NCBI RefSeq assembly: GCF_011059105.1
Contig: NZ_JAALLS010000002.1
Coordinates: forward strand, 62,001-126,000
Direction of reading: 5' to 3'
Source: Fodinibius halophilus
Lineage (GTDB): Bacteria > Bacteroidota > Rhodothermia > Balneolales > Balneolaceae
Length of the DNA: 64,000 nucleotides
Under the pieces are notes generated by a model. The model saw only the letters and a list, made by a program, of their open reading frames with translations, searched no databases and was not told where the DNA came from. Positions 1 to 64,000 of the stretch are shown piece by piece (positions within the stretch are counted from its first letter, which is position 1; every line of letters begins with the position of its first letter). The position numbers and the translations under genes are program-made.

Positions 1-542
1 CATAATGCTATTCGTTCTTTAAATTTTTCTGACTCTAACGCTTCAAAAAGACTGGCTAATTATTTTATTGGACTAGGCACTGGAAATTACTGTTCTTATC
101 CGCCATATTCATTATAAAAACAATCGTTTAATCCATGGCCAGTTGCACCTACATACCGCAGGGAAAGTTATCCCTATATGTAAAGAAGTTTTACTATGTG
201 GATGGCCATAGCCTACCGTCAATCCATAATTTTTAGCAACTTTATTTTGCAACATCTATTCTGATATTTTGTTGCATATCCGCAGGACGGCAAAACCAGC
301 CGCCCGACGAAACTGTCACTACCTACAAAAAATACACAGGAAGCCCTAGAACTTGAGATTGTCATTAAAAGTTTCAGCATTTCTCCTAATGTCGCTCGTC
401 CTGTGGGGTAGATACTGCCTCGCCACAAAATTATTATTTCCCCTTTGACATAACGTTGTCAGTAGTTCCTATTAACTTATTACAAAGTAAATAAGACTAT
501 ATTAATTCTGTAGGCTAAAAAATTTAGAACTGTTTTATCAAA
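1..542. other. Left-edge region without an intact gene
   Basis: The first 117 bases are open on the plus strand in the frame starting at base 1 and end in TAA at 115-117. They could be the last 38 codons of a gene entering from the left, but the peptide is not recognisable. The minus strand of the same stretch also gives coding-like fragments (for example EALESEKFKERI near the edge), interrupted by stops, so a decayed gene on that strand is equally possible. From 118 to 542 I see no intact gene. Confidence 0.3.
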
Positions 543-782
543 ATGAATAATATTATTTCACCAAAGCTGAAGATACTTGTCTTCCGATCAAATATTGATA
601 CTTCCGAAAAAGTGATGCAAGTGAGAAATGAGCTGACAAGACTGGATCATATCTACCGGGTTGACGTTGATCTGAATAATTCAGAAAACGTTCTGCGCCT
701 GGAATGTCATCCCAGCTTTTCATCTGAGCAACTTGAACAACAAGTGGATAAAATGGGCTTCCACTGCTCTAAACTCAAATGA
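543..782 (+). CDS. Small HMA-like (ferredoxin-fold) protein without metal motif
   Basis: A 79-residue protein whose pattern resembles the beta-alpha-beta-beta-alpha-beta heavy-metal-associated fold: strand KILVFRSNI, helix VMQVRNEL, strands RVDVDL and VLRLEC, helix EQLEQQVDKMG. The CxxC metal-binding motif normally found after the first strand is absent; that position reads SNIDTSEK. It is therefore unlikely to be a classical copper chaperone. A second protein of the same design is encoded at 19195-19431, and both genes end in the same type of hairpin terminator. The function is unknown; fold assignment is by eye. Confidence 0.6.
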   Translation: MNNIISPKLKILVFRSNIDTSEKVMQVRNELTRLDHIYRVDVDLNNSENVLRLECHPSFSSEQLEQQVDKMGFHCSKLK

Positions 783-815
783 GGACAGATCGCAATTTAA
801 ATAAACATTAATAAG

Positions 816-846
816 ACCCCCGGCATTTTTAAAATGCGGGGGATTT
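816..846 (+). terminator. Rho-independent terminator after the HMA-like gene
   Basis: A GC-rich stem CCCCCGGCATTT...AAATGCGGGGG is followed by ATTTACTT, 34 bases after the stop codon at 782. Near-identical hairpins occur at 2942 and 19451. Confidence 0.75.
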
Positions 847-932
847 ACTTCACGGCTATATTTTTTTGCTTATCTAAACTGATAAGCTATCTTCGTTTAT
901 CCCGTTAGGCTAAGCGATTAACAATACCTATT

Positions 933-1745
933 ATGAAATACCGAGAGTTTGCCCCACCTGCCGACTTGCAGCACATCGTTCACTTTTATTGGACTCTGTC
1001 CACGGATAACACCGCCCCGGCTTTTTCTCCCTTTCAAACGATTGCCAATGGTTGTACGGGACTCATCTATCATCATACAAATAACAAGCTGGCTTTTGCT
1101 GAAGACGGTACTAACAAGCTTCCCCGCCTATTTTTGTATGGGCAATTTACCAGTCATGGAGCGCTTTATATGTCTCCCGGCGCCCAGATCATAGGCATCA
1201 CCTTTCATCCCCATATTCTTAAAATGCTTTTCGGATTGGATGCAAATGAGGTCACCGACCAAGCCATTGACGCAGATCTTATCACTCCGGGCTTAGTCAA
1301 TAAACTACAACAAGCGGAAACCGCTGAACAATGCTTTCAGCTTTTTTCAACCTTTCTCCGACAGCACATCCGGCAGAAAGAAAGCAGTAATTTTGCCATT
1401 GCCCACAGCATCGACCGGATCATTCAGTCCGGGGGCAATATCCCAACTCACAAATTGTATAAGTCCCTTAATATTTCAGAGCGTCAGTTTGAACGTCGCT
1501 TTAAACAGAATGTTGGGCTCACACCTAAGTTTTTCTCCCGGGTTATTCGTTTTAAATACGCCCTGAACCAGGTTCGTAACAACAACTACCAGCTGCTTTC
1601 CGATATCGCCTTTGATAATGGCTACGCCGATCAATCTCATTTTACAAGAGAATTCAAAGAGTTTGCCGGGTTGAAGCCCAGTGGATACCGCTCCAGAGAA
1701 GCCACCTTCCTCTGCCAAAAGCTAGAGCAAGCAGTTGCCGTATAG
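933..1745 (+). CDS. AraC-family transcriptional regulator (DUF6597-type sensor domain)
   Basis: A 270-residue regulator. Residues 1-100 resemble the DUF6597 N-terminal domain of AraC proteins (YREFAPPADLQHIVHFYW at the start, GITFHPHILKMLFG around 88-101). Residues 155-258 form the paired helix-turn-helix DNA-binding domain, with ISERQFERRFKQNVGLTPKF at 181-200 and the second helix set IAFDNGYADQSHFTREFKEF at 225-244. It probably controls a nearby or distant operon in response to a small ligand; neither ligand nor target can be read from the sequence. It lies upstream of the epimerase gene but has its own hairpin downstream. Confidence 0.88.
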   Translation: MKYREFAPPADLQHIVHFYWTLSTDNTAPAFSPFQTIANGCTGLIYHHTNNKLAFAEDGTNKLPRLFLYGQFTSHGALYMSPGAQIIGITFHPHILKMLFGLDANEVTDQAIDADLITPGLVNKLQQAETAEQCFQLFSTFLRQHIRQKESSNFAIAHSIDRIIQSGGNIPTHKLYKSLNISERQFERRFKQNVGLTPKFFSRVIRFKYALNQVRNNNYQLLSDIAFDNGYADQSHFTREFKEFAGLKPSGYRSREATFLCQKLEQAVAV

Positions 1746-1785
1746 AGGACTCCATCCATAATACATTAACCTAACTACCCAGAGA

Positions 1786-1818
1786 GACACCTCTAAAAAG
1801 AGATGTCGGTTTTATTCT
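1786..1818 (+). terminator. Hairpin after the AraC regulator
   Basis: GACACCTCT/AGAGATGTC form a stem with one mismatch around an AAAA loop, followed by GGTTTTATT. It lies 40 bases after the stop of the AraC gene, as expected for a weak intrinsic terminator. Confidence 0.5.
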
Positions 1819-1940
1819 ATTGAGCCGATTGTCCATTCCCTATCCTACTCTCACAAGAAAAACAGGCAACACTTCGGCGACAAAGTGTATTGCTGATAAC
1901 AGAGAACATTTCCAAAGAGTAACCTAACCAGATATTAATT

Positions 1941-2843
1941 ATGGATGTATTTATCACCGGGGCAACCGGATATATAGGCTTTAATATAGCTACAACTTTT
2001 CGACGAGCCGGCTATCGTGTGTATGGCCTCACCCGAAGCGAACAAAAAGCACAATGGCTGCAACAACAAGAAATCATTCCTGTAATAGGAGATATGAAAG
2101 ATCCTGACAGCTATCGGGAGATAGCATCACAGTCCGCCGTCATCATTCATGCCGGTATTGATTACGGAGACGATACCATTGCTATCGATCAAACCACTGT
2201 TGATACACTAACCCAAATTTGTAAAGAGGAGGAATCTCCCCAAACCTTTATTTATACCAGTGGCTGCTGGATGCACGGAAATACGGGCTGTGAGCCGGCC
2301 GATGAATCGACACCGATCAATCCTATTGATATCGTTCAATGGCGCCCGGAAATAGAACAACAAGTACTGCAGGGAACAAATGTAAACTCCCTCGTACTGC
2401 GACCGGGCTGCGTATACGGTAAACGTGGGGGAATGACCGGCCAATGGTTCGAAGGGGCTGTCAACGGGACCATCAACGTTGTAGGCGATGGCACCAACTT
2501 CTGGACGATGGTCCACGCCGAAGACCTGGCGGACGCCTACCTGCTTGCCGCAGAAAGTGGTCGTGACGGTGAAGTTTTCGATATCAGTGATCGATCACGA
2601 TATACCGTACGACAGATGGCAGAAGCTGTGGCTCAGTGTGTGGAAGGGGATCCTGAAATTAATTATATCCCTACCGAAGAAGCCGCCAAGAATATAGGCG
2701 TGACGGCCGAGGCAATGGCTATCGATCAGCATATTGTCTCCACGAAAACTGAACGTCAGCTGGGATGGAAGCCTAACCACCGCGGCTTCATCAATGATGT
2801 ACAGATCTATTTTGATGCGTGGAAAGCTCATCAAAAGGATTAG
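1941..2843 (+). CDS. NAD(P)-dependent epimerase/dehydratase-like atypical SDR
   Basis: A 300-residue Rossmann-fold protein of the extended SDR superfamily. The nucleotide-binding loop GATGYIG is at residues 7-13. The strand/turn IYTSGCWMHG and the substrate-side motif RPGCVYGKRGG are both present. The catalytic YxxxK that normally follows the serine strand is not visible: that region reads IVQWRPEIEQQ. It therefore looks like an atypical SDR that may bind nucleotide or use different chemistry. It is transcribed alone and ends at a strong terminator. The substrate is unknown. Confidence 0.8.
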   Translation: MDVFITGATGYIGFNIATTFRRAGYRVYGLTRSEQKAQWLQQQEIIPVIGDMKDPDSYREIASQSAVIIHAGIDYGDDTIAIDQTTVDTLTQICKEEESPQTFIYTSGCWMHGNTGCEPADESTPINPIDIVQWRPEIEQQVLQGTNVNSLVLRPGCVYGKRGGMTGQWFEGAVNGTINVVGDGTNFWTMVHAEDLADAYLLAAESGRDGEVFDISDRSRYTVRQMAEAVAQCVEGDPEINYIPTEEAAKNIGVTAEAMAIDQHIVSTKTERQLGWKPNHRGFINDVQIYFDAWKAHQKD

Positions 2844-2941
2844 CCCTTATCTTTGATAGTAACAGCCCCCCTGTTACGAGTTCTAAACTTACGGCAAGAG
2901 GCAAAATGGAATCAACATCGAAAAAATCATCTAACGATAAA

Positions 2942-2974
2942 ACCCCCGGCATTTTAGAAATGCCGGGGGTTTAT
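2942..2974 (+). terminator. Strong rho-independent terminator
   Basis: A perfect 13-bp stem ACCCCCGGCATTT/AAATGCCGGGGGT with a 3-base loop is followed by TTAT. It is almost the same sequence as the terminators at 816 and 19451. Confidence 0.8.
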
Positions 2975-3001
2975 AAATTTGCTTTATTTATTTTAACCAA
3001 T

Positions 3002-3219
3002 AGCGCGAGCGTCCCGCTCGTGCTGAAGAAGGCAGCCCATATTATTGCACAAGCGAGACGCTTCCGCGATGAGTGTATTGCAGTGACACAATGCATTGTG
3101 TCACTGCTTTATACTTATGCCATATTGTTTTTATACCTAGTGAAAACCGGGTTCTGGCCCCCCTGCTTACTGGTGCTATCTTCTTATAATGCTGGTCCAA
3201 GTTACAAACTTGAACCAGC
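3002..3219. repeat. REP-like palindrome cluster (three hairpins)
   Basis: Three palindromic units lie between two genes. First, GCGAGCGTCCCGCTCGTGC at 3004-3022 is repeated in inverted, slightly diverged form as GCACAAGCGAGACGCTTCCG at about 3048-3067; each copy is also a small hairpin. Second, GCAGTGACACAATG/CATTGTGTCACTGC is a perfect 28-bp palindrome at 3080-3107. Third, GCTGGTCCAAGTT/ACTTGAACCAGC forms a hairpin at 3191-3219 and may also terminate pbpC, which is transcribed toward it. The pattern resembles REP/BIME elements mobilised by RAYT transposases; no transposase is in this window. Confidence 0.65.
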
Positions 3220-3244
3220 TTAATTTGTCAATACCTATGTTGTG

Positions 3245-5629
3245 CTACCGACTCAATATCTCAAAATTGTGCCGTAGGGTAACGCCATCTTCATCAACCA
3301 GCGTAAGGCGATGCTGACCCGGTTCCGGCGACAGAGCCATCTGGTGCGGGGCCTCCGTTTTTCCGAGATATTGCTCATCCAAGTGCCAGTATATTGTTGA
3401 CCGGCTGCCCCGATGTGCCACTTCGAAAACCGTTTTCCCTTTCGAGCCATCCATCTCTTTGGGCACATAGATCTGCGAGGCATCATGTGGGTAAATAAGC
3501 TCCATCGTTACCGTAGCATCAACATCCTGCTCACACTGCTCCAGCAAGGGAGGGAGCATGGCGTAGGAGGGATTGTTCCTCCTGTAATACCACTCTTGCA
3601 CAGGGGGAAGCACAAACCACTCTTTCGATTTCATTTTTGATACCGGCATACAGCGGCTATGCACCCGATACTCTTGAGAGGTATCAAGGTGTACCTTGCG
3701 ATGGTAGGGGCAAACCTCTGTTTTTAATCCGGTAGTGGGTACGGCAACCGTATCCACCGGTGTACAATAGGGACCGGCCCGGTGTCCGCTCTTTCGACAT
3801 ACTGGTACCTCCTTCATAGCATACAGCGGCTCGTGGAACCAACTCGTCTCATCCAGCATATCAAAAAGATCAAAGAGAATAGGACCCGCCGTTTTGTTAC
3901 CAATAAGCCCGGGACGTCCCTCGCCATCGGCATTGCCCACCCACACGCCAATGACATACTCCGGGGTCACCCCAACGGCCCAACCATCGCGAAAACCGTA
4001 GCTAGTGCCCGTTTTCCAGGCTACTTTCCGTGACGACAGATATTGCCGCCAGTTGATCTCATCATCAGGTCGATAGACTTCAAGCATTGCCTCAAAAGTG
4101 GACCACACCGCTCCCGCATTTAAGGAAAATGAATCATTCGAAGGCGTTGGCTCTTTGCCTTCGATATAATGAAGCGGACGACTTTTAAACTGTTTTGTCT
4201 GGGGATCCCTAACATCATAACGATTCATAAATCGGGCAGTAGATGCATACATGCCGGTGATATCCCACAGCGTACCCTCGGCCCCACCCAAGATTAACGA
4301 CAGTCCATAATGTTCGGGGGGATAGTAGAGCGTTTGCATGCCCATCTGCTGTAGGTAATGATGCAGGCGGGGCACACCGTAATCCTGGAGCAAGCGTACC
4401 GCCGGCACATTCAGTGACCGCGAAAGTGCTTCCGAAGCCGGTACTGCACCGGCATACGTTTTGCTAAAGTTCTTAGGGGTATAGTTCGATATTTGAGTAG
4501 GCACATCGGCAACCAGCATATCGGGCAGCAGCATTCCCTCATCCTGCATTAGCATATATAAAAACGGTTTTAAGATACTGCCCGTACTTCGGGGAGCCGT
4601 AACCACATCAACCTTATTTTGGTGATGATTCGCAGGATTTTTGGTATTTCCGATATAGGCTTTCACCGCGCCGGTCCGTACATCGGCAATCACAGCTGCC
4701 GCATTATGTATCTCGTTTTGACGCAACAGCTTATGATGGCGCTGCACTATCTTTTCTGTCTGCTTTTGCAGAGAAATATCTACCGTTGATCGGATACGCT
4801 CCCCCCGATGACCGCCCGAATATAACCTACTCAAAAGATGAGGAGCCCGTTGAGGCAAATCCAACGGTTTGCCCGGCAGCGGTTCTGCTTTAGCCAAGCG
4901 AAAGGTTAACGAATCGAGAGTCCCTTTTTGCATCAGCCGTTTTAGCAGTCGGTTGCGCTTAACCTCCAGGTGCTCACGATTTCTTCCGGGATGAATCAGG
5001 GCGGGACTATTGGGCATTACGGCCAAGGTCGCCGATTCTGCCCATGAAAGTTGTGAGGGCGGGCGACCGAAATAGCGCCATGAAGCAGCTTCCAAGCCTA
5101 CTACATTTCCGCCGAAAGGAGCGTGGGCGGCATAAAGAGCCAAGATCTCTTCCTTGGAATACGAAAGCTCCAGCCGTAGCGCCAGAATCATTTCTTTAAT
5201 CTTCTCCCAATAGGTACGAGGCTGGTTTTTGCGAGATAGCCGAATAACCTGCATCGTAATCGTGCTCGCCCCGCTGACCACCTTCCCGGCTTCAATATTT
5301 TGAATCATGGCCCGGCCGATCGCCGCCGGATTGACGCCCGGATGATAATAAAAAGCATCATCTTCGAACTCCAACAGGGCCTGCTCAAACTTTTGCGGCA
5401 CCTCATCTTTTATCGGGAATCGCCATTGCCCATCTTCGGCAATTTTAGCTCCCAGCAACTGCCCGTTCCGGGCCTCAAGGACCGTGGCATAGGGCACCTC
5501 AAACAGGGGCTGGGGCAGACAGTTCCAAAAAAGCAGCAGTGCCAGAACCATCCCCATACCCAGTGCCAAACGGCCGGGATGGTCTTTGCTCCAATTAAGG
5601 ATATTATTATATAAGCCTTTATCACGCAT
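3245..5629 (-). CDS. pbpC: Penicillin-binding protein 1C
   Basis: A 794-residue bifunctional class A penicillin-binding protein that would polymerise and cross-link peptidoglycan at the inner-membrane surface. A membrane anchor lies near residues 20-42. A GT51 glycosyltransferase domain follows, with the EDDAFYYHPGVNP and GASTITMQVIRLSR motifs. The transpeptidase domain has the SxxK serine in STGSILKPF, SLN as the second motif and KTGTS as the third. A C-terminal BiPBP_C-like domain of about 90 residues is typical of PBP1C. The start ATG overlaps the last base of the upstream alpha-2-macroglobulin stop codon (TAATG), implying translational coupling. This gene pairing is conserved in many bacteria (yfhM-pbpC in E. 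coli). Confidence 0.95.
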   Translation of the reverse strand: MRDKGLYNNILNWSKDHPGRLALGMGMVLALLLFWNCLPQPLFEVPYATVLEARNGQLLGAKIAEDGQWRFPIKDEVPQKFEQALLEFEDDAFYYHPGVNPAAIGRAMIQNIEAGKVVSGASTITMQVIRLSRKNQPRTYWEKIKEMILALRLELSYSKEEILALYAAHAPFGGNVVGLEAASWRYFGRPPSQLSWAESATLAVMPNSPALIHPGRNREHLEVKRNRLLKRLMQKGTLDSLTFRLAKAEPLPGKPLDLPQRAPHLLSRLYSGGHRGERIRSTVDISLQKQTEKIVQRHHKLLRQNEIHNAAAVIADVRTGAVKAYIGNTKNPANHHQNKVDVVTAPRSTGSILKPFLYMLMQDEGMLLPDMLVADVPTQISNYTPKNFSKTYAGAVPASEALSRSLNVPAVRLLQDYGVPRLHHYLQQMGMQTLYYPPEHYGLSLILGGAEGTLWDITGMYASTARFMNRYDVRDPQTKQFKSRPLHYIEGKEPTPSNDSFSLNAGAVWSTFEAMLEVYRPDDEINWRQYLSSRKVAWKTGTSYGFRDGWAVGVTPEYVIGVWVGNADGEGRPGLIGNKTAGPILFDLFDMLDETSWFHEPLYAMKEVPVCRKSGHRAGPYCTPVDTVAVPTTGLKTEVCPYHRKVHLDTSQEYRVHSRCMPVSKMKSKEWFVLPPVQEWYYRRNNPSYAMLPPLLEQCEQDVDATVTMELIYPHDASQIYVPKEMDGSKGKTVFEVAHRGSRSTIYWHLDEQYLGKTEAPHQMALSPEPGQHRLTLVDEDGVTLRHNFEILSR

Positions 5630-8600
5630 TACTTTGGCAATACCACCTCAACCCATTGACCGGCCGTACGCGCATTGACAGCTTCATCATACATCGCACT
5701 CGTTGAAATCGTAGGTAAGTAAAAGGTGCCGGTATAACTGACATTCAGAACCGTGCGGAAGGTTTTACTCTTACGCGGACCAAGGTCGAAATAGGTATAA
5801 ACCCGATCATCCCGGATATCCTGGTACTCCGGCACGGCTGTCGGTTCTTTAAATTTGATATCATCCATGCGGACATTGCGGATCTCCCATCCGGAGGGGA
5901 AAATTTGGGTAAGTGCCAGCTCGCTATATCTCTTATGCGAAGTGGGATTGCTCACCGTTACCTCTGCTACGATATCTGTTCCTTGCGGCAGCTGCGTGGG
6001 ATCAACTTTGTCGCCGTCCAGGGTACGGTAACGCACTTTTTGAACCAGGTTGTTCGATGTTGAGGTTGTATCACCGACCAAGGGAGTACCTTCTTGTATG
6101 AGGCGAGCAAATACTACGCCCTTACTGTTATTTTTCACCGTTACCTGCTGTTGCTGCTGCCCATCAATAGTAAAGGGGACTTGTGATATTGGGGCGGTGG
6201 ATGTTACTGCCCCCTTGCCCGCCCCGGTGATATTATACTGCAGATCAATCTCTTTGGCCGTATCAGAAACATTCAAAAAGCGGGCGATGGCAATGAGACT
6301 ATAGGCCGTCGTTTGCGTGCTCATCCACCGTTTCCGGTTTAACTCCTTGGCAATATCCCGCATGATGGGTGCTGCTTTTTCCCGCTCCTCCATGATGCTC
6401 AGCGTTTCCAGGATCATCGCCTTATCGCGTGTTGCCGAACCATAGGTACGACTCATCTCTCGATACTTTGAGATCTCAGTACTCACTCCGTTGACCAACT
6501 CATCCGCCGCTTCGGCCTGTCCCGCCAACTCGTAGGCTGCCGCAAGACGCCAGGCCACTTTCGGAGACAGGTCGTATTGCTCCCGCAACCTGTTCATTGC
6601 CCCAAGGTCTGGGGTGTTAGCCAAAGCCAAGGTATAGAGGCGATAAGCCTGCGTCAGTCCTTTATTATGGCCTCCTTTTTTCTTGAGCTGCCAGCCTGAA
6701 CTTTTTCTCCGTTGAAAACTATTAATGTTGCTTAACAGCTCAGATGGTACATAGTATCCACGACTTTGCGCTTCCAATAAAAAGTGATAAGCGTAGTTTG
6801 TCCCCCACTCATTGGCATGATTGTGGCCCGGCCAGTATCCGAGTCCACCGGAAGAGGTTTGAAACGACTTTAATCGCTCAATAGCCGCATCTACATGCTT
6901 CTGGATTTTCTGTTTGCGCCCCTCACTGATATCCATAATTATCGGCAAATATAGCTGTGGGAATACGGACGAAGTGACCTGCTCAATACATCCATGGGGA
7001 TATTGAATGAGATACTTCAGGCGTCGCCCGAGGTCAATAGGAGGGATTGTTGAAACCTCAAAAACTCCTGTATTCGTCCCGGCCAAGCCTACGGGCGTAT
7101 AGTCAAAAGACCACTCTTCACCGGCCTCCAGCACTTTGTTATACAGATCCGTAACCGGCGGGTTGGGATTGCGCACCTTAATATCAATATCATGATGTGC
7201 CGTTTCACTTCCACTGAGGGCATCGATCTGTACCTTTCCGGCTCCAATACTAGACTTCACCTTCAGCTTAAACCGAATGGTTTTCTCCCCCGGTTCTTCA
7301 AAAGAGACCGTATGTGCAGAAACATCCTCGATATCAAAAAGCTCGTTTGCCTCTACCTGTACCTCCACCTGCTCAATATCATCATTCATTGCAAATACGC
7401 TCACCGGAAGCGTTACCTTTTCGCCCGGTCCAAGGACCCTGGGAAGCGTTCCCTGCACCATTACAGGCTTACGGACAGGCGTATCTTTTTCAGCATGACC
7501 ATACGCGCCATCCTGACCGGCCACTACCATCGTTCGCACCGATCCCACATAGTTGGGTACATCAATGGAATGCCGGTTTGTGGTGCCCTCTTTAAGCTCG
7601 AAGGGGCCAACAAAACGAACCATCGGCTCAAAACGGTTAACTTCGGTGCTTTCTTGTCCCCCTTCTGCATCTTGATCACCCCCGATAGAGAGTATTCTAT
7701 TCATACTTCCGGCATAGGCACTGGCCACATGATCAAACAGATCCCATGTTTTAACGCCCAATGCCTCGCGGGCATAAAAGCTGTTATGAGGAGCAGGCGT
7801 ACTAAAGTTCGTGAGATCGAGCAATCCTTCATCCACCATAGCCACTGTATAGGTCATCGCCCGCCCGTTCTCTTCACTTACTTCTATATCAACCGTTGAC
7901 TCCGGGCGAAGCTCGGAGGGCAGCTCCACGGTGGGATTAAGTTGGGTAGCCGGATTTTCAACCGAAATAGGGATGACCCCATACATTCGAATCGGCCGAT
8001 CGTTTTGCTTCTGCCCGTGCGGCTGCATCATCAGCACATGGGCATAGATATTGGGCGCCATATCTTTAGACGCCAAAAAGCTGGCCTTGGTTTGTTCTTT
8101 CTGCGTATCTACCCAAAACTTCTGCAGAACTTTCGATCCGGATTCCAGGCTCACCAGGGCCTTGCCGTCCGCACTGCTGGGGATAGTGAGCGTTACTTCT
8201 TCTCCGACCTCATATTTTTCCTTATCCGATTCAAAACTCAACCGCGAAGGATTACCCACTTGGTTATTTCTGAAATAACTCCAGCCCAGATAAAAGGTTT
8301 CACCGGTACTGCTACCCGAGACCACATCCGTAACCCGAACCATAAATCGCCCCCACCGATACTCATCAATATTAAAATCTACCTGGGTCTTACCATCGCC
8401 ATCGGTTCGGGTTTCGGTTGAAAAGACTGATTCCACATCGCGCCGGCCGAAGTACTGACTCAGGTTTTCATTCGACTTCTCCCACCACCAACGCCAGTCA
8501 ATTTTAAAGATCTCCACCTTCACTTTTTGGCGAGGTGCAGGCTCCCCGTCAATATCTAAAGAGACCAGATCCAGGGTATGGGTTTTATCCCGGTCGAGCA

Positions 8601-11187
8601 TATTTCGGTTACTCTTCGTCTCCGGCATACGCAGCCCCACCATCGTCTCGTAGGGATAATAGGGAATAGAAGAACGATTCACACTGAAGTTGCCAGACTC
8701 CTCATACACGCGCGTCAACAGGCTGAGACGCAATGCGCCGGGCACCTTATCCATCTTATTAAGCGTGTAGGAAAAATCCGTTTGACCGCTTTCATCCAGT
8801 TCACCGGTGAAGATCTCTTCCGTCGCAGCCGACAGCGAGCGGGAGGGATCATCAAAAATATAATCCTCATAGCCCTCAAAACTTTTACTTGCCTCCAGCA
8901 ACGTCATGGACATATCCGTTTTAAGATTACGTGCCGTTGCTCCATGTAACCATTGGGCAGAAATTTGCCCGTCAAGTGTCCGGTCCGAGGCCGTCAGGCG
9001 TTCATTATTAAAGCCCAAGTTAACCTTCAGGCGATTGGGCTTAACGGTCTCGATCTTCAACGTCTTTGAAAAGGTATTGCCCCCCAATTGGGCACTCAGT
9101 CTCCAGTTCCCGGTGGGATCATCTTTGCCGGTTCGGTGCTGATAACTGTAAAACCCATTTACCGGGTTATTGATGGTCTGCTGATCTCTTAGCTGCCCTG
9201 ACGGATCACGGAGCTCAAACGTCACTGGGTGATTAGCTGGCAATACATCCTGCTTATCCTCGACCATAAGCGTTACAAACAGGGAATCGCCCGGACGCCA
9301 CACCCCGCGTTCGCCGTACAAAAATCCTTTAACGCCTTCTTTTACTCTGGCACCGGATACATCAAATTCACTGAGTGAAAGTGCACTGCCATCTTTCATA
9401 CGCAGATATCCACGCTGGGGGCCATCTTTTGCCACAACCAAAAATGGTTTGCGATCAAACGTTGCCTTGGCCATGCCCTGCCCATTGGATGTTAGGCTAG
9501 CCAGCTTCTGCTGCTGATAATCATATACCGCCAGGTTAACGCCGGACTTGGGCTGGGCCGTCTTAAGATCAGTAACCACAAATTGGGTAGTGCCCAGTTT
9601 CCCTTGCTTTGCAATAAGCCCTAAGTCTGATGCCAGCACATTACGCTTCCCAAACCTGCTCCTTCTATAGTAAGAAACATCGCATGGGTTTTTACGCTCC
9701 CGCCAGTTATAGCCGTCGGGGTAATATGAATCCTGAAAAGACTCCCAATACTCGTTCTCCTCTTCTGTACTTAATGTCCATTTGCGATCTTCAATATCAG
9801 CAAGGGCCCCATCCCCACAGGGATACACCGCTTGGTGCTTGCGAAAGCCAATTACGACCTGGTAAATGGCTCCGGGCTCCGGCTCTATAAGATCTGATAA
9901 ATCCAAGGCGTAGCCATTCCAGCTGCTAACATCTGCATTACCCAATGCCGAAAGCGGAATAACCTTCTGTACTATGGGTCGGCCAACTTCTTTTAAGTTT
10001 CGACGTCCCCCAAGGCTATTAAACTGCAAAAACTGGGAAACGTTATTTTCAAATATACGGGTTACTTGTACATCTACAGCCCCCAGGCTCACCGCCTCAA
10101 AGGGAACGAGCAGCTCCTCTGAACTGGGAATAATTTCTCCCTTGCCCACAAAACGAACCTGTGGTTTAGGTTGATGCAGCCGTATGGTACGCGACACCTT
10201 TTTGCCAAGTCGCTTACCGTGACGACTACGTATACCCGGGGACAAATGCAGCGTACGCTTCCCTTTAATTTTTTTTCTGGGATACAATTCCACACGATTC
10301 TGCTGGACTATAATATCCAGATCATCATACGAGTCGATGCGAATAAGACCCTGCAGATCCTGCTCGGTATCTAGTTCGTCGGAAAAGGCCACTTCTACAT
10401 GCGGGTTCACATCGCGGACGACCTCTGCTCGTACCAGCTCAAATGCATCCAGCGGTGGTATTTCGATGTTTCGCTGTCCCCGTACCGTTGCCCCTATAGG
10501 CGAGCCATCCCAGGATAAATATACTGATTCCGGGCTGTTGGTCCGTTCAATATCCTTAACAATAAAGTGGTGTGCTTTCTCGTCCGACTCCTGCTGCCAT
10601 TCAACAGGCAGTTCCCGGCTACCTTGCTCGGCCTCAAGCACTTTTTTCACCGCTTTAAGCTCTGCCACATCCGCGGTATAAACCGTCCCTTCCAGCTGTT
10701 GCCGGGAGCGATCCCCGGTGGCTGCAGCCGTAGCATCACCAACACTCACTTCCAGATTCTGCTGCAGTATTTCAAAATCGAATTGAAAGGTTTGCAGGTT
10801 TTCAGACACATCAAACAGACTGCCCGTCCGGAAGCTGGCTATATAGCGCGTACCATTTTTGAAGCCTTCATCCGGGCGAAAAGCTACTGTTCGCCCATCC
10901 AGCCAGACTTGCTCACCCTCAACGGATGGTTTAAATTGGAATAAATTGCTCTGGGGTCGACTACTTTCTTCAAATTCTGATGACAGCCGCACTACTACCT
11001 CTCCGCGCGAACTTATCACATTGGAGGTATATCCGGTTATATAACTGGCAAAGGCCTTATCCTGCTCGATAACCTGGCGCTTATTTTCACCACATCCCGA
11101 AATTATTAAGAGCAGTAAAAGTCCAATACTGAAGAATAAAGAATTGCGCATCAAAAAGTGTCGTTGGCGAGATAATATTGTTCCCAT
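5629..11187 (-). CDS. yfhM: Bacterial alpha-2-macroglobulin lipoprotein
   Basis: A 1852-residue periplasmic protease trap. It starts with a lipoprotein signal ending in the lipobox IISGC (Cys32); the internal Met13 gives a more typical signal length and may be the true start. Multiple MG beta-sandwich domains follow. The thioester motif GCIEQ lies near residue 1400, inside the alpha-helical thioester domain, so this is the thioester-bearing (YfhM) type rather than the YfaS type. In the family, cleavage of a bait region by a foreign protease triggers covalent capture. Its operon partner pbpC is thought to repair the wall after such attack. Length is in the usual range of 1500-1900 residues. 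The upstream 550 bp would hold the promoter. Confidence 0.93.
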   Translation of the reverse strand: MGTILSRQRHFLMRNSLFFSIGLLLLLIISGCGENKRQVIEQDKAFASYITGYTSNVISSRGEVVVRLSSEFEESSRPQSNLFQFKPSVEGEQVWLDGRTVAFRPDEGFKNGTRYIASFRTGSLFDVSENLQTFQFDFEILQQNLEVSVGDATAAATGDRSRQQLEGTVYTADVAELKAVKKVLEAEQGSRELPVEWQQESDEKAHHFIVKDIERTNSPESVYLSWDGSPIGATVRGQRNIEIPPLDAFELVRAEVVRDVNPHVEVAFSDELDTEQDLQGLIRIDSYDDLDIIVQQNRVELYPRKKIKGKRTLHLSPGIRSRHGKRLGKKVSRTIRLHQPKPQVRFVGKGEIIPSSEELLVPFEAVSLGAVDVQVTRIFENNVSQFLQFNSLGGRRNLKEVGRPIVQKVIPLSALGNADVSSWNGYALDLSDLIEPEPGAIYQVVIGFRKHQAVYPCGDGALADIEDRKWTLSTEEENEYWESFQDSYYPDGYNWRERKNPCDVSYYRRSRFGKRNVLASDLGLIAKQGKLGTTQFVVTDLKTAQPKSGVNLAVYDYQQQKLASLTSNGQGMAKATFDRKPFLVVAKDGPQRGYLRMKDGSALSLSEFDVSGARVKEGVKGFLYGERGVWRPGDSLFVTLMVEDKQDVLPANHPVTFELRDPSGQLRDQQTINNPVNGFYSYQHRTGKDDPTGNWRLSAQLGGNTFSKTLKIETVKPNRLKVNLGFNNERLTASDRTLDGQISAQWLHGATARNLKTDMSMTLLEASKSFEGYEDYIFDDPSRSLSAATEEIFTGELDESGQTDFSYTLNKMDKVPGALRLSLLTRVYEESGNFSVNRSSIPYYPYETMVGLRMPETKSNRNMLDRDKTHTLDLVSLDIDGEPAPRQKVKVEIFKIDWRWWWEKSNENLSQYFGRRDVESVFSTETRTDGDGKTQVDFNIDEYRWGRFMVRVTDVVSGSSTGETFYLGWSYFRNNQVGNPSRLSFESDKEKYEVGEEVTLTIPSSADGKALVSLESGSKVLQKFWVDTQKEQTKASFLASKDMAPNIYAHVLMMQPHGQKQNDRPIRMYGVIPISVENPATQLNPTVELPSELRPESTVDIEVSEENGRAMTYTVAMVDEGLLDLTNFSTPAPHNSFYAREALGVKTWDLFDHVASAYAGSMNRILSIGGDQDAEGGQESTEVNRFEPMVRFVGPFELKEGTTNRHSIDVPNYVGSVRTMVVAGQDGAYGHAEKDTPVRKPVMVQGTLPRVLGPGEKVTLPVSVFAMNDDIEQVEVQVEANELFDIEDVSAHTVSFEEPGEKTIRFKLKVKSSIGAGKVQIDALSGSETAHHDIDIKVRNPNPPVTDLYNKVLEAGEEWSFDYTPVGLAGTNTGVFEVSTIPPIDLGRRLKYLIQYPHGCIEQVTSSVFPQLYLPIIMDISEGRKQKIQKHVDAAIERLKSFQTSSGGLGYWPGHNHANEWGTNYAYHFLLEAQSRGYYVPSELLSNINSFQRRKSSGWQLKKKGGHNKGLTQAYRLYTLALANTPDLGAMNRLREQYDLSPKVAWRLAAAYELAGQAEAADELVNGVSTEISKYREMSRTYGSATRDKAMILETLSIMEEREKAAPIMRDIAKELNRKRWMSTQTTAYSLIAIARFLNVSDTAKEIDLQYNITGAGKGAVTSTAPISQVPFTIDGQQQQQVTVKNNSKGVVFARLIQEGTPLVGDTTSTSNNLVQKVRYRTLDGDKVDPTQLPQGTDIVAEVTVSNPTSHKRYSELALTQIFPSGWEIRNVRMDDIKFKEPTAVPEYQDIRDDRVYTYFDLGPRKSKTFRTVLNVSYTGTFYLPTISTSAMYDEAVNARTAGQWVEVVLPK

Positions 11188-11740
11188 CGTTACTCTCTGT
11201 AAGTTGAATTATTGTACTAGCTATGACGCAGACAAGTAAATAGCCGTCCGGAAGGGAAGAAGCATCATGTACCGTAAAAAGCTACTGCTTGTTTACTTTT
11301 GAAAGGATACGAATTTTTAAATGCTTTCGATAGCTATTTACAAATTAATAATGTAACGATGGCAGAATCATGAATTTCAGTCCCTGGCGAATAAACAGGA
11401 GAATAGTCGTTCAACAAGTTTTTCTTTTCGCCATCCCCCCCTTGAAAAATCTTCTCATTTTAAGAGGGCTTTGCAAAACCTTTTATTTCGTCATTCTGAG
11501 CTTGTCGAAGAATCTCCAGTATCCATCTGCTGCCGTTGAAAGGGAGATCCTTCATTACATTCAGGATGACTGCCTGGTTTTGCAAAGGTCCCTTTAATAC
11601 ATAGCCTTCCGGCAGTAGGCAAGGCATGCGCTGGCTTTTTAGTTCGGTGTTGGTTATTTAACAATTTAATATTCATCCAGGTATAGCTTATTAACGGGCA
11701 AAATCTGTTATATCAATAAAGTTCAACTACTATAACCAAG
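11188..11740. other. Intergenic region with a MITE-like repeat
   Basis: This gap separates the divergent alpha-2-macroglobulin and TPM genes, so both promoters should lie here. No gene is visible. The middle is occupied by the inverted-repeat element listed at 11468-11588. Confidence 0.6.
11468..11588. repeat. MITE-like element, copy 1
   Basis: The outer arms CTTTGCAAAACC and GGTTTTGCAAAG are inverted repeats. Inside them, GTCATTCTGAGC at 11490 faces TTCAGGATGAC ending at 11570, and GAAGAATCTCC faces GGAGATCCTTC. The structure is a non-coding palindromic element of about 120 bp. Related ends occur at 23826-23975 and 43243-43266. Confidence 0.6.
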
Positions 11741-12862
11741 ATGAAGCTTATTAAGATTGCAATTCCGGTTATCATCCTTCTCGCACTGTTATTATACAGT
11801 TTGGGCGGAGTATCGGATCAATCCGAAGAACCAATACCTCAAGGGCACGTCTTCGATAAAGCTGGAATCATCAGCAAAACCGATATCCGCCGGTTTGAAT
11901 GGATGCTTGACCTTATACAAAAAGAATCCGATCTCGATATCAAATTTCTATTTGTAAAGACTATCGGAGATGCAACGGTTGAAGAGGTAGCTGTGAAAAA
12001 GATGGATACATATGGGATAGGCCGCAAAGGAGAAAAACAGCGCGGGGTTCTCTTCCTCTATGTAATGGATAAAAATAAACTCAAAATAGAAGTTGGATAT
12101 GGCCTCGAGGCATATATGCCTGATGCATTTGTTGGTTACCTGATCAGGAATCAGGCGGATGCTTTTTTTAAGGCTTCTAACCCAAGTATGGGGCTCAGAC
12201 TTTTAATCCGTATTCTGCAACACAGAATACGAGAAGCCGTGCTGGAGCAAGGTTATGATCCCTCTATATTAAAAAAAGGAGTTGAATTACCATACCTGTC
12301 AGGCGGAGCCGGAGCTGCAGAAAAGGTCGGTATAAATAAACAAGGCCAACCATTTAAGCGCGATCGATATGACAAGGAAGGCAAAGCCCTATTTGTAGCT
12401 AAAAATACCGTGGAGGGCACCTTCAGCAATTACATTTCCTGGCTTTATAACCGAAAGTTTGATCCGAATGTAGGTCTTTTCACCAAAAGGAGCCTCCCGA
12501 TTCTGAAGCGTTTTCCTATGACGCGAGCTTATTTTGATTATATACTTCTGCAGTATGCTAGTAAAGAATATAAGATCATCAAACGCGAAGAGTTAGCCAT
12601 TCTTTATTTTACTGAGGATCCATTAGTCACACCGATGTTTTTTAATAAGATAAATGGAAAGTGGCGCATCAATATACGCGCTGAATTAAGAAACAGCCGT
12701 AACCATGTGGGAGGAGTATATACATGGTCCTTTAATCCTGATAGTAATGATAAGTTTGCGAGGACATTCAAAGATCTACTTGTTAACATCAGAGGCTACT
12801 ATCGTTTTAAAGATGGAGCGAACCAACAACTTCCCGTAAAGGTTGATGTTCAGAATAAGTAG
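11741..12862 (+). CDS. TPM-domain membrane protein
   Basis: A 373-residue protein with an N-terminal membrane segment or signal anchor (residues 4-24, IKIAIPVIILLALLLYSLGG). A TPM domain follows at about 40-170, starting VFDKAGIISKTDIRRFE and including RGVLFLYVMDKNKLKIEVGY, a hallmark strand pair of the family. The remaining 200 residues are not recognised. TPM domains occur in envelope-associated proteins of bacteria and in plant photosystem-repair proteins; some have phosphatase activity. Whether this copy is an enzyme cannot be told. It is transcribed alone. Confidence 0.8.
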   Translation: MKLIKIAIPVIILLALLLYSLGGVSDQSEEPIPQGHVFDKAGIISKTDIRRFEWMLDLIQKESDLDIKFLFVKTIGDATVEEVAVKKMDTYGIGRKGEKQRGVLFLYVMDKNKLKIEVGYGLEAYMPDAFVGYLIRNQADAFFKASNPSMGLRLLIRILQHRIREAVLEQGYDPSILKKGVELPYLSGGAGAAEKVGINKQGQPFKRDRYDKEGKALFVAKNTVEGTFSNYISWLYNRKFDPNVGLFTKRSLPILKRFPMTRAYFDYILLQYASKEYKIIKREELAILYFTEDPLVTPMFFNKINGKWRINIRAELRNSRNHVGGVYTWSFNPDSNDKFARTFKDLLVNIRGYYRFKDGANQQLPVKVDVQNK

Positions 12863-13415
12863 TAAACTAACAATGGTAATACGCTACCTGCACAGAGATT
12901 ATTCTATTGAGGAAAGCTTAGACTGCCGAGATACTGCGAATTTCGAAACCTGCCTTGCCTTGTGGAACGTGTGCAACTCACGGACTCTTAGGACCATTTT
13001 TTTTTAACCTAACCGATGGTTATAGGTAATACCAGATTTTACTAAATAGCATAGGTTGGGGATCCCAATTTATACCGAAGAACTTAACCCTCACATTGCT
13101 AAAACGGTAATTTTGACCCACTCATGTTCTCTCCCTACCGATTTAAGGGAGAAACTTCGTCGGCGGCAGTACAATTGGTCTGTCAATAGTGCGAAGAGTT
13201 TACTCTAATTAAAATGTAAGATAATCGTACCAGCAAGGCACTTGTTCGATGGTAAATTAATATAGCAGTTAGGCAGCTTTACTGTTTTTAGGTTCAACAG
13301 CTAGTGAACAACATATAACTCTCTGTGGCATCCTTTTAAACGCTTTCCCTTTTATCTTTTAATCTTATAAAATACCTTATAATAGCGTTTATGTGTTAAT
13401 TTTATCTGTAGAACT
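12863..13415. other. Gene-free stretch of 550 bp
   Basis: No open reading frame, RNA gene or strong hairpin was found on either strand. Stops are frequent in all frames. It may contain eroded sequence plus the promoter of the deacylase gene. Confidence 0.5.
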
Positions 13416-13898
13416 ATGTCAAAACAGCTCAGCAAAAATGCCCAAAAAATACAGACCTTTCTCAATAAACACGGCTTTGATTTCGAGGTTATAGAACTTC
13501 CGGATTCCACCCGAACAGCCAATGATGCTGCCCAAGCCATCGGCTGTAGTGTGCCACAAATAGCTAAATCTCTCATCTTTAAGACAAAAGATACGGAAGA
13601 ACCTATACTAACAATTGTAAGCGGATCAAACCGTTTAGACCTGACCAAAGCAAAATCAGCTTTGGATCGAGCAATTCAAAAAGCCGATGCCAACTTTGTA
13701 CGAAAACACACCGGCTTTCCCATTGGCGGAGTTCCACCGGTAGGTCATAAGAAAACCATTACTACCCTGATTGACGAAGACCTGCTGCAATACGATACCA
13801 TTTGGGCAGCAGCCGGAACGCCGCATGCCGTTTTTCAACTCCCTCCCGAAGCATTGAAAGGGCTTACAAAAGGAACTGTAAAAGACATTAAGCAATAG
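13416..13898 (+). CDS. YbaK/EbsC-family aminoacyl-tRNA deacylase
   Basis: A 160-residue stand-alone editing domain that hydrolyses mischarged tRNA, typically Cys- or Ala-tRNA(Pro). Supporting segments are LPDSTRTANDAAQAIGCSVPQIAKSLIFK (residues 25-53, quoted here only as landmarks), the catalytic-lysine strand, the signature GGVPPVGH at about 107-114, and IWAAAGTPHAVFQL near the C terminus. Length matches the family. It is convergent with the GlxA-like regulator; the two share a hairpin. Confidence 0.9.
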   Translation: MSKQLSKNAQKIQTFLNKHGFDFEVIELPDSTRTANDAAQAIGCSVPQIAKSLIFKTKDTEEPILTIVSGSNRLDLTKAKSALDRAIQKADANFVRKHTGFPIGGVPPVGHKKTITTLIDEDLLQYDTIWAAAGTPHAVFQLPPEALKGLTKGTVKDIKQ

Positions 13899-13919
13899 AG
13901 GATTGATCTTTATTGCTTA
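13889..13919. terminator. Bidirectional hairpin between convergent genes
   Basis: The perfect inverted repeat TAAGCAATA/TATTGCTTA spans the stop codon of the deacylase gene (13896-13898) and ends 4 bases before the stop of the convergent regulator gene. It is AT-rich and lacks a clear U-tract, so terminator function is inferred from position. Confidence 0.45.
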
Positions 13920-13922
13920 TCG

Positions 13923-14906
13923 TCAGGCCACAGACATCTCTTTATTGTATTTATCCCGGTAATCAACTGGGGTTAAGCCTGTAATACGTTTAAATAGATT
14001 TCGAAACGATTTCGTATCAGAATACCCCACCTCATACATCACTTCAGACACATTTTTTCGGCTGGTTTCCAGGTCTCGCTTGGCAGCCTCTACTTTTACC
14101 CGCTGTTTATATTCTGTAATGGTATTTTGGGTTGCCTTTTTGAACCGGCGTTCGAGCGTCCTGCGACTTACGGCCAACTTCTCGGCCAGCTCATCTACCG
14201 TAAGCTCATCCTGGTAGTTATTTTCGATATAGTTTTGTGCCTGCTTCACCTTCTGATCTTCGTGATTTTTTTGTCCTTCGAAAATGATAAAGTCCGACTG
14301 GCTTTCGCGACTGATATCCAGTGAAAATGTTTTGGAAGCCAGGATGGCTTCTTCACGACCGGCATATTTTTCGATGAGATGCAACAGCAGATCCGTAAAA
14401 GCGTAGGCGCCCCCACTGGTATAGATGCCATCTTCCTCTGTCATTATTTTTTCATCCACTAACTCAACTTCCGGAAACATCTCTTTAAAATTATTAGCGT
14501 GCTGCCAGTGGGTAGCACACTGTTTGCCATCCAAAAGGCCGGTTTCTGCCAGGAAAAAAGCACCTACACAAAAACTGGCCACCTCAGCTCCCGCTTTATA
14601 CTGTTCAACAATCCAGGGAACAAATGCTTTATTCTGTTCATATCCCTTTTGGGGATCATCATGGATAGCTGGAATTATAATCAGGTCTGTTTCATCTACC
14701 TCTTGTATCAGAGAATCGGGACTGGCAGAAAACAACCCCGTTGACTGGGGTACCTCTTCTTCCAGTCCAACCAAATGCACATCAAAGATAGGGGGTTTGT
14801 CCATCCCGGCCCGCATCTGATTTACCATATTAAAAATCTGGTGCGCTCCTGCAATATTCACCAAGCTCGTATGTCCTCGGGGAATAAGTATAGATAGGTG
14901 TTTCAT
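13923..14906 (-). CDS. GlxA-family transcriptional regulator (DJ-1/PfpI + AraC HTH)
   Basis: A 327-residue regulator. The N-terminal 190 residues form a DJ-1/PfpI-like amidotransferase fold with the nucleophile-elbow region ASFCVGAFFLAETGLLDG. The C-terminal 100 residues form an AraC helix-turn-helix pair (LAVSRRTLERRFKKATQNT and VMYEVGYSDTKSFRNLFKRI). GlxA-type regulators respond to small metabolites through the DJ-1-like domain. It is divergent from the DinB/VOC/DUF899/AHSA1 cluster starting at 15020, making that cluster a plausible target. Confidence 0.92.
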   Translation of the reverse strand: MKHLSILIPRGHTSLVNIAGAHQIFNMVNQMRAGMDKPPIFDVHLVGLEEEVPQSTGLFSASPDSLIQEVDETDLIIIPAIHDDPQKGYEQNKAFVPWIVEQYKAGAEVASFCVGAFFLAETGLLDGKQCATHWQHANNFKEMFPEVELVDEKIMTEEDGIYTSGGAYAFTDLLLHLIEKYAGREEAILASKTFSLDISRESQSDFIIFEGQKNHEDQKVKQAQNYIENNYQDELTVDELAEKLAVSRRTLERRFKKATQNTITEYKQRVKVEAAKRDLETSRKNVSEVMYEVGYSDTKSFRNLFKRITGLTPVDYRDKYNKEMSVA

Positions 14907-15019
14907 AGTTTTGATTTTTTAAATAACGGAATTTGTCGCAATTCACCAGTAGAAATGACGGATATCCACTGGGCACGCACTCAATCCAATCCTTATAATG
15001 AATCTAACCCAAAAGAAGT

Positions 15020-15513
15020 ATGAATGAAAGTAATGCCTTATTGATACAGTTCGACCTGCACCACCGGTTATATAATGACGTATTGGACGGATTTGCCGAC
15101 CAGGAAACCAACCGACGGCTGCATGGCAATACCGATATAAATCACGTGAAGTACCTGCCCGGACACCTCCTTGATTCACAATACGGTTTGGCGATGTTGG
15201 CCGGTATCAAACCGAAAATAAAATGGGAGGGATTGTTTGAGGGAATGGGCCAGTCTGAAGCCCGTGACGATATCGAATATCCCTCCATCGGAGCCATACG
15301 GCAGGAATGGAACCGGCTCCATGATCCCGTGCGCGAGGGACTTAAACAGCTAACAGCGGAAGAGCTCAAAACCAGCCACATCCGCCCTTCGATGAGGTTG
15401 CAGAGTCGGTTATAGAGTTGTGGGCCTTTCTCAATCATCATGTCGCTTATCACATAGGACAGATTGGAATATTGCGACGAGGATTTGGAAAGGAGCCGAT
15501 GAGCTATGATTAA
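15020..15513 (+). pseudogene. DinB-family protein, frameshifted
   Basis: The first 131 codons (from MNESNALLIQFDLHHRLYND) encode a DinB four-helix protein and stop at 15413-15415. The expected C-terminal helix is present in a different frame immediately after: PPFDEVAESVIELWAFLNHH then VAYHIGQIGILRRGFG, ending in TAA at 15511-15513. The frame changes around 15366-15385. The C-terminal HxxxH motif (HHVAYH), usually a metal ligand set, falls in the shifted part, so the product as written would lack it. A real frameshift, a sequencing error or a recent mutation would all fit. Confidence 0.8.
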
Positions 15514-15515
15514 AA

Positions 15516-15650
15516 ATAAATCCCTCCTTGAGGAGGGTGGGCCAATTCGTGGTTTTCGAATTGGGTCGGGAGGTGTTTTGCTCTTGGCATAGAACACCCC
15601 TCGTCCGTCCTGCAAAGCACGGGATCGACACTCCCCTCGAGGGGATATTT
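15516..15650. repeat. Palindromic repeat element with CTCC/GGAG ends
   Basis: The segment begins with CCCTCCTTGAGGAGGGTGGG and ends near ACTCCCCTCGAGGGGAT. It contains internal inverted segments AATTCG/CGAATT and AACACCCCTC/GAGGTGTT. No reading frame is present. A related but diverged element is at 23669-23815. Confidence 0.5.
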
Positions 15651-15725
15651 ACAAGAAGTTACAACGCGATTGAAGAGTTCATCAACTGACGATAATTAAT
15701 AAGCAAAATTAAAGGGTCAAATAAT

Positions 15726-16133
15726 ATGGAAACGAAACAAATTTGGGCTAATCTATCGGTAAAAGATCTGGAACGCACCCATGAATTTTATACAAAGCTG
15801 GGATTTAAACCCAATGGAGAATTTTCCAAAGAAAATGGACTGGTCAGCTTTCTGGTCGGTCAGGATGAATTCGTGGTGCATTTTTTCTTAGAGAAAAACT
15901 TAAAACCATCCATGGGTGGAGAAATAGCAGATTTAGACCAAGGCAATGAAATAATGTTCACTCTTTCGGCGGATAGCAGGGAAGAAGTGGATGAATGGGC
16001 GGAAATAGTTAAAAAAGCAGGCAGTGACCTGTTTAGCAAGCCACAAACAATACAAGGGAATAAGAATTGGTACGGATGTAGTTTTGCAGACCCGGATGGA
16101 CACAAATGGAACGTATTTTATAACGGAAAGTGA
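15726..16133 (+). CDS. VOC-family (glyoxalase/bleomycin-resistance-like) protein
   Basis: A 135-residue vicinal oxygen chelate protein. It starts with IWANLSVKDLERTHEFYTKL and ends with GCSFADPDGHKWNVFY, the paired beta-alpha-beta-beta-beta signature. The pattern resembles the 'lactoylglutathione lyase-like' group found next to DinB and AHSA1 genes; the substrate is unknown. It is the first intact gene of a same-strand cluster with DUF899, AHSA1 and PhnB-like genes. Confidence 0.88.
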   Translation: METKQIWANLSVKDLERTHEFYTKLGFKPNGEFSKENGLVSFLVGQDEFVVHFFLEKNLKPSMGGEIADLDQGNEIMFTLSADSREEVDEWAEIVKKAGSDLFSKPQTIQGNKNWYGCSFADPDGHKWNVFYNGK

Positions 16134-16182
16134 ATAAAATTAACCGGGAAGACAATAAATTCAATATTACAGAACAATTATT

Positions 16183-16956
16183 ATGGAAATTTTAAAAATA
16201 ACATTTCCCGAAATTGCCTCCCGCAAAGAATGGCTTGCCCAACGCAAAGAACTGCTCAAAAAGGAAAAAGAACTCACTCGGAAGCGCGACAAGCTCAACG
16301 CCAAGCGCCGCCGGCTGCCAATGGTGGAGGTTGAAAAGGATTATACATTCGAAGGTCCGGAAGGTGGAGCAAGCCTGCTCGATCTGTTCGACGGACGCCG
16401 ACAGCTCATTATTTATCACTTTATGTTTGATCCCGAGTGGAATGAAGGCTGCCCGAGCTGCTCTGCATGGGCCGATCATATCGCACGGGGACATCTGAAC
16501 CATCTGCATGCACGCAACACCACGCTGGCTCTGGTGTCCCGGGCACCCTTATCCAAAATAGAACCGTTTAATGAGCGCATGGGATGGCCGATGCCTTGGT
16601 ATTCTTCCTACGGCATCGATTTCAATTACGATTTTCATATTACCATGGACGAGTCCGTCAGGCCGGTACAGTACAACTATCGCGACCAGGCCACACTCGA
16701 ACACCTGGGACAGGACTACCATACAAAAGGAGAACAGCCCGGATTAAGCTGCTTCTTGCGTAAAGGAGATAATGTATATCACACCTACTCCACTTATGGA
16801 CGGGGCATGGAAACCGTCGGCGGAGCCAACTATTTCCTCGACCTCACAGCCCTTGGCCGCCAAGAAGAATGGGAGCAGCCCAAAGGGCGCGCAACAAAAC
16901 TCGGTACCACGGCGGGAAGCGAGAACATCCGCTATCCGGATGAGTATGAAGGGTAA
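16183..16956 (+). CDS. DUF899 family thioredoxin-like protein
   Basis: A 257-residue member of DUF899 (thioredoxin-fold, AhpC-like). Diagnostic stretches are WLAQRKELLKKEKELTRKRD near the N terminus, GRRQLIIYHFMFDPEWNEGC, then the cysteine pair in EGCPSCSAWADH and MGWPMPWYSSYGIDFNYDF. The family is poorly characterised; a redox role is inferred from the fold and the cysteine pair. It is in line with the VOC gene upstream (about 50 bp gap) and the AHSA1 gene downstream. Confidence 0.9.
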   Translation: MEILKITFPEIASRKEWLAQRKELLKKEKELTRKRDKLNAKRRRLPMVEVEKDYTFEGPEGGASLLDLFDGRRQLIIYHFMFDPEWNEGCPSCSAWADHIARGHLNHLHARNTTLALVSRAPLSKIEPFNERMGWPMPWYSSYGIDFNYDFHITMDESVRPVQYNYRDQATLEHLGQDYHTKGEQPGLSCFLRKGDNVYHTYSTYGRGMETVGGANYFLDLTALGRQEEWEQPKGRATKLGTTAGSENIRYPDEYEG

Positions 16957-17074
16957 TAATTCATATTGTCGCAAACAGCCCGCAAGGTTGGCGTATTTCC
17001 ACCGCGCAGGGTTCTATAAAGGTCGCTATACTACTATTGAGTTAGATAATTAAAAATAACAAAGACCAATTATT

Positions 17075-17560
17075 ATGACTGACCAAACCAAATCTAACGG
17101 TAAAGAAATTGTAATCGCAAAAACCTTCGACACATCCCGCCAAAAAGTGTGGGATGCATGGACCAAGCCCGACCAGATTGAGCAATGGTGGGGACCAAGA
17201 GGATTCACTACCAGGGTTGACGAGATGAATTTTGAGCCCGGAGGCAAATGGACCTATGTAATGCTGGATGAAGAAGAAAATGAGTATCCCTCTGAAGGCA
17301 TTTTTAAAGAAATTTCCGAAGGTAAACGGCTAGTTACTACTGATGAGTTTGGTAACTCGGACAACAATGACAACGCCGCCCCGGAAGGACTCCCCACCGG
17401 TATGGTAACAACGGTTGATTTCAACGGAAATGGTGATACCACGTCGGTAAACATCTCCATCATGCATCAGTCTGTAGAGGACCGGGAAAAGCATGAAGAG
17501 ATGGGCGTTGTTGATGGCTTTAACCAACAGCTGGACAAGCTTGCGGAATACCTGGACTAA
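17075..17560 (+). CDS. SRPBCC (AHSA1-type) protein
   Basis: A 161-residue START/SRPBCC-fold protein of the activator-of-Hsp90-ATPase-like family. It has the typical opening IVIAKTFDTSRQKVWDAWTK, the WWGPRGF motif and the closing helix GVVDGFNQQLDKLAEYL. Such proteins bind hydrophobic ligands; the ligand is not known. A pairing with PhnB-like VOC proteins, as here with the next gene, is common. Confidence 0.9.
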   Translation: MTDQTKSNGKEIVIAKTFDTSRQKVWDAWTKPDQIEQWWGPRGFTTRVDEMNFEPGGKWTYVMLDEEENEYPSEGIFKEISEGKRLVTTDEFGNSDNNDNAAPEGLPTGMVTTVDFNGNGDTTSVNISIMHQSVEDREKHEEMGVVDGFNQQLDKLAEYLD

Positions 17561-17573
17561 GGGACTGGTGTAT

Positions 17574-17619
17574 TGGTTATTAGTTATTTGTTAATAGGTA
17601 CCCGAATAACTAATAACCA
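17574..17619. repeat. 15-bp perfect inverted repeat
   Basis: TGGTTATTAGTTATT and AATAACTAATAACCA are perfect inverted copies separated by 16 bases. It lies 14 bases after the AHSA1 stop codon. It may act as a weak transcription end or be a mobile palindrome. Confidence 0.55.
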
Positions 17620-17670
17620 TTACCCACAACCAAATCGCCTTGCATCACCTAATAAAGAAGGAGCAATATT

Positions 17671-18591
17671 ATGACAACACGAAAAACGAATCGTATCAGC
17701 ACCTGCCTTTGGTTTGACGATCAGGCAGAAGAGGCTGCAAGCTTTTACGTATCAATATTTGAAAATGCTGAAATCCTGAACACTACCCCTTATTACGCGG
17801 AAACGCCCTCCGAAAAACCGAAAGGCAGCGTAATGACTGTGGATTTTGAGCTGGAAGGTCAGGGTTTTACCGCACTCAATGGGGGTCCGCACTTTACGCC
17901 CAATCCCTCCATCTCATTTTTCATCAACTGCGAAACCGAGGAAGAAGTTGATCGACTGTGGAACGCTTTATCTGAAAATGGAAACATTCTAATGCCGCTG
18001 GACAGCTATCCCTTCAGCGAAAAGTATGGCTGGGCTCAGGATAAATACGGCGTATCATGGCAAATTATGATATCAAATTGGGAGCACGGTCAACCGCCTA
18101 AGTTAGTACCATCTTTAATGTTCAACGGCAGAAATACCGGTAAAGCCAAAGAAGCTATCGATTATTACTTGTCGGTCTTCAGAGACTCTCAGAGGGGCAT
18201 GTTTTTCCCCTACGGCCCGGACCAGCAGCCTAACAAAGAAGGTACAGCGGCATACGCCGACTTCATGCTTGAAAACCAGTGGTTCGCCGCCATGGACAGT
18301 GCCCTGGATCACGACTTTACGTTCGGTGAAGCCATATCCCTGATGATAAACTGTGACACACAAGAAGAGATCGATTACTACTGGGAGAAACTTTCGGCAG
18401 ATCCCGAAGCCGAGCAGTGCGGCTGGCTCAAAGACAAGTTTGGCGTCTCGTGGCAGATTGTGCCCACTCCATTTAGTGAGATGCTTGAAAACGGTACCAA
18501 GGAACAGTCGGAACGACTAATACAGGCAATGCTGAAGATGAAAAAGCTGGATATCGCGAAATTGGAGCGGGCTTATAAGCAAGAATTATAA
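17671..18591 (+). CDS. Two-domain PhnB-like VOC protein
   Basis: A 306-residue protein made of two tandem PhnB-like (3-dmu-9_3-mt) VOC domains: residues 8-135, starting RISTCLWFDDQAEEAASFYV, and about 145-275, starting PSLMFNGRNTGKAKEAIDYY. Both halves end with the same pattern, KYGVSWQIM and KFGVSWQIV. A tail of about 30 residues follows. The tandem duplication is obvious by eye. A clear Shine-Dalgarno-like AAGGAG sits about 10 bases before the start, unusual for this window. Function unknown. Confidence 0.88.
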   Translation: MTTRKTNRISTCLWFDDQAEEAASFYVSIFENAEILNTTPYYAETPSEKPKGSVMTVDFELEGQGFTALNGGPHFTPNPSISFFINCETEEEVDRLWNALSENGNILMPLDSYPFSEKYGWAQDKYGVSWQIMISNWEHGQPPKLVPSLMFNGRNTGKAKEAIDYYLSVFRDSQRGMFFPYGPDQQPNKEGTAAYADFMLENQWFAAMDSALDHDFTFGEAISLMINCDTQEEIDYYWEKLSADPEAEQCGWLKDKFGVSWQIVPTPFSEMLENGTKEQSERLIQAMLKMKKLDIAKLERAYKQEL

Positions 18592-18781
18592 GTAGGAAAT
18601 CGGTATTCAGGAGTCAGCAGTTAGAAGTCAGAATAAATTTTTCTGGCTTCTAAACTACCAACAAAATAAAGCTAAAGAATCGTAGCATACAGAATCATAG
18701 AAAATATTATCAGATAACTACTAATATACTGAGCACTGTAATCTCAGTTCCTTGTTGGTACAAAATTCTAACGTTTCACTT

Positions 18782-19198
18782 ATGAATAAAGACCTCTTAA
18801 AAAGTATCGGCACTGTAATAGCAGGCATTCTAATCACCGTTATTTTCTCTAACGGCACCGACTTTGTGCTGGAATGGCTGGGCGTTTTTCCCGCCATCGG
18901 TCAGGCAGAGTTTGATGCATGGATGTTTATCCTTGCTATCATCTATCGAACAATTTATTCAGCGACTGCCGGCTATCTTGTTGCAGCGTTGGCCCCCAAC
19001 CGCCCCATGCGTCATGTTATTATCCTGGGGATAATCGGAACTATTGCCGCAACATTGGGAGTATTGGCATCCATATCAAAAGGGTTTGTCGTATGGTATC
19101 CGATTGTTTTAGCAGTATTGGCATTTCCCAGCGTATGGGTTGGCGGTAAGATGAACGTCACAGCTAAACAATCCCTAACACCAGAAGAAGTAACATGA
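18782..19198 (+). CDS. Small integral membrane protein (four TM helices)
   Basis: A protein of about 138 residues starting at MNKDLLKSIG. Predicted membrane helices are around residues 8-28 (IGTVIAGILITVIF), 45-70, 78-98 and 103-125. An upstream in-frame TTG at 18752 would add 10 residues, but the ATG is the more likely start. There is no recognised domain. Its stop overlaps the ATG of the next small gene (ATGA), suggesting an operon with translational coupling. Confidence 0.75.
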   Translation: MNKDLLKSIGTVIAGILITVIFSNGTDFVLEWLGVFPAIGQAEFDAWMFILAIIYRTIYSATAGYLVAALAPNRPMRHVIILGIIGTIAATLGVLASISKGFVVWYPIVLAVLAFPSVWVGGKMNVTAKQSLTPEEVT

Positions 19199-19431
19199 GG
19201 GAAAAGGTTCTCGTAATGATTAAAGTGTATAAAACAGACGTAAGTGATGAGGTAACTGCTGATAAAATTTTGAAGGAGATCCGGCGACAACTACCTGGTA
19301 GTGTACCCAGTTTTGACCTGGGGGATCGTGACCGGGTGCTCCGAATCGAGAATATTGACGGGAAGGATGACCAGTTAACAATCAAGAATATTTTACACGA
19401 CTACGGACAGACCATAGAAATTCTTCCTTAA
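19195..19431 (+). CDS. Small HMA-like protein without metal motif (paralogue of 543-782)
   Basis: A protein of 78 residues, or 71 if started at the second ATG (19216), which begins exactly at the first beta strand MIKVYKTDV. Its layout matches the protein at 543-782: helix KILKEIRRQL, strand SFDLG, strand RVLRIENI, helix TIKNILHDYG, final strand. No CxxC is present. It is translationally coupled to the small membrane protein and followed by the same terminator type as its paralogue. Role unknown. Confidence 0.7.
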   Translation: MREKVLVMIKVYKTDVSDEVTADKILKEIRRQLPGSVPSFDLGDRDRVLRIENIDGKDDQLTIKNILHDYGQTIEILP

Positions 19432-19450
19432 TATTTAAGTATCGATTAAA

Positions 19451-19482
19451 ACCCCCGGCACTTTTAAAGTGCCGGGGGGTTT
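19451..19482 (+). terminator. Strong rho-independent terminator
   Basis: The stem ACCCCCGGCACTTT/AAAGTGCCGGGGGT is followed by TTTAG. It closes the 18782-19431 operon. It is the third hairpin of this type in the window (see 816 and 2942). Confidence 0.8.
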
Positions 19483-19484
19483 AG

Positions 19485-19728
19485 GATGAAAATGTAACCG
19501 ATGATATTGAATGGAGCGTCCACGGAGATTTTAACCTACAGGGGAAAACCCTTATAAACTTGAAATCCACAATATTATCACTCACGGAGATTCAGCTACG
19601 GTGGATGGCATTATGACCACTCCCAACGTAGAACCAAGCTACGCCTTTTGTGATGTTTATAAATTTCGAGGCTTTGAGGATCCCAAGATCATAAAAATGA
19701 CTTCTTACGTGATTGAATTAAAAAAATA
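19485..19728 (+). pseudogene. SnoaL-like (NTF2-fold) gene remnant
   Basis: Directly after the terminator, one frame reads DENVTDDIEWSVHGDFNLQG. From about 19541 another frame reads ENPYKLEIHNIITHGDSATV and continues through YAFCDVYKFRGFEDPKIIKM to a stop at 19726-19728. Together these match the middle and C-terminal part of SnoaL-like proteins. The start is missing and the frame breaks between the two pieces, so this is a decayed gene. Family assignment is from recall of the GxxA..DG and YAFCDVY patterns. Confidence 0.65.
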
Positions 19729-19734
19729 AAATAT

Positions 19735-20172
19735 TCAATCCTGGCCGAGTAGTTCGGGGTGCCGGTAGGTAGCTGCAATACCCAGTATTCCTGCCAGGAA
19801 CAATATCCCCGGAGCCAGAAAAGGGTAGGAGCCGGTCATCGCCGGCCAAATAGCTTCGGTCCAGGTCATGGATGGATTTATTTCCAAAGCAAAAAAGAAA
19901 TTCCCTGAAAAATGAAAATACATCCCCAAGAGAGATACCAGGCATATTCCCAACATTATCCATCGCAGGGTCTTTAATGAATTTTCAGTTGCACTTTTCC
20001 ATACCCATCCGATCATAACTAAACCCAAAAAAGAAGCAATAAAAGGAATCCATTGCTGGCTTTCTTCGGTATGGCCAAGCAAGATAAGCTCAAAAATGGT
20101 ACCAATAAAAATAGCAGCGACTACAAGCAGTAAAAACTGTCGCAGTCGCTGTAATGTATTCTCTGCCGACAT
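19735..20172 (-). CDS. Small integral membrane protein (four TM helices)
   Basis: A 145-residue protein with four predicted membrane helices (around residues 10-33, 42-60, 68-90 and 115-137) and no recognised domain. Its ATG follows directly on the stop codon of the upstream HhH lipoprotein gene, so the two are almost certainly co-transcribed and coupled. Function unknown. Confidence 0.75.
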   Translation of the reverse strand: MSAENTLQRLRQFLLLVVAAIFIGTIFELILLGHTEESQQWIPFIASFLGLVMIGWVWKSATENSLKTLRWIMLGICLVSLLGMYFHFSGNFFFALEINPSMTWTEAIWPAMTGSYPFLAPGILFLAGILGIAATYRHPELLGQD

Positions 20173-20694
20173 CTATTTTTCAGCCTTTATATACTTTTTG
20201 GCGGTCGCCAGTTGCTCTTCATTGAGATGTGAAGAAAGAGCCTCAAAAAATGCTTCGTTTGTTTCATAAGGACGTCCTTCGATAAGCTCATTCGCCACTT
20301 TTTCATCCACTCCGGGAATCTGTTGCAGTGTTGCCGCATCACTGTCATTGCGATGATAGGGCACAAAAATATACTCTTCATAAGCAGCAACCTGCTCTTC
20401 ATCTACATACTTGCCAATCTCTTTACGGAACTGGCGGATACTTACATACGGGCGATACTCTTCAAACTCGTGTACCATTTTATCACCCACATCAGGAATT
20501 GTACGAAAAGCTTCTTCTGATGCCGTATTGATATTCAGCTTGGCTTCAAAAGAGGTCGTATCTGCAACCTGTTCCTTAGCAACTTTTTCAGTCTCCTTTT
20601 CCGTTTCTTTTTCTGTATTTCCACCACAAGCAACTACAGTGCCCAATAGCAGCACTAACAGCCCACTTTTCATATACTTAGTCAAATATTTCAT
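20173..20694 (-). CDS. Lipoprotein with two ComEA-type helix-hairpin-helix repeats
   Basis: A 173-residue protein. A lipoprotein signal ends in VVACGG (Cys23), followed by a charged linker with KETEKETEK repeats. Two helix-hairpin-helix units follow: LNINTASEEAFRTIPDVGDK at about 53-72 and DAATLQQIPGVDEKVANELI around 119-138. HhH units of this type bind DNA without sequence specificity, as in the competence protein ComEA. A lipid anchor would place it in the envelope. A DNA-binding or uptake role is inferred only from the domain. It is the first gene of a two-gene operon with a four-TM protein. Confidence 0.85.
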   Translation of the reverse strand: MKYLTKYMKSGLLVLLLGTVVACGGNTEKETEKETEKVAKEQVADTTSFEAKLNINTASEEAFRTIPDVGDKMVHEFEEYRPYVSIRQFRKEIGKYVDEEQVAAYEEYIFVPYHRNDSDAATLQQIPGVDEKVANELIEGRPYETNEAFFEALSSHLNEEQLATAKKYIKAEK

Positions 20695-20882
20695 CTTCGT
20701 GTTCGCCTTTTATTTATATAGATTCAATTTAAATAGCTGAAGATACAGTTTTCTGATCCAACTGCAACCCTTAGCTGTTATTTCTTAACATTTTATAAAA
20801 ATTGACTATTTATAGAAGCAGTAATAGGGAAGTCTCTTTAATACGAAATTGGCTCGTGTAGATTATGTAGAAACCTACTCTG

Positions 20883-21308
20883 CTATTTAGTTCCTATCTC
20901 TTTTATAACCTTTGCGCTATAGGGACAAAACCGGCCAACATCATCCACCCAATAATCAAGCTCTTCTTCTACAAAGCTGGGACGCCCGTCACAGACTTCT
21001 GTCGCCACCTCTGTAAAACTCCACTTACCAGGTACGAAATGCCAGCTCCAACTTTTGTTGTGATTAGTACCCCGTTCAATTTCTCCATTTATAAATTTAT
21101 TTCTCTCACTTTTGGGGAGGGTCAACTGTTCTCTGGCCATCTTTATAACGCTCTCATCTGATGTTCCCGCTATAACGTGTTCATCACCGGTAGTTTCAAA
21201 TTCATAATACACCGTACCATCCGGAATACTTGTTGAAGAACTTTCATTACATGAAATTGTTACACCCCATAAAAGCACTATTACCAATAAGTAATCAAGC
21301 CTAACCAT
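20883..21308 (-). CDS. BP74-N-domain-like lipoprotein
   Basis: A protein of about 141 residues starting at MVRLDYLLVIVLLWGVTISC, a lipoprotein signal with Cys20. An upstream in-frame ATG at 21446 would add 46 hydrophilic residues before the signal, which is unlikely. The mature part resembles the N-terminal domain of calmodulin-binding protein BP74: YYEFETTGDEHVIAGTSD, then NKSWSWHFVPGKWSFTEVA, VCDGRPSFVEEELDYW and FCPYSAKV, with the WSWH and CP pair typical of that domain. Function in bacteria is unknown. It is divergent from the nitroreductase gene. Confidence 0.75.
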   Translation of the reverse strand: MVRLDYLLVIVLLWGVTISCNESSSTSIPDGTVYYEFETTGDEHVIAGTSDESVIKMAREQLTLPKSERNKFINGEIERGTNHNKSWSWHFVPGKWSFTEVATEVCDGRPSFVEEELDYWVDDVGRFCPYSAKVIKEIGTK

Positions 21309-21488
21309 ATAGTTCTGTACACTTTTATCAATTCTAATACTGCTGAATTTATAGGTCTCCATTATTTCAGATGTTTCAACGAATAAACACACCATTTCTT
21401 GCCAATCAACATATGTAAATGAAGAAACCCTCGCCTTCTTATACATTGGAAACGAACTAAATAACTAGATAAAAAAATTGTCCGACCA

Positions 21489-22118
21489 ATGCAGTTAATT
21501 GATAACCTGGAATGGCGATATGCTACCAAACATTTTGACCCCGGAAAAAAAGTTTCTGAAACTCAATTAAAACAGATAAAAAAAGCAATACAGCTTTCAG
21601 CCTCATCCTATGGCCTCCAACTATATAAAGCTCTCATCATTGAAGATATTAGCACCAGGGAAAAGCTGAAACCGGCTTCATGGGATCAACAACAGATCAC
21701 AGAGGCTTCTCATTTAATTGTATTTTGCAATTATACCAATCTACAACGTAAACATATTGATAATTTTTTAGCGTTGAAATCAGAAACACAACAGCTCCCC
21801 TTATCCGAACTTAAAGGCTATGGCGACTTTATGGAAGGCAAAATTAATGAAAAGTCAGACGAGGAGTTAAAACACTGGACTGCCAAACAGACCTACTTAG
21901 CCTTAGGAAATCTACTGGCTGCTTGTGCTGAACTAAAAATTGATGCCTGTCCCATGGAAGGTTTTGAAGCAGATAAATATGACAATATCTTAGGGCTATC
22001 CCAAAAAGGACTTACTGCCTCAGTTATTGCGGCTATTGGTTATCGTTCAGAAGAAGATCAAACCCAATATCACAGGAAAGTACGAAAGCCGACAGAACAA
22101 CTTTTTGAAACTATTTAA
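21489..22118 (+). CDS. NAD(P)H-dependent nitroreductase-family oxidoreductase
   Basis: A 209-residue flavoprotein of the NfsB-like nitroreductase family. It begins with the FMN-phosphate region WRYATKHFDPGKKVSE, followed by AIQLSASSYGLQLYKALII. AKQTYLALGNLLAACAELKI and CPMEGFEADKYDNILGL supply the dimer and FMN-contact segments. It probably reduces quinones or nitroaromatics with NAD(P)H. A Crp/Fnr gene follows 14 bp later on the same strand, suggesting an operon. Confidence 0.92.
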   Translation: MQLIDNLEWRYATKHFDPGKKVSETQLKQIKKAIQLSASSYGLQLYKALIIEDISTREKLKPASWDQQQITEASHLIVFCNYTNLQRKHIDNFLALKSETQQLPLSELKGYGDFMEGKINEKSDEELKHWTAKQTYLALGNLLAACAELKIDACPMEGFEADKYDNILGLSQKGLTASVIAAIGYRSEEDQTQYHRKVRKPTEQLFETI

Positions 22119-22132
22119 CAGCAATTAAACTC

Positions 22133-22738
22133 ATGATATCCGACAAGGAACAGTACATCTCGGATCTAAGAAAAACCTTCAACTCTTTTTCGAATGTGGG
22201 TGATGACTCTTGGAATAAGGTACGATCTATTGTACAATTTCAACATCTCGAAGAAGGGGACCTGCTATTACAGGAAGGGCAAGTAGCCCGAAATTTTCAC
22301 TACATCTGTAAAGGGGCATTGCGAGCCTATATTACCGATTACGAGGGAAATATCTACAACAAGAATATTTTCATGGACCAGAACTTTGCCGGGTCCAAGG
22401 CTTCCCTTCTTCAACAGGAGCCTTCCGAATTTACCCTGGAAGCACTGGAAAAATCAATCCTTATAAACCTGGACTACAGAAAATATAAGCGCCTTATAAG
22501 CGAATATAAGGATCTAAATAAATTCTATATCGCCTACCTTGAGAAGCACTGGGTAATTGAAAAAGAGCAGCGCGAAGTTTCGCTGGTGATGGAAAACGCC
22601 ACTGACCGATATCTTAAGCTCCTCGACAAACACCCCGATATTGACGACCGTATTGCCCAACGCCATATTGCAGCACACCTCGGCATTACGCCGACACAAC
22701 TCAGCAGAATACGGAGAAAGCTAAAAAAATCGCACTGA
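22133..22738 (+). CDS. Crp/Fnr-family transcriptional regulator
   Basis: A 201-residue protein. Residues 25-125 form a cyclic-nucleotide-binding-type beta roll (LEEGDLLLQEGQVARNFHYI, GALRAYITDYEGN). Residues 145-200 form a winged HTH ending QRHIAAHLGITPTQLSRIRR. No Fnr-type cysteines are seen. It probably regulates the adjacent nitroreductase gene or a wider redox response. Confidence 0.9.
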   Translation: MISDKEQYISDLRKTFNSFSNVGDDSWNKVRSIVQFQHLEEGDLLLQEGQVARNFHYICKGALRAYITDYEGNIYNKNIFMDQNFAGSKASLLQQEPSEFTLEALEKSILINLDYRKYKRLISEYKDLNKFYIAYLEKHWVIEKEQREVSLVMENATDRYLKLLDKHPDIDDRIAQRHIAAHLGITPTQLSRIRRKLKKSH

Positions 22739-22819
22739 CTCAATATATAAATGTCCCGGGCATACGATTTTGTCATATTTCCGTTATATTACTCAAAAGC
22801 CAAATAGCATAGCTGACCT

Positions 22820-23053
22820 ATGGAAAACACTATTGACAAACAGGAGTTGATCGAGTGGATTAACGATCTGGATAATCAAGCGCTGTTAGTTACCCTCCAA
22901 TCTATGAAAAACAATGCTACTGACGGCGATTTTTGGGATGATATTTCAGAAGAAACGAAGCAGGCAATTAGTACGGCAAAGGCGCAGCTGGATGAAGGCA
23001 AAGGCATTTCGCACGATGAAGTAATGCGGCAAATTAGAGAGCGGTTCTTGTAG
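22820..23053 (+). CDS. Antitoxin of a type II toxin-antitoxin pair
   Basis: A 77-residue acidic, helical protein. The C-terminal AKAQLDEGKGISHDEVMRQI is characteristic of RelB/ParD-like antitoxins from Bacteroidota relatives ('addiction module' type). The N-terminal half (ELIEWINDLDNQALLVTLQS) is a predicted helix pair. It ends 2 bp before the toxin start. Confidence 0.82.
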   Translation: MENTIDKQELIEWINDLDNQALLVTLQSMKNNATDGDFWDDISEETKQAISTAKAQLDEGKGISHDEVMRQIRERFL

Positions 23054-23055
23054 TA

Positions 23056-23361
23056 ATGCCTTACGATATCATTTGGTCCCCGGCAGCCCGATCTACGTAT
23101 TTTCAAATTCTGCAGTATCTCGACGAACATTGGTCGCAGGCCGACCTAGCATCTTTCCAAAATCATGTAAGCCAAGTCCTGCAACTAATTGGCAAGTTCC
23201 CGAGGATGTATGAGTATTCAGAAAAAAGCGACACGCATCAATGCGTATTAACCAAACATGTGAGTTTGTATTATCAGGTAAAACAAAACCCGAAAGAAGT
23301 TGAGTTACTTATATTTTGGGATAACAGGCTAGACCCGGAAAAGTTGGATTTGGGCGAGTAA
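23056..23361 (+). CDS. RelE/ParE-superfamily toxin
   Basis: A 101-residue RelE/ParE toxin: opening strand YDIIWSPAARSTYFQILQYL, the central IGKFPRMYEYSE, and the closing strand pair KHVSLYYQVKQNPKEVELLI followed by FWDNRLDP. It is encoded directly after the antitoxin, a standard type II order. Whether it cleaves mRNA (RelE) or inhibits gyrase (ParE) cannot be settled; the FWDNRLDP ending is common in the ParE-like branch. Confidence 0.88.
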   Translation: MPYDIIWSPAARSTYFQILQYLDEHWSQADLASFQNHVSQVLQLIGKFPRMYEYSEKSDTHQCVLTKHVSLYYQVKQNPKEVELLIFWDNRLDPEKLDLGE

Positions 23362-23668
23362 TCCCCGGCTAAGAAAAGAGAATTTGATGCCCCTGTATTT
23401 TGTCAAAAACTACAGAAGCAGCTTCAAATATGTAACCACGGTGGGAAGCTCAAAGAAGAAATAAATAATAAAATTCTCGTCCTGATGGAAGGTAGCTTTA
23501 ACAAGTTATAAAGGCTGTTTTACCCAATAATAAACTTGGGAATTTCTCTGTATAAGTTCATCCCTTTCCACTAAATCAACATATGTTAATGCCCTTGCCC
23601 CAACATTCTCTCATATTTGTGATGAAATAATTATCACAAAACGAAAGCTTTGCAGGATCAACCATAGA

Positions 23669-23815
23669 ATTCAATCCTCCTGTCCACCTTCTCCAAGGTG
23701 GAACTCTTTTACCATTTTTGGGGACATGCAGAGGAAGTCCCTCTTGGAGCCGTGACCGACCACCGTCGGTATAGAGGGGTTTAGCCAACCGACGGAGTAG
23801 TTGAGGGAGGTTGAA
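23669..23815. repeat. Palindromic element with CTCC/GGAG ends, second copy
   Basis: It starts with ATTCAATCCTCCTGTCCACC and ends with GAGGGAGGTTGAAT, imperfect inverted copies. It has internal hairpins CCACCTTCTCCAAGGTGG and the pair GTCGGT/ACCGAC. It resembles the element at 15516-15650 in its ends and general design. Confidence 0.45.
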
Positions 23816-23825
23816 TACATACTAT

Positions 23826-23975
23826 CTTGTCATGCTGAACTTGTTTCAGCATCTAATAAAAAGGGCAATTATGACCCAAAATGTCCCGGAAGAGATACCT
23901 CGGGAGTCAAGGCTTCGGTTGATATACTTAGTACATGCTTCAGGATGACATAGTTAGCCTTGCAAAGCTCTCAGC
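23826..23975. repeat. MITE-like element, copy 2
   Basis: ACTATCTTGTCATGCTGAAC at the left faces GCTTCAGGATGACATAGT at the right as an inverted repeat. The left part includes a small hairpin TGCTGAA...TTTCAGCA. CCTTGCAAAGC follows, as next to copy 1 at 11468. Confidence 0.55.
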
Positions 23976-23994
23976 AACCTAATTTTATTAATGT

Positions 23995-24444
23995 ATGAAC
24001 CACCTATTTCTCTTATCACTTGCGTTTATCGGGGGCGTATTTCTGGCCATTCAAGGAGCCCTCAATGCCCACCTGGGCGTGTTGTTGAAAAACCCCTTAT
24101 TGGCGTCGGTAGTAGCCTTTTTTAGCAGTACGGTATTTGCCATCGGCTTTGCCCTGGCCAGTATTGAACAGCTACCAAAACTGGCAAATTTATCCAACAT
24201 CCCTTGGTACTTATGGTTCACGGGCGGATTCTTTAGCGTCTTGGGAATCAGCTTGTACTATTATACTATTCCAAAACTAGGTGTTTCTACGATGATTTCT
24301 CTGGGGCTGTGCGGACAGCTTATTTTTGCCGTTATCGCCGGGCACTTCGGCTGGCTCAACCTCCCGGTCGAACCCATTACGGTAAAGCGGGTCATAGGCG
24401 TTGTATCAATGATAATCGGAATCTTACTCATCCAACTGAAATGA
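23995..24444 (+). CDS. DMT-superfamily transporter (YdcZ/DUF606)
   Basis: A 149-residue inner-membrane protein with five predicted helices, of the short DMT type (YdcZ family). It starts with LFLLSLAFIGGVFLAIQGAL followed by NAHLG, the family signature. WYLWFTGGFFSVLGISLYYY and IGVVSMIIGILLIQLK complete the pattern. Short DMT proteins work as dimers; the substrate is unknown. The stop overlaps the start of the GNAT gene (ATGA). Confidence 0.9.
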   Translation: MNHLFLLSLAFIGGVFLAIQGALNAHLGVLLKNPLLASVVAFFSSTVFAIGFALASIEQLPKLANLSNIPWYLWFTGGFFSVLGISLYYYTIPKLGVSTMISLGLCGQLIFAVIAGHFGWLNLPVEPITVKRVIGVVSMIIGILLIQLK

Positions 24445-25175
24445 ACAGCACACAACTCATCCGCAAAAACATTAGCAACTTAACCGACCTCTGGAAAACA
24501 GCAGGCAGGGCTTTTAATACCTTATCACAGCAGGAAAAACTAAATCACTGTGTCATATCAGACGCCGACTGGCCCAACCGACTTTGGCTTAACCAAGGCA
24601 ATCACGACAAAAATAATATAAAGGCGGCCATCCAAAAGCTCTCAACAAGTACTACCGATCTTATTTTTCCTTTTTGGGATACAAACGGAAGAGCTGAAAC
24701 CCAATTTGTTGAACAGCTGGGCGGAACCTTGCGGTTTGAACAAACAGGGATGTCGTTAAAGCTCGATCAACCTTTTAAACATCAAGACCGCCTACAGGTC
24801 GTTCGTATTACTGATAAAGAAAAGGCGCAGCAGTGGGCCGAAATTTACCCAAAAGCTTTTGGATATGGGATCACCTCGGAGATCCTTAACAAAACAATGA
24901 ATAATATCGACTATTACCTGGCTAGTTATCAAGACCGACCGGTAGGCACGGCAATGCTTTATCACACGGGAAAAATTGCCGGTATTCACGGGGTAGGCAT
25001 CGTTCCGGAGGTACGCAGACAAGGCTTTGCCAATGAACTGATGTGTATTATACTTAACCAAGCTATTGAAGATGGTGCTGATTATACTACCCTTCAGGCC
25101 TCATCTATGGGAAAAGGACTGTATGAGAAGCTCGGCTTTGACGAACAGTTTATGATTTATAATTACGTTCTTTAA
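24441..25175 (+). CDS. GNAT-family N-acetyltransferase
   Basis: A 244-residue protein starting at MNSTQLIRKN, where ATG overlaps the stop of the transporter gene. The N-terminal half is a degenerate domain. The C-terminal half (about 130-240) is a GNAT fold with HGVGIVPEVRRQGFANELM, the acetyl-CoA-binding R/QxxGxG/A region, and the closing GKGLYEKLGFDEQF. The substrate is unknown. Translational coupling suggests a shared role with the exporter. Confidence 0.87.
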   Translation: MNSTQLIRKNISNLTDLWKTAGRAFNTLSQQEKLNHCVISDADWPNRLWLNQGNHDKNNIKAAIQKLSTSTTDLIFPFWDTNGRAETQFVEQLGGTLRFEQTGMSLKLDQPFKHQDRLQVVRITDKEKAQQWAEIYPKAFGYGITSEILNKTMNNIDYYLASYQDRPVGTAMLYHTGKIAGIHGVGIVPEVRRQGFANELMCIILNQAIEDGADYTTLQASSMGKGLYEKLGFDEQFMIYNYVL

Positions 25176-25667
25176 TAGTCAATTTGCTAATAGCCACTTT
25201 GGGTCAAATTCTGACAGGAATTTAAGCATAAGTGTGCTTATGACCACTCCATAAAAGCGTGATCATTACTAAAGGACTTTGAAAAACGAATCTGATTGTT
25301 GTCGTCAATGGCGACTATGCTTCGGTCGGGCTTGAGAATGCAACCCCAGCTACGTCACTCCGAGGAATACTCATGACAAGGAGTATCAATCCGGATTACC
25401 GGCAAGTAACTATTCCAAGAAGCGATGCTTTAATACCATTTGAAACTCCTCACTGCGTTTGGAGTGTCTTCATGGGTTAGAAACAGTGTTAAAGACTTGT
25501 TATCAATGGCAGTTTTGTCCATAACTTGCACCGGCAATACCACAATATCGGTACACTGGGTAATGAGTGCTAAATGCTAAAAGACGCATCAGTGCAGGCT
25601 CAACATATTGATAGAATCATGCGGAGAGAATAAAAAAATCCTTTACTCAGGCGTAATATCTAATGAA
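25176..25667. other. Gene-free stretch, probably decayed coding sequence
   Basis: No intact gene is visible. The minus strand contains a coding-like open stretch between about 25580 and 25435 (for example DKTAIDNKSLTLFLTHEDTP) that ends in a stop. A second fragment, PDRSIVAIDDNNQIRFSKSF, lies near 25335-25275. The fragments are in broken frames and I cannot name the family. Confidence 0.4.
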
Positions 25668-25696
25668 AAGCCCCTCTCTGTCGCCAGAAAGGGGCT
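25668..25696 (-). terminator. Terminator of the M16 protease gene
   Basis: AAGCCCCTCTCTG and CAGAAAGGGGCTT form a stem with one mismatch, 25 bases after the protease stop codon. On the transcribed (minus) strand it is followed by TTC. Confidence 0.7.
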
Positions 25697-25720
25697 TAAT
25701 AATTAAGGAATTAATAAAAC

Positions 25721-28603
25721 TTACTTTTCATCACCGGTTGTGGAGGTATTTTCTTTGACCTCTTTAAGGATGTCCCCCTTTTCAGAGACATCAACCACAT
25801 CATAGCCCAATTTCTTCAACTTGGGACGATGCGTTTTTGCATCACCAACCACCAAGATATACATCTTACCGGTATCAATATGCTTTTTCGCCAGCTTATT
25901 GATCTCTTTTTTGGTAATAGAATCAATGATTTCGCGCTGTTTGTCTACAAACGATTTATCAAGATCGTAGTGGACAATCTCCTGCAGGAATCCGGCCTTT
26001 TGCCACGGAGTTTCATAACTGCGGGCATCACGCTGACCAATAGAGTTACGCATAAAGCTGAGCTCTTCATCGGTGATTCCATTCTTATGGAAATCATTCA
26101 TCTCTTTCATAAACTCATATACCGCACTGTCGGTCGCCGCTGCTTTTACGCCAGCTTGAGCTGTAAACGGTCCGGGAGTATCACCGGAACGGAATCCGGT
26201 ACGCGCGCCATAGGTCCATCCTTTATCTTCACGAAGATTTAAGTTGATACGGCTGTTAAACGCTCCACCGAGATTATAATTCATAAGCGTTGATTTAAAG
26301 TACTCGCCCGTTGCATCATACGTCATATCTGTCATGTAGCCAATACGAATCTGCGATTGCGGGGCATTGGCTTTATCAACAAGGTAAACCTTGGTGTTTT
26401 CGTTTGCCTTGGGTTCAGGAAGCTCGGGCAGATCAACACCTTTGGTCTCCCAGTTTTTCAAGAAATCCAGTTCAGACAAGATTTCATTCTTTTTAATATC
26501 ACCAACAACAACCAGCTCTGAGAGCTCCGGCGCATAATATTTTTCGTAGAAAGACTTCACATCATCTAACGTAATACGTTGCACTGTTTCTTCAATACCA
26601 CTCGAAGGAACCGAATAGATATGCTTATCACCATAGAGCAGGCGGTTATATACTTGACTGGCAATAGCAGCAGGGTCTTTGTACGAGGATTGAATACCCT
26701 CAATTTGTTGCTTTTTAACCCGGGCAAAATCGGTAGAATCGAAGGCGGGACGATAAAGAACCTCTTCTACCAGCTCCAGGGTTGGTTTCAGATTCTTTTT
26801 AAGTGCTCGTACATTGAGACTAGTACTACTTTTAGAGGCGGAGACACTAACAGAACTTCCTAGTTTGCGAAGTTCTTCCTGTATCTCTTCTGCACTATAG
26901 TTTTCCGTAGATTCATTCAGCATTGACGCTGTTAATGAAGCTAACCCTGCTTTAGTAGAGTGATTTATATCGAGTCGATGTCCACCATTAATAGTGAGCT
27001 GAAGGTTTACTACCGGAATTTCATTATACGAAGTTCCGATAACTTCAATTCCGTTATCCATCTTTGTTTCCCAGAAATCAGGTACACTTACCAGCGGTGC
27101 AGGTCCTGCCTTTGGCTTTTTACTGCGATCGAAGTTATCGCCTGTGGGTCGGGTATATTCCAGTCCGGAATAGTCTGTTGTGGGATATGGATTTTCGCCT
27201 TCTTTTTTGGGCGTATAGTTATCAGCCTTGGCCGGTTTTGTATCTTCATTAGGCAGTACGCTTTGAATTACCGCTGGGTTTCCTTTGATATACTTTTTAT
27301 ACACACGCATGATATCTTCTTTGGTAACCGAGCGATAACGTTCCAGGTCGTTTTTGATAAAATCCGGATTATCTGCAAAGGTCTCGTAGCTGGCTAATTG
27401 CGAAACCTTACCACTTACACTGGCTAACCCATTAATAAAGTCTGATTCATATGAAGCCTTAATCTTCTGCAGATCCTCATCAGAAACCCCATCTTTTTCA
27501 AAGTCTTTCAGGATTTGCCGCATCTCTGCTTCAAAATCAGACAGCGTTTGTCCGGGGAATGGCAGTACAAACATGGTAAACTCACCGGCCAGTTCACTGG
27601 TATTATTGAATGCAGAGGCTTGTATCGCTTTTCGAGGCTTTACAAATTTCTTATAAAAATAGGAGCTTTTGCCGGTACCTAATATCTGTGCTAAAAAATC
27701 GAGCGCAGGTTCATCTTTGTGATACTGTGGCACCGTGGGGAAGGTGTATAACAGGGCCGGGAAGCGAATATTATCATCTACATAAGACACATAGCGATCT
27801 TTGTCGATGCTAACCGGATCTAATGTCATATCCTTTACTTCGGGTCCGCGAGGAATAACACCAAAGTATTTTTCTACTTTATCAACAACTTCTTCGGGAT
27901 TTACGTCTCCACCAATAGTCAGGGTAGCATTATTGGGACCATAATAGCGCAGGAAGAACTTCTTCAGATCTGTAACCTCTACGCGATCCAGGTCTTTCAG
28001 CTTACCGATCGTCAACCACGAATAGGGGTGACCATAGGGATACAAAGACTCAGCATTTAATTCTCTCCATCGACCGTAGGCACGGTTATCATAGTTTTGT
28101 TGCTTCTCATTTTTTACCGTAGCCCGCTGTACTTCAAACTTTTTCTGCGTTACCGCATCTAAAAAGAAACCCATACGATCTGATTCCAGCCACAACATTA
28201 CATCCAGCTGGTTAGAGGGGACAGTCTCAAAATAGTTAGTACGATCACGATTGGTAGTACCGTTAAGCGTACCGCCGGCCTCCGTAATGATCTTAAAATG
28301 TTCTTCGTCTTCAACATTCTCAGATCCCTGGAACATCATATGCTCAAAGAAGTGAGCAAAACCCGACTTGCCCAATTCTTCGCGGGCAGAACCTACATGA
28401 TAGGTTACATCAACATGTACAAGAGGATCGGAATGATCTTCATGAATAATGAGAGTGAGACCATTATCCAGCTCATACTTTTCATAGGGGATGGCGATTT
28501 CGTCCCCCTTCTGATCGACTTTCTCGATAAGTTTCGTCTGGGCAAAGCCAATGCTCTGAATAAGCAGTAGCCCTACAACCAACAGTGAACTAAATTTTTT
28601 CAT
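25721..28603 (-). CDS. M16-family zinc metalloprotease, two-domain
   Basis: A 960-residue secreted or periplasmic M16 peptidase with a signal peptide (residues 1-21, cleavage near GFAQ). The N-terminal catalytic half has the inverted zinc motif HFFEH (His84, Glu87, His88) and the third ligand Glu166 in KNEKQQNYDN. The C-terminal half (about 500-900) is the non-catalytic homologue found in PqqL-like and related proteins; it lacks the HxxEH. It has an acidic, Thr-rich tail. It likely degrades small peptides in the envelope. It is transcribed alone. Confidence 0.93.
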   Translation of the reverse strand: MKKFSSLLVVGLLLIQSIGFAQTKLIEKVDQKGDEIAIPYEKYELDNGLTLIIHEDHSDPLVHVDVTYHVGSAREELGKSGFAHFFEHMMFQGSENVEDEEHFKIITEAGGTLNGTTNRDRTNYFETVPSNQLDVMLWLESDRMGFFLDAVTQKKFEVQRATVKNEKQQNYDNRAYGRWRELNAESLYPYGHPYSWLTIGKLKDLDRVEVTDLKKFFLRYYGPNNATLTIGGDVNPEEVVDKVEKYFGVIPRGPEVKDMTLDPVSIDKDRYVSYVDDNIRFPALLYTFPTVPQYHKDEPALDFLAQILGTGKSSYFYKKFVKPRKAIQASAFNNTSELAGEFTMFVLPFPGQTLSDFEAEMRQILKDFEKDGVSDEDLQKIKASYESDFINGLASVSGKVSQLASYETFADNPDFIKNDLERYRSVTKEDIMRVYKKYIKGNPAVIQSVLPNEDTKPAKADNYTPKKEGENPYPTTDYSGLEYTRPTGDNFDRSKKPKAGPAPLVSVPDFWETKMDNGIEVIGTSYNEIPVVNLQLTINGGHRLDINHSTKAGLASLTASMLNESTENYSAEEIQEELRKLGSSVSVSASKSSTSLNVRALKKNLKPTLELVEEVLYRPAFDSTDFARVKKQQIEGIQSSYKDPAAIASQVYNRLLYGDKHIYSVPSSGIEETVQRITLDDVKSFYEKYYAPELSELVVVGDIKKNEILSELDFLKNWETKGVDLPELPEPKANENTKVYLVDKANAPQSQIRIGYMTDMTYDATGEYFKSTLMNYNLGGAFNSRINLNLREDKGWTYGARTGFRSGDTPGPFTAQAGVKAAATDSAVYEFMKEMNDFHKNGITDEELSFMRNSIGQRDARSYETPWQKAGFLQEIVHYDLDKSFVDKQREIIDSITKKEINKLAKKHIDTGKMYILVVGDAKTHRPKLKKLGYDVVDVSEKGDILKEVKENTSTTGDEK

Positions 28604-28935
28604 TATAAAAGGATTAATTGAACATTAGTTTAATGGAGAAACGACCGTTTTAAAAATCTACCTCTCCAAAAATAGTCTATTACGTAAATAGTAATAAAAA
28701 GTTTAGCCAAAGATAGGTTTATTTTGTTTTTCTAATCTAATAGAACATACTATTCCTACCCCCTCTTGCAGATGATGTCATACACCTTATAAAAGAAAGT
28801 AACTATAGCTCTTGACAAATCCATTAAAGTAATACGATACATCTACCGATAAATAGAGTAAAGCAGCAGTATAAACAAACTATTTGGCATTCTTTCTCGT
28901 TACCATTTTTTGTATCTTATACTTAATTCATTTCT
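28604..28935. other. Intergenic region between divergent genes
   Basis: 332 AT-rich bases hold the promoters of the M16 protease and hemolysin III genes. No gene or clear hairpin is visible. Confidence 0.5.
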
Positions 28936-29589
28936 ATGAAACAGTTTACCAAATATATACGCGAACCCGTTAACAGTATTACCCATGGGATAGGAGCCAT
29001 TTTATCTCTGGTGGGGTTGCTGTTTTTACTCTATGAGGCAATCACCCTTGGCTCTGTGAGCCAGATTGTTGCGTTTTCTATGTTTGGTCTCAGTATGTTC
29101 TTGTTATATACAGCGAGTTCACTTTATCACGCTCTGCCTGCAAAAGAGAAAACCCTGGAACTATTTCGCAAGCTCGATCATAGCATGATCTATGTACTCA
29201 TTGCCGGTACCTATACCCCTATCTGTTTACTTGTGTTGGATGGCAGCTGGAAATGGGGCCTGTTTTCTACCATTTGGAGTTTAGCAGTTATTGGTATCAT
29301 CAAAAAGTTTTTATGGATGAACGCTCCCCGATGGCTTTCAACTGTATTTTACCTGGTGATGGGATGGCTGGCCGTTATCATGTTTCCCACACTTCTTGAA
29401 AAACTACCCTTGGCTTTTCTCATCTGGATAGGATTGGGAGGCCTTGCCTACACATTGGGCGCCGTCATTTATGGTATCAAAAAGCCCGATCCCATTCCCA
29501 ATATTTTTGGATTCCACGAAATTTGGCATCTCTTTGTAATGGCCGGCACTTTTTCGCATTTCTGGGCTATCTACTGGTACCTTTCCTAA
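28936..29589 (+). CDS. Hemolysin III family (PAQR-type) membrane protein
   Basis: A 217-residue protein with seven predicted membrane helices. Family landmarks are EPVNSITHGIGAILSLVGLL at the N terminus, LYHALPAKEKTLELFRKLDH, IYVLIAGTYTPICLLVLDG and the C-terminal FGFHEIWHLFVMAGTFSHF. The conserved His residues are present. Homologues are linked to membrane homeostasis; despite the name, haemolytic activity is not implied. Confidence 0.93.
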   Translation: MKQFTKYIREPVNSITHGIGAILSLVGLLFLLYEAITLGSVSQIVAFSMFGLSMFLLYTASSLYHALPAKEKTLELFRKLDHSMIYVLIAGTYTPICLLVLDGSWKWGLFSTIWSLAVIGIIKKFLWMNAPRWLSTVFYLVMGWLAVIMFPTLLEKLPLAFLIWIGLGGLAYTLGAVIYGIKKPDPIPNIFGFHEIWHLFVMAGTFSHFWAIYWYLS

Positions 29590-29717
29590 AGCAGGGTATT
29601 AATAAATAATACATTCCACCTTAAGTATTGCTTCCCTTTAAAATATGTAGTTTTTTAAACTCATATTTTTACCCCCTATAAATCACCTGTTAATACCTTA
29701 TTCCATCACCTTAAAAG

Positions 29718-31370
29718 ATGCCCCTGTATATCAGAACTATTGCAATACTTACTGTTATGCTATCAATACTACCCATCTCTTCTACACTCCGGGCACAGTC
29801 TCAACATGCGATCTCTTTCAATCCCGATGTAGAAAAGCCATACCAGTATGAAGTTCAGTTAAAAGTTTCAAGAAGCAGTAGCCGGTATTTTAACCTCCGC
29901 AATAAGCTAACGTTTTCTAAAATTGACAAGGGATACCGGCTCACTGAAACAATTAATAAATTCTCCATACTCTCCGGGGGTAAACTAAAGTTCACCCTTT
30001 CAGCACCTTTTCCAGATAAATCCAAACTTCAAAAAACGCAGAAGCTTCTAAAAAATATCAGGCTCACCAGGCAGCTGGACAAAAAGGGAGCTCCTCTTGG
30101 GCCCTGGGATTACTCATTTGGCAACGGTTCAAACGCGATGAATCCTGAGGAAAAGAACAAAACAACTAAACTACTGGGCATGTTTAGTCGGCAGTTGCAA
30201 CCCTTTTACACCAATAAAACACTAACCAAAGATACTGAATTTAGCCGCCGTACCCTGGCACCCGCTTTTTTTCAAAAAAATGACAGCACCTACTATCGCA
30301 CAGACTATAGTGTTTTACGAAAAACAGACCGTACCACTATTCTTAGTTATAATCGCATGCCCGAATCAATTAAAAAAGGGCAGCGGCAATCCAACATCCA
30401 AATTGAAGGGATGGTTGTCGTTGAAAATAAAACAGGTATGCTACTGCATCGCCGCGAGCTGCTAAAAGGCTTTGACTTGATGAAATACCAGCTGGTGATT
30501 AATCGCAAGGATGTCCAAAGGCTCAGTTTTAATAATCCCTATTTAGATAGTAGTGGATTCATGGCCGACTTTAAACACTATAAAAAACTACCAGACACCC
30601 TGAATACAGAGCAAATTAAACGCTTGTATTCTAAACAAAATAAATTGCCAGACTCTTTTGAAAGTAAAGAAAAAGCAAAGCGCTATATCTATTCCCTACA
30701 GCCGTTTCTCTACTATCGTAAATACCGCTACACCCAAAGCGGACAGTTGCTTTATAAAAATATTGACAACACCCCCTTTATCAGCGGACATATAAAAGGG
30801 CTTAAAGGATTTAATAAAAGTGGGGAGCACTTATTCACTTCTGAATTTTCAAAAGATGAACACCCATTTACTGTTCCCCAGGGAACTAACAAAGGAGTTA
30901 GAAGAATTCCGGGCGCCCAATTTATAATTCCTGATGCAACCGACTCAGTACGTGGTTCTCTGGTATTCCATACAGAAGTCGGAACCCAGGCTCAGAAACT
31001 TACCAAAAGAGATGTGGGCAAGAAGCTTGATCTGCCAAATATGCATTTTAAAATAATAGCATGGAACGACAGCAGCATTACCTACCTCGGTTTTGGAGGC
31101 CTTAACTTTTATGACAATAACAACAATATACTCTTACCCAAAAAAGCCACAACTATTAACCATTATATCCCTCAGCTTACCTCCCTTTTGGATAAACCGG
31201 CCGATAAATTAACACATGATGATTTCCTGCTGTATTCAAACATCGACGGATTTCCTGATTACCTCCCTCATCATACTGTACATTTTGGGCGCCCTGTAGC
31301 ATACATAAAGCTCTATGTTCCAGAACAGGTGCATCCTGTAAACCGAACGTTTACTATTGATAAGAAGTAG
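29718..31370 (+). CDS. Exported protein of unknown function
   Basis: A 550-residue protein with a signal peptide (residues 1-27, cleavage likely after TLRAQ). No family was recognised. It is rich in beta-forming and basic segments, without transmembrane helices or Cys clusters. A C-terminal region around residues 400-540 contains KLDLPNMHFKIIAWNDSSIT, a beta-sandwich-like stretch. It lies 119 bp upstream of the large metalloprotease-propeller gene on the same strand, so the two may be expressed together. Confidence 0.65.
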   Translation: MPLYIRTIAILTVMLSILPISSTLRAQSQHAISFNPDVEKPYQYEVQLKVSRSSSRYFNLRNKLTFSKIDKGYRLTETINKFSILSGGKLKFTLSAPFPDKSKLQKTQKLLKNIRLTRQLDKKGAPLGPWDYSFGNGSNAMNPEEKNKTTKLLGMFSRQLQPFYTNKTLTKDTEFSRRTLAPAFFQKNDSTYYRTDYSVLRKTDRTTILSYNRMPESIKKGQRQSNIQIEGMVVVENKTGMLLHRRELLKGFDLMKYQLVINRKDVQRLSFNNPYLDSSGFMADFKHYKKLPDTLNTEQIKRLYSKQNKLPDSFESKEKAKRYIYSLQPFLYYRKYRYTQSGQLLYKNIDNTPFISGHIKGLKGFNKSGEHLFTSEFSKDEHPFTVPQGTNKGVRRIPGAQFIIPDATDSVRGSLVFHTEVGTQAQKLTKRDVGKKLDLPNMHFKIIAWNDSSITYLGFGGLNFYDNNNNILLPKKATTINHYIPQLTSLLDKPADKLTHDDFLLYSNIDGFPDYLPHHTVHFGRPVAYIKLYVPEQVHPVNRTFTIDKK

Positions 31371-31489
31371 ATCTCTCTTCAGTAGTAGTACTTTAAAAGA
31401 AAATAGATATTTCAGCTTTATTTGATCATTATTCTATCGTACTATTATTGGCGTAACCATAACAACTGTTTTGACTATTTGGGAAATGT

Positions 31490-34372
31490 ATGCGTAAGAT
31501 TATTGGAATTCTTTTTCTGCTAATTTTAGGAATAAATTGTCAATCGGCTTTTGCCCAACTGTACCCTACCCAATATCGCCCACCACAGCAAAACTGGCAC
31601 GCCCTTACTACCGATCATTTTAAAATCATTTATAACCAGGAAAATGATTCTTCAGCATTAGTAACTGCTCAACTGTTGGAAGATCAATATACCTCAATTC
31701 AACAATTGGTAGGTGGAGAGCTTTCTAACTTTCCTGTTGTACTTAACAACTATAATGATCGATCTAACGGTTTTGTTAATCCCTTTAATTTCCGGTCAGA
31801 AATCGAACTACCACCTATTAAAAGTAAAAGTATGAACCCACGTACCGGGGGATGGCTCCAAAACGTAGCCCCTCACGAGCTGGTTCATGCTATGCAGTTT
31901 AGCAATTTAGGAGATTATAATATTCCGCAGCTAGTCAGCCTTTTTTCACCCGATCTTGCTCGATCTTTTCACGGTGCCATTCCAGCGGGTATCGTTGAGG
32001 GTATTGCGGTACATCACGAATCAGAGGGTATTACAGATAATGGAGGACGAGGAAATTATCCCTTCTTTACCAATCGTTTTAATGCCATATTCAAGAGCAA
32101 TCAACGATGGTCAATGGGCCAACATATACACTATTCCAGCAACACGCGTCCCTTTGACAGACATTACATTGGGGGCTATGAATTTACCTCATGGCTGCAC
32201 AACAAATATGGGCCTGCAACCAACAAAGAAGCACTGGACTTCTATATGGATTGGCCGTTCCTCGGTTATGGGGTAGCTCTTCGTCATGCTACGGGACAAT
32301 GGCCAGGGCAGTTGTATAATAAATTCGAAAAAACGCATAGCCAGGAATTAAAAGGTGCTACTGCATCCGATCAGCAGGTTATACATCCCCATTTACCCTA
32401 CAAAGGCAGAAAAATTCGCCGACCTAAATGGTTAAGCAGTTCAAAACTTATTTTTTACGGATCATTCTATAATAAACGGCCCGGCTTTTATTCCTACAAC
32501 CTACAAACAGATCAGCTAAATCAGCTACTTGTTACCAATACCGTTAATGACTATAACTATAGCCTCTCTGCCGATCGGTCGCGAATGGTCTATAGCTATT
32601 ATGAGGCAGATCCGATTTATGACCGAACCTCTAAAGCTGAACTTGTTCAATATCATTTTGCAAGTAACAAGAAAGAACAACTTACCCAGCAGGCCCGATA
32701 CTATGCCCCCGTTTTTTTTAAAGATGATCTATTAGCATTACAAACAGCACCGGCTTCATCTCGTCTTGTATCTCTTAATTCTCCCGTGATTTCCAATTCC
32801 AAAACCAAAATCATAGCGGAAAACAAGGAATATGAAATTAAAGCAGTTGCTACTAATCCAAAGAATAGTTCACTAGCTATTGTAGCAAATAAAAACGGAC
32901 TTCAAGCACTTTGGATTACCTCCCGCGAATCTCTGGAGAATACGCTTGAGGAAGCTCCTGATATTGCATTAGATGGGGGTTCGATTTTTGATCCCCAATG
33001 GCACCCGGATGGAAACAAATTACTTTTCAGCAGCGATGCCTCCGGTAGTTTTCAGCTCTATGAATATAATTTGAGCAGCAAAACCACCATCCAAATAACA
33101 AAAAATGGGTACAACGCCTTTGAGGGAAGTTATAGTCCTGATGGCAACCGAATAGCTTTTATTCAACAGGTAAAAAATGAGCAGCTTCCTGTTGTACTAT
33201 CCCGTTCGAACTTTTTTGATAAAGCCGTTAATAAAACAAAAGGGCAATACAATGCCTTAAATAAAAGCAGGCTCAACAGTTCAACAATATCAGATTCTAT
33301 AAAGACCAAATCCTCAGAATGGCCACGCACCTCTTACAGCCCGGGGATAAGTTGGCTAAAACCCCGAACCTTTTTACCTGTTTTTGAAGAAGTTTCAAAC
33401 CAGGATGTATATCAATGGGGCCTGGAATTTCATAGTACCAATACTTTGTCCAATCAATCATATTCTGCAGAAGTAACCCTATTAGAAAAGCGGACATGGT
33501 ATGATCTAAGTTATCAGAACAAAACCTTTTATCCCGGTTTTAAAGCCAGTCTTTATAACAGACCGGATTACCGATTCTTTTCTCTTTCTGGAAGTTTACA
33601 AAACCTGCCTTTTTTGCGACAAGAACGGGGCGGTTCTGTGAGTATCCCAATTTCAGTTACACTCAATAATAATATTTTTAGTACTGGTTTTTATATAGAA
33701 CCGGAAGTTCGGTATTCACAAATTAGATTTATTGACCTTTCCGGACATGAACTAACAACTGAGTTTGGCAATACCACTATTGGTAATATATATGGGCAGT
33801 TCAACTTTCGTCTGCAGCAAAACGCCAGAGATATTCAACCAAATTCCGGGGCTCTTATATATGGCGAACTGGAGCATTATCTGGGCAGTAAAGATATCAG
33901 CAAGGGAATAGATATCGACTTTATTGAACCTACGGGCTTTCAAGGAGGGTTATTTACCTATTTTTCTCCTTTGCGCAGGTGGAACCAGTCGCTGCGGCTA
34001 GGTATTAAAGGGATAACCCAAACAGCCCCCATATACAATAATCAAAATATTGTATCTAATGCTTTTTCAGATCCCGTTTTTTTAGCTTCAAATAATATTG
34101 TCAGTTTTAACAGCCGTTATACAATACCACTGTTTTTTGTGGATGACGGGGGATTCTTGCTTCCATTATATCTAAATAACCTGTACCTGGTTGGTTTTAC
34201 AGATACGGTCTTAGATCCTACTGCCAATAACTGGTATGAACAATCGCGTACTGTTTTTGGACTGGGGTTACGAGCTCGTTTTAGAATTTCAAATATGGCT
34301 ATCGACCTGGGGGTAGGATTGGGATATGAAGCAAGCAGAAATAAAACTCACATTTTTATCGGAGATTTTTAA
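31490..34372 (+). CDS. Exported MA-type metalloprotease fused to TolB-like propeller and outer-membrane barrel
   Basis: A 960-residue protein with a signal peptide (1-22). Residues 35-280 resemble peptidase family MA: HELVH at 129-133 with the third ligand Glu170 in VEGIAVHHE. A TolB/WD40-like beta-propeller follows at about 300-600, with repeats such as DPQWHPDGNKLLFSSDASGS and EGSYSPDGNRIAFI. Residues about 640-960 are rich in alternating aromatic/polar strands (GLEFHSTNTL, ALIYGELEHYLG, FGLGLRARFRISNMAIDLGV), as in BamA/D15-type outer-membrane barrels. The predicted product is a cell-surface protease on a barrel anchor; domain borders are by eye. Confidence 0.78.
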   Translation: MRKIIGILFLLILGINCQSAFAQLYPTQYRPPQQNWHALTTDHFKIIYNQENDSSALVTAQLLEDQYTSIQQLVGGELSNFPVVLNNYNDRSNGFVNPFNFRSEIELPPIKSKSMNPRTGGWLQNVAPHELVHAMQFSNLGDYNIPQLVSLFSPDLARSFHGAIPAGIVEGIAVHHESEGITDNGGRGNYPFFTNRFNAIFKSNQRWSMGQHIHYSSNTRPFDRHYIGGYEFTSWLHNKYGPATNKEALDFYMDWPFLGYGVALRHATGQWPGQLYNKFEKTHSQELKGATASDQQVIHPHLPYKGRKIRRPKWLSSSKLIFYGSFYNKRPGFYSYNLQTDQLNQLLVTNTVNDYNYSLSADRSRMVYSYYEADPIYDRTSKAELVQYHFASNKKEQLTQQARYYAPVFFKDDLLALQTAPASSRLVSLNSPVISNSKTKIIAENKEYEIKAVATNPKNSSLAIVANKNGLQALWITSRESLENTLEEAPDIALDGGSIFDPQWHPDGNKLLFSSDASGSFQLYEYNLSSKTTIQITKNGYNAFEGSYSPDGNRIAFIQQVKNEQLPVVLSRSNFFDKAVNKTKGQYNALNKSRLNSSTISDSIKTKSSEWPRTSYSPGISWLKPRTFLPVFEEVSNQDVYQWGLEFHSTNTLSNQSYSAEVTLLEKRTWYDLSYQNKTFYPGFKASLYNRPDYRFFSLSGSLQNLPFLRQERGGSVSIPISVTLNNNIFSTGFYIEPEVRYSQIRFIDLSGHELTTEFGNTTIGNIYGQFNFRLQQNARDIQPNSGALIYGELEHYLGSKDISKGIDIDFIEPTGFQGGLFTYFSPLRRWNQSLRLGIKGITQTAPIYNNQNIVSNAFSDPVFLASNNIVSFNSRYTIPLFFVDDGGFLLPLYLNNLYLVGFTDTVLDPTANNWYEQSRTVFGLGLRARFRISNMAIDLGVGLGYEASRNKTHIFIGDF

Positions 34373-34442
34373 CATTTTAGATATTGCTACTTTTCATCTG
34401 TAAAATAAACTATCACGTTTCAGCATTTACTGAATCTTTTTT

Positions 34443-35039
34443 ATGTCTTCATTCAACTTTATAACAGCTATTTGTCTCAGTTGTATTACTTTTATTACAG
34501 CAGTGGGATGTCAACAGGACAAACCTAAAAAACCCGAAGAACCAAACCCTGTACGTCGGAAAAGTCCCACTGCTATAGCAAGGGCCCTTCATCCCGAAAC
34601 CAATACCTATATCAAAATTACCTATGGACAACCTTCTAAAAGAGGGCGTGATATTTTTGGTAATATAGTAGCCTATAACGAAGTTTGGCGAACCGGAGCC
34701 AATGAAACTACAGAAATAACGACAACAGAAGATATTAGAATTGGGGGAAAAGAACTGGAGGCGGGTACTTACTCCTTTTTTACTATTCCGCGAAAAGATA
34801 GTGCATGGACTATCATTATTAATAGCCTCGTTGGCCAGTGGGGAGCTTTCGATTATAATAAAACGTACGATGTATTACGAGTAGAAGGAAATTCCCGAAT
34901 CAAAGACAAATCAACTGAAATATTTACACTCCAGTTTTCTGATATTAAGGATGACTCTACCAATATCGTTATGGAATGGGATCATACCGTTGTAAAAGTA
35001 CCGATTACATTTATAGAAAAAGATTCCACTTCTCCATAA
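34443..35039 (+). CDS. DUF2911 lipoprotein
   Basis: A 198-residue protein with a lipoprotein signal ending TAVGC (Cys23). The DUF2911 domain spans 40-190: KITYGQPSKRGRDIFGNIVA, VWRTGANETTEITTTEDIRI, LEAGTYSFFTIP and the closing MEWDHTVVKVPI. DUF2911 proteins are common in Bacteroidota and relatives and remain uncharacterised. It follows the large protease gene on the same strand by 70 bp. Confidence 0.9.
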   Translation: MSSFNFITAICLSCITFITAVGCQQDKPKKPEEPNPVRRKSPTAIARALHPETNTYIKITYGQPSKRGRDIFGNIVAYNEVWRTGANETTEITTTEDIRIGGKELEAGTYSFFTIPRKDSAWTIIINSLVGQWGAFDYNKTYDVLRVEGNSRIKDKSTEIFTLQFSDIKDDSTNIVMEWDHTVVKVPITFIEKDSTSP

Positions 35040-35063
35040 CCATCTGTCGCCAACAAATACCTA

Positions 35064-35405
35064 TTACTTCACTTTTGCCAGCAGATCATCAGGTACGGCA
35101 ATATCCATTCGCAATAACATAGAAGCGTGAGTTTTCCCCTGAGCATCAAGTTTTAAAGATACCGTTCCGCCTCCGCCCAAGCTTTCGTGTAATACAAAGT
35201 TAAGAGCACCAATGTTAGGGAGCTCATATCTCTTGACTTCTCCTTTACAAATATGCTTCATATGATCTTTTACCACTTCAGCCGTGAGCTTCTCTTTTAA
35301 AAATGGATAAAGATCCGGATGTCGTGCAATGATACCTACATTACTGCCATCTCCTTTATCCCCGCTTCGTCCGTGTGCAATATCAATGAGCTTAACCTTG
35401 GCCAT
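35064..35405 (-). CDS. Stand-alone AtuA-related ferredoxin-fold protein
   Basis: A 113-residue protein matching the C-terminal domain of AtuA-type proteins (acyclic terpene utilisation): LIDIAHGRSGDKGDGSNVGI at the start, then ALNFVLHESLGGGGTVSLKL. In many bacteria this domain is fused to a large DUF1446 N-terminal part; here it is alone, and no DUF1446 gene is nearby. The role is unknown, probably with an acyl-CoA-pathway partner encoded elsewhere. Confidence 0.85.
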   Translation of the reverse strand: MAKVKLIDIAHGRSGDKGDGSNVGIIARHPDLYPFLKEKLTAEVVKDHMKHICKGEVKRYELPNIGALNFVLHESLGGGGTVSLKLDAQGKTHASMLLRMDIAVPDDLLAKVK

Positions 35406-35764
35406 AGTAGTTGGTCTAAAAATTGCTTTTTTATTGTGCTAAAAGATAGACCGATGTTAGAGATCCCGCAAACGAAATTAATATTTTTTATGTAATTATA
35501 TCAGGTCTTTACACTGGATTCTATAATCCCTACTACCATAGTATCAGGTTAACTATTAGCTGCTTCGTGCACAGAATAGGACCCTTTATAATTGCGAATC
35601 TCGGTAAATGATTGGGAGAGTGTAACAATTGGCTTTCTTTTTCTCGCTTAGGTTTGGTTTATTGTTTACCGTTAGTGGAAGAAGAAAACATCGAAAGATT
35701 TTATAGTTGTTACACCTCTGCTAACCAACTAAAAACTGAAGTTACATCTCTAAAAATATTACCA
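35406..35764. other. Upstream region of fabF
   Basis: 359 bases hold the divergent promoters. An in-frame TTG at 35612 would extend fabF by 51 residues, but that extension does not match the family and is rejected. No acpP gene is present, although acpP often precedes fabF. Confidence 0.5.
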
Positions 35765-37015
35765 ATGAGTAAGCCGAAACGAGTTGTCATTACGGGACTG
35801 GGTGCATTATCCCCACTTGGAAACAATGTTGAAGATTTTTGGGAAAACCTTTGCAATGGTGTCAGTGGTGCCGACCGTATCACCAATTTCGACCCCTCTG
35901 AATTTCGCACCCATTTTGCATGCGAACTTAATGACTTTGATATCTCTGAACATCTGGAGCATAACACTATTCGCCGCTCCGATCCATATAGCCAATATGC
36001 GTTGGTAGCTACCGACGAGGCTGTAGAGGATTCCGGTCTCGATTTTGAAGAAATGGACCCTTTTGATACCGGCGTTATATGGGGCAGTGGACAGGGAGGT
36101 ATGCATACCTTTGAAAATGAGGTGAAGAATTATGCAGAAAACGATTATAAACCACGATTTAACCCGTTTTTTGTTCCAAAACTGATCATTAACATGGCGC
36201 CGGGCATGATCTCAATGAAGTATGGGCTGATGGGTATTAACTATGCTACCGTATCGGCATGTGCTACTTCTAATACTGCTATTATGGATGCCATGAATTA
36301 CATCCGGTGGGGGAAAGCCAAAGTAATGATTACCGGTGGGTCTGAAGCAGGTATTACCGAATCATCTTTCGGAGGCTTCTCTGCAATGCGTGCGATGTCG
36401 CAGCGTAATGACGATCCCAAGCACGCCTCGCGTCCCTTTGATAAAGATCGCGATGGCTTTGTAATGGGAGAAGGTGCTGCTACTCTTATCCTGGAAGAAT
36501 ATGAGCACGCAAAAGCTCGCGGTGCTAAAATCTATGGGGAAGTGACCGGTGCTGCTATGACCGCTGATGCTTATCATATGACGGCCACCCACCCCGAAGG
36601 TCGAGGCGCTAAAATGGCGATGAAACAAGCACTGGAAGATAGTGAACTTAATGCTGAAGATGTTGATTACTTAAATACACATGCAACATCAACGCCTGTT
36701 GGCGATATCAGTGAAACAAAAGCCATTGCCAGTGTTTTTGAGAATAACCTCGATAACCTGCATATCAATGCTACCAAATCGATGACGGGGCACCTGCTTG
36801 GTGCAGCCGGCGCTATTGAAGCTATCGCCAGTATCAAGACAATTAATGAGGGAATTATTCCTCCAACTATCAATACTGAAAACGTTGATGAAGAGATTGC
36901 CGACGGAATTCAAATTGTACTAAATGATGCGATCGAAAAAGAAGTGGATGTTGCTATGAGTAACACCTTTGGCTTTGGTGGGCATAACGGTATTGTAGTT
37001 TTCAAGAAGGTATAA
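35765..37015 (+). CDS. fabF: 3-oxoacyl-ACP synthase II
   Basis: A 416-residue condensing enzyme that elongates acyl-ACP with malonyl-ACP in fatty-acid synthesis. It starts at MSKPKRVVITGLGALSPLGN. The catalytic triad is visible as Cys166 (VSACATSNTA), His306 (NTHATSTPVGD) and His343 (SMTGHLLGAAG), with the C-terminal NTFGFGGHNG. Length is standard. It is a single-gene unit ended by the hairpin at 37038. Confidence 0.95.
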   Translation: MSKPKRVVITGLGALSPLGNNVEDFWENLCNGVSGADRITNFDPSEFRTHFACELNDFDISEHLEHNTIRRSDPYSQYALVATDEAVEDSGLDFEEMDPFDTGVIWGSGQGGMHTFENEVKNYAENDYKPRFNPFFVPKLIINMAPGMISMKYGLMGINYATVSACATSNTAIMDAMNYIRWGKAKVMITGGSEAGITESSFGGFSAMRAMSQRNDDPKHASRPFDKDRDGFVMGEGAATLILEEYEHAKARGAKIYGEVTGAAMTADAYHMTATHPEGRGAKMAMKQALEDSELNAEDVDYLNTHATSTPVGDISETKAIASVFENNLDNLHINATKSMTGHLLGAAGAIEAIASIKTINEGIIPPTINTENVDEEIADGIQIVLNDAIEKEVDVAMSNTFGFGGHNGIVVFKKV

Positions 37016-37037
37016 CTTTAAAATACGCTAATTTTTA

Positions 37038-37065
37038 AGCCCGGTCATCTTGGCCGGGCTTTTTT
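37038..37065. terminator. Bidirectional terminator between fabF and the hydrolase gene
   Basis: AGCCCGG and CCGGGCT form a 7-bp GC-rich stem with a 9-base loop, followed by TTTTT. The convergent hydrolase gene ends within the T tract. Confidence 0.8.
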
Positions 37066-37750
37066 ATTTTATAAAAAAGTCAATTATCGAAGTCGTTAAC
37101 ACCTTCTGATTTACAGCCTCAAAAGGATGCTTCGTTTTAGGCAAGACCATAAGCTGACTATTCGGCATCTTTTTATAAACTTCAACCGTTTTCTCAATAT
37201 CAGCTGTGTTATCTTTATCACCAATATGCAACCGTACGGTGTGTTCAATTTCTTTCCAATCTTTAGAGGATATTGAAGGATTCATACCTAAGTGTTCTAA
37301 CATCTCTTTTGTACGCCTTACCACCCGTTTCCATCTATCGGGATGTCGTTGATTTAGGATATCGGCAAAACGAGGTACTTTTTCTTCTATTTTTTTAGGG
37401 TATAAATAACGGCACTCTCTCTTTACCACCTCCTTATCCCACTGTAAAATAGTACCAAGGGTCCCAATTTTATTGATCCGGTCAGGATGGGTGAGTGCTA
37501 TATACAGGGCCACATATCCTCCCATACTGTATCCGAAAATATTTGCTTTATCTATGGCGTGCTCGTCGAGGTATCCCAAAACATTTTCTGCAAAATAAGA
37601 GATCCGAAATGGACTTTCAGTTTTCCCCGACTGTCCATGACCTTCAAAGTCCAGCTTATGAATTTCAAAATACTCCGCAAGTGCTGGTTCAATCTCACTG
37701 AATTGCTCTTTACAGCCCAAAGCACCGTGTAATAAAAGGAGATGTGGCAT
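37064..37750 (-). CDS. Alpha/beta hydrolase
   Basis: A 228-residue alpha/beta-hydrolase-fold enzyme. Visible are the oxyanion HG (LLLHGALGCKEQF), the nucleophile elbow GYSMGG, the acid in HIGDKDNTAD and the catalytic His in TKHPFEAV near the C terminus. The lid is short. It is probably an esterase or a thioesterase-like enzyme; the substrate is not predictable. The ABC exporter genes are upstream on the same strand (25 bp gap). Confidence 0.9.
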   Translation of the reverse strand: MPHLLLLHGALGCKEQFSEIEPALAEYFEIHKLDFEGHGQSGKTESPFRISYFAENVLGYLDEHAIDKANIFGYSMGGYVALYIALTHPDRINKIGTLGTILQWDKEVVKRECRYLYPKKIEEKVPRFADILNQRHPDRWKRVVRRTKEMLEHLGMNPSISSKDWKEIEHTVRLHIGDKDNTADIEKTVEVYKKMPNSQLMVLPKTKHPFEAVNQKVLTTSIIDFFIK

Positions 37751-37775
37751 AAAATAATTTTAACTATATGGTTAA

Positions 37776-38474
37776 TTAAACCCTGAAATATTCATCTAAC
37801 TCTTCTGTCATCTGCTGTTTATCAGCATTCAGATCTTTTTTAATTATTCCCTTTTCCAAAATTACAATACGGTTACATACGTCTGTAACATGAACCAGAT
37901 CGTGACTGGATATAAGATAGGTAACCTGATTCTGTTGTTTTTCTTTTGTTATGAGCTTTTTAAGCCTGCTTTGTGAACTGGGATCCAGATTTTCAAAGGG
38001 TTCATCCAGAATTACAACATTCTTGTTACCCAACATAGCTGCAGCAATACCAACTTTCTTTAAATTACCCTTAGAAAGGTCGCGAATATACTTGGCATTA
38101 TCGATTATCTCTCCGTTAAACAGTTCTTCAAACTTTTGAAGGTGCAGCTCCAGGTCCCGTTGCGAAAGCCCGTAGATAGAACGCAGAGTATCAAAGTATT
38201 CACTTGCCGTAAGGTAGGTCAACAGCATGTGCTCATCCAGGTAGGCCCCTACATTATTTTTCCACTCTTCGGTATTTCGTACGTTATCACCCTCTAAAAA
38301 AACAGTCCCTTCTGAAGGACGAATAAGATCTAAAATAAGTCGAAAAAGGGTAGTTTTTCCCGCTCCATTATTACCCACAAGCCCGAAACATTCTGCTCTG
38401 GGGATAACTAACTGGGGGATATCCAATACCTTTTCGTTGTTATATACTTTTTTAAGATGTTCTATTTGTATCAT
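37776..38474 (-). CDS. ABC transporter ATP-binding protein
   Basis: A 232-residue ATPase: Walker A GNNGAGKTTL, signature LSKGNLKKVG (an LSGGQ variant), Walker B VVILDEPFENLDP and switch SSHD. It powers export together with the DUF5687 membrane protein encoded just upstream; its ATG overlaps that gene's stop by four bases. The substrate is unknown. Confidence 0.93.
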   Translation of the reverse strand: MIQIEHLKKVYNNEKVLDIPQLVIPRAECFGLVGNNGAGKTTLFRLILDLIRPSEGTVFLEGDNVRNTEEWKNNVGAYLDEHMLLTYLTASEYFDTLRSIYGLSQRDLELHLQKFEELFNGEIIDNAKYIRDLSKGNLKKVGIAAAMLGNKNVVILDEPFENLDPSSQSRLKKLITKEKQQNQVTYLISSHDLVHVTDVCNRIVILEKGIIKKDLNADKQQMTEELDEYFRV

Positions 38475-39952
38475 AACTCCTGCCTGAATGAGGAACCAAT
38501 TTTATACTGGTTCTTTAAAATTTTGTTTACTTGTAGCTGAATAAACTTTTCATGAAAGAATATTCCTATTACTCCCGTAGTTGCAAGTGCGGCAACGCCT
38601 GCCATATCATTAACCATAAATGCAAATGGCAGGTAAATCAAATACGGTAAAATCAACATGGGAATTATCATAAGAAATTGGGCCGCCCCCATGCCTTCAT
38701 AGTTAAACATCGCCCTTTTATTAAGATCAATAGGCTTTGGTTTCATTAAGGCCAGAAAAACTATGCAGTTTACTGTTACTCCCATATTAAATAAAAAAGT
38801 AGCTCCGTTTACCAACACTACTTTCCATCCGTAATACACATAGGGAAGAGATAATACGAAACATATTAACGAAATAACCCCAAACAATATGTACTTACCT
38901 GTTACCAGGGCTTCTACACCTTTGTAATTTGATGAGAAAAAGTCGAAATAGGCTGAATTCCAGCTTAAAAAATATTGCCCGTAATTCATTATAAAGATGC
39001 CGGTAATAAATATGCCTACAAAAATAGTCATTCCCGGAATACCTTCACCGAAATCCATATCCCCGTAAAAAATGAGCCCATACAATAAAAACAGGGGGGA
39101 TAGAGCCAGCATTACCCGAGGTCGCTTATGACGCAAAATTAGTTTTAATTCAACATCAGCCATCTTACCTGCAATACCAAAACGATCAAAAGCGGATATG
39201 GAACTGGTAAAATAGCGGCTGTCTTTTTCTTTACTTAGCTCCTCTATATATGCGTTGTTTAGGTAGTACCTAAACGTTTTATAATAGAGCAAAACAGCCA
39301 TAAAAAATATGATGCCACAAGGTATCCAACTTGTTAGAGCTAAATCATAAAATGGAGCTACCCATTTTCCAATGTTAAACCATCCAAAATAAAAGCCGGC
39401 TGTGCTGCTTATAAATACTGTAGCCATAAGGAGCAGTCCCATGCTACTTTCTCCGTACTTTTGTTTAAAAAAAAGCACAAACCAATGAATTGCCCAGCTG
39501 ATTAATAATACTGCCAATAACCATGAAACAGCACCTGATGTACCAAATGCACCACTAAAATGTGATACTGCTATGGGCCCAAAAAGTAACAAGGGAACAA
39601 TATTCAGGGCAGATATAAAGGAGTTGGATAACACAAAATGAATAATGGAAGGTCTGCCAATGGGTAAGTGTAAATAGTTGGCAAGATCAACAGGGGATAT
39701 CTTTTGTAAAAAGTAACGGTATATGATTTCCGTGAAAAAGTAGAAGATCAGGTAGGTATTAATAAAACCACTTATATTATTTTGATACCCAAACTCCTCG
39801 GCAAGCATTTCCATAGAAAAACCGACTACCAAAATATTTACCAGTAATACAAAACCAATAAAAAATAGAAAAACTCCTGTTACCAGGTCTCGGCTTAGCG
39901 TAACTGATCGTACTGCTTTTAAAAAACGTAGTTTTAAAAATGTAAAGTACAT
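38471..39952 (-). CDS. DUF5687 ABC exporter membrane subunit
   Basis: A 493-residue protein with about 12 predicted membrane helices, matching DUF5687, a Bacteroidota-type ABC permease. It starts YFTFLKLRFLKAVRSVTLSR. The middle part has KMADVELKLILRHKRPRVML, and INEFFHEKFIQ-like sequence lies near the end. The four-base overlap with the ATPase gene supports a two-component exporter. Confidence 0.88.
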   Translation of the reverse strand: MYFTFLKLRFLKAVRSVTLSRDLVTGVFLFFIGFVLLVNILVVGFSMEMLAEEFGYQNNISGFINTYLIFYFFTEIIYRYFLQKISPVDLANYLHLPIGRPSIIHFVLSNSFISALNIVPLLLFGPIAVSHFSGAFGTSGAVSWLLAVLLISWAIHWFVLFFKQKYGESSMGLLLMATVFISSTAGFYFGWFNIGKWVAPFYDLALTSWIPCGIIFFMAVLLYYKTFRYYLNNAYIEELSKEKDSRYFTSSISAFDRFGIAGKMADVELKLILRHKRPRVMLALSPLFLLYGLIFYGDMDFGEGIPGMTIFVGIFITGIFIMNYGQYFLSWNSAYFDFFSSNYKGVEALVTGKYILFGVISLICFVLSLPYVYYGWKVVLVNGATFLFNMGVTVNCIVFLALMKPKPIDLNKRAMFNYEGMGAAQFLMIIPMLILPYLIYLPFAFMVNDMAGVAALATTGVIGIFFHEKFIQLQVNKILKNQYKIGSSFRQEL

Positions 39953-40097
39953 ATTATTTATACTGCTCTATATTTGACACCGATAGCTATATTTATCTCG
40001 GATTTGTTACTGTGATGATCTCTTGGTCTTTAACTATACTCATAAACTTTGAGTATTACTTTCCTGTCATCAAAAATAAAAATATTATAGTTGGCAT

Positions 40098-40736
40098 TTA
40101 CTTTTTTTCAAAAAACAATGTAATAAGCCTTGGAATATCATCTTTCTCACTTTGATATTCCTGCATCCTTAATATCTCAAACCCTGCATTAATCGCTTCG
40201 TTAACATATTCCGAAACCGGGTGTGTAAAAGCATTCACTAATACTTCTTCCCCTGTCTCTTGACGAGTAAACTTTGCTTGTGATTGCTGCAGCTGTTTAT
40301 ACGGATGGAGTTCAGCTAAATATAGTTTCCCATCGGTGCGGAGTACCCGAGAGGCTTCACTGAATACATGAGAGAGATCTTTGACATGCTCTAATACAAG
40401 ATTCCCCACGATAAGATCAAACGACTCATCTTTAAAATCCCACGGTTCAGTAATATCCGCAACTGTAAAATCGATCCCGGTAGATACTCGTTGCCGAGCC
40501 TTTGCCAACATTTCTTCCGATATATCTACCCCTGTAACATTTTTTGCCTGCTCAGCAAGAAATGCGGTGTTTAACCCTGTACCGCAACCAATTTCTAAGA
40601 TCTCTTTACTTTCAAGATCTAAGGACGCTTTTCGAATCGCTTCATAGTTGAGATCTCGCGTCAGATTATTTTTTGAGTCATAAACTTGCGCCCACTCATC
40701 GTAAGCCTCTCGAATCTGATCAGTATTATTAGACAT
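40098..40736 (-). CDS. Class I SAM-dependent methyltransferase
   Basis: A 212-residue enzyme with the SAM-binding motif I EILEIGCGTGLNTAFLA at about 49-65, the acidic residue of motif II in VTGVDISEEML and motif IV DLIVGNLVLEHV. It resembles UbiE/Methyltransf_11 types. The substrate is unknown. It is followed upstream, 3 bp away, by purM in the same orientation, so it is probably the last gene of a yfiT-purM-methyltransferase operon. Confidence 0.9.
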   Translation of the reverse strand: MSNNTDQIREAYDEWAQVYDSKNNLTRDLNYEAIRKASLDLESKEILEIGCGTGLNTAFLAEQAKNVTGVDISEEMLAKARQRVSTGIDFTVADITEPWDFKDESFDLIVGNLVLEHVKDLSHVFSEASRVLRTDGKLYLAELHPYKQLQQSQAKFTRQETGEEVLVNAFTHPVSEYVNEAINAGFEILRMQEYQSEKDDIPRLITLFFEKK

Positions 40737-40739
40737 ACT

Positions 40740-41744
40740 TTACTCAATTTTCCCAATGGTAATGACTTCTTCATTCATCGCATCAGCTTTTTCCCGTACT
40801 TTATTTGCCGTATCAGCATCTACGATAGCAATGAGGCCAATACCCAGGTTAAAAGTAGATCGCATATCGTCTTCGGGAACGTTCCCGATATCCTGAATTA
40901 ACTCAAAAAGAGCCGGACGATCCCAGGCATCCCAATCTATGTTGATGTTAAGATCATCGGGTACTACGCGCTTGGTATTTCCAATAATTCCGCCACCGGT
41001 CACATGAGAAAAACCATGTACGCCTTCAAAATCTCGTAGCTCTTTGATAATGGGTAAATAAGATTTGTGAACTGCAAGCAGTGCTTCACCTACGGTTCCA
41101 TCAAGCTCTTCTACCTCATCAGATACTTCATACTCAGAAAACAGCACTTTACGAGCCAGCGAATAACCGTTCGTATGCAATCCCGTACTGGGGAATCCCA
41201 ACAGTAGATCCCCTTTCTGAATATCTTCACCGTTGATCACTTTTTCGCGATCAACCAAACCTACAATGGTTCCGGCCAGATCAAATTCGCCCTCACTGTA
41301 GATATCGGGCATTTCTGCGGTTTCCCCGCCGATAAGTGCTACCCCATTTTCTTTGCAGGCTTGGGCAAAACCTTTAACAACTTCGTAACCAACATCTTGC
41401 TCCAGTTTCCCGGTAGAAAAGTAATCCAGGAAGAACAGGGGATCTGCACCACAGACGGCTATATCGTTTATGCAGTGATTCACCAGATCTTGGCCAACCG
41501 TATCATATTTTTCGGATTTAAAAGCTACAATAAGCTTCGTTCCTACGCCGTCAACACTGCTCACAAAAACAGGATCATCGTAGCTTCCTAAATCCGGACG
41601 AAAGAAACCGCCAAAACCACCGATATTGCTTAATACCGCATCGCTGTGGGTCTCTTTTACTACGCCCTTAATTGATTCTACCATTTCTTCTCCGGCTTCG
41701 ATATCAACGCCGGCGTCTTTGTAGGTAAATTTCTTTTTACTCAT
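40740..41744 (-). CDS. purM: Phosphoribosylformylglycinamidine cyclo-ligase
   Basis: A 334-residue AIR synthetase, the fifth step of purine synthesis. Landmarks are YKDAGVDIEAGEEMVESIKG at the N terminus, SVDGVGTKLIVAF, VNHCINDIAVCGADPLFFLD, ALIGGETAEMPDIY, and FSHVTGGGIIGNTKRVVP. Length is close to the usual 340. It overlaps the upstream YfiT-like gene by four bases. Confidence 0.96.
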   Translation of the reverse strand: MSKKKFTYKDAGVDIEAGEEMVESIKGVVKETHSDAVLSNIGGFGGFFRPDLGSYDDPVFVSSVDGVGTKLIVAFKSEKYDTVGQDLVNHCINDIAVCGADPLFFLDYFSTGKLEQDVGYEVVKGFAQACKENGVALIGGETAEMPDIYSEGEFDLAGTIVGLVDREKVINGEDIQKGDLLLGFPSTGLHTNGYSLARKVLFSEYEVSDEVEELDGTVGEALLAVHKSYLPIIKELRDFEGVHGFSHVTGGGIIGNTKRVVPDDLNINIDWDAWDRPALFELIQDIGNVPEDDMRSTFNLGIGLIAIVDADTANKVREKADAMNEEVITIGKIE

Positions 41745-42268
41745 TGCGTCCAGTTTTTTCGCTTTTTCAAAGTTGTGATGTGTGCCAGATGATGTTTCCC
41801 GTGCCAGGCATAAAGCCCAATCAGGCTTTTAAGCACAAGTATACCTTTGTCGGGATGAACTAGTTCTCGGTTGAGCTGATTTTTATCCAGCGATTTTAGT
41901 ACATGAGTCCAACGCTGGTGAATACCCGTAATCATTTTCAGTGAAGACGCTACAGGTTGCATCGTATCACTGAGATTAGCCCAGGAATCCTGATCATAGG
42001 ATTTTATGGTCGGTTTATCTTCTGTAAGTGTCAGTTTTACTCGTAAATAACCATTTAAGTGGCTGTCAGCAATATGGTGAATCACTTGCCGAAGGGTCCA
42101 ACCATTTTCCCGATAAGGAGTATCAAGTTGTTCGGTTGTCAGTTCTGAAACTTCATTCCGGAGCTGTTCTGGTAATGCTTCAATCTCGTCAATCCAGCGG
42201 GCAATATCCCTGGGAGAAATAGGATCTTGGGTCTGGTATTGACCGATCGGATATTTGAGACTTTGCAT
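41741..42268 (-). CDS. YfiT-family bacillithiol-transferase-like DinB protein
   Basis: A 175-residue DinB-superfamily protein of the YfiT type. It opens with LKYPIGQYQTQDPISPRDIA. Three metal-binding His motifs are present: RQVIHHIADSHLNGYLRVKL, and LYAWHGKHHLAHI near the C terminus. In the family such proteins transfer bacillithiol to toxic electrophiles or metals. It is the first gene of an operon with purM, and its promoter lies in the DnaA-box-rich region at its 5' side. Confidence 0.88.
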   Translation of the reverse strand: MQSLKYPIGQYQTQDPISPRDIARWIDEIEALPEQLRNEVSELTTEQLDTPYRENGWTLRQVIHHIADSHLNGYLRVKLTLTEDKPTIKSYDQDSWANLSDTMQPVASSLKMITGIHQRWTHVLKSLDKNQLNRELVHPDKGILVLKSLIGLYAWHGKHHLAHITTLKKRKNWTQ

Positions 42269-42299
42269 ACTAAATCCAGAACGTTTCAGAGGTTCGCTT

Positions 42300-42727
42300 T
42301 TTTAACTGATATGAATATAGCCAACTTGGATCTCGTTTTTAAGAATTTTTTCTCCACATTATCCACCGGAAAACACTAAATACTATAAGATTATAATATT
42401 TGTAGTACATAGTAGTTGCTGTGGATAAGTGGATAACTTTTTGATACACACCAATATAAAATTATTAACAGTATTGTGGATTATTTTGTGGAAAACTATC
42501 GTATAAAAAACAATTACTTAGCGGTAACTAATTTTGGTTATCCACAATCCACAAAAAAGTGAGTGTCAAGAAAAAAATGTTATCGACACGAATTTTCGAT
42601 TGGATAACCTGTGGAAAACAAAATTAAGTTGTTGAAAGCTGTGGAGAAATTTTGTTGGTTTTGAATGTTCTATTTTGAGAAGAAGTTATACACATACTTA
42701 TCCACACACTTATCAACAGACTTAAAT
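42300..42727. other. Candidate replication origin (oriC): DnaA-box cluster
   Basis: A 430-base AT-rich non-coding segment. Perfect DnaA-box matches (TTATCCACA or TTATACACA) are at 42420-42428 (minus), 42538-42546, 42686-42694 and 42698-42706. One-mismatch boxes lie at 42359-42367, 42428-42436 (minus), 42475-42483 (minus), 42487-42495 (minus), 42580-42588, 42610-42618 (minus), 42640-42648 (minus) and 42710-42718. An AT-only run ATTATAATATTTGTA near 42390 and CAATATAAAATTATTAA near 42452 could be the unwinding element. Plus-strand composition changes from C-rich to G-rich genes across this point. oriC is inferred; binding by DnaA and origin activity are not shown. Confidence 0.8.
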
Positions 42728-43168
42728 ATGAAAGTAGTTCTACAACGGGTATCAAAAGCGAGTGTTACAGTCGACGATGTGCGAATCGGAGAAATATCAG
42801 ATGGATTGATGCTGCTGGTCGGTATCCACGAAGATGACAGCGAAGAGCAGATGGAATGGCTTGCAGAAAAGATTTTAAAGCTTCGTGTGTTTGATGACGA
42901 AGGTGGCAAAATGAATTTATCGGTTCAGGATGTAGAAGGAGAAATTCTGGTTGTGCCCCAATTTACCCTGTACGGGGATTATGAGCAGGGGAACAGGCCC
43001 AGTTATTTTGAGGCGGCTGGGCCCAAAAAGGCTAAACAATTATATAAAGAGATGATCACCTATTTTGAATATAACTCTGCTCTAAACATAGAGACAGGAA
43101 AGTTTGGGGCCTATATGGATGTCCAGCTCAACAACGATGGACCGGTTACATTGGTTTTAGAGCAGTAA
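42728..43168 (+). CDS. dtd: D-aminoacyl-tRNA deacylase
   Basis: A 146-residue homochirality proofreading enzyme that removes D-amino acids or glycine from tRNA. It starts at MKVVLQRVSKASVTVDD. The catalytic-site strand VPQFTLYGDYEQGNRPS and the C-terminal cis-proline motif GPVTLVLE are both present. An in-frame extension upstream to 42665 runs into the DnaA-box region and is rejected. Confidence 0.95.
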   Translation: MKVVLQRVSKASVTVDDVRIGEISDGLMLLVGIHEDDSEEQMEWLAEKILKLRVFDDEGGKMNLSVQDVEGEILVVPQFTLYGDYEQGNRPSYFEAAGPKKAKQLYKEMITYFEYNSALNIETGKFGAYMDVQLNNDGPVTLVLEQ

Positions 43169-43242
43169 GGCCTATATAATAGGCGTTATTAAATAGGTAT
43201 TATCCTGATTATTTTTGAGGATCTTTAACGAACTAATAGATG

Positions 43243-43266
43243 CTGAAATGAATTCAGCATGACATG
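43243..43266. repeat. Partial MITE-like end, copy 3
   Basis: AGATGCTGAA and TTCAGCATGACAT flank a 4-base loop. Reversed, it matches the left end of the element at 23826 (GTCATGCTGAA...TTTCAGCATCT). Only this end is present. Confidence 0.5.
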
Positions 43267-43289
43267 AGTCTTTTAATGGATTAATAAGA

Positions 43290-44180
43290 ATGTCCGTACT
43301 TTTTTTATTTATAGACGGTGTTGGTCTTGGTGCACAAGGTCCATTGAACCCATTTTGTGATGTTAATTACAGGGGTTTTACGGCTATGGCGGGTGATCGT
43401 AATTTTACAGTCGATTCGCCTTCTTTTAAAAATAGTGAGCATATATTCAGAAAGATTGATGCAAATCTTGGGGTCGAAGGACTACCACAGAGCGGAACAG
43501 GGCAAACGACCTTGTTTAGCGGAAAAAATGCATCTCTAAAAATAGGCAAACATTTTGGTCCTTTTCCGCATTCAGGAATCAAACCTTTTTTAAAAGAGGA
43601 GAGTCTTTTCCATAAGGCCCAGAAAATGGGAAAGCGCTGCCAGTTTATAAATGCCTATCCCGACATCTTTTTTGAGAAAGCTCGCGAGAGAAATCGCTGG
43701 AGCTGTACTACCTTAATGGCAAAAAGTGCTGATCTTTCTCTTAACAGTACCGAAGATGTTAAGGAGGGCAGGGCATTAACGGCAGAGATTACCCAGCAGG
43801 CTTGGAGAGAGCAGCTGGACATAGACGTACCCCATATTTCTCCCGAAGCTGCTGCAGATCGATTGTTAGAGCAGGCAGAGAGCTTTGATCTGCTGCTGCA
43901 CGAATATTATTTGACGGATAAAGCCGGTCACAGCCAGGAGATGAAAAGAGCGCACCAATTTCTGTCGACCTATGATCGTTTTCTGTGGCACTTGATCCGA
44001 GAAAAACCAACTGATGTAACAATAGTATTATCCAGCGATCATGGAAATGTGGAAGATCTATCAGTAAAAACACATACCCTGAATGATGTACCGCTTTTTG
44101 CATATGGACCTGGAGCTGAAGTGTTTTCGGGGGCATCCAGTATTATGGATGTAACCCCGGGTATTATAGAAATGCTATAG
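43290..44180 (+). CDS. Alkaline-phosphatase-superfamily metalloenzyme
   Basis: A 296-residue protein that starts with the metal ligand FLFIDGVGLGAQGPLNPF, as in phosphopentomutase or cofactor-independent phosphoglycerate mutase. It has the nucleophile region QSGTGQTTLFSGKNA (Thr in GTGQT). C-terminal metal ligands appear in LLHEYYLTDKAGHSQEMKRA and LSSDHGNVEDLSVKTHTLND. It is much shorter than iPGM (about 500), which lacks nothing but the insert domain. The substrate is unknown, probably a phosphate monoester. Confidence 0.85.
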   Translation: MSVLFLFIDGVGLGAQGPLNPFCDVNYRGFTAMAGDRNFTVDSPSFKNSEHIFRKIDANLGVEGLPQSGTGQTTLFSGKNASLKIGKHFGPFPHSGIKPFLKEESLFHKAQKMGKRCQFINAYPDIFFEKARERNRWSCTTLMAKSADLSLNSTEDVKEGRALTAEITQQAWREQLDIDVPHISPEAAADRLLEQAESFDLLLHEYYLTDKAGHSQEMKRAHQFLSTYDRFLWHLIREKPTDVTIVLSSDHGNVEDLSVKTHTLNDVPLFAYGPGAEVFSGASSIMDVTPGIIEML

Positions 44181-44324
44181 CGAATGTTTGGCTAAGAGAC
44201 TATTCTATATAGTAAGAGCGACTTTGTGTGTACCCATTAATTTGCGGAATCTAACTCGATGAATGTATTATTGATATAATTAAATGGTTAGTTAGTAATT
44301 GTTATTGGTTAATTATCAGGTATA

Positions 44325-44358
44325 AAAAAAGCTCCCTGCTATTATACAGAGAGCTTTA
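44325..44358 (-). terminator. Terminator of adk
   Basis: AAAGCTCCCTG and CAGAGAGCTTT form a stem with one mismatch, 25 bases after the adk stop. On the transcribed minus strand it ends in a run of T from AAAAAAA at 44324-44330. Confidence 0.75.
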
Positions 44359-44382
44359 AAAACGGTTGTAAAAGATAATCAG

Positions 44383-44940
44383 TTAATTATCCAACGTATC
44401 TTTAATTCTGTTGAAGATCTCTTCAATAGAACCTACGCCATCGATACCGATAACTACATCCTGCTTTTGGTAGTAGTTTAATACCGGTTGTGTTTCATTT
44501 TGGTATACCTCAAGGCGGTTTTTAACTTTTTCGGGGGTATCATCAGAACGACCCTCACCCCGGCTTAAGATACGGTCCACAAGTTCTTCTTCCGGGACTT
44601 CTAACTGTAAAAAAGCATCTAGCTGTTTATCTTTTTTCTCAAGAATTTCATCAAAGGCCTCGGCTTGGGGAACGGTACGAGGAAATCCATCCAAAATGTA
44701 GCCATCGTCGTACTTATCATCTTTTAACTCCTCTTCAACAAGTTCAACAACTTTTTCATCGGGGACCAGTTCTCCTGCGTCAAGGATAGATTTAACCTCT
44801 TTGCCCAGAGGGGTTTCATTTTTTATAGCAGAACGGAATATTTCACCGGTAGAAAGGTGGGGAATCCCATATTCTTTGCTTATAAGTTGTGCTTGGGTTC
44901 CTTTGCCGGCGCCGGGAGGTCCAAAGATGATGATGCGCAT
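44383..44940 (-). CDS. adk: Adenylate kinase
   Basis: A 185-residue nucleotide kinase that interconverts ATP+AMP and 2 ADP. The P-loop GPPGAGKGTQ, the AMP-binding STGEIFRSAI and GFPRTVPQAEAFDEIL, and the SDDTPEKVKNRLEVY region are all present. It is a short form: the LID zinc-finger insert of the long (about 215-residue) type is absent. Confidence 0.96.
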   Translation of the reverse strand: MRIIIFGPPGAGKGTQAQLISKEYGIPHLSTGEIFRSAIKNETPLGKEVKSILDAGELVPDEKVVELVEEELKDDKYDDGYILDGFPRTVPQAEAFDEILEKKDKQLDAFLQLEVPEEELVDRILSRGEGRSDDTPEKVKNRLEVYQNETQPVLNYYQKQDVVIGIDGVGSIEEIFNRIKDTLDN

Positions 44941-45100
44941 AAAATTAGGTTACTGAGAGTTTTGGTTGCTTTGAAAGAAGCTGAAAATAGGGCAATCGGT
45001 AAGTATATTCAATTTTAAAAGGAACTTAACTTCTTCTTAATGAAAATGTGTTATCGAACCCCTAACTTAGACTTGAAATAACGACAAAAAAATAAGTTTT

Positions 45101-46456
45101 ATGCGAAAGAAGTTATTATCACTTTTTATACTCCTTATTGTATCAACAGTTACTCTATATGGGCAACAAACGACAGAGTTATTGGAGGCCGGCCCGATGT
45201 TGGGCTATGTAGAGATGCAGGAGGCTAACTTATGGTTACAAACTACAAAACCGGCAGAATTTGAACTGAAGTATTGGAAGAAGGGAGAAAAAAATAATCT
45301 TGTTCAATCGGTTAAAAATGAAACACGGGCAACTGCATCGAATACTGCCCACATTAAATTAGCTGATCTTAAGATAGGGGCTACTTACAGTTATGACTTA
45401 TATATAGAAGGAGAGAAGGTCTCACTGCCGTATGATACCGAGTTTAGTACGCAAGAGCTCTGGCAATGGCGCAGGGATGCTCCCGATTTTAAAGTTGCAA
45501 TGGGATCTTGTCTCTATATTAATGATTCCAAATATGACCGGCCGGGTACTCCCTATGGAAAGGGCACAGAGATCCTTAGAAAAATAAATAAGCAAGATCC
45601 TGATATCATGTTATGGCTGGGCGATAATGTTTATTACCGGGAACCGGACTTTTATTCAAAGTCGCGTATGGATTACCGATTCAAAGATGCTCGGAATACA
45701 CCGGATATGCAGCCCCTGTTGGCAAATGCTGTTAATCTGGCTACCTGGGATGATCACGATTACGGTCCTAATAATTCTGACCGATCTTACCGCATGCGCG
45801 AAGAGGCATTGGATATTTTTAAGCGGTATTGGGTAAATCCAAGTTATGGTACTGCCGAAGCCAAGGGAGTGTTTACTAAGTATAAATACAGTGATGTTGA
45901 GTTTTTCTTTATGGATGATCGCTACCATCGGGCTCCCAATAATATAGATAGCGAAGAGAAGGATTTCTTTGGAGATGCGCAGCTGCAGTGGTTAAAGGAT
46001 AGCTTGGTTGGTAGTTATGCTACCTTTAAGATTATTGTGGTTGGTAACCAGGTGACTAATAAGATGAATGACCATGAATCGCTGGTAGCTTATGGAGAGG
46101 AATACGATAATCTTATGGCATTTTTAGATAAGCATGATATCCCGGGCGTACTATTTATATCGGGCGATCGACATTTTACCGAGCTCCTTAAAACAGAGCG
46201 CGAAGAGGGGTATCCTATTTATGAGTTTACCTCTTCACCTTTGTCCAGTGGCGTCTATAGCACATTAGATGAGTCCAACGAGTATCAAAATCCGCAGCGA
46301 GTAGAAGGGACCCTGGTTCATAAAGATCAAAACTTTGGGATGTTGCATGTGAAAGGAGGAGAGGATAACCGGCGATTAGTGTTGGAGACCTACGGATCAG
46401 ATGGAGAAAAGCTTTGGGATTATAGTATTACCGAAAAGGAGCTTTCTAATAAATAA
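45101..46456 (+). CDS. PhoD-like metallophosphatase
   Basis: A 451-residue secreted enzyme with a signal peptide (residues 1-21, cut near TLYGQ). An N-terminal Fn3/Ig-like domain (30-120) precedes the PhoD-type phosphatase domain. Metal-site motifs are KVAMGSCLYINDSKYD, DIMLWLGDNVYYREPDF, NLATWDDHDYGPNNSDRSYR and VLFISGDRHFTEL. Such enzymes release phosphate from mono- and diesters in the periplasm. It is transcribed alone. Confidence 0.92.
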   Translation: MRKKLLSLFILLIVSTVTLYGQQTTELLEAGPMLGYVEMQEANLWLQTTKPAEFELKYWKKGEKNNLVQSVKNETRATASNTAHIKLADLKIGATYSYDLYIEGEKVSLPYDTEFSTQELWQWRRDAPDFKVAMGSCLYINDSKYDRPGTPYGKGTEILRKINKQDPDIMLWLGDNVYYREPDFYSKSRMDYRFKDARNTPDMQPLLANAVNLATWDDHDYGPNNSDRSYRMREEALDIFKRYWVNPSYGTAEAKGVFTKYKYSDVEFFFMDDRYHRAPNNIDSEEKDFFGDAQLQWLKDSLVGSYATFKIIVVGNQVTNKMNDHESLVAYGEEYDNLMAFLDKHDIPGVLFISGDRHFTELLKTEREEGYPIYEFTSSPLSSGVYSTLDESNEYQNPQRVEGTLVHKDQNFGMLHVKGGEDNRRLVLETYGSDGEKLWDYSITEKELSNK

Positions 46457-46565
46457 TGGCTTAAAAGCTGATTTTTGATTCAATTTCGCTATATATTGCA
46501 GTAGGGAAGTTGTTTACTATAGACAGTTTCCCTATTTGTTTAATTTGCAATTAATTGCCGGTGAT

Positions 46566-47450
46566 ATGAGTTGGGAAGAATTTTTTAGTTATATCAAGAA
46601 TGTTCTAAGCTTTGAGCTATTTACGATTAGTGGTGTCCCGGTTACAACGGCTTCCATTGTAACATTTTTTCTACTCCTTACTTTCTTTATTGTCGCAGGT
46701 ATATTTGCTCGTCGAGCAATAAATCGTAAAGTATTTAAGCGATTTCATGTTGATGAAGGCACGAGTTATACGCTTTCTCGAATAACACAATATGTTATAA
46801 TCACCATTGGAGTGTTGATCTCTTTTAACTTTGTTGGGATCAATCTTAGTAGTCTCACCGTCATATTTGGACTTCTTTCGGTAGGTATTGGTTTTGGGCT
46901 ACAGAATGTAACGTCTAACTTTATTTCAGGGCTTATCATTCTGTTTGAACGTCCCATTAGCGTAGGTGATCGCGTGGTTGTCAGTGATATTGAGGGAGAT
47001 GTTATTGAGATTAATATACGATCTACGATGGTGCGGACGGTAAATAATATTTCAATTGTAGTACCAAACTCTGAATTTGTCTCCAAAAATGTGATCAATT
47101 ATTCCCACGGCGACCCTACCTACCGGTTGGATGTAAATGTTGGCGTTTCGTATGACTCAGACTTGGATACGGTGTTAAAAGCGCTTGAGGAAGTAGCTGA
47201 AAATAATAGCAGCGTAATGAAAAAGCCCGAACCGGAAGTTTACTTGGAAGAGTTTGGAGAATCTTCTTGGAATATTCAGTTGCGCTCATGGATTCCCAAC
47301 GTTAAAGATTATCCTAAAGTACGTAATGAGCTTAACCAGGCGATTGTACGAACATTCAATAAATATGATATCGTGATTCCATATCCCCAACGTGATTTAC
47401 ATATGCGGAGCTCGGTAAAATTGCCTATTGATGGAGGAGAGCAAAAATAA
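46566..47450 (+). CDS. MscS-type mechanosensitive channel
   Basis: A protein of about 294 residues beginning MSWEEFFSYIKNVL; an in-frame TTG at 46536 would add 10 residues. Three membrane helices are followed by the pore-lining helix region VIFGLLSVGIGFGLQNVTSN. FISGLIILFERPISVGDRVV leads into the beta domain, with a C-terminal alpha/beta cage ending NKYDIVIPYPQRDLHMR. It releases solutes on hypo-osmotic shock. Confidence 0.94.
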   Translation: MSWEEFFSYIKNVLSFELFTISGVPVTTASIVTFFLLLTFFIVAGIFARRAINRKVFKRFHVDEGTSYTLSRITQYVIITIGVLISFNFVGINLSSLTVIFGLLSVGIGFGLQNVTSNFISGLIILFERPISVGDRVVVSDIEGDVIEINIRSTMVRTVNNISIVVPNSEFVSKNVINYSHGDPTYRLDVNVGVSYDSDLDTVLKALEEVAENNSSVMKKPEPEVYLEEFGESSWNIQLRSWIPNVKDYPKVRNELNQAIVRTFNKYDIVIPYPQRDLHMRSSVKLPIDGGEQK

Positions 47451-47507
47451 TAAAGTAGCACCACATATACTCGTGATGCTACTTAAAAACAAAATAATAT
47501 GGTTGAA

Positions 47508-50500
47508 TTAGTTTTCGATTGGAATGGCTTCTTGTTCAATCTCCTCAACTAAATTAGAGACCTCTCCTTTTAAAATGGGCTTAACCTTCTTGAATTCGGC
47601 ATCTACTTTAGCAGCCAGTTCTTCATATACTGCATATTGTTGCTCGGTAGGACGACCATCGCCCGTAGCAACAGTACTCGCAAGAGAAGCGAGTTTATTA
47701 TTCAGCTTTATCGGATAGTTAAGTACATCTTGGTAAGACTCTGCTTTTGTTTGCATGAGGTTACTTTCCACATCAGAAAGAGTAGTCATTATTTCTGTTA
47801 CCCGCTCTTGGACCTGCTCGTTATTTTTATAATCAGACTTGACCTGTTTTAGCTCTTTCCGTACCGTTCTGATCTTATTAATCATTTTGTGAGTAGTATC
47901 CAGCTTAGAGATAATGGACTGATGCAGATCAAACTGCGCCTCGAAATCATCTTGGGTGATTTCAATACGTGGATCTTTGGTGATTTCAAACTCTTTAGCC
48001 ATGATGGTTTCATCATCTACAATCAGCCTTACTTCATAGGTGCCGGGTACGGCTGTGGGACCTCGGGTAGAACCGGCCCATAGAATTTGACGCCCGTTGA
48101 GGTCGGCAGCACCGGGATAGCGCATATTCCAGGCAAAAGAGTTGAGTCCGTCTTTAGTAGTCAGAACATCAGAAGAAACGTCATGCTCTTTCTCATGAAA
48201 CTTCTCAGATTCTTTAACCTCGTTTCCTTCAAGATCCTCTTTATTGGAAAAGGTGCGTATAACATCACCATCGGCCTCTGCAAACTGTAGCTGTACCTCT
48301 TTATTACCGATATCCTTATTGAGGTTGTAATGAACAACCACCCCATCTTCAGGATTTTCTCCTAACGTTTGACCGGGATCAATATCAGTGTGGCTTCCAA
48401 AGAGATAGGTAGTTTCAGGCTGATAGAGGTAGTAGTCCGAATTTGAAACTTTATCGCTTAGCTGGTGAAGTACATTCAGATTGTCGAGTATCCAGAACGA
48501 TCGTCCCTGGGTAGCTACTACGAGATCTTTGTCCCGTTTGTGAACAGCAATATCAGTGACAGGCACAGATGGTAAATTGAGCTGCAACGGCTGCCATAAA
48601 TCTCCGTCATTAAATGATACATAGACCCCGGTTTCTGTACCGGCATAAAGCAGGCCTTCTTTGTTAGGATCTTCCCGTATAACGCGGGTAAAATCTTTAG
48701 AAGGGATCCCATCTGTAATCTTTGTCCAGCTTTTGCCGTAGTCATCAGTTTTATAAAGCATGGGGCTAAAATCATCAAACTTATATCGGGTAGCAGCCAG
48801 GTAAGCAGTACCGGCATCATGGGGCGAAGGATCAATGATACTGGCCATCGCCTCAGGCATACCGTCAGGCGTTACCTCGGTCCAGCTTTCGCCGTTATCA
48901 CGGCTTATATGGATGAGTCCATCGTCGGCCCCGCTCCACAGGATGCCCTTCTTAACGGGCGATTCTGCGAATGTGAAGATTGTATTGTAATACTCAACGC
49001 TGGTATCATCCTTAGTAATAGGTCCGCCGGATTCCTGCTGCTTAGATTTTTCGTTTCGCGTAAGGTCTCCGCTAATGGTTTCCCAGCTCATGCCTTCGTC
49101 ATCAGAGCGGTGCACATATTGCGAGGTGGCATAAAGCATATCCGGATTGTGGGGAGAGATATAGATCGGGAATGTCCACTGGAAACGATATTTCAGACCT
49201 TTAGCTCCGGCGCCCATAGGATTGTCCGGCCATACATCAATACGATCGCTCTGATCGGTAAATTCATTGAACTTGTTAAAGTAACCACCGTAACTACCCC
49301 CATAGGTTATATTGGGATTTTCGGGATCGGGAGCAATATATCCACTTTCTCCACCGGCAACCGCATCCCAATCTCGGGTACTAATGCCATAGCCCGAAGT
49401 TCTGCTTTTGATACCTACGGTACTGTTGTCTTGTTGGGCACCATAGATGGTATAAGGAAACTGGTTATCTAGGATAACCTGGTAAAACTGAGCGGTAGAA
49501 TATTTATGATATGAAGACCAGCTTTTTCCTCCGTTGTAAGTAACCTGGCCTCCGCCGTCGTCAGCAACAACCATGCGATTACTGTTATCGGGATCGACCC
49601 ATAGGTCATGGTGATCGCCATGGGGGGTGCCAATTCGTTCAAAAGAGCTACCGCCATCGGTTGATTTATGAAAGCTTACATTAAGAACATATACGGTATT
49701 TTCATTTTCAGTACCGGCTACGATGTGAGTATAGTACCAGGCCCGTTGACGCAGACTTCGGTCACTGTTAATGCGGTTCCATGTTTTTCCACTGTCATCA
49801 GAACGGAAAACCCCACCGTTTTCACTTTCAATAATAGTCCAAATACGATCGGGATTTACGGGGGAAACAGCTACTCCAATTTTACCCATCAGACCCTTGG
49901 GCATGCCCGGGCGTTGCGAAATATTAGTCCATGTTTCTCCGCCATCAGTACTTTTGTATAAGCCACTGCCTTCACCACCGCTCGACATTTTCCAGGGATT
50001 TCTGAATGCTTCCCATAACGATGCATATAGAATACGGGGATTACTAGGGTCTACTTCAATATCAACTGCACCGGTATGTTTATTATGGTAGAGCACTTTT
50101 TTCCAGCTTTTCCCGCCATCAGTAGTTTTATAAACGCCGCGCTCTTTATTTCCTTTTGTTCCAAATGCGTGTCCCATGACGGCAACCCATGCGATATCGG
50201 CATTATCGGGATGTACGGTGATCTCCCCAATAAAGTGAGATTCAGGTAACCCTATGTGGGACCAGGATTTACCACCGTCAACCGATTTATAGACTCCATC
50301 ACCGGCCGACATATTACCACGGATGCATGTTTCTCCCATTCCGGCATATATCACATTATGATCAGAGGGAGCTACGGCAATTGCACCGACAGAGCCGGTT
50401 TTAAAATATCCATCCGAAACATTAACCCAATTTCGGCCGCCGTTAGTGGTTTTAAAAACACCACCGCCCGTAAATCCTGCATAATAGGTATTGGGTTTGT

Positions 50501-50738
50501 CGGGATGTCCACTCACCGCAACAGAACGCCCGCCCCGGAAGGGGCCAATATTTCGATAGTCTAGCTCCTGCAGATATTGCTGCTCATGTGTAACCTCTTC
50601 TACTCCTTCAGCGATATCATTGCCGCCGAAACGCTGAGCATGTGATATGAATGAATTCCCTAAAAGTAGTACTGTTGAGAATACAACAACTAGGAATACA
50701 AATCTTTTTTTACATGGTACTATTGTTTGGATAAGCAT
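47508..50738 (-). CDS. VPS10/sortilin-like BNR-repeat exported protein
   Basis: A 1076-residue protein with a signal peptide (1-35, cut after ISHAQ). Residues 55-760 form a many-bladed propeller with at least ten Asp-box (SxDxGxTW) turns, such as TTNGGRNW, SVDGGKSW, TTDGGKSW, STDGGETW, SDDSGKTW, SRDNGESW and TDDYGKSW. This is the architecture annotated as VPS10-domain or 'glycosyl hydrolase' in Bacteroidota relatives. The last 300 residues contain an Ig-like segment and coiled-coil helices (for example TVRKELKQVKSDYKNNEQV). Enzyme activity is unproven; a secreted binding protein is equally possible. Confidence 0.9.
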   Translation of the reverse strand: MLIQTIVPCKKRFVFLVVVFSTVLLLGNSFISHAQRFGGNDIAEGVEEVTHEQQYLQELDYRNIGPFRGGRSVAVSGHPDKPNTYYAGFTGGGVFKTTNGGRNWVNVSDGYFKTGSVGAIAVAPSDHNVIYAGMGETCIRGNMSAGDGVYKSVDGGKSWSHIGLPESHFIGEITVHPDNADIAWVAVMGHAFGTKGNKERGVYKTTDGGKSWKKVLYHNKHTGAVDIEVDPSNPRILYASLWEAFRNPWKMSSGGEGSGLYKSTDGGETWTNISQRPGMPKGLMGKIGVAVSPVNPDRIWTIIESENGGVFRSDDSGKTWNRINSDRSLRQRAWYYTHIVAGTENENTVYVLNVSFHKSTDGGSSFERIGTPHGDHHDLWVDPDNSNRMVVADDGGGQVTYNGGKSWSSYHKYSTAQFYQVILDNQFPYTIYGAQQDNSTVGIKSRTSGYGISTRDWDAVAGGESGYIAPDPENPNITYGGSYGGYFNKFNEFTDQSDRIDVWPDNPMGAGAKGLKYRFQWTFPIYISPHNPDMLYATSQYVHRSDDEGMSWETISGDLTRNEKSKQQESGGPITKDDTSVEYYNTIFTFAESPVKKGILWSGADDGLIHISRDNGESWTEVTPDGMPEAMASIIDPSPHDAGTAYLAATRYKFDDFSPMLYKTDDYGKSWTKITDGIPSKDFTRVIREDPNKEGLLYAGTETGVYVSFNDGDLWQPLQLNLPSVPVTDIAVHKRDKDLVVATQGRSFWILDNLNVLHQLSDKVSNSDYYLYQPETTYLFGSHTDIDPGQTLGENPEDGVVVHYNLNKDIGNKEVQLQFAEADGDVIRTFSNKEDLEGNEVKESEKFHEKEHDVSSDVLTTKDGLNSFAWNMRYPGAADLNGRQILWAGSTRGPTAVPGTYEVRLIVDDETIMAKEFEITKDPRIEITQDDFEAQFDLHQSIISKLDTTHKMINKIRTVRKELKQVKSDYKNNEQVQERVTEIMTTLSDVESNLMQTKAESYQDVLNYPIKLNNKLASLASTVATGDGRPTEQQYAVYEELAAKVDAEFKKVKPILKGEVSNLVEEIEQEAIPIEN

Positions 50739-50880
50739 AACCCTGAGTTTATTAGAAATTGAAGATACTGGAAAAGCAATGTATAAAAATAGTTATACCA
50801 TTTTAGGTAAAAAATTGTGAACTAGGGAAGTACAAATATTGGGAGGTGGTATCTTTCGTGATTATGGTTATTTTTAACCT

Positions 50881-52107
50881 ATGAAAACAACTGGATTTAT
50901 AGCCAAGCGCTACCTTTTTTCTAAAAAGCATATTTCATTAATCTCGACCCTTACCGGTATTAGTATTACCGGCGTTACTATTGGTACGGCATTACTAATT
51001 GTGGTACTAGCAGTATTTAGTGGTTTTTTTGAGGTTATAAAGGGTTTTCTATTGCAAAACGACCCTGATATCCGTATCGAAGCAAAAGCATCTGACTCTT
51101 TTCTATACACCGGCGATATGAAAGAAAAGCTTGCCGGTATTAAAGAGGTGCGTAACCTGGCGCCTTATATACAGGGCAAAGCATTACTGGCGCTTGCTGG
51201 AGAGACAGATCAAGTGGTGAATGTACGGGGAATCGATCCTGAAAAGTATTTCAAGATTAATCAACTGGATAAAAGTATCGTTGACGGAACGGCAGATCTA
51301 AAGGTACGCAATAAAAAGCCGGGTATTTTGATATCCAGCAGGGTAATGACGGATTTGGGCTTAAGTATTGGTGATAAGGTCGTATTATTAAGTGCGGACG
51401 GTATGCGTAAATCGTTAACGCAGTTTTCGTTACCGCGCACGTACCGTTTTGAAATAAGAGGAACCTATTCAAGGAAAGGAATTACAGAAGGCCCGGGCCT
51501 CTTTATAGATTTGAAAGCGGCCCAACGGCTTTTTGAGACCCGATCTAATGTATCAGGAATTGAGGTACGCCTGCAGGAAACAAAGCAAGCGGAGGAGCTT
51601 AAAACTTCACTGGCTCAAATGCTGGGGAACGATTTTAAAATATCCACCTGGTATGATCTGCAACGCCCGCTTTACGATGTGATGTATCTTGAAAAGTGGA
51701 GCGCCTATTTTATCCTGATGATTATCGTCATTGTAGCAGTGTTAAATATTATTGGGTCTTTGAGTATGATTGTGATCCAAAAAAACCGCGATATTGGAGT
51801 GTTGCTCACAATGGGTTTTACGCCTGCCGATATCAAAAATATATTTATGAGACAGGGGTTATATATCGGGTTAATCGGATGCGGTATTGGGGGCAGTTTA
51901 GGACTGCTTCTGAGTTGGTTGCAGAAAGAATATGGGCTTATAAAACTCTCTTCCAATTTTATTATTGATGCCTATCCGGTTACGATAAACTCTTTTGATG
52001 TGTTTATTGTGTTGGCCGGTAGCTTGGTCCTTTGTATACTGGCAAGCTGGTATCCGGCCAGGAGGGCTTCAAATGTGGAACCGGCTGATGCTGTACGCTA
52101 TGACTAG
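50881..52107 (+). CDS. LolC/E-type ABC transporter permease
   Basis: A 408-residue inner-membrane permease. An N-terminal helix (residues 20-48) precedes a periplasmic MacB_PCD domain. Three C-terminal FtsX-type helices are about 275-300, 315-345 and 370-395. IAKRYLFSKKHISLISTLTG at the start and VVAVLNIIGSLSMIVIQKNR in the FtsX part are typical of the LolC/LolE family, which extracts lipoproteins for outer-membrane transport. No lolD ATPase gene is next to it. Confidence 0.92.
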   Translation: MKTTGFIAKRYLFSKKHISLISTLTGISITGVTIGTALLIVVLAVFSGFFEVIKGFLLQNDPDIRIEAKASDSFLYTGDMKEKLAGIKEVRNLAPYIQGKALLALAGETDQVVNVRGIDPEKYFKINQLDKSIVDGTADLKVRNKKPGILISSRVMTDLGLSIGDKVVLLSADGMRKSLTQFSLPRTYRFEIRGTYSRKGITEGPGLFIDLKAAQRLFETRSNVSGIEVRLQETKQAEELKTSLAQMLGNDFKISTWYDLQRPLYDVMYLEKWSAYFILMIIVIVAVLNIIGSLSMIVIQKNRDIGVLLTMGFTPADIKNIFMRQGLYIGLIGCGIGGSLGLLLSWLQKEYGLIKLSSNFIIDAYPVTINSFDVFIVLAGSLVLCILASWYPARRASNVEPADAVRYD

Positions 52108-52113
52108 AAAAGC

Positions 52114-52563
52114 TTAATCTTCTTGAAGACCAAGCTTTTTACAGATCCTGCTAATGCTTTCGAGTTCATCATCAGAAAGTACTTCAAACTCATCCATAAT
52201 AAACTCGAGATGTTTAGGAAAGTAAGAAGAGATAAATTCTTCACCATCTGATGTTAGGTGCACAAGTACAGAGCGTCGGTCTTCGGGGTCTTTTTGGCGT
52301 TCAACCCAGTTGTTCTTTTCCAGGTTATCGACCACCATCGTAATGTTACCACCGCTTTTGAGTAGCTTTTCAGCCAACGCTTTTTGGTTGAGAGGTCCTA
52401 AATGAAATAATGCTTCTAGTACACCGAACTGGCTAACTGTCAGGTCAGCTTCAGCCAGGTGGCGGTTTAACCGATTATTAATCGATTCTGTTGACCGCAT
52501 TAGCTTAATAAAAGCATTAAGGGTTTTTTGTTCTTTATCGCTGCCGTCGTAATGCGTACCCAT
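52114..52563 (-). CDS. MarR-family transcriptional regulator
   Basis: A 149-residue winged HTH protein. It has ADLTVSQFGVLEALFHLGPL, then LAEKLLKSGGNITMVVDNLE for the recognition helix, and the wing KDPEDRRSVLVHLTSDGEEF. It is convergent with the LolC/E-like gene, ending 6 bp from its stop. The target is unknown. Confidence 0.93.
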   Translation of the reverse strand: MGTHYDGSDKEQKTLNAFIKLMRSTESINNRLNRHLAEADLTVSQFGVLEALFHLGPLNQKALAEKLLKSGGNITMVVDNLEKNNWVERQKDPEDRRSVLVHLTSDGEEFISSYFPKHLEFIMDEFEVLSDDELESISRICKKLGLQED

Positions 52564-52636
52564 TGATTCTAGGGTAAGTAGTTTAGTATTAAGAAGTTAA
52601 GCTGTGATAATATAATATTTTAAAGCGTCAATACCA

Positions 52637-53404
52637 TTACAGACCATAACTGATGGTAACAGGTGCATGGTCAGACAGATCCCATTCCATTTCTATAATG
52701 GCTTCTTGAGCAGCATCCAACATTTTGGGACAGGTTATGTGGTAATCGATGCGCCACCCCTTATTACGGTCTTTTGAAGCAGCTCGGTAGCTCCACCAGC
52801 TGTAGAGGTCGGGTTCGCCTTCATGAAGACGACGATAGACATCTTCAAAGCCTGTTTCTAATAATCTTGTTACCCATTCTCGTTCTTCTGGCAAAAAACC
52901 GGAGCTGTTTTTATTTCGCTTGGGATTGTGAATATCAATGGGTTTATGGCAGATATTGTAATCTCCGCAGAAAACCACGGGCTTATCACCGCTAAGATAT
53001 TTTTGTGCAAAGGGTAGAAAGTGATCCAGAAACTCCATCTTTAGATCTTGTCGTTCATCGCCGGTAGTACCGCTGGGGGCATAAATAGAAAATACAATAA
53101 GATCGTCGAACTCAGCTTTCATCACTCTGCCTTCACTATCGATCCAATCAACACCAATACCCTTTTCAACTTGCAGTGGTTCTTTTTTTGATAAGATACC
53201 AACTCCGGAATAGCCTTTTTTTTCTGCTGTATGATAGTATTCGTGATAATCCAGTTTATTAATAGGTCCGGGTACCTGGTGTTCCATGGCTCGGAGCTCC
53301 TGCAGGCAGATGATATCGGGATCTGTCTGGTCTACCCAATCAGTAAAACCATGCCGATGAGCCGCACGAATACCATTAAGGTTTAATGATGATATTTTAA
53401 GCAA
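52637..53404 (-). CDS. xthA: Exodeoxyribonuclease III
   Basis: A 255-residue AP endonuclease/3'-5' exonuclease for base-excision repair. Motifs are LNLNGIRAAHRHGFTDWV, CLQELRAMEHQVPGP (catalytic Glu), VFCGDYNICHKPIDIHNPKR (Asp/Asn), YSWWSYRAASKDRNKGWRID and the closing LSDHAPVTISYGL (catalytic His). It lies upstream of marR, with a 73 bp gap. Confidence 0.95.
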   Translation of the reverse strand: MLKISSLNLNGIRAAHRHGFTDWVDQTDPDIICLQELRAMEHQVPGPINKLDYHEYYHTAEKKGYSGVGILSKKEPLQVEKGIGVDWIDSEGRVMKAEFDDLIVFSIYAPSGTTGDERQDLKMEFLDHFLPFAQKYLSGDKPVVFCGDYNICHKPIDIHNPKRNKNSSGFLPEEREWVTRLLETGFEDVYRRLHEGEPDLYSWWSYRAASKDRNKGWRIDYHITCPKMLDAAQEAIIEMEWDLSDHAPVTISYGL

Positions 53405-53500
53405 GGTAGAGGAGTTTCAAATTGAGGTTCAGAGAAAAAGAAGTGAGAACAAAAGACGTAATGCGTATGGAATTACTCCTCACGCATTACGCATCAAAAA

Positions 53501-54715
53501 CTACTTAGCTTTTACGATAGCATATTTCCGTTTACCAACCTTTAAGGTAAATTCCGTGGCATCGTCAAAAGTAATGCTGTATCCTTTATCTGATATTTTT
53601 TCATCATCAATAGAGATACCGCCCTGCTTAATAAGACGCTTGGTTTCTCCGTTACTGGAAGTAAATTCAGCGTCAGAGACGATATCAAGAAGGCGTACTT
53701 CTGATCCGGCCTCATATTCCAGCGTAGGAGCATCATCGGGCACAGCGTTGCCGATCACTGTTTTTTCAAAATGTTCACGTGCCGCTTTGGCTTTTTCTTC
53801 TCCGTGATAGATGCGAGTGACAGAGAGTGCAAGTTCGTGCTTGGTATTACGGGGATCTTCTTCGATCTTTTTCTTGTATTTCGGAAGGTCATCTACGTCA
53901 ATATCAGAGACCAGTTCAAACCATGAGTACATTAACTCATCCGGGATAGAAAGAACTTTTCCATACATATCATTGGCATCTTCTGTAATGCCAATATAGT
54001 TGTCATAAGATTTGGACATCTTTTTAGTTCCGTCAGTGCCAACTAGCAGAGGCATCATCAGGGCAATTTGTGGCTCTTGCCCATCATCTTTTTGGAGTTC
54101 ACGGCCTACCAGAAGATTGAATTTCTGATCGGTACCGCCCAGTTCCACATCCGACTGCAGGTGAACTGAATCTTGGCCCTGAGCCAGTGGATATAAAAAT
54201 TCGTGCAAGGATATGGGTTCATTGTTGTTGTACCGCTTAGAGAAGTCGTCACGCTCAATCATCCGTGCAACGGTAAGCTTAGATGTCAGTTTAATAACAT
54301 CCTGGAAGTTCATAGATCCTAACCACTCAGAGTTATATACAATAGTGGTCTGCGATTCATCCAGAATTTTAGTAGCCTGGTCTAAATAGGTCTTGGCATT
54401 TTCACGAATCTCTTCAGGGGTAAGAGCAGGACGCGTTTCATTTTGTCCCGTAGGGTCGCCGATGAGAGCAGTAAAATCTCCGATAATCAAAATAGCTTCA
54501 TGGCCCAGATCTTGGAACTGGCGAAGTTTGCGCAAGATTACAGAGTGCCCCAGGTGTAAATCAGGGCGCGTTGGATCGCATCCTAACTTAATCTTGAGGG
54601 GTTTATCCTCTTTCTTTGATTTTTTGAGCTTTTCAACAAGCTCGTCTTCCGGTACAATTTCAACAGTACCTCTTTTAATTACGTCAAGTTGTTCGTCAAC
54701 AGGTAAGAATGCCAT
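53501..54715 (-). CDS. tyrS: Tyrosyl-tRNA synthetase
   Basis: A 404-residue class I synthetase. It contains the HIGH-type motif in [20 protein letters not shown], the KMSKS loop [16 protein letters not shown], and a C-terminal S4 RNA-binding domain (from about 340, [18 protein letters not shown]). It belongs to the TyrZ-like group judging by [11 protein letters not shown]. It is near the end of the same-strand run rpmB-rpmG-DUF4295-yqeY-cvpA-tyrS. Confidence 0.96.
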
Positions 54716-54722
54716 AGTAGTT

Positions 54723-55298
54723 TTAGGAATTACTGTTCTTATCTAACGTTGGGAAATTGTTTATTGGGTTATTTTTCTCAAGCGTTTGTTCTATCGTTGC
54801 TTTAAAGTCTTCGGCGCCGGGATAGATAGTGGCAACCACATCATAGGCCCATGGGGCAAAATATATCACATAAGAATAGGTTGCGGAAGCATCGCGAGAT
54901 TCTTGTGAGGGAAGGCTAAAGCCAGCCATAATTAACAAGACAGCACTTATAACAATACCACTTTTTAAGGAGCTGAATAACGCACCTGCGATTCTATTGA
55001 TAAAGTTGAGCTTAATTGTTTCTAAAACCTTTTTGCTGAGATACGCTATAAGGTTTACCCCGGCCACGGTACCTATAAAAATCACCAGTCCCGAAATAAA
55101 GGGGACAAAGGATGCTTTTTCTTCAAAGAGGGGTTCAATAATACGACCCACCGGCTCCATATATTGGAAAGTGAAGAAGACAGCCAGTATTATACCAACA
55201 ATGCTAAGTACTTCTTTAATGATACCATTCATGAATCCGCGGTAACAAAAATATGCGATGGGTAGCAGTATAAGGATATCCAGCAGATTCATGATCAA
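54723..55298 (-). CDS. CvpA-family membrane protein
   Basis: A 191-residue protein with four predicted membrane helices. It opens [20 protein letters not shown] and continues [17 protein letters not shown], the CvpA signature. The C-terminal tail is soluble. CvpA proteins affect colicin V production and envelope or bile resistance in enterobacteria; the role here is unknown. It lies between yqeY and tyrS with gaps of 5 and 7 bp, so it is co-transcribed. Confidence 0.92.
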
Positions 55299-55303
55299 AT
55301 AGG

Positions 55304-55759
55304 CTATGAGAGTTCTTCTTTAACCACTTTGCTGACAAGAGAACCTTCTGCTTTGCCTTTAAGTTCTTGCATCATTACTCCCATAACCCGGCCCATATCA
55401 GACATGTCATTGGCACCAAGTTCATCTATCTTGGCTTGAGCTACATCGCGGACTTCTTCCTCAGAAAGCATTTCAGGGAGGTACGATTCAATAATCTCAA
55501 GCTCTTCTTTTTCATTTTGAGCTAAGTCAGCACGATCGCCTTTTTCAAACTGATCGATAGATTCTTTTCGCTGTTTAGCCGCTTTCATTAACACTTCTGT
55601 TGCCTGTTCATCAGAAATGGAGCCTTCACCACCTTCACGTTCGCTTATTTCACGTTCTAATAACTTAGATTTAAGTGAACGAAGTACGCGAAGTCGATCT
55701 TTGTCTTTGTTTTTCATGGCTTCTTTAAGGTCTGCCATGATCTGTTCTTTGATAGCCAT
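55304..55759 (-). CDS. yqeY: GatB/YqeY-domain protein
   Basis: A 151-residue helical protein with the YqeY signature: QIMADLKEAMKNKDKDRLRV, then EATEVLMKAAKQRKESIDQF-type sequence (here starting DEQA) and the closing GRVMGVMMQELKGKAEGSLV. The domain resembles the tail of GatB and is thought to bind tRNA. It is the first gene after the DUF4295 terminator, in the same direction. Confidence 0.94.
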   Translation of the reverse strand: MAIKEQIMADLKEAMKNKDKDRLRVLRSLKSKLLEREISEREGGEGSISDEQATEVLMKAAKQRKESIDQFEKGDRADLAQNEKEELEIIESYLPEMLSEEEVRDVAQAKIDELGANDMSDMGRVMGVMMQELKGKAEGSLVSKVVKEELS

Positions 55760-55811
55760 AATGCCGTAATGGTTATGTTAACGGTATTGTGAGTGGGTAC
55801 TCCCATCCCAT

Positions 55812-55851
55812 AAAAAAAGGTTCCACTCGTAAAAACGAATGCAACCTTTTT
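55812..55851 (-). terminator. Terminator of the ribosomal-protein operon
   Basis: AAAAGGTT and AACCTTTT with inner TCGT/ACGA pairs form a hairpin 20 bases after the DUF4295 stop codon. On the minus strand it ends in a T run (TTTTTTTA). It separates rpmB-rpmG-DUF4295 from yqeY-cvpA-tyrS. Confidence 0.7.
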
Positions 55852-55870
55852 GGCAAGTAAAGACTGGGTC

Positions 55871-56044
55871 TTAGTTCTCTTTATTTTCTTTAATAAAGTC
55901 CTTTACATCCTCTTGGTCAATGATTGCTTCTTTATAACCGTACTTGTTGTTATCGGTTTTAGTAGCAACAATTACCTTTGCCATTCGTCGGTCAGCGGAA
56001 CTGCTTCCTTCGCCTTCTGTTCCAAATGTTTTCTTTTTAGCCAT
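55871..56044 (-). CDS. DUF4295-like small protein
   Basis: A 57-residue protein, basic then acidic. It starts MAKKKTFGTEGEGSSSADRR and has the core MAKVIVATKTDNNKYGYKEA. It matches the short DUF4295 proteins encoded after rpmG in Bacteroidota and relatives. It is probably ribosome-associated, judged only by gene context. The start ATG is at 56042-56044 and stop TAA at 55871-55873; the gap to rpmG is 20 bp. Confidence 0.85.
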   Translation of the reverse strand: MAKKKTFGTEGEGSSSADRRMAKVIVATKTDNNKYGYKEAIIDQEDVKDFIKENKEN

Positions 56045-56064
56045 AACTCTACTCTGTTCTTGTA

Positions 56065-56229
56065 CTATTTAATTTCTTTGTGAACGGTGTGCTTTTGAAG
56101 AACCGGGTTGTACTTCTTAAGCTCAATCCGATCAGGAGAGTTACGACGATTTTTTGTCGTAACATATCGGGATGAGCCCGGCTTTTCGGTGCACTCTAAA
56201 ATTACCTGTATTCTGTTTCCTTTTGCCAT
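56065..56229 (-). CDS. rpmG: 50S ribosomal protein L33
   Basis: A 54-residue ribosomal protein starting [20 protein letters not shown] and ending [35 protein letters not shown] is the family core. The zinc-binding cysteine pairs of C+ forms are absent (one Cys only), so it is the C- type. Three bases separate it from rpmB. Confidence 0.94.
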
Positions 56230-56232
56230 TGT

Positions 56233-56478
56233 CTAAACGTCTTTTATGATAGTTCCTTTTCTTCGGGCTTCTTCCAGTACGGCATGAATGCCTTTTTTAT
56301 TAATTGTGCGAAGCGTCTTAGCAGAAACCTTTAACGTAACCCACTTATCTTCCTCGGGGACATAGAACTTCTTTTTTTGCAGATTCTGCTGAAACTTGTG
56401 CTTCGTTTTGTTATTAGATTTTGAAGAGCGGTAGCCGTTCTGCGCTCCTTTTCCTGTTATGTCGTCTTTACGTGCCAT
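56233..56478 (-). CDS. rpmB: 50S ribosomal protein L28
   Basis: An 81-residue basic protein with the L28 pattern: DITGKGAQNGYRSSKSNNKT near the N terminus, then FYVPEEDKWVTLKVSAKTLR and TINKKGIHAVLEEARRKG. It is the first gene of the rpmB-rpmG-DUF4295 unit, and its promoter should lie in the 286 bp shared with the divergent gyrB gene. Confidence 0.95.
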   Translation of the reverse strand: MARKDDITGKGAQNGYRSSKSNNKTKHKFQQNLQKKKFYVPEEDKWVTLKVSAKTLRTINKKGIHAVLEEARRKGTIIKDV

Positions 56479-56743
56479 GTCAATAAAAGCTCATTAATTG
56501 TGTTTCTCAGATAGACTGGAAAAATAGGCTTATTACAAAAAAATATCAATGTTTCTTTTAGACTGATTTTTTTTACATATTTGGAGCGATTCAGCCGCAA
56601 GCATTTAGCTGTAAATATGGCATTTTAAAAGACGCTTTAAATTGCATGTGCAAGCTTATCTCAACTTTTGGCGATAAGGGTATTGCTTTCTTTGATTTTG
56701 CCTATTTATGCGCTATTTTCAGGCGTCTTCATCATTGTTTTAA

Positions 56744-58690
<1,947 letters not shown>

Positions 58691-58748
58691 CAGCGATCTG
58701 ATAACACAACTAAATTTAGATTAACACTGACTTAGATTAGAATTATCT

Positions 58749-61208
58749 ATGGCGAAAGAAAAAATTGTACCTATTGCGATAGAAGATGAGATGCAATCGG
58801 CTTACATCGATTATTCGATGTCGGTTATTGTGTCTCGGGCCTTACCCGATGTTCGGGATGGTATGAAGCCGGTCCACCGCCGTATTCTGTACGGAATGAG
58901 CGAGCTGGGTATGCTTCACAATAGAAATTATAAAAAGAGTGCTCGTATTGTAGGTGAGGTGTTGGGTAAGTATCACCCACACGGCGACTCTGCAGTATAT
59001 GACTCTATCGTTCGAATGGTGCAGGACTTTTCTCTGCGTTATCCGTTGGTTGACGGGCAGGGGAACTTTGGTTCTATTGATGGCGACTCTGCAGCGGCCA
59101 TGCGTTATACTGAGGTTCGCATGCAGCGTATTGCCGAAGAGATGTTGACTGATATCAACAAAAACACGGTCGACTATCAAACAAACTTTGATGATACCCT
59201 GCAAGAGCCAACCGTTCTGCCGAGTATGTTGCCAAACTTACTCCTGAATGGTGCTTCGGGTATTGCCGTGGGGATGGCCACTAATATGGCGCCTCATAAT
59301 ATTACGGAAACTATTGACGGGATCGTTGCCTATATCGACAATCCTGATATCGAATGTGAAGAGTTGATGGAGCATATTACAGCTCCCGACTTTCCAACGG
59401 GCGGTATTATTTATGGTTATGGCGGAGTTAAAGAGGCGTATGAAACAGGGCGTGGTAAAATTACACTACGAGCACGCTGTACTACCGAAGAACTACGGCA
59501 TGGACGTGAACAGATTGTAATTACAGAAATACCATACCAGGTCAACAAGACTACGCTTGTTAAAAAGATTGCCCGGTTGACCCAAAATGATAAGCTTGAT
59601 GAGATTTCTGAGATTCGCGATGAGTCTGACAGAGATGGAATGCGTATCGTAGTTGTGCTGAAACGTAATGCTAATACAGGCATTGTGCTTAATCAGCTCT
59701 ATAAGTATACGCAAATGCAGACCACTTTTGGGGTTATTAGCTTAGCACTTGTGCAAGGGCGGCCCAAGGTGATGCCGCTCAAAGAGCTTATCTACCATTA
59801 TGTTGAGCATCGCATTGAGATTATTATTCGCCGAACTCTTTATGACTTGGATCAGGCGGAAGCTCGAGCTCATATTCTGGAAGGCTTAAAGATTGCCCTT
59901 GACGATCTTGATGAAGTCATTAGAACTATTCGAGGATCTGACAGTCCTAAAGAGGCAAATGCAGAGCTCCGCCGTAAGTTTGCTTTAACTGATATCCAAG
60001 CTAAAGCAATTCTGGATATGCGACTGCAAAAGCTAACCGGACTCGAACGCGATAAGGTTGAACTTGAGTACAACGATATCGCTGAAAAGATTGCAGAGTT
60101 TAGAGAAATCTTGTGGAACAGGGGTCGTCAGACTGACATCATTAAAGAAGAACTCCTCGAGCTACAAGATCGCTACGGTGATGCACGTCGTACACAAGTA
60201 GTACATTCTGCTGAAGATTTCAGTGTCGAAGATATGATTGCTGATGAGGATGTGGTAGTAACCATCTCCAATAAAGGATTTATTAAACGTATGCCAGTCA
60301 GCGGATACCGACGACAGAAGCGCGGTGGTAAAGGAATGAAAGGTACAACTACAAAAGATGATGAATATGTAGAGCATCTGTTTGTGGCTACTAACCATAA
60401 CTACATACTCTTCTTTACAGAGAAGGGACAGTGTTACTGGTTGAAAGTTTACGAAATTCCCGAAGCTTCCAGAACGGCAAGGGGGCGAGCAATAGTCAAC
60501 CTTATCAATATTGAAAAGGATGATTCTATCAAGACCTTTGTGCCTGTTAAAACGCTTGATGATGAAGAGTATATTAACAACCACTACATTATAATGGCTA
60601 CTAGAGAAGGTCAGGTTAAGAAGACTTCGCTAGAAGCATATAGCCGACCTCGTAGTGATGGTATTATCGGAATCAATATCAAGGAAGGTGATGCATTGCT
60701 TGAAGCTGCACTTACAGATGGCGAGAGTAATGTACTCTTATCAAATCGAAAAGGCCGTGCTATTCGGTTCCATGAAGATGAAGTACGAGATATGGGGCGT
60801 AATACGACCGGAGTTAAAGGCATGGACCTTGGCGAAGAGGATAATGAGCTTGTTGATATGGTTGTACTCAGAAATACTCACGAGGCAACGGTATTGGCCA
60901 TCTCCGAAAATGGATACGGTAAACGTTCTCTTGTTGAAGATTACAGGGAGCAGAGCCGTGGAGGCAAGGGTGTAATTACACTTAAGGTAACTCAAAAAAC
61001 AGGAGAACTGATTGCACTCAAGCAAGTCTCTGATAAAGATGACCTTATGGTAATAACGGAAGGCGGAAAAGTAATTCGAATGAATTGTGGTGGCATACGA
61101 ACAATGGGGCGTAATACCCAGGGAGTTCGAATAATGCGACTCGATTCTGACGGTAAAATTGCTGCCGTTACACCGGTCGTCAACGAAGAAGAGGATGAAA
61201 CGGTGTAG
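58749..61208 (+). CDS. gyrA: DNA gyrase subunit A
   Basis: An 819-residue DNA-cleaving subunit. The catalytic Tyr120 is in [12 protein letters not shown]. The quinolone-resistance region reads [15 protein letters not shown], with Ser81 and Asp85, the sensitive residues at the E. coli 83/87 positions. The C-terminal six-bladed pinwheel contains the GyrA box KRGGKG near residue 520, which separates gyrase from topoisomerase IV. It is co-transcribed with gyrB. Confidence 0.97.
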
Positions 61209-61235
61209 GCTTAAATAGCTAAATACAAAATTTTA

Positions 61236-61270
61236 AAAGCCTGATGGGAGAAATCCTGTCAGGCTTTTTT
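61236..61270 (+). terminator. Terminator of gyrB-gyrA
   Basis: AAAGCCTGA and TCAGGCTTT form a 9-bp stem with a larger loop, followed by a T run. It lies 27 bases after the gyrA stop codon. Confidence 0.85.
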
Positions 61271-61386
61271 TATATGTCTCATATAAGATCAGCTGTAGAA
61301 GCATTAGAATCTTCTAAGAGCTTCATTTTTCTTGTAACAGATTGGGAGGTAGTTACTCTTGTCTAGTTACAGGCTAATGATAAAAG

Positions 61387-61752
61387 ATGAATATGTCTGA
61401 CGGAGAGGCACCGCGATTGATAGAGAACTCAAAAATTTCGATGGATCGGGCACTAGACATTTTGGAAGATCACTTTCATGAGATTAAGATGGTATGTGAT
61501 TGGTCTATAAAGATGGGCTGGAAAGGAAAATGTTTATTTTCGGATGCTTTTCGCGCAAATAAAGCAGTACAGCTGCTCTGGAATACCACCCAAACAAACT
61601 ATGCGATTGCAATAAAGTTGCAACTAAAAGATGAAAGGGGATTTTACCAATTTCTAAAACGACAGACCGGATATTCGCCAACAGAGATTAAAAAACTAAC
61701 GGAACATGAGTATAACCTGCTTATCGAAAGATTAAATAACGTAATTATATAA
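61387..61752 (+). CDS. Small AraC-like HTH protein, possibly internally shortened
   Basis: A 121-residue protein whose C-terminal 90 residues resemble the AraC DNA-binding domain: helix-turn VCDWSIKMGWKGKCLFSDAF, then AIKLQLKDERGFYQFLKRQT and GYSPTEIKKL. The linker between the two HTH units is unusually short; LFSDAFRANKAVQLLWNT joins them directly, where about 10-15 more residues are typical. The protein has no sensor domain. It may be a small regulator of the following genes or a deletion remnant. Confidence 0.6.
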   Translation: MNMSDGEAPRLIENSKISMDRALDILEDHFHEIKMVCDWSIKMGWKGKCLFSDAFRANKAVQLLWNTTQTNYAIAIKLQLKDERGFYQFLKRQTGYSPTEIKKLTEHEYNLLIERLNNVII

Positions 61753-61899
61753 CAAGATTATATAAAGAAATTAGCGAACGGAAGTGCTTGCGGTTTTAGA
61801 GATGAGTTTTAACTATTTAAGGGAGTTAAGCTTCGGATAACCCCTTTGGGTTAAGTAATTATAGCACATTTTATTAACCTTAATTATAGAAAACTTGTT

Positions 61900-62127
61900 A
61901 TGAACAATTCAGCAAACATTTTTAAAACTTCAATTTTTTTATTTTTTCTTCTATTACTAAGTATCAATCCTTCAAACACTAATGCCCTTGATGTTGATTG
62001 TGATGCAATGGTTGAAGAGTGTTCGGATAGAAACCCTTATTGGTATATTTTACAACCGGGCGAATGGGCAGCATATGAAATGGGATGCGGGAATGCTGGT
62101 GATATTTGTAAAGCTATGAAAGAGTAA
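61900..62127 (+). CDS. Small secreted Cys-containing peptide
   Basis: A 75-residue protein with a signal peptide (residues 1-29, hydrophobic core IFLFFLLLLSINPS, cut near TNALD). The mature peptide of about 45 residues holds four cysteines (VDCDAMVEECSD, then MGCGNAGDICKAM), which could pair as disulfides, and an aromatic centre NPYWYILQPGEW. No family recognised. A 6-bladed propeller lipoprotein gene follows after a hairpin. The arrangement resembles the small NVEALA peptide genes next to propeller lipoproteins in Bacteroides, though the sequence differs. Confidence 0.6.
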   Translation: MNNSANIFKTSIFLFFLLLLSINPSNTNALDVDCDAMVEECSDRNPYWYILQPGEWAAYEMGCGNAGDICKAMKE

Positions 62128-62168
62128 CAACCGTATACGAAAGTTGAAACTGTAAAATATTAGTCTAG

Positions 62169-62205
62169 CGTCAGTTCGGTATAGCAATCTTATATCGAAC
62201 TGACG
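62169..62205 (+). promoter_or_regulatory. Intercistronic hairpin
   Basis: CGTCAGTTCGGTATA and TATATCGAACTGACG pair over 15 bp with one G-T, around the 7-base loop GCAATCT. It sits between the small peptide gene (stop 62127) and the propeller gene (start 62224) and is followed by TTAAAATTATT. It may end or attenuate transcription, or set different expression levels for the two genes. Confidence 0.6.
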
Positions 62206-62223
62206 TTAAAATTATTAAATAAT

Positions 62224-63351
62224 ATGAAGGAGCTTATAAATATAATTTTCATTGTAATCTTTTGTTTACTCTTCTTCGGTTGCTCGAATAAACAAGAAAC
62301 TGGGGAGTACAGAACGGATAATAACTTTCACCTTTTTTTGGATTCGTTAGACAGACATAAGCCAACTAATGTATCCATTTTTTCAGGGGAGGATGCAATA
62401 GTAGACAGGCCAATCCGTATTACTGCTGATCAATTCGGTCGGGCTATTATCGTTGATGCTGCTGATTGGAGCCTTAATTTGTTGGGTATTGATGGAAATC
62501 TATTATTCAAAACCGGACGAACGGGCGAGGGACCGGGTGAATATAAATTGATTAATCAGGTAGAGATGTTCAATGACAACAAGCTTTCTGTACTTGATAA
62601 AAAGCTTTATAGATTAACTTTTTATTCTATTACCGAAGATAGTCTTACATTGATAAAAACGGTTAATTTACCTGATTATGCGCCCCTTCGAGTGGTTTCT
62701 ATCCATAGCACATCAAACAATGAATTTGTTGGGGTGTTTAAAAAAATAGGGCATCCAGAAGATGGGAATTTTATAATTCATAAATTGGATACAAACTTCA
62801 AGCCTAAAAATAAGCTTCTTGAATTACCCGGAAATGATCAATTATTACTTAGTGGATCTAACAGTCGCCATATAGATGATGCATTGGGAGCTAGGACTCA
62901 TTGGGTTGTATCTGAGAATAAATTAAGTTTTGCCCGGTCAGATGAATTGAGGATCCATCCAATAGATTTAAAGGATCAATCAAAGGAGCAAGTTATCTTT
63001 GACAGGGAGATTCCCGAATACCAAAAGAATTCAAAAACTCAAAAATACCTTTCAGAAAGATTTGCTCCAATTACTAACAAGTTTCCGGATATGGCAAATA
63101 AACTTTTTGAGAGAGAACTGTTACCCTATTTTTTAAAATTTGCAGCAGCTGATAGACATTTCTACTTTTCTATTTTTAACTCTGGTATTGCGGAAAGAGG
63201 AAAAATACTGCAAATAAATAAAAAAACGGAAGCAGTAAAGGTTATCGATGTTCCCAAGACCTTTACTTTGTTCAGTGCTACTAATGAGAGATTGTATGGC
63301 ATTATCGTTAAAAACAATGGTGCAAATGATATAGCGGTCATAAAACTATAG
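62224..63351 (+). CDS. 6-bladed beta-propeller lipoprotein
   Basis: A 375-residue protein with a lipoprotein signal ending LLFFGC (Cys20). The mature part matches the 6-bladed beta-propeller (BF3164-like) group: GRAIIVDAADWSLNLLGIDG, then LFKTGRTGEGPGEYKLINQV with the typical GxGPGE turn, and LSVLDKKLYRLTFYSI. These proteins are common in Bacteroidota-like genomes, often with tiny secreted peptides; their function is unknown. Confidence 0.85.
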   Translation: MKELINIIFIVIFCLLFFGCSNKQETGEYRTDNNFHLFLDSLDRHKPTNVSIFSGEDAIVDRPIRITADQFGRAIIVDAADWSLNLLGIDGNLLFKTGRTGEGPGEYKLINQVEMFNDNKLSVLDKKLYRLTFYSITEDSLTLIKTVNLPDYAPLRVVSIHSTSNNEFVGVFKKIGHPEDGNFIIHKLDTNFKPKNKLLELPGNDQLLLSGSNSRHIDDALGARTHWVVSENKLSFARSDELRIHPIDLKDQSKEQVIFDREIPEYQKNSKTQKYLSERFAPITNKFPDMANKLFERELLPYFLKFAAADRHFYFSIFNSGIAERGKILQINKKTEAVKVIDVPKTFTLFSATNERLYGIIVKNNGANDIAVIKL

Positions 63352-63600
63352 GTTGAGGTGGGCTAGTAATAAAAGGTATCAACTATGAAGTTTTAATTTA
63401 AATCAACCTTAATGATCCTTTTACTTTTTCTATTCAGTTCTATTTAGAGTGTAAAACCTAAATTAGAAAATACTGATATACAGGTATGTCACTTTTATAT
63501 TGAGATAGTTTCACAATTTGTTTCAATAAAAATTTATTGTTTATTAGAATCTCTATCATTAGCAATTCTGAATTCCCTGTTCTTTGAATCTTCCAGTTCT
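63352..63600. other. Gene-free AT-rich stretch
   Basis: No open reading frame of interest is visible. The segment TTCCAGTTCTCAGTTC near 63589-63604 repeats a short motif. Confidence 0.4.
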
Positions 63601-64000
63601 CAGTTCTTTTGAAACATAAGTTAATTTATAAACATGATTTATTGCTATAATAAGGATTGCAATAGGGGCGTACTTATCGTGATTTGAAATGATGTTTCTA
63701 TAAACAGAGACGTTCCTGATTAATAATTCAAGACGTGATTCATCGGGTGAGATCTATCCCACGCCGTGTGTAACTACGGTAACTTGTGAGTCGGTGAGAT
63801 CCTCATAAGTTCCTGACCTGACTTTCACATCTCCCACCAGGAGCTGCCCATTCATAAGATCCATCGCTTCTCACTGCGCTTTTTCTTCATCAAGATCTAC
63901 CAATGTTATTTCACTGGCAATCCGTTGATTTAAGAGGGTATAGGCTGCGGCTACTCCAACATTGCCTGTACCTATTATAGTAACTGATTATTTTTGAACT
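63601..64000 (-). pseudogene. L-lactate dehydrogenase gene remnant
   Basis: Read on the minus strand from the right edge, the sequence gives VTIIGTGNVGVAAAYTLLNQ, SEITLVDLDEEKAQ, a TGA stop, EAMDLMNGQLLVGDVKVRSG, TYEDLTDSQVTVVTHGVG, a TAG stop, then SPDESRLELLIRNVSVYRNI, KYAPIAILIIA and TYVSKEL. This is the N-terminal half of an L-lactate (or malate) dehydrogenase: NAD loop GTGNVG, acidic DLD, and the R-L-x-L segment after the active-site loop. At least two in-frame stops, and divergence after TYVSKEL, show that it is broken. The catalytic C-terminal half is not found in the window. Confidence 0.85.

Follow-up and report, generated by a model that had tools for sequence, protein, structure and literature searches.

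The DnaA-trio, 3'-GAT-5', belongs to the basal unwinding system (BUS) described in B. subtilis, and 85% of the bacterial origins that were surveyed are predicted to have a BUS (PMC8287927). In the Bacteroidetes, the replication origin (oriC) is commonly found far from dnaA (PMC4755523). The window considered here, which is the whole stretch of 64,000 nucleotides that was analysed, corresponds to bases 62001-126000 of contig C12 (343862 bases) in the 91-contig, 4.19-Mb draft genome of a Fodinibius-group bacterium, to which Fodinibius and Aliifodinibius are the closest named genera. The segment at window positions 42350-42718 is almost certainly the chromosomal replication origin of this bacterium. 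It is a predicted DnaA-dependent oriC with an element of the basal-unwinding type, fixed beside dtd across the Balneolales.

A DnaA-box cluster upstream of dtd

When a DnaA box was called with at most one mismatch, 13 boxes were found on both strands at 42350-42718, of which 3 are perfect (TTATCCACA; 42420 on the minus strand, 42538 and 42698 on the plus strand) and 10 carry one mismatch. The array lies in the non-coding gap between a DinB-like gene (41741-42268, minus strand) and dtd (42728-43168, plus strand). In 1000 simulations of the same 428 bases under a first-order Markov model, the number of boxes averaged 0.23 and never exceeded 3, and the background of contig C12 is 0.18 boxes per 430 bp. 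The rest of the window contains isolated DnaA boxes and no second cluster. Of all 51-mers in the intergenic region, the one starting at 42368 is the least stable, and for stability it ranks in the lowest 0.25% of contig C12. The features of the locus are the following:

42350-42718, no strand: proposed oriC, 13-box cluster in the non-coding gap (box scan, GC-skew change point)
42350-42367, plus: left tandem DnaA boxes TTCTCCACA TTATCCACC, facing the AT-rich stretch (nearly invariant, 13 aligned loci)
42368-42419, no strand: AT-rich candidate DNA-unwinding element of 52 bp, with trios and spacer counted in (stability scan)
42400-42415, plus: DnaA-trio-like segment TTGTAGTACATAGTAG, 4 bases from a box (genus and family conservation)
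42420-42436, minus: right tandem DnaA boxes TTATCCACT / TTATCCACA, 8-nt pitch with one base shared, facing the AT-rich stretch
42475-42495, minus: two more DnaA boxes, TAATCCACA and TTTTCCACA (genus-conserved)
42538-42546, plus: perfect DnaA box
42580-42588, plus: DnaA box TTATCGACA
42610-42648, minus: two DnaA boxes, one of them (42640-42648) inside the nearly invariant block AAGCTGTGGAGAAATTTTGTTGGTTTT
42686-42718, plus: group of three DnaA boxes (TTATACACA, perfect, TTATCAACA) directly before dtd
42728-43168, plus: dtd, D-Tyr-tRNA(Tyr) deacylase, origin neighbour (Pfam PF02580, E 2.4e-58)
41741-42268, minus: DinB-superfamily (YfiT-like) gene, neighbour on the opposite side (Pfam PF12867, E 8.8e-21)
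40740-41744, minus: purM, AIR synthase (Pfam PF00586/PF02769)

The block AAGCTGTGGAGAAATTTTGTTGGTTTT (window 42638-42664), which surrounds one DnaA box, is nearly invariant in the genus. The gyrB and gyrA genes are adjacent to each other at window 56765-61208, about 14 kb from the origin.

An earlier, sequence-only reading of this DNA had proposed a replication origin here on the basis of at least four perfect and about eight one-mismatch boxes. The cluster and its place stand, while the counts are corrected to 3 and 10. The same reading described the cluster as the only one in the window, noted AT-rich tracts among the boxes and placed dnaA outside the window, all of which agrees with the box and stability scans and with the location of dnaA at G000:C6:71844-73250 in the same genome.

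Anatomy of the putative unwinding module

The module consists, in order, of the plus-strand boxes TTCTCCACA TTATCCACC, the 52-bp AT-rich stretch and TGTGGATAAGTGGATAA, in which two tandem minus-strand boxes have one base in common; nine further boxes and the nearly invariant block make up the right part of the cluster. The AT-rich stretch has the same starting position as this least stable 51-mer and terminates in TTGTAGTACATAGTAG, separated by a spacer of four bases from the adjacent box and carrying TAG on the strand expected for a BUS. According to the box-trio distance rule (PMC8287927), one or more boxes should lie within 16 bp of the trios and on the correct strand, and this is the arrangement found at 42400-42436. 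The Fodinibius trio run reads GAT-GAT, a one-base interruption and CAT-GAT, so that strictly contiguous 3'-NAN-5' trios number two, where the BUS criterion is at least three; in many relatives within the family, at least three TAG/TAA trios follow one another without a break at the equivalent position. A single strand across the convergent boxes folds better than shuffled sequences (z -3.3), but this is due to the boxes being inverted and is not counted as evidence for a functional hairpin.

GC skew at the cluster and at dnaA

For the draft genome, the skew was drawn contig by contig (among others the 344-kb C12, and C6). The cumulative minimum of C12 lies at C12:103768 (window 41768) and the change point at C12:104000 (window 42000; bootstrap range 100.0-113.5 kb), next to the box cluster, which is at C12:104350-104718 in contig coordinates. 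None of 1000 block permutations of C12 reached the observed skew statistic. Open reading frames in the leading direction amount to 30 of 69 on the left of the switch and 93 of 175 on the right, and since their orientation is unbiased, gene direction does not account for the skew. Contig C6, which carries dnaA, has a positive skew nearly throughout and no sustained sign change.

In G002, a genome of the same genus, dnaA (305 kb) and dtd (920 kb) are on one contig. The sampled 20-kb stretches are all negative from 0 to 920 kb and all positive beyond, with the local minimum at 920097, within a 12-box cluster. Its dnaA lies well inside the negative arm, 615 kb from the cluster, and there is no skew switch at 305 kb. 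G043, a single contig of 4.29 Mb from a different Balneolales family, carries a cluster of 7 boxes next to dtd, at 269746, and its local skew minimum is at 267792, with the far sign change near 2.2-2.3 Mb, roughly opposite; the skew of this genome is weak and noisy, and it is therefore taken as supporting evidence only. The G043 record is numbered from dnaA, which is 269 kb from the cluster. A skew switch at the cluster also recurs in several 20-kb loci of the genus.

Conservation beside dtd

In each of the 12 genus genomes, the 500 bp preceding dtd hold 8-13 boxes, and every one of these genomes has exactly one copy of the 16-bp trio segment TTGTAGTACATWGTAG, about 320 bp ahead of this gene. 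TAG repeats are found at the equivalent position across the family. For the Balneolales as a whole, the module precedes dtd in 61 of the 67 loci with enough sequence (62 matches were listed, of which L252 is spurious by its position), about 360-395 bases from dtd, and the length of the spacer between the convergent boxes is 51-57 bp in nearly all loci of the order. A stricter scan, which covered about 1.75 Mb in total from the own genome, G002 and G043, returned three copies of the module, all beside dtd and none elsewhere. One member of the order with a draft genome (L088) has no boxes before dtd. Judged by eye, purM is directly on the other side of the cluster in several loci from other families; in the own genome, the DinB gene intervenes between purM and the cluster. 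Outside the order, no box cluster was found near dtd, either in 18 loci from the same class (presumably Rhodothermales) or in the other Bacteroidota sampled, which indicates that the location is particular to the Balneolales.

Two predictions of the earlier reading are thereby borne out: the skew minimum at the cluster was found in C12 and G002 and, more weakly, in G043, and the conservation of the cluster beside dtd extends through the genus and the family to other families of the order. Together they support the interpretation of the cluster as a replication origin. A bolder proposal, which we put forward tentatively and at somewhat below even chance, is that this is an undescribed Balneolales origin architecture, with an unwinding element of almost constant length (51-57 bp) between convergent boxes and one-sided trios, which came to lie between purM and dtd in the ancestor of the order and has remained in that place, with dnaA hundreds of kilobases away.

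Alternative explanations and other DnaA-box sites

Box clusters away from dnaA include datA and DARS, at which DnaA is titrated or reactivated. To our knowledge, such sites would not be expected to have an unwinding element or a skew switch. Were the true origin at dnaA, the dtd cluster would merely titrate DnaA in a similar manner, or regulate dtd. DnaA-titration clusters are known in E. coli, and the dnaA promoter region has a small conserved box group of its own (4 boxes in the own genome, G000, and 5 in G002). The skew, however, switches at the dtd cluster and not at dnaA (C6; 305 kb in G002), the module of trios and unwinding element also sits at dtd and not at dnaA, and while a titration site would be a cluster away from the skew minimum, this one coincides with the skew switch, making such an explanation very improbable. 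Elsewhere in the genome (C31, C34), DnaA boxes accompany replication and mobilisation genes of a plasmid-like kind, and the cluster could likewise be regarded as an origin brought in by a plasmid or mobile element that became integrated. Its neighbours are however housekeeping genes (purM and dtd, with gyrB/gyrA nearby), and both its conservation beside dtd across the order and the skew contradict a mobile origin, the probability of which we consider negligible. Equally hard to credit is a skew switch caused by a past inversion or a change in gene orientation, with the boxes there by coincidence: a single contig could mislead on skew, but the coincidence of switch and cluster recurs in G002, in G043 (weaker) and in several 20-kb genus loci, gene orientation is unbiased around the C12 switch, and 13 boxes are far beyond chance.

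Other box sites were noted in these genomes. The small conserved group upstream of dnaA (G000:C6:73331-73600, G002:C1:304762-305031) has box spacings of 98 and 163 bp that are equal in G002 and G009, and probably serves dnaA autoregulation; as a candidate, an origin at dnaA is rejected on the skew of C6 and G002. At L061 (G000:C1:191985-192060), two perfect convergent boxes 67 bp apart lie just before a gene resembling, by eye, a B12-dependent ribonucleotide reductase, and box pairs of equal spacing occur at G000:C16:77520-77595 and G002:C2:1285922-1285997; the L061 pair is possibly a DnaA-regulated promoter. Three perfect boxes at G000:C11:9407-9531 are upstream of a P-type ATPase-like gene, in a region with no skew switch. 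This site was rejected as a second origin because it is without the unwinding/trio module and lies 63 kb from the skew minimum of C11. The boxes of L063 and L064 (G000:C34 and C31) adjoin plasmid- or element-like replication/mobilisation genes, with short repeats that include TTAATTCGTA or its inverse, and the two are apparently related mobile elements. In five genomes of the same class outside the order (G107, G117, G076, G108 and G110), two genes each passed the curated cut-off for the dnaA family.

Proposed mechanism of opening

The own genome has one dnaA and one DciA gene. With the dtd cluster taken as oriC, and following known oriC biology, DnaA produced from the distant dnaA gene would bind the box array, and the tandem minus-strand boxes (42420-42436) would guide it onto the TAG-trio strand (42400-42415). 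By the same reasoning, DnaA extending along the trio strand would open the 52-bp AT-rich element. The left tandem boxes (42350-42367) face this same element from the other side and, as a guess, could keep DnaA in place where the bubble ends on that side. The DnaB helicase would then be loaded, as at known origins, probably with the assistance of DciA by analogy with PMC5109545, and two forks are expected to depart bidirectionally.

Comparison with known origins

The purM/dtd location and the layout of this oriC were not found described in the literature searched, although DoriC may list the location. The earlier suggestion that the arrangement is undescribed holds for the dtd/purM location within that literature; to present an origin away from dnaA as new would be too strong, because this is common in the Bacteroidetes (PMC4755523). 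What appears to be new is the order-specific location and the conserved layout, the separation of oriC from dnaA being already known. For an order about whose replication very little has been learnt, the result is a precise oriC prediction that extends to the probable site of opening. It corrects the numbering of such chromosomes from dnaA (269 kb off in the example of G043), provides a marker for metagenome growth-rate estimates, and supplies about 60 natural variants of the origin in which the importance of individual bases in the trio/box module can be tested.

Compared with datA/DARS, the dtd cluster has both an unwinding element and a skew switch. The oriC of Prevotella intermedia OMA14 is likewise a box cluster at the skew switch and far from dnaA (PMC4755523), but the neighbouring genes of the Prevotella-type Bacteroidetes oriC are different from those found here, where dtd is the neighbour. 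Melioribacter roseus, a deep relative in the Bacteroidetes/Chlorobi group, also has a DnaA-box origin at the skew switch, which unlike that of Fodinibius lies between dnaA and dnaN (PMC3534657). With the BUS oriC of the B. subtilis type (PMC8287927), the Fodinibius oriC shares the tandem boxes, the four-base spacer, the TAG trios and the AT-rich stretch, all in the same order, and it differs from this type in its distance from dnaA, in the second set of boxes that faces the AT-rich stretch from the far side, and in a trio run that is broken by one base.
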